Positions 1 through 14,020 of a DNA stretch of 14,020 bases are shown piece by piece. The position numbers and the translations under genes were made by a program. The first letter of the stretch is position 1; every line of letters begins with the position of its first letter. This DNA comes from Actinomycetes bacterium (GTDB lineage Bacteria > Actinomycetota > Acidimicrobiia > Acidimicrobiales > Palsa-688). The stretch is from positions 1 through 14,020 of the forward strand of contig JAKAXG010000040.1 in assembly GCA_021827225.1 (NCBI GenBank), read 5' to 3'. The notes below the pieces were generated by a model, which had not been told where the DNA came from, ran no database searches, and saw nothing but the letters and a program-made list of their open reading frames with translations.

Positions 1-1125
1 GGTGGCAACCCGGTCATACCGCTGGTCCGGCGGCTGATGGCGCTGGTCGGCGGTGACGCCGCCGAGTACGTCCACTGGGGAGCGACCAGCCAGGACATCC
101 TCGACACGGCGGCGGTGCTGGTCGCCCGCCGGGCGGGGGCCCTGATGGAAAGGGACCTCTCCCGGATGGCGGCCGGCTGCGCCGCCCTGGCCGACCGCCA
201 CCGGCACAGCCTCATGACCGGCCGGACCCTCCTCCAGCCGGCGCTGCCCGTCACCTTCGGGTTGAAAGCGGCCGGTTGGCTGTCGGGGGTCACCGATGCC
301 CGGGTGGCCCTGAGCGGGGCCCTGGCGGGGCTGGCCGTGCAGCTGGGCGGGGCGGCCGGCACCCTGGCCTCGCTGGGCTCGAGAGGGCCGCAGGTGCTGG
401 CCGCCTTCGCCGCCGAGCTGGGGATGCCGGAGCCGGCGCTGCCCTGGCACACCGGCCGCCAGCGGACCGCCAGCCTGGCCGGCGCGGCGACCCTGTGCGC
501 CACCACGGCGGCCAAGATCTCCGGTGACGTGGCCCTGCTCATGCAGCAGGAGGTCGACGAGGCCTCCGAGCCGGCCGGCCCCGACCGGGGCGGGTCGTCG
601 AGCATGCCCCAGAAGCGCAACCCGGTGGCCGCCGCCGCCGTCGGAGCGGCGGCCCGGCGGGCGGTGGCCCTGGTCGGGTTGTTCTACCAGTCGGTGGCGG
701 GCGAGCACGAGCGCTCCGTGTCGGCATGGCCGGCGGAGTGGCAGTCCCTCGGCGAGCTTCTGGCCCTGGCCGGCGGAGCGGTGGCCCGGACCGCCGAGAC
801 GGTACAGGGCCTGGAGGTGCGCCCCGACGTGATGTCCGCCCGGGTGCAAGGCCTGGCCGGGTCCATCCTGGCCGAGCGGGTGAGCCTGGCGCTGGCCGGC
901 CGGCTGGGCCGGGCCGGGGCCAGGGAGGCGGTCGCCGGGGCCGGCCGCCGGGCCACCGATCCCACCGCGGCGGCGCTGGCCGCCGCCCTGCTGTCCGACC
1001 CCGAGGTGGCGGCGGTGGTCGAACCGGCCGAGCTGGACGAGCTTCTCGACCCGGCCGGGTACCTGGGCGCCACCCAGACCTGGATCGACCGGGCCCTGGC
1101 CCGCCACTCGGAGCTGGGCCGGTGA
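1..1125 (+). CDS. pcaB: 3-carboxy-cis,cis-muconate cycloisomerase, 5'-truncated by window edge
   Basis: Cycloisomerase of the protocatechuate branch of the beta-ketoadipate pathway: it converts 3-carboxy-cis,cis-muconate to 4-carboxymuconolactone in the cytoplasm. The reading frame is open from base 1, so 374 residues are seen; the family is usually about 450, so roughly 75-80 N-terminal residues lie off the left edge. Seen directly: GGNPVIPLV at the very start, the GATSQD segment near base 79, and the fumarase/aspartase-superfamily signature GSSSMPQKRNP at 592-624, which carries the catalytic-loop serine. The first internal ATG at base 37 is not the real start. The TGA stop overlaps the GTG of the next gene by 4 bases (GTGA), so the two are very likely co-transcribed and translationally coupled. 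Adenylosuccinate lyase or argininosuccinate lyase are the alternative family members, but the pca neighbour and the GATSQD context fit PcaB best. Confidence 0.93.
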   Translation, partial: GGNPVIPLVRRLMALVGGDAAEYVHWGATSQDILDTAAVLVARRAGALMERDLSRMAAGCAALADRHRHSLMTGRTLLQPALPVTFGLKAAGWLSGVTDARVALSGALAGLAVQLGGAAGTLASLGSRGPQVLAAFAAELGMPEPALPWHTGRQRTASLAGAATLCATTAAKISGDVALLMQQEVDEASEPAGPDRGGSSSMPQKRNPVAAAAVGAAARRAVALVGLFYQSVAGEHERSVSAWPAEWQSLGELLALAGGAVARTAETVQGLEVRPDVMSARVQGLAGSILAERVSLALAGRLGRAGAREAVAGAGRRATDPTAAALAAALLSDPEVAAVVEPAELDELLDPAGYLGATQTWIDRALARHSELGR

Positions 1126-2252
1126 CCGACCGCCGGGTCCGGGTGGACGGCCCCGCCGGGGCACCGGTCCTGGTCCTGTCCAACCCCCTCGGCACCACCG
1201 CCGAGGTGTGGGAACCGCAGATGCCGGCTCTGAGGTCCCGCTTCCGGGTGGTTCGCTACGAACACCCCGGTCACGGCGGCCGGGAAGCGCCGACCGGGCC
1301 CTGCTCCATCGAAGATCTCGGCACCGACCTGCTGGCCGTGCTCGACGAGGTGGGTGCCGGGGCGGCGGCCGTCGTGGGGTTGTCCCTCGGGGGCACGGTG
1401 GCCCTGTGGCTGGCCGTGAACCATCCCGAGCGGGTGGACCGGCTGGTGGTGGCGTGCAGCCGGGCCCACTGGTCGCCGGTGCAGCCGTGGTCCGAGCAGA
1501 TCGAGATGATGAGGGCAGGGCGGCCGTCGGACCTGATCGATTCGCTCCTCCCGTCGTGGTTCACCCCCGGGTACCTGGCCGGGCATCCCGGCGCCCGGAC
1601 CCGGGTGGCGGCCATGCTCGACGCCACCCTCCCGGAGGGATACGCCGGCTGCTGCGCCGCCCTGGCATCGGCCGACCTGCGGCCCGGACTGGGCTCCATC
1701 ACCGCACCCACCCTCGTCCTGGCCGGCGCCGGCGACCCGGCCGGGCCGATCTCCGAGGCGGCCGCCCTGGCCGAGGCGGTTCCCGGGGCCGGGCTGCAGG
1801 TGATCGCCCCCGGAGCCCACCTTCTCAACATCGAGCAGCCCGACCGCTTCACCGCCGCCGTGGTCGACCACCTGGCCGGGACCGTCGTTGAACGGGGGAG
1901 AGCCACCAGGCGGGCGGTGCTCGGGGACCGCCACGTCGATCGCTCCGAGGGGACCGCCAGCCCGCTGAGCGAGCCATTTGTGGACATGATCACCCGCTAC
2001 GCGTGGGGCGACATCTGGACCAGGCCCGGCCTGGACCGGCGGACCCGCTCGTGCATCACCCTGGCCCTGCTCGTGTCGCTGGGCCGCCTCGACGAGTTGG
2101 AGCTGCACCTCATCGGGGCCCGGCGGAACGGGCTGAGCGACGCCGAGATCGGCGAGGTGCTGATCCACAGCGCCGTGTACTGCGGGGTCCCGGCCGCCAA
2201 CTCGGCCTTCGCCGTCGCCCGCCGGGTGCTGGAGGCCGACGGCCCGGGCTGA
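1122..2252 (+). CDS. pcaDC: Bifunctional 3-oxoadipate enol-lactonase / 4-carboxymuconolactone decarboxylase (PcaD-PcaC fusion, PcaL)
   Basis: One 376-residue polypeptide carrying two consecutive steps: decarboxylation of 4-carboxymuconolactone and hydrolysis of the resulting 3-oxoadipate enol-lactone. Residues 1-255 form an alpha/beta hydrolase: oxyanion-side SNPLGT near 20-25, nucleophile elbow GLSLGG with Ser88, probable acid Asp205 (AGAGDP) and His233 (PGAHLLNIE). Residues about 258-376 are the carboxymuconolactone decarboxylase (AhpD-like) domain, with the WGDIWTRPGLDRRTR and HLIGARRNG...EIGEVLIHSAVYCGVP segments. This fusion, called PcaL, is well known in actinomycetes. The GTG start at 1122 overlaps the pcaB stop (GTGA) and has no clear Shine-Dalgarno sequence, which fits coupled translation. 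The in-frame ATG far upstream lies inside pcaB and is rejected. The gene ends 21 bp from the convergent pobA stop. Confidence 0.95.
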   Translation: MTDRRVRVDGPAGAPVLVLSNPLGTTAEVWEPQMPALRSRFRVVRYEHPGHGGREAPTGPCSIEDLGTDLLAVLDEVGAGAAAVVGLSLGGTVALWLAVNHPERVDRLVVACSRAHWSPVQPWSEQIEMMRAGRPSDLIDSLLPSWFTPGYLAGHPGARTRVAAMLDATLPEGYAGCCAALASADLRPGLGSITAPTLVLAGAGDPAGPISEAAALAEAVPGAGLQVIAPGAHLLNIEQPDRFTAAVVDHLAGTVVERGRATRRAVLGDRHVDRSEGTASPLSEPFVDMITRYAWGDIWTRPGLDRRTRSCITLALLVSLGRLDELELHLIGARRNGLSDAEIGEVLIHSAVYCGVPAANSAFAVARRVLEADGPG

Positions 2253-2273
2253 ACCCGCCCGAAACCGGGGATA

Positions 2274-3449
2274 TCAGAAGTCGTCGCTGGCCGGAAGCCC
2301 CACGTAGTTCTCGGCGAAGGTCATCTCCGCCGCCTCCGAGCGGTCCACGTAGTCGAGGCGGGCCAACTGCAGCTGCTTCATGTACGGCCCCTCGCCCAGC
2401 TGGTGGAGCAGCGTGGTCATGTAGTTGGAGAAGTCCTGCGCCCTCCACACCCGCCGCAACGCCGTCTCCGTGTAGCGGCCCAGGCGGTCCCGGCTGCCGT
2501 TGCCGTACCAGTCGATCAGCCCGGCGGCGAGCAGCCGGACGTCGTTCACCGCCAGGTTGAGCCCCTTGGCCCCGGTCGGCGGGACGATGTGGGCAGCGTC
2601 CCCGGCCAGGAAGAGCCGGCCGTGCTGCATCGGCTCGCACACGTAACTGCGCATGGGGGTGACACCTTTTTCCAGCACCGGCCCCTCGTTCAGCTTCCAC
2701 CCGTCGAGAGCCATCCGCACCTGGAGCTCCTCCCAGATACGGTCGTCGGGCCAGTCGGCGATGTCCTCACCGGCCGGCACCTGCAGGTACAACCGGCTGA
2801 TCCGGCTCGACCGCATGGAGTGCAGGGCGAAGCCCCGGTCGTGCCAGGCATATATCAGCTCGTCGCTCGACGGTTCGGCCTCGGCCAGGATCCCGAGCCA
2901 GTCGAAGGGGTAGCGGAGATCGAACTCGGTGCGCGACCCGGACGGGAGATACCGCCGGCTCACCCCGTGGAACCCGTCGCAGCCGGCGATGAAGTCGCAC
3001 TCGAGGGTGCGGAGCCCGCCCTCCTCGGCGAAGCTGATCCGGGGCCGGTCCGAGTCGACGTCGTGCAGGGCCACGTCGGCAATCTCGAATCGCACATCCA
3101 CGCCCCGCTCCAGCGCGGCCCCGATCAGGTCCTTCACCACCTCCTGCTGGCCGTAGATGGTCAGGTGGCGACCGGTCAGCCGCTCGATATCCACGTGCTT
3201 GGTGCGACCGGGCCGGCGCAGGTACACCCCGGTGTGGTGCATGCCCTCGCGGGCCAGGCGCTCCCCGGCCCCGATCTGGTGGAGCAGATCCACGGTGTTG
3301 TGCTCGAGCAGGCCGGCCCTCACCCGGCTCTCCACGTAGCGGCGGGACCGGGCCTCGAGCACCACCGATTCGACGCCGGCCCGCTGGAGCAGGAGCGACA
3401 GCACCAGACCGGCCGGACCGGCCCCCACTATCCCGACCCTGGTGCGCAC
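2274..3449 (-). CDS. pobA: 4-hydroxybenzoate 3-monooxygenase (p-hydroxybenzoate hydroxylase)
   Basis: FAD monooxygenase that hydroxylates 4-hydroxybenzoate to protocatechuate, feeding the pca genes beside it. I chose the GTG at 3449 (391 aa): a perfect AGGAGG lies 8 nt upstream, and numbering from it aligns without gaps to the N-terminus of the Pseudomonas fluorescens enzyme as I recall it. Seen: dinucleotide motif GAGPAG (9-14), the 32-46 segment ending RVRAG, the DG motif (CDGFHG, Asp158-Gly159), and the GDAAHIVPPTGAKGLNLAVND block beginning at Gly283. Counterparts of the known active-site residues are present: Tyr200 (Tyr201), Ser211 and Arg213 (Ser212, Arg214), Arg219, Tyr221, and Tyr382 in NYVGLP (Tyr385). 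Position 33 is Ala rather than the Arg that helps bind the NADPH 2'-phosphate, so NADH use is possible (inference). It is convergent with pcaDC. An upstream in-frame ATG at 3491 has no usable ribosome site. Confidence 0.95.
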   Translation of the reverse strand: MRTRVGIVGAGPAGLVLSLLLQRAGVESVVLEARSRRYVESRVRAGLLEHNTVDLLHQIGAGERLAREGMHHTGVYLRRPGRTKHVDIERLTGRHLTIYGQQEVVKDLIGAALERGVDVRFEIADVALHDVDSDRPRISFAEEGGLRTLECDFIAGCDGFHGVSRRYLPSGSRTEFDLRYPFDWLGILAEAEPSSDELIYAWHDRGFALHSMRSSRISRLYLQVPAGEDIADWPDDRIWEELQVRMALDGWKLNEGPVLEKGVTPMRSYVCEPMQHGRLFLAGDAAHIVPPTGAKGLNLAVNDVRLLAAGLIDWYGNGSRDRLGRYTETALRRVWRAQDFSNYMTTLLHQLGEGPYMKQLQLARLDYVDRSEAAEMTFAENYVGLPASDDF

Positions 3450-3457
3450 TGCTCCGG

Positions 3458-3463
3458 CCTCCT
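3458..3463 (-). promoter_or_regulatory. Ribosome binding site deciding the pobA start
   Basis: On the minus strand this is AGGAGG, 8 nt before the GTG at 3449. It favours that GTG over the ATG at 3491 and over other in-frame starts, and the resulting N-terminus (VRTRVGIVGAG) matches the family start. Confidence 0.85.
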
Positions 3464-3560
3464 CTCCGTCGATCGGTCCCACCATATCCACCGCCGGGCC
3501 GGACCCCGCCCCTCGCCGTCGTCAGCGGAGGCTGCGGATCAGGCGGGCCAGGTCCTACAG

Positions 3561-3601
3561 CAGAAGAGCCCCATCGGCGAGGATCGGGACACAAGAGCCC
3601 C
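3561..3601. repeat. Imperfect direct repeat upstream of pobA
   Basis: CAGAAGAGCCCC (3561-3572) and CACAAGAGCCCC (3590-3601) match at 11 of 12 positions and start 29 bp apart. They lie 112-152 bp upstream of the pobA GTG in a stretch with no gene. They could be operator half-sites for a pobA regulator (IclR-type regulators of pob/pca genes use repeated sites), but no regulator gene is in the window and a chance origin is possible. Confidence 0.3.
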
Positions 3602-3639
3602 AGAACCCCCCAACGTCGCGGTCCGCCCTTCTGACGCCT

Positions 3640-3678
3640 GCCGGCGACCGGCCGTTCTCACAGCCCGGCTAGTGCCGG
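3640..3678 (-). terminator. Possible weak terminator region after the tandem CsrA gene
   Basis: Two small GC hairpins lie just past the csrA-like stop (minus strand): CCGGC/GCCGG with a 4-nt loop (3665-3678) and GCCGG/CCGGC with a 3-nt loop (3640-3652). Neither has a T-tract. This would be the end of the HTH/CsrA transcript; the call is tentative. Confidence 0.22.
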
Positions 3679-3686
3679 TTGCCCGG

Positions 3687-4052
3687 TCAGGTCAGGACGA
3701 TTTGTGCGCCCGCCTCCTCCGGCAGTCGGGCCACGACCAGGTCCCTCGGTGCGTCTATGCCGAGACGGATCGTGTTGCCGGTGCCCGGCAGGACGCTGAC
3801 CCGGACCGAATTGCCGATCAGCAGATCGGGTGGCGTTCGGGTTGACACGACTCTCCGCCGGCCCGCTCCCCATCTCCCTCCCTGGGAGTGGACCTCCCGG
3901 TACAGCCGTGCCTCGGCGGACGTCCACACCATCAACTCGGTCGGACAGTCGACCGACAGGCAGGTGTCACCCTCGACCACGGCGTCGAGGGTGATTGTGA
4001 TGTCATCCCCTATGCGGATGCTGGATCCCGGCCGGCACTTGATTACGAGCAC
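3687..4052 (-). CDS. Tandem CsrA-like protein (two CsrA domains in one chain)
   Basis: A 121-residue protein that reads as two consecutive CsrA (carbon storage regulator, RNA-binding translational repressor) domains. Residues 1-45 align without gaps to E. coli CsrA from residue 1: MLVIKCRPGSSIRIGDD at the start, with Arg7, Gly9, Gly15-Asp16, Pro37 and Val42 matching. However, Arg6 is Cys, Arg31 is Cys and Arg44 is Thr. Residues about 68-117 form a second, better preserved copy (IGNSVRVSVL, then TIRLGIDAPRDLVVAR), with Arg96 and Arg109 standing for Arg31 and Arg44. The linker (46-67) is basic. The GTG at 4052 is chosen because GAGG lies 8 nt upstream and because it gives the family N-terminus; a GTG at 4073 has its GGAGG abutting it. 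It probably forms a single-chain pseudo-dimer. It follows the HTH gene by 52 bp. Local composition at 3961-4080 is 72/120 G+C, low for this window. Confidence 0.72.
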   Translation of the reverse strand: MLVIKCRPGSSIRIGDDITITLDAVVEGDTCLSVDCPTELMVWTSAEARLYREVHSQGGRWGAGRRRVVSTRTPPDLLIGNSVRVSVLPGTGNTIRLGIDAPRDLVVARLPEEAGAQIVLT

Positions 4053-4065
4053 ATCCGTTACCTCG
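4046..4065 (-). promoter_or_regulatory. Candidate CsrA-type binding hairpin over the start codon of the tandem CsrA gene
   Basis: On the minus strand, CGAG (4065-4062) can pair with CTCG (4049-4046), leaving a 12-nt loop that contains GTAACGGATGT and the GTG start. The loop resembles the CsrA SELEX consensus RUACARGGAUGU with one base missing, and has the key GGA in the loop. The GAGG ribosome site is partly in the stem. If real, the protein would repress its own translation. The stem is only 4 bp, so this is a hypothesis. Confidence 0.3.
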
Positions 4066-4104
4066 GTATGCACCTCCCTGTTGCGTTAATAGGGACTTTT
4101 GGAG

Positions 4105-4491
4105 CTACCCGCCGTCAGGGCGTGAGTGCTCGCCGGCGGCAGAGTAAATCCGGGCGGCCCGTTGGCGGGAGACGCCGAGCATGCGGGCCGCCTCGGTCAG
4201 GCTCATCCCCTCCTCATCGACCAGATGGCGGATCAGCTCGGCCCGCAGGGCGAGAGAAGAGCTCTCGTATCTCTGCATCGCCTGACCGGCGGCCAGCCGC
4301 CGGTCGCGCATGCCGTCGGCCGTCATCCGGCGGACGACAAGATTCACCGGGGAACCCGAGCGGGCGTAGTCCCGGGTGCGCGCCACGACTCCAGCCAGCT
4401 CGGCGATCGCCTCTGCGGCCTCCTTGGCCGCCGTTTCGACCGTGTCGAGAGCCGCTTCCAACCAGCCGTCGGAGATCCCGCTTTCGGGCAT
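4105..4491 (-). CDS. Small helix-turn-helix protein, function unknown
   Basis: A 128-residue soluble protein. The N-terminal third (about 10-40) is an Ala/Glu-rich amphipathic helix that may mediate oligomerization. The C-terminal part (about 82-119) contains a convincing helix-turn-helix: LIRHLVDEEGMSLTEAARML followed by GVSRQRAARIY, with the typical Ala in helix 1, Gly in the turn and a basic recognition helix. I do not recognise the family beyond that; it could be a transcriptional regulator or a resolvase-type HTH fragment. The start is firm: AGGAGG lies 7 nt before the ATG at 4491. It is transcribed toward the tandem CsrA gene 52 bp downstream, so the two may form a regulatory pair, and it is divergent from the DedA gene. 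Confidence 0.75.
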   Translation of the reverse strand: MPESGISDGWLEAALDTVETAAKEAAEAIAELAGVVARTRDYARSGSPVNLVVRRMTADGMRDRRLAAGQAMQRYESSSLALRAELIRHLVDEEGMSLTEAARMLGVSRQRAARIYSAAGEHSRPDGG

Positions 4492-4498
4492 ACCCGAG

Positions 4499-4504
4499 CC
4501 TCCT
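4499..4504 (-). promoter_or_regulatory. Ribosome binding site of the HTH gene
   Basis: AGGAGG on the minus strand, 7 nt before the ATG at 4491. It fixes the start of the HTH protein. Confidence 0.8.
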
Positions 4505-4530
4505 GAACCCGTAGATCCGCTTCAGAACGA

Positions 4531-4598
4531 AGGCGGCGTACCGCCTGTGGCCAGACGTCCACCGCCCGTCTCCGTGGGGACCTACCCACGCTGGTGGG
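4531..4598 (+). promoter_or_regulatory. Hairpin-rich leader between divergent HTH and DedA genes
   Basis: Three GC hairpins are packed here. AGGCGG-CGTA-CCGCCT spans 4531-4546. CGTGGG (4573-4578) can pair with CCCACG (4585-4590). CCCAC (4585-4589) can instead pair with GTGGG (4594-4598), which is followed by six A residues. The last two pairings exclude each other, an arrangement seen in attenuators and riboswitches. No known riboswitch class was recognised and no clear promoter boxes were found in the 244-bp divergent gap. Confidence 0.25.
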
Positions 4599-4735
4599 AA
4601 AAAAGGCCCTCTTTGCACCGATGGTGACTGTTCCGGGGACACCCAGTGACCTTGGCCCCTTCGCCGCCGGGCAGGCGGCGACCTTCAATGGGAGGGCTGA
4701 TACCGCCTTCGGCAGGAGGAGGTCGGGCGTTCGCG

Positions 4736-5398
4736 GTGATCCGGCTCGAGTCCATAGACCTCTCGAGCCCGGTGGCGTTCCTGGTCATCTGCGGGCTCGC
4801 TCTCGTTGACGGGGTGTTCCCACTCGTCCCGGCACGCACCGCCATCATCGCCGTCGGGGTGCTGGCCGGGACCGGCGACCTGCGGGCCTACCCGCTGCTG
4901 GCGGCGGCCACCGCGGCGGCGTTCGTCAGCGACAACATCTCGTACTGGATCGGTGCGCACTACTGGTCCCGCATCTCCCCGAGGCTGTTCCGGGGAGAGC
5001 GGACCCGGCGGGTCTGGGGCTGGGTGGAGGTCCAGCTGCACCGGCGGGGCTTCGCCCTGGTGGCCCTGGCCCGGGTGGTACCGGGCGGTCCGACACCGAT
5101 CACCCTCACCGCCGGCATGGTGGGTATCCCCAGAAGGCAGTTCCGGCTGGCCGCGGCGTGCAGCGCCGTGCTGTGGTCGGCCTACGCCTTCTCGGTCGGG
5201 CTGTTCGGCGACGCCGTCACCGGCGGTGACCCCTTGCTGGGGCTGGTGGCCGCCCTGCTCGCCGGCGGAGCCGTCAACCTGGTCGTGAGGGCCTGGATGC
5301 GCCGCCGGGGCGCCGGCGCCTGTGGGCCGCCGCCCCCTAAGGGACGGGACGGAACCGGTGCTCCCGCGGCCGGGCGGAAGACCGGGGCCGGACCGTGA
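4736..5398 (+). CDS. DedA-family (SNARE-associated/VTT domain) membrane protein
   Basis: Integral membrane protein of the DedA family; characterised members work as phospholipid flippases or scramblases or affect proton-motive force and envelope stress. Seen: a hydrophobic segment at about 12-32, PLVPARTAIIAVG (29-41), SDNISYWIG (65-73), the family hallmark ALARVVPGGPTPITLTAG (110-127), further hydrophobic stretches at 138-160 and 165-185, and a Pro/Gly/basic tail. The usual acidic residue in the PSE-type motif is Arg34 here, whereas Asp66 is kept. The GTG at 4736 gives a normal family length (220 aa); an AGGAGGAGG lies 13 nt upstream, which is long, so ATG 4688 or GTG 4646 remain possible. 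The stop overlaps the MFS start (GTGA). Substrate unknown. Confidence 0.85.
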   Translation: MIRLESIDLSSPVAFLVICGLALVDGVFPLVPARTAIIAVGVLAGTGDLRAYPLLAAATAAAFVSDNISYWIGAHYWSRISPRLFRGERTRRVWGWVEVQLHRRGFALVALARVVPGGPTPITLTAGMVGIPRRQFRLAAACSAVLWSAYAFSVGLFGDAVTGGDPLLGLVAALLAGGAVNLVVRAWMRRRGAGACGPPPPKGRDGTGAPAAGRKTGAGP

Positions 5399-6681
5399 CC
5401 CCCGGCACCCCCGGCACCCCCGGCGCCCCCGGCCCGCAGACCCGGACCGGCCTGGTCCGGGCGGTCACCTACCCGCTGCGCCTGGGGGAGGTGGGAGAGG
5501 ACTGGCGCTCCACCAGGTTCGGACGCCTGGCTCTGGTCAACGTCCTGTCGTCGGCCGGCGACGCCCTGGTGGTGGTGGCCCTGGCCGGGTCGGTGTTCGT
5601 GAGCGTGCCGCTGACCGCGGCCCGGGGCAGGACGGCGCTCGGGCTGGTGTGCACCCTGCTGCCGTTCGCGGTGGTTGCGCCGCTCATCGGCCCGGCCGCG
5701 GACCGGACCAGGAGGGGCAAGCGCTTCGTGATGTTCCTGGCCGCGGTGGGCCGCACCGCGGCGGCGGTGATGATGGCGGCCTGGCTGCACAGCCTGCTGC
5801 TCTTCCCGGCGGCGTTCCTGAGCCTGGTCTGCTCCAAGACCCACGGCGTGGCCCGCTCCTCGCTGGTGCCGGGCTCCATGGACGGTCACCTGAACCTGGT
5901 CCGGGCCAACTCCCGCCTGGCCGTGGGGGCCGGCGTGTCCTCCGCGGTGGCGGCGGCCGCCGGCGGCGCCGTCTACGCCGTGTTCGGTTCCCGGCCGGTG
6001 CTCCAGATCGACGCGTTCGTCTTCGCCGTGACCGCGGCGACGGCCATCCTGGTGCCCCGCCCGGTCGAGCCGGAGCCGGGCCCGGAGCCGGCGACCGCTC
6101 CGGGAGCGCCGGATCCGGCCCGCCCCCGCCTCGGCCTGAGCCGGCCGGCGCTGACCGTGACCGCCCTGCGGGGCGCCACCGGGTTTCTGACCGCGCTGAT
6201 CGCCTTCGGCTTCCGGGCGCAGTCCACCCCGGTCGTCTGGTACGGCGTGGCCGCGGCCGCCGGCCTGGCCGGCAGCCTGGCCGGGTCGGCGCTGGCCCCG
6301 GCCGCCCGGCGGCTGGTGCGCTCGGACGGGTGGCTGGTGGCCGTGCCGGCCTTGGCGGTGGCCGTGGCCGCGGCCCTGGTGATCCTGCTCGGCTCCGGCC
6401 AGCACCGCCTCGGCGCGGCGGCGCTGGCGGCGTCGGCCGGGCTGGGGGGATCCGTGGCCAAGACCGCCTTCGATTCCCTCGTCCAGTCGTCTGTCACCGA
6501 GAGGCGCCGGGCCCAGGCGTTCGCCCGCTTCGAGGCCCAGTTCCAGGGGGCGTGGGTGGTGGCCGCGCTGGTACCCACGCTCATCGCCGTGCCCCTGACC
6601 GCCGGCTTTGCCATCGTCGGGGTCGCGGTGGCCGTGGCCGGCGCCGGCCTGGCCGCCCGCCTGGTGCGGTCCCGGGGATGA
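5395..6681 (+). CDS. MFS transporter
   Basis: A 428-residue multispanning protein of the major facilitator superfamily. It has a cytoplasmic N-terminus, repeated hydrophobic helices from about residue 45 onward, and the loop 2-3 motif-A-like segment GPAADRTRRGKRFV after the second helix. A Pro/Glu/Ala-rich central loop (VEPEPGPEPATAPGAPDPA) separates the two halves. The GTG start overlaps the DedA stop and lacks a Shine-Dalgarno sequence, so translation is probably coupled. The first residues after the start are Pro-Gly tripeptides encoded by a 9-bp tandem repeat. Substrate cannot be told from sequence; many such actinobacterial carriers are drug or metabolite exporters. A strong stem-loop follows the stop at once. 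Confidence 0.85.
   Translation: MTPGTPGTPGAPGPQTRTGLVRAVTYPLRLGEVGEDWRSTRFGRLALVNVLSSAGDALVVVALAGSVFVSVPLTAARGRTALGLVCTLLPFAVVAPLIGPAADRTRRGKRFVMFLAAVGRTAAAVMMAAWLHSLLLFPAAFLSLVCSKTHGVARSSLVPGSMDGHLNLVRANSRLAVGAGVSSAVAAAAGGAVYAVFGSRPVLQIDAFVFAVTAATAILVPRPVEPEPGPEPATAPGAPDPARPRLGLSRPALTVTALRGATGFLTALIAFGFRAQSTPVVWYGVAAAAGLAGSLAGSALAPAARRLVRSDGWLVAVPALAVAVAAALVILLGSGQHRLGAAALAASAGLGGSVAKTAFDSLVQSSVTERRRAQAFARFEAQFQGAWVVAALVPTLIAVPLTAGFAIVGVAVAVAGAGLAARLVRSRG
5401..5436 (+). repeat. 9-bp tandem repeat encoding Pro-Gly-X units
   Basis: Two identical copies of CCCGGCACC (5401-5418) are followed by CCCGGCGCC (5419-5427) and a decayed CCCGGCCCG (5428-5436). In frame it encodes PGT-PGT-PGA-PGP at the N-terminus of the MFS protein. 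Likely a slippage product; copy number may vary between strains. Confidence 0.7.
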
Positions 6682-6684
6682 GGG

Positions 6685-6729
6685 GGGAAAGAGCCGGCCG
6701 GCCCGGTTCGGGACCTTCGGCTCTTTCCC
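6685..6729 (+). terminator. Stem-loop terminator after the MFS gene
   Basis: A perfect 12-bp inverted repeat, GGGAAAGAGCCG (6685-6696) and CGGCTCTTTCCC (6718-6729), starts 3 nt after the stop codon. The 21-nt loop holds a smaller CCCG/CGGG hairpin (6702-6712). No T-tract follows, as is common for terminators in high-GC actinobacteria. It separates the DedA-MFS unit from the aminotransferase gene. Confidence 0.6.
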
Positions 6730-6762
6730 GGTCATTGCGGCTGTCGGGATACTTGCCTTCCA

Positions 6763-8205
6763 ATGGTGCGAAACATGGAATCCACCGCCGGCTACCTGGA
6801 TCCGATCTCCCCCTCCGGCCCGCCCGGCGCCGGGTTGCCCCGCCGCCTGGTCGGTGACGACGTGACCGTCGAGTGCGCCGACGGGCTGGCCCGCCGCTAT
6901 CTCAACCTGGACGCCGCCGCTTCCACCAGCGCCCTGCCGGCGGTGCTGAACCGGGTCAGCGAATTCCTGCCCTACTACTCGAGCGTCCACCGGGGCGCCG
7001 GGTACAAGTCGCAGCTGTCCACCGGCGCCTACGAGCAGGCCCGCGACGCGGCCATGCGCTTCGCCGGCCGCGAGCGGCCCGACGCCGACGTGGCCATCAT
7101 CTGCCGCAACACCACCGAGGCCATCAACCACCTGGCGTACCGCCTCGACCTGCACCCCGACGAGACGGTCGTCACGACCGTGGCCGAGCACCACGCCGAC
7201 CTCCTCCCGTGGGCCCGCCTGTGCCGCCGCCAGTTCGTGGAGTGCGACCGGTCAGGAACCTTCGGCGCCGGCGCCGTCGCCGAGGCGCTGGACCGGGCCG
7301 TCCGGCCCCGGCTGCTGGCCATCACCGGGGCATCGAACGTGACGGGCTGGCGGCCGCCGGTCGACCGGGCCGTGGAACTGGCCCACGAGAGGGGGATACC
7401 GGTCCTGGTGGACGGCGCCCAACTGGCGCCGCACCGGCCGCTGCCGCCCGCCGCCGACTTCGTGGTGTGGAGCGGCCACAAGATGTACGCCCCGTTCGGG
7501 GCCGGCGTGCTGATCGGGCCCCGCCAGATGTTCCGTTCCGGCGATCCCTTCCTCGCGGGCGGCGGGGCCGTGGACCTGGTGGACCTGGACGAGGTGGCCT
7601 GGTCGGAGCCCCCCGAGCGGGAGGAGGCCGGATCCCCCAACGTGATCGGGGCGGTCGCCCTGCACGCCGCCATGGATGAGCTCGCCGCCGTCGGCTTCCC
7701 CGCCATCGAGGCCCACGACGACGCCATCGCCGGGCGGCTGCGCCGGGGGCTGGCGGCCATCCCCGGCGTGCAGCTCCTCGGCCCGGACCCGTCGGTGCCG
7801 ACGCTGCCGATCGCCGCTTTCAACGTGGCCGGGATCCCCCACGGTCTGGTGGCGGCCAGGCTGAGCTACGAGTTCGGCATCGGGGTCCGCCACGGCTGCT
7901 TCTGCGCCCACCCGTACCTGATGCGCCTGCTCGGGATGCCTCCCGAGGAGGTGGCCGCCTACCGGCAGGCCATCCGCGACGGTGACCGGCGGGCGGTGCC
8001 CGGAGCGGTCCGGGCCAGCGGCGGGATCAACACCTCGGCCGACGACATCGAGCGGCTGCTCGCAGCCGTGGCCCTCATCGCGTCCAGCGCCCCCGGTCCC
8101 TTCGGGTACGTGCAGGACCCGGGCAGCGGCGACTACCGCCCGCCGGACGGCCTGGCCCCGTGGGAGGCGCCGGGGAACAACGGTTCACCGTGCGCGGTGG
8201 GCTGA
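6763..8205 (+). CDS. Class-V PLP-dependent aminotransferase / cysteine desulfurase-like protein
   Basis: A 480-residue fold-type I PLP enzyme of aminotransferase class V, in the SufS/Csd-like branch. Seen: NTTEAINHLAYR (116-127), AEHHADLLPW with His143 stacking on PLP, ITGASNVTGW (187-196), VDGAQ with Asp217 and Gln220, the Schiff-base lysine Lys240 in SGHKMYAPFGAG, and RHGCFCAHP with Cys379 and Cys381 where cysteine desulfurases carry the persulfide-forming cysteine. The NTSADDIERLL segment (423-433) is also typical. The C-terminus extends about 40 residues past the usual end. No SUF or ISC partners are adjacent, so a housekeeping SufS role is not shown; cysteine/selenocysteine lyase or another class-V reaction is possible. 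There is no Shine-Dalgarno before ATG 6763 (or ATG 6775); a GATACT at 6748-6753 would give an almost leaderless mRNA. Confidence 0.88.
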   Translation: MVRNMESTAGYLDPISPSGPPGAGLPRRLVGDDVTVECADGLARRYLNLDAAASTSALPAVLNRVSEFLPYYSSVHRGAGYKSQLSTGAYEQARDAAMRFAGRERPDADVAIICRNTTEAINHLAYRLDLHPDETVVTTVAEHHADLLPWARLCRRQFVECDRSGTFGAGAVAEALDRAVRPRLLAITGASNVTGWRPPVDRAVELAHERGIPVLVDGAQLAPHRPLPPAADFVVWSGHKMYAPFGAGVLIGPRQMFRSGDPFLAGGGAVDLVDLDEVAWSEPPEREEAGSPNVIGAVALHAAMDELAAVGFPAIEAHDDAIAGRLRRGLAAIPGVQLLGPDPSVPTLPIAAFNVAGIPHGLVAARLSYEFGIGVRHGCFCAHPYLMRLLGMPPEEVAAYRQAIRDGDRRAVPGAVRASGGINTSADDIERLLAAVALIASSAPGPFGYVQDPGSGDYRPPDGLAPWEAPGNNGSPCAVG

Positions 8206-8208
8206 GGG

Positions 8209-8228
8209 GGTCCGGACCCGTCCGGGCT
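8209..8228 (+). terminator. Probable stem-loop terminator after the aminotransferase
   Basis: Starting 4 nt after the stop, GGTCCGGA pairs with TCCGGGCT (8 pairs counting two G-U) around a CCCG tetraloop. No T-tract follows. It fits the end of a transcript before the thioredoxin promoter region. Confidence 0.4.
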
Positions 8229-8283
8229 GATAAGCAGGAGCCGCTGGAATAGGGGCGACCGCCGACCGGTTGTCTACCTACAG

Positions 8284-8299
8284 ATACCCCACGGGGTAT
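8284..8299. promoter_or_regulatory. CsoR/CstR-type palindromic operator upstream of thioredoxin
   Basis: A perfect palindrome, ATACCCC-AC-GGGGTAT (7-bp arms, 2-bp centre), lies 18 bp upstream of the thioredoxin GTG. Palindromes of A/T-rich ends with C-runs meeting G-runs are the operator form of the CsoR family (copper-sensing CsoR, persulfide-sensing CstR and relatives). The position close to the start would block transcription or the early leader. No CsoR-family gene is in the window. TATATC (8297-8302) at its right edge could be part of a promoter, but I could not place a convincing -35. Confidence 0.55.
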
Positions 8300-8317
8300 A
8301 TCCGCAAGGGAGGAAGA

Positions 8318-8695
8318 GTGGCAACCGTCAAGGCAACCAAGGAGAACTTCACCGACCTCGTCAACCAGAACGGAACCGTCCTGGTCGACTTCTGGGCCTC
8401 ATGGTGCGGCCCGTGCCGGATGTTCGCCCCCGTCTTCGAGGGTGCCGCCGAGAAGCACCCGGACATGGTGTTCGCCAAGGTGGACACCGAGGCGGAGCCG
8501 GAACTGGCCGGGGCGTTCGGGATCATGTCGATCCCCACCCTCATGGTGCTCAGGGACCAGGTGATCGTCTACTCCCAGGCCGGGGCCCTGCCGGCTCACG
8601 CCCTGGAGCAGCTGATCGAGCAGGTCGAGGAGCTGGACATGGACGAGGTCCGCCGGCAGATAGCCGAAGCCGAAGCAGCTTCCGCCGCCCAGTGA
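8318..8695 (+). CDS. trxA: Thioredoxin
   Basis: A 125-residue cytoplasmic thiol-disulfide oxidoreductase. The thioredoxin fold is plain: VDFWASWCGPC with redox cysteines Cys30 and Cys33, then MSIPTLMV with the cis-proline, then the usual Gly in the last strand region and a C-terminal helix. About 15 residues (DMDEVRRQIAEAEAASAAQ) extend past a minimal thioredoxin. The GTG at 8318 is chosen because GGGAGG (8308-8313) precedes it and the product begins at the normal place; an in-frame TTG at 8270 would put the CsoR-like palindrome inside the gene. The stop overlaps the GTG of the PIG-L deacetylase. The operator in front suggests induction by copper or reactive sulfur rather than constitutive expression. 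Confidence 0.92.
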   Translation: MATVKATKENFTDLVNQNGTVLVDFWASWCGPCRMFAPVFEGAAEKHPDMVFAKVDTEAEPELAGAFGIMSIPTLMVLRDQVIVYSQAGALPAHALEQLIEQVEELDMDEVRRQIAEAEAASAAQ

Positions 8696-9381
8696 CCGGG
8701 CGGCCGGCGCCCCCCGGGTGGCCCGGCAGGTCGGTCCTGGCGGTCTGCGCCCATCCCGACGACGAGTCGTTCGGGCTGGGAGCCGTCCTCGCCGACGCCG
8801 CCTCCCGGGGGGCCGAGGTCTCGGTCCTGTGCTTCACCGCCGGTGAGGCCTCCACCCTGGGTGCCTCCACCCTGGGCGTCGGCCAGGCGCCACTCAGCCA
8901 GGTCCGGCGCGACGAGTTCGAGGCGGCCGCCGCGGTTCTCGGGCTGCAGAGCCCTCTCATGATGGACTACCCCGACGGCGGGCTGTCCGGGGTGGACGTG
9001 GAGGAACTGGCCGGCCACGTGGTGGCCGCGGCCGGGCAGCTGGAGGCGGCCGGCATCCTGGCGTTCGACCTGGGCGGCGTCACGGGCCACCCTGACCACC
9101 ACAGGGCCACCGAGGCGGCCCTGGCGGCCGCCGGCCGGTTGGGCCTGCCGGTGACCGGCTGGGCCGTACCCGAGGACGTGGCGCTCACCCTCAACTCGGA
9201 GCTCGGCACCCGGTTCTGCGGACGCAGCCCCGAGAAGCCCACCTCCGTGCTGTCGGTGGACCGGGCGGTTCAGCAGAAGGCCATCGCCTGCCACGTCAGC
9301 CAGTGCACCTCCAATCCGGTGTTGTGGCGGCGGCTGCAGCTTCAGGGCGAGCGCGAGTACCTGGTGCCGTTGCGTTCCTGA
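8692..9381 (+). CDS. PIG-L/LmbE-family deacetylase
   Basis: A 229-residue zinc-dependent N-deacetylase of the PIG-L/LmbE family, whose members act on N-acetylglucosaminyl conjugates (MshB and Mca in mycothiol metabolism, BshB, lincomycin enzymes). Seen: AHPDDE (20-25) supplying His21 and Asp24 as zinc ligands with Asp23 as likely base, and GHPDHH (132-137) supplying the third ligand His136. The GTG start overlaps the thioredoxin stop (GTGA). Its pairing with thioredoxin hints at low-molecular-weight thiol or xenobiotic-conjugate chemistry, but the sequence does not single out MshB or Mca. The last 86 bases overlap the convergent terC gene antiparallel. Confidence 0.88.
   Translation: MTGRPAPPGWPGRSVLAVCAHPDDESFGLGAVLADAASRGAEVSVLCFTAGEASTLGASTLGVGQAPLSQVRRDEFEAAAAVLGLQSPLMMDYPDGGLSGVDVEELAGHVVAAAGQLEAAGILAFDLGGVTGHPDHHRATEAALAAAGRLGLPVTGWAVPEDVALTLNSELGTRFCGRSPEKPTSVLSVDRAVQQKAIACHVSQCTSNPVLWRRLQLQGEREYLVPLRS
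8848..8877 (+). repeat. 15-bp tandem duplication inside the deacetylase gene
   Basis: Two adjacent 15-bp units, 8848-8862 and 8863-8877, identical except for the last base (T versus C). They duplicate the residues ASTLG. It lies in the variable loop after the first core strands, where substrate-specificity residues often sit. Looks like a recent in-frame slippage event. Confidence 0.75.
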
Positions 9382-10291
9382 CCGCCGCCTTCTCGTCCGG
9401 TGCCCTCAGGCTGAGGAGCGTGGCGGCAGCGACGATGGCGGCCAGCACGGCCAGGCTGAGCAGGTCCGGAACGTGGACGAACGGCTCCAGCAGCATCTTC
9501 GCCCCGATGAAGACGAGTATCACGGCCAGCCCCTGCCTGAGGTACCTGAGCCGTTCCAGGGCCCCGGCCAGGACGAAATACAGCGATCGCAGGCCGAGCA
9601 CCGCGAAGGCGTTGGACGTGAACACCACGAACGCGTCCCGGGTGACGCCGAACACGGCAGGGATGGAGTCGGCGGCGAAGACGATGTCGCTGGTCTCCAC
9701 GGCCACCAGGGCGAGCAGCAGGGGAGTGGCCACGAGCGTCCCCCGCCGCACGAAGAACCGGTCGCCCTCGTAGCCCTCGGTGACGGGGATGACCCGGCGG
9801 GCGAACCTCAGCGCCGCGCTGCGCCCGGGGTCCGGCTGTTCCCTGCTCAGGGCCATGTGGATCCCGGCTGCGAGCACCACGGCGCCCAGGACGTAGAGCG
9901 TCCAGCTGAGCCGGTCGAGCAGGGCCGCTCCACCCGAGATGAACACTGCCCGAAGGACCAGGGCGCCCACCACCCCGAAGTACAGGACCCGCCGCCGATG
10001 GGGTTCGGGCACGGCGAGGGCCTCGAAGAGCAGGGCGAACACGAAGACGTTGTCCAGGCTCAGGGACTTCTCCAGCAGGTAGGCCGTGAAGTACTGCTCC
10101 GTCACGGCCCCGCCGTGGAAGGCCCCGTAGACCGCCCCGAAGCCCAGGCCGACGCCGATCCACAGCCCGGTGGCCACCGCCGCCCGGGCCATGGTCAGCT
10201 GACGGCCCCGGCCGTTGACCCGCAGATCGACGACCAGCAGCACGGCGATCAGAGCCGTCGCCGCGGCCCAGGACCACAGGGAGCCGCTCAC
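9296..10291 (-). CDS. TerC/Alx-family integral membrane protein
   Basis: A 331-residue polytopic membrane protein of the TerC family; characterised relatives (Alx, MntP-like MeeY/MeeF) export Mn2+ or help metallate exported enzymes. Seen: EKSLSLDNVFVF (74-85) and VETSDIVFAADSIPAVF (198-214), the two acidic metal-site helices, plus FTSNAFAVLGLRSLYF (224-239). About eight or nine hydrophobic segments are visible, and an Ala/Thr-rich tail follows residue 298. The GTG start overlaps the stop of the short F0 b gene (GTGA), so it is the third gene of the atpB-atpF' operon. The 3' end overlaps the deacetylase gene by 86 bp. No yybP-ykoY riboswitch was seen, and its position inside an operon leaves no room for one. 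Confidence 0.92.
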   Translation of the reverse strand: MSGSLWSWAAATALIAVLLVVDLRVNGRGRQLTMARAAVATGLWIGVGLGFGAVYGAFHGGAVTEQYFTAYLLEKSLSLDNVFVFALLFEALAVPEPHRRRVLYFGVVGALVLRAVFISGGAALLDRLSWTLYVLGAVVLAAGIHMALSREQPDPGRSAALRFARRVIPVTEGYEGDRFFVRRGTLVATPLLLALVAVETSDIVFAADSIPAVFGVTRDAFVVFTSNAFAVLGLRSLYFVLAGALERLRYLRQGLAVILVFIGAKMLLEPFVHVPDLLSLAVLAAIVAAATLLSLRAPDEKAAVRNATAPGTRARPEAAAAATTPDWRCTG

Positions 10292-10602
10292 GACGGGGAC
10301 CGCACCGCCGAGGGGTGGGACCGGCGGGCCCGGTCCTCGGCCATCCGGTCGGCGGTCTCGATGATGGCCCTGGCCTCCCTCCTGGCCTCGGACAGGGTCT
10401 TCTGGTAGTCGGCCTCGGCCGCGGCCAAGAGGTCCTCCACCCTGCGGGCCTTGGCCAGGGACTCGTCGATCTCCGCCTGGCGGCGGCGCATGGCGGCCTG
10501 CAGCGGTCTGATCACGAAGCGGGTGACCACGAGCAGGACGATGACAAAGACCCCCATCTCCACCGCGAAAGTCGAGTTGAGGGCAAAGAAGTCAGCGGTC
10601 AT
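10288..10602 (-). CDS. atpF: F0F1 ATP synthase subunit b, short form
   Basis: A 104-residue protein: one N-terminal membrane helix (about 13-30, VEMGVFVIVLLVVTRFVIRP) followed by a charged helix with the RRQAEIDESLAKARRVEDLLAAAEADY pattern typical of the F0 b stator. Normal b subunits are about 155-190 residues; here the distal dimerization and delta-binding part is missing and the chain ends in a non-helical Ser/Pro/Arg tail. The start is firm: AGGAGG (10612-10617) lies 9 nt before the ATG, inside the end of atpB, and the ATG overlaps the atpB stop (ATGA). No atpE lies between a and b, and no atpH, A, G, D or C follows; terC does. As built it probably cannot reach the top of a standard F1. 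Confidence 0.78.
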   Translation of the reverse strand: MTADFFALNSTFAVEMGVFVIVLLVVTRFVIRPLQAAMRRRQAEIDESLAKARRVEDLLAAAEADYQKTLSEARREARAIIETADRMAEDRARRSHPSAVRSPS

Positions 10603-11321
10603 CGGACGGTTCCTCCTGGTTCATCTTCGGGGGCGAGGGCGGAATCGAAGTACAGAACGGTGAGCAGCGAGAAGAGGAACGCCTGCATGACCGCCACCAG
10701 GACCGAGAAGAGCTTCCAGGCCAGCAGGGGCAGCGGGGTGAGCGTGGGCGGGATCAACTCGAAGATCAGCACCACCATCACGGTGCCGGCGAAGACGTTG
10801 CCGAACAGCCGCAGGGCGAGCGTCACCGGCTTCGCCAGCTCCTCCAGGATCCGCAGCGGCAGCATCCACGGCGCCGGCTCCAGGTAGTGGCGTAGGTAGC
10901 CCCGCCAGCCCCTGGCCCGCACCGCCGTGGCGTGCACGGCGAGTATGCAGAACACCGCCAGGGATGCGGTCAGGTTCAGGTCGCCGGTAGGCGCCGGAAG
11001 CGCCTTCTGGGGATGGCCGCTCGGCACCGTCTCGAGCAGGGTGGCGACGAGGATGAACACGAACAGCACGACCGCCAGGGGGATCACCCGACGGCCGGCC
11101 GGGCCCAGCCGGTCGCCCACGTGACGCTCGGCGGCCGAGATCACCGACTCCCAGGCGAGCTGCATCCGGGTGGGCCGTCGCGCCGACAGGTTGCGGCGGG
11201 CCACGAGGCCGAGGGCGATCACGATCAGGCCGGCCGCCACCGTCGCCACGATGGTGTCGACGTTGAACTGGAACCCGCCGATGCCTACCGTTCCGGCGGT
11301 TGCGAGAATTGCGGTGGTCAC
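10599..11321 (-). CDS. atpB: F0F1 ATP synthase subunit a
   Basis: A 240-residue membrane protein carrying the proton half-channels of F0. Seen: GFQFNVDTIVAT near the N-terminus, then PTGDLNLTASLAVF (111-124), the hallmark EELAKPVTLALRLFGNVFAG (160-179) containing the essential Arg171 and Asn175, and WKLFSVLVAVMQAFLFSLLTVLYF (202-225) with Gln213, the counterpart of E. coli Gln252. The E. coli Glu219 position is Thr180. All core features for rotation are there, so it is not a decayed copy. GTG start with GGAG close upstream. The genomic setting is odd: the next gene is a short b, with no c subunit and no F1 genes, and a two-component system lies upstream. It may be a second, partial F0 set beside a complete operon elsewhere. 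Confidence 0.88.
   Translation of the reverse strand: MTTAILATAGTVGIGGFQFNVDTIVATVAAGLIVIALGLVARRNLSARRPTRMQLAWESVISAAERHVGDRLGPAGRRVIPLAVVLFVFILVATLLETVPSGHPQKALPAPTGDLNLTASLAVFCILAVHATAVRARGWRGYLRHYLEPAPWMLPLRILEELAKPVTLALRLFGNVFAGTVMVVLIFELIPPTLTPLPLLAWKLFSVLVAVMQAFLFSLLTVLYFDSALAPEDEPGGTVR
10612..10617 (-). promoter_or_regulatory. Ribosome binding site of the short atpF
   Basis: AGGAGG on the minus strand, 9 nt before the ATG at 10602 and within the last codons of atpB. It shows that the b-like gene is independently initiated and translated despite its short length. Confidence 0.8.
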
Positions 11322-11369
11322 GGCGACTCCGGTGAGGTCGGGGCCCGGGTGGTGTACCGGTCCGGGGGG

Positions 11370-11386
11370 GACGCCGGTGCGGCGTC
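11370..11386 (-). terminator. Stem-loop between the histidine kinase and atpB
   Basis: A perfect 7-bp stem with a 3-nt loop (GACGCCG/CGGCGTC on the plus strand) lies 24 nt past the kinase stop in the minus-strand direction and is followed there by a run of C. It likely ends the two-component transcript, leaving atpB its own promoter within 11322-11369. That promoter could not be identified. Confidence 0.4.
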
Positions 11387-11409
11387 GGTGTCAGTGCACC
11401 CGGCCGGTG

Positions 11410-12813
11410 TCAGCGTCCGGTGGGATCGCTGTGGAGATGGTGTGCAGATGTGTCCGGGACGGGAGGGGACGAGGGGGCCCGGTCCGTCGAGGGGAACCGG
11501 GCGGTGAAGCGGGCGCCCCCGCCCGGACGGTTCTCGACGCCGATCGTGCCCCCGTGGGCGCGGACGAGTTCCTTCGCCACGGCCAGGCCTATGCCGCTGC
11601 CCCCGCTGGACCGGCCGGTGCGGCCCCGGTAGAACCGCTCCCAGATGGCGTCGCGGTCCTCGTCGGCGACGCCGGGCCCGCTGTCGGTCACCTCCAGCAC
11701 GGCCCGGCCGTCCTCGCCGAAGGTGCGGACCACCACGGACCCGCCGGCGGGGGTGAACTTGGCGGCGTTGGTGAGCAGGTTCAGGGCCACCTGGCGGAGG
11801 CGGTGCGGATCCCCGTTCATGCCGGTCGGGGGCAGGTCCATCTCGACGTCGATGCGTCGGTCCCGGAACATGGGTGACAGCGATCCGGCGGCGTCGGCGA
11901 CGACCCGGCCCAGGTCCAGCGGGCGGCTGATCAGCTCCAGGCCGGCGGCCTGGGCCGAGGCCATGGTCTGCAGGTCCTCCACCAGCCGGCCGAGGCGCAC
12001 CGACTCCTCGTGCAGGGAGGTCAGGGCCTCAGGTGAGGTCGGGGTGACGCCGTCTATCAGGGCCTCCGTCTCGGCCTGCATCACGGCGATGGGGGTTCTC
12101 AGCTCGTGGGCCACGTCCGCCACCAGCGCCCGGCGCAGACGGTCCTCCTCCTCCAGGGACGCCGCCATGGAGTCGAAGGCCCGGCCCAGCTCACCGAGCT
12201 CCCCCGGTCCTGCCGCCGGTCCCACCCGCGGCGAGCTCTCGCCGAGCTCGAGCGACCTGACCGCCCCGGCCAGCCGGCGCACCGGGCGGGTCACCCCTCG
12301 GACCACGAACACGCTCACGACCAGGGCGGCCAGAATGGCCAGCCCGGCGCTCCACCCCACCGCCGCGAACAGCGATGAGCGCAGGTGACGGTCGTCAGGA
12401 TTCACGGCCCCCCCGGGGAAGCCGGTGGTGATGACCCCCACCTGGCTGCCGTCGACGGTGACCGGCTCCTGCAGGCGGTCCGGCGCCGTCGCTGCGCCCG
12501 GCGGTTCGGCCATCACCGTCGATCCGGCCGCGTCCCGCACCGCCACGGTGATGCCGGCCGCGGTCGCGAACGCGGACACCGGGCTCAGGTCGGCTCCGGC
12601 CCAGCCGCCGGCGCGGCTGTAGGCGTTCGCCGCCAGGGCCGCCGCTTCGGCGGTGACGCGGTCCCTCTGGGTCGCGGCGAGGTGGGTGACGTTGCTCTGG
12701 TCGGCGATCAGCACCGCGGTCGAGAAGACGGCCACGGAGAACAGCGACACAGCCACGAAGGCCAGGGCGAAACGGGCGCCCAGCGGGCCGAGCAGGCGGC
12801 GCCCCAATCTCAA
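11410..12813 (-). CDS. Two-component sensor histidine kinase
   Basis: A 467-residue membrane histidine kinase of the BaeS/EnvZ-like class. Order: transmembrane helix 1 (about 15-36), extracytoplasmic sensor domain (37-150) with no recognised ligand motif, transmembrane helix 2 (about 151-171), HAMP (172-225), HisKA with the H-box VAHELRTPI (phosphorylated His236), then the ATPase domain with N-box NLLTNAAKF (Asn349), G1 DSGPG (377-381), F-box-like RFYRG and G2 GGSGIGL (404-410). A Ser/Pro/His-rich tail of about 25 residues follows. The best start is the TTG at 12813, which overlaps the response-regulator stop (TTGA) and places the first basic residues just before helix 1; a TTG at 12807 is the alternative. 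The long open frame upstream is only the shadow of the regulator gene. Confidence 0.9.
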   Translation of the reverse strand: MRLGRRLLGPLGARFALAFVAVSLFSVAVFSTAVLIADQSNVTHLAATQRDRVTAEAAALAANAYSRAGGWAGADLSPVSAFATAAGITVAVRDAAGSTVMAEPPGAATAPDRLQEPVTVDGSQVGVITTGFPGGAVNPDDRHLRSSLFAAVGWSAGLAILAALVVSVFVVRGVTRPVRRLAGAVRSLELGESSPRVGPAAGPGELGELGRAFDSMAASLEEEDRLRRALVADVAHELRTPIAVMQAETEALIDGVTPTSPEALTSLHEESVRLGRLVEDLQTMASAQAAGLELISRPLDLGRVVADAAGSLSPMFRDRRIDVEMDLPPTGMNGDPHRLRQVALNLLTNAAKFTPAGGSVVVRTFGEDGRAVLEVTDSGPGVADEDRDAIWERFYRGRTGRSSGGSGIGLAVAKELVRAHGGTIGVENRPGGGARFTARFPSTDRAPSSPPVPDTSAHHLHSDPTGR

Positions 12814-13508
12814 GCGTCCCGGCTCACACCCAGGCGGTAGCCGGCGCCCAGCACCGTCTCGATCAACTCGGGCTCCGACGGGTCCGCCTCGATCTTGCGC
12901 CGGAGGTTCTTCACGTGCGAGTCGACGGTCCGCTCGTAGCCATCGAACTCGTATCCGCGGACCCGGTTTATCAGCTCGTAGCGGGAGTACACCCGGCCCG
13001 GTACCCGGGCCAGCGCGACCAGAACCCCCCACTCCGTCGGGGTCAGCTCCACCGTGCGCCCGTCGACCTGCACCAGCCGCCGGTCCTCGTCGATCAGCAG
13101 CCGCCCCGCCCCGTAGGACACGGGTCCCGCGCTCGGGACGGACGCCCGGCCCCGCCTCAGAACGGCGCCGACCCTCAGCAGCAGCTCCCGGGGGCTGAAC
13201 GGTTTGGTCACATAGTCGTCGGCGCCCAGCTCCAGCCCGTTGATCCGGTCCTGCTCCGCGCTCTTGGCGGTCAGCATCACGATGGGCACGTCGGAGCCGG
13301 CGCGGATCTCCCGGGCCACCTCCTCGCCGGGCACGTCGGGCAGGCCCAGATCGAGCACCACCAGGTCGAGCGGGGTGCGGGCGGCGTAGCTGATGGCCTC
13401 GGCTCCCGATGCGGTCGAGAAGACGTCGATCCCCTCCCGCTCCAGATAGGAGCGGACCAGCTCCCGGAGCTTGTACTCGTCCTCCACGACCATCACATGC
13501 GGCGCCAT
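12810..13508 (-). CDS. OmpR/PhoB-family response regulator
   Basis: A 232-residue transcription factor. The receiver domain (1-118) shows the acidic pair Glu9-Asp10, the phosphoacceptor Asp53 (VVLDLGLPD), Thr80 and Lys102 (VTKPFSP). The winged-helix output domain (about 131-232) has LTPTEWGVLVAL, YSRYELINRVRGYEFDGYERTVDSHVKNLRRKI and the terminal GAGYRLG wing. The ATG at 13508 is chosen for the GGAGGA 6 nt upstream and because MAPHVMVVEDE is a normal receiver start; an upstream ATG at 13667 would add a 53-residue low-complexity extension. It is followed by its histidine kinase with a 4-base overlap. A pair of 11-bp direct repeats upstream may be its own binding site. Confidence 0.93.
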   Translation of the reverse strand: MAPHVMVVEDEYKLRELVRSYLEREGIDVFSTASGAEAISYAARTPLDLVVLDLGLPDVPGEEVAREIRAGSDVPIVMLTAKSAEQDRINGLELGADDYVTKPFSPRELLLRVGAVLRRGRASVPSAGPVSYGAGRLLIDEDRRLVQVDGRTVELTPTEWGVLVALARVPGRVYSRYELINRVRGYEFDGYERTVDSHVKNLRRKIEADPSEPELIETVLGAGYRLGVSRDA

Positions 13509-13570
13509 CCCGATTCCTCCGGGACCAGTATCGCTCCGACGGGCGCCGGGTGGACCCGACGCCGACCTTT

Positions 13571-13592
13571 CTCCACATCGCCTCCACACCCG
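13571..13592. promoter_or_regulatory. Candidate response-regulator box (two 11-bp direct repeats)
   Basis: CTCCACATCG (13571-13580) and CTCCACACCC (13582-13591) share 8 of 10 positions and start exactly 11 bp apart, one helical turn, 63-84 bp upstream of the response-regulator start. OmpR/PhoB-type regulators bind head-to-tail dimers at such spacing. It suggests autoregulation, and perhaps control of the divergent zinc-finger gene as well. Confidence 0.4.
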
Positions 13593-13657
13593 CTCGACCC
13601 GGCGGTCACGGCGCCGGGGTGCAGTGAGGGTCGAACCGCAGCCCGTGAGGAGGACCC

Positions 13658-14020
13658 GTGTCCACATACCACTGCCCGCTCTGCCCGCTCATCTTCGAGT
13701 ACCGCACCGAGGTGGAGTGGCACCTCCGCGAGGAGCACCGTTCCCGCCTCGATGAGGAGGCCGACCTGCGCGCCGAGGTGGCCGCGGCGGCCCGGCCTCT
13801 GGACCGGGAGCGGCTGCAGGCCCTGAGGGCCGGCGGCTCCCGACCCTCCATCTCCCTGCTGCTGGCCACCGCCCCGGCCGAGGCCATGACCGTGCTCGAC
13901 GTGGCCCGGCTGCGGCAACTGGCCGATCGGGCCCGCCGGCGCCTGGCCCGCGAGCGTGAGCGCCACAACTCCATAGGGGTGATAGAGCACCGGCTGGCCC
14001 GGGCGGTCTCGGCGGCTGAG
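13658..14020 (+). CDS. C2H2 zinc-finger protein with possible baeRF/eRF1-like region, 3'-truncated by window edge
   Basis: 121 residues are visible; the frame runs open to the last base. The GTG start has AGGAGG (13648-13653) 4 nt upstream. Residues 4-27 form a clean C-X2-C-X12-H-X4-H zinc finger (Cys6, Cys9, His22, His27), with Phe13 and Trp21 in core positions, a layout typical of eukaryotic C2H2 fingers and uncommon in bacteria. A charged helical stretch follows (28-58). Then RPSISLLLATAP (62-73) and LDVARLRQLADRARRRL (80-96) resemble the opening of bacterial eRF1/Vms1-like (baeRF) proteins, which typically begin with a P-x-V-S-hydrophobic strand and then an R-L-K/R-x-L helix. That second assignment is a recollected similarity, not a tested one. 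It is divergent from the response regulator. Confidence 0.7.
   Translation, partial: MSTYHCPLCPLIFEYRTEVEWHLREEHRSRLDEEADLRAEVAAAARPLDRERLQALRAGGSRPSISLLLATAPAEAMTVLDVARLRQLADRARRRLARERERHNSIGVIEHRLARAVSAAE

Follow-up and report, generated by a model that had tools for sequence, protein, structure and literature searches.

The stretch of DNA analysed here (14,020 nucleotides; hereafter, the window) encodes a 121-amino acid protein that carries two CsrA domains in a single chain. The pattern of residues at its two RNA faces is conserved in a small family, and the tandem architecture recurs well outside that family. We consider, with moderate confidence, that the protein is a natural single-chain CsrA pseudo-dimer, predicted to bind a GGA-type RNA through one face, here called open-end, and to have had its other face, here called crossover, probably recruited for another role.

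The gene is one uninterrupted frame on the minus strand, with a GTG start at 4052, a stop at 3687 and a GAGG upstream of the start, which confirms the coordinates given in an earlier sequence-only reading of this DNA (Table 1). A longer frame could begin at a GTG at 4073, but there a GGGAG directly abuts the start codon. Three homologues, P0001, P0002 and P0004, begin at the MLV position; another, P0003, is 128 amino acids long. That the frame is due to chance, a frameshift or an assembly artefact is almost inconceivable: the gene is short and has no promoter or terminator match nearby, in a scan of 3400–4750 that is uninformative because its chance expectation is 0.0 and 0.4, but it is a single unbroken frame with a Pfam E value of 1.3e-15, and the existence of four homologues, 57–98% identical and built alike, already refutes this explanation. 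Rfam at gathering scores returned no match across the whole window. Autoregulation of the gene's own mRNA was considered and set aside: although there is a GGAUGUG that overlaps the start codon, its GGA is predicted to lie in a stem. The leader folds no better than shuffled sequences (z 0.49; 139 of 200 shuffles were as good).

Table 1. Features of the tandem CsrA gene and its surroundings, in window coordinates
Feature	Position	Strand	Remarks
Fused alpha/beta hydrolase and carboxymuconolactone decarboxylase	1131–2249	plus	Converges with pobA, gap 21 nt
pobA, 4-hydroxybenzoate 3-monooxygenase	2274–3491	minus	NF006091, 562.8 bits, cut-off 351; 195 nt downstream of the tandem CsrA gene
Tandem CsrA gene, 121 aa	3687–4052	minus	GTG start; four homologues with the same architecture
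C half, residues 67–110	3723–3854	minus	R96 (=R31), R103 (=R38), R109 (=R44)
Residues 65–80, RRRVVSTRTPPDLLIG, predicted C-half beta1 and beta2	3813–3860	minus	14/16 invariant in five sequences
Predicted helix (45–55) and low-confidence linker (56–66) joining the halves	3855–3920	minus	Residues 56–64: 2/9 invariant
N half, CsrA residues 1–44	3921–4052	minus	K5, C6, C31, C36 and T44 invariant in 5/5
Shine–Dalgarno-like GAGG	4061–4064	minus	8 nt before the GTG of the tandem CsrA gene; read from the sequence
Helix-turn-helix protein, 128 aa	4105–4491	minus	PF13384, 26.2 bits, cut-off 24.6; 52 nt upstream of the tandem CsrA gene

The sequence-only reading had seen two CsrA domains in this chain, and profile searches bear it out. 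Across the whole protein PF02599 aligns twice (57.5 bits, against a cut-off of 27; E 1.3e-15), and both halves match when searched separately, the C half with 36.7 bits (E 4.1e-9) and the N half with 24.3 bits (E 3e-5), just below the curated cut-off of 27. Matches to the NCBIfam CsrA equivalog models NF002469 and TIGR00202 fall below their cut-offs (52.5 versus 73 and 39.1 versus 70.1 bits), scores that make this a CsrA-domain protein and not a standard CsrA. The CsrA family is described as homodimers, averaging 65–75 residues, with two identical sites (PMC7366521). Where a canonical chain has a single domain of about 65–75 residues, here two domains share one 121-residue frame; where R44 in every subunit gives two identical RNA sites, here R44 occurs in the C half only and T44 in the N half, in 5/5 sequences.

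Three homologues, at 98, 84 and 72% identity, came from a search of 5.8 billion proteins, and a profile search added a fourth at 57%. All four (P0001–P0004) are tandem and 121–128 amino acids long; together with the window protein they constitute a real family of tandem CsrAs. Two pattern scans of GTDB species genomes (28 and 172 pattern stretches) confirmed no relatives, each using two short patterns with which divergent members can be missed. Among the matches listed, no record in the annotated plasmid collection held 80% of the query in one place, nor did any in the annotated phage collection. Five records from a further plasmid scan were rejected: in the matches listed, each consists of two pieces within 222–264 bases, that is, a single csrA gene. 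A Pfam scan of 15 window proteins showed no FliW, the protein encoded next to csrA in the CsrA–FliW partner switch.

AlphaFold2 predicts ten strands, in the order beta1–5, helix, beta1'–5' (pLDDT 78.5, pTM 0.71), with the helix following the N-half strands and the C half lacking a terminal helix. This predicted order is consistent with two CsrA units in a covalent pseudo-dimer, as the sequence-only reading had proposed. In a first, weaker model, residues 6–62 superpose on 1vpz_A at 0.9 Å over 57 residues, a result that ties with an unrelated fold. Foldseek, run with this first model, placed RsmF and RsmN in its top two rows (E 0.13 and 0.19, probability 0.97) and nothing at E ≤ 0.001; the second model was compared through VIA. 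RsmN/RsmF of Pseudomonas aeruginosa (4KJI, 4KRW, 4K59) has a different layout: RsmN is a single domain that still dimerizes, with an inserted helix separating beta2 from beta3 (PMC3791407), whereas in the window protein the helix is predicted after N-half beta5.

An engineered protein provides a parallel. Re-CsrA joins CsrA residues 1–44 through a ten-residue linker to CsrA 1–61; it has been crystallized with CesT, binds RNA, behaves as a dimer and binds CesT through one site (PMC5864733). Judging by title and chain names, it is probably the CsrA of PDB 5Z38. Re-CsrA and the window protein are of similar length, and in both a first CsrA unit runs via a short linker into a second on the same chain; in Re-CsrA one partner (CesT) site is thereby removed. 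Re-CsrA is, however, an artificial construct in which one E. coli sequence is used twice and the RNA residues up to 44 are native, whereas the window protein is natural and has two unlike faces and halves 20% identical to each other. The double histone fold (PMC13088155), a dimer fused into a single-chain pseudo-dimer, represents the same evolutionary idea in an unrelated fold and function.

From the sequence, the predicted strands and Re-CsrA, we infer that the two halves fold together like the two chains of a CsrA dimer; the RNA binding and stoichiometry discussed below are inferred likewise. The halves might instead pair between chains, forming swapped dimers or higher oligomers and hence a multivalent CsrA. 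CsrA does swap beta1 and beta5 between chains on dimerization (PMC3791407), a tandem chain could do likewise between molecules, and confidence in the linker is low in the predicted model. However, ten linker residues are enough in Re-CsrA (PMC5864733) and 22 are available in the window protein, counting helix and linker between T44 and beta1'. Moreover, near-linkerless tandems (P0065, P0131, P0134 and L019) seem, by eye, to merge beta5 of the N half with beta1 of the C half, which suits an intramolecular join. We consider pairing between chains distinctly improbable.

If the halves do fold together within one chain, the faces can be assigned. Each sheet of RsmA orthologues is ordered beta5A-beta2B-beta3B-beta4B-beta1A (PMC3791407), and at the RNA faces beta1 from one chain is paired with the partner chain's beta5 (PMC7652899). 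A tandem chain would accordingly have an open-end face, built from both chain ends, of N-half beta1 and C-half beta4/5, and a crossover face of C-half beta1 and N-half beta4/5. Because the join would run from N-half beta5 through helix and linker to C-half beta1, of the two RNA faces it would lie on the crossover one.

The residues of these faces were compared through RsmN, whose RNA surface is basic at Arg9, Arg49, Arg56 and Arg62, with equivalents in RsmE. Arg8 and Glu64 of RsmN are joined by a salt bridge; both residues are conserved in RsmA, where the bridge links the two subunits (PMC3791407). By offset from Arg62=Arg44, we equated the four surface arginines with R7, R31, R38 and R44 and the bridging pair with R6 and E46. 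R6, A36, R44 and E46 each occur in 139/139 single-domain CsrAs and R31 in 138/139, this set being the single-domain proteins of 55–80 amino acids among 229; they came from CsrA searches and also built the HMM. For site residues lying beyond the local HMM alignment, ungapped extension was used, so that in the short tandems P0131, P0134, P0065 and P0023 residues of the middle are partly counted in both halves.

The residue assignments of the sequence-only reading hold: the N half keeps R7 but has C6 for R6 and T44 for R44, and the C half has R72 (=R7) and R109 (=R44). It had also treated R6 as a key RNA residue, which is doubtful; equated with the salt-bridging Arg8 of RsmN (PMC3791407), R6 probably makes no RNA contact. 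At the open-end face of the five family members, R31 and R44 are invariant, and R7 and R38 are each present in 4/5 (H in P0003 and S in P0004, respectively). The strand there departs from the canonical one, with I or V for L4 and K for T5, so that on its sequence this face is not fully canonical. At the crossover face, R31, R38 and R44 are absent from all five (C31, T or A38, T44) and R7 is present in all five. Both faces have lost R6 and E46 in 5/5 (C6 with P/L46; T/S6 with A46). Loss of both partners is as expected if covalent linkage makes the inter-subunit bridge dispensable. The window protein thus resembles canonical CsrA, RsmA and RsmE (PF02599) in using the same domain twice and in having R31, R38, R44 and R7 on one face, and differs from the canonical homodimer in being one chain with unequal faces and no R6–E46 bridges. 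The open-end face, basic at R7, R31, R38 and R44, would most likely bind one GGA-type RNA element, and the protein would then act on single-site targets and would not bridge two sites as the CsrA dimer does.

A covalent pseudo-dimer with one good and one weakened RNA site had been proposed. The predicted fold and the residue pattern support a covalent pseudo-dimer with one canonical-looking and one altered site, but 'weakened' appears too simple, as the crossover strand RRRVVS-RTPPDLLIG (beta1–beta2 of the C half) is the most conserved stretch of the family. In residues 65–80, RRRVVS(T/S)RTPPDLLIG, 14/16 positions are invariant versus 44/105 elsewhere (Fisher p 0.0008, for a block chosen after seeing the data). 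Since R31, R38 and R44 are lost but the strand is so highly conserved, the crossover face is probably rebuilt rather than dead, and has probably been recruited, with its RRRVVS-R-TPPD strand, for another role (another RNA or a protein partner). The same conservation, again for a block picked post hoc, could also indicate a CsrA-fold protein that has departed from RNA regulation, in which the RRRVVS-RTPPD face and C6, C31 and C36 are devoted to some other ligand, be it protein, metal or redox, with the canonical RNA site left as a vestige. These three N-half cysteines are invariant in the window family, at positions where single-domain CsrAs have R6, R31 and A36 at the frequencies given above, and CsrA faces can bind proteins, CesT contacting R31, K38 and R44 (PMC5864733). 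Yet the open-end R31 and R44, invariant in 5/5, are unlikely to have survived drift, and we think such a departure unlikely.

What the sequence-only reading missed is that several further groups have tandem CsrAs. A profile built from six tandems gave 7,770 matches at E ≤ 0.001 among 7,996 candidates scored, and tandems were read from the best 120 of the 7,770. Two CsrA domains over 8 bits occur in 25/229 proteins (228 plus that of the window), a count that is no measure of frequency because tandems were favoured by the searches. In addition to the five of the window family, these include a clostridial group (P0005, P0121 from Gracilibacteraceae, P0123 and P0124 from Peptococcaceae), P0096/P0122/P0125 (P0125 without beta1), P0126/P0127, P0128, P0129, P0131/P0134, P0065, P0023 and a group of five (P0133, P0144, P0152, P0172 and P0186). 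R44 is present in the C half of 25/25 and the N half of 10/25 (both halves in 10/25), with a search profile that favours C-half R44; it is missing only from the N half in 15/25 and only from the C half in 0/25. By these residues, the other tandems have the same polarity as the window family, with R44 kept in the C half. The halves of P0126 and P0127 are 61–70% identical, cluster together (100/99) and both bear R44, which looks like a recent internal duplication.

Contigs classed as viral also encode such proteins. In IMG/VR, seven of 111 loci scanned (L013–L019 of L010–L120) bear eight tandem open reading frames, L018 having two. Query A7 supplied 3 loci to this set, A6 its top 80 out of 132 and A8 31, of which some are shared, and some of the 111 are the same contig; all tandems came from the A6 scan, and none in L010–L120 belongs to the clostridial or P0131/P0134 group. 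L001–L004 (query A1) looked tandem by their reported match over 3–125, but L003 proved to be a single-domain 61-amino acid CsrA frame and L001 to have one CsrA match; L005–L007 are single-domain CsrAs. Among L013–L017, pairwise dN is 0.04–0.25 for residues 1–36 and 0.08–0.48 from 71 on, and in the middle, 37–70, it is 0.55–0.82 in 7/10 pairs and 0.06–0.12 in the other 3: the crossover part evolves fastest, opposite to the window family. On L018, the two tandem frames (4758–5444 and 5941–6348) are adjacent and degenerate. L019 encodes a 114-amino acid tandem CsrA (5001–5345) in which first-half beta5 and second-half beta1 seem, by eye, to be merged into one strand. Of seven L014 proteins compared with PHROGs, five had no match and two matched families of unknown function or 'kinase', so that phage hallmark genes were not confirmed.

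Trees of the halves, from 46 columns, 19/25 tandems and 30/139 single-domain proteins, are poorly resolved and do not place the window halves. In the first tree, the window N half, on a long branch, groups with the N halves of the clostridial tandems (95/81, 98/94); in the second, which left out six long-branch proteins (P0065, P0023, P0128, P0129, P0131 and P0134), it no longer does. No hypothesis was rejected by AU tests (p 0.33, 0.23 and 0.39), be it a shared tandem ancestor with the clostridial group or an internal duplication within the window family. Starred branches, resting on few columns, force at least four label changes for the N halves in the first tree and three in the second, and several origins of tandem CsrAs are suggested. 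Among the titles and opening abstract lines listed in searches of open-licence papers we found no report of a natural tandem CsrA, only the engineered Re-CsrA. Crocagin peptide-binding proteins were checked for a link to CsrA and dismissed, the relevant excerpt of PMC10070186 saying only that crocagin inhibits CsrA. We tentatively entertain a broader possibility, in which single-chain CsrA is a recurrent solution and fusion frees the faces to diverge. The open-end face would stay a GGA binder, while the crossover face would have gone one of two ways: loss, as in the P0133 group and further tandems with one site, or, in the window family, remodelling into a new, strongly conserved ligand site that yields a two-input RNA-plus-X adaptor.

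Base composition had been taken to suggest transfer. Positions 3961–4080 are indeed 60% G+C (72/120), but the 78% stretch used for comparison was an extreme, and the tandem CsrA gene, at 66.1% against 72.8% for the window, is less low than the thioredoxin gene at 8270 (64.6%). Transfer is thus not supported by G+C. An ordinary csrA might have been acquired from a donor of lower G+C and then duplicated. With a GC3 of 0.80 the gene ranks lowest among 16 window genes (the adjacent helix-turn-helix gene is next, at 0.84), yet the overall G+C of the thioredoxin gene is lower still, the halves are only 20% identical, so that any duplication or fusion would be old, and the 46-column trees do not place them; such a history is very unlikely. 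The description of the genome as actinobacterial in type receives weak support from TerC, whose 11 best-listed matches in the plasmid collection are all from Actinomycetota (46.4–50.5%), and from PobA, whose best listed are Nonomuraea (60.3%) and then Azospirillum (56.6%). ATP synthase a is unhelpful: the 12 matches listed are all non-actinobacterial (28–33%), and few such genes occur on plasmids. CsrA had been called rare in Actinomycetota; ordinary CsrAs among the matches listed are named Nocardioides, Xylanimonas, Patulibacter, Acidimicrobiales and Solirubrobacterales.

The surrounding genes offer some context. The helix-turn-helix gene is a possible operon partner of the tandem CsrA gene. 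On the other side, the fused hydrolase/decarboxylase, which we take to be PcaL-like, lies beside pobA and a presumably PcaB-like lyase, and the three look like a catabolic cluster for 4-hydroxybenzoate/protocatechuate. Judged from the neighbourhood alone, a role of the tandem CsrA in aromatic catabolism is possible. Farther away (10288–11321, minus strand), a gene for ATP synthase subunit a precedes a 104-amino acid b-subunit piece (2–81 of 132 of PF00430), with no c-subunit gene between them, and terC overlaps this piece by 4 bases. At the end of the window (13658–14020, plus strand), a protein starts with MSTYHCPLCPLIFEYRTEVEWHLREEH, which by eye is C2H2-finger-like, unusual in bacteria; its frame runs off the window.

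The occurrence of natural one-chain CsrA fusions in further bacteria and on contigs assigned to viruses has several implications. First, their recurrence indicates that the two RNA grips of the dimer can evolve apart. Second, because the CsrA dimer is symmetric, the need for two sites, for example in bridging two GGA motifs, has been probed with dimers bearing R44A in one or both chains (PMC7652899); natural chains in which one face is kept in cis and the other is lost or rebuilt make this question testable with evolved proteins, and offer one-site reagents. Finally, proteins annotated as ordinary carbon storage regulators, such as P0121 of Gracilibacteraceae and P0124 of Peptococcaceae, can differ in architecture.
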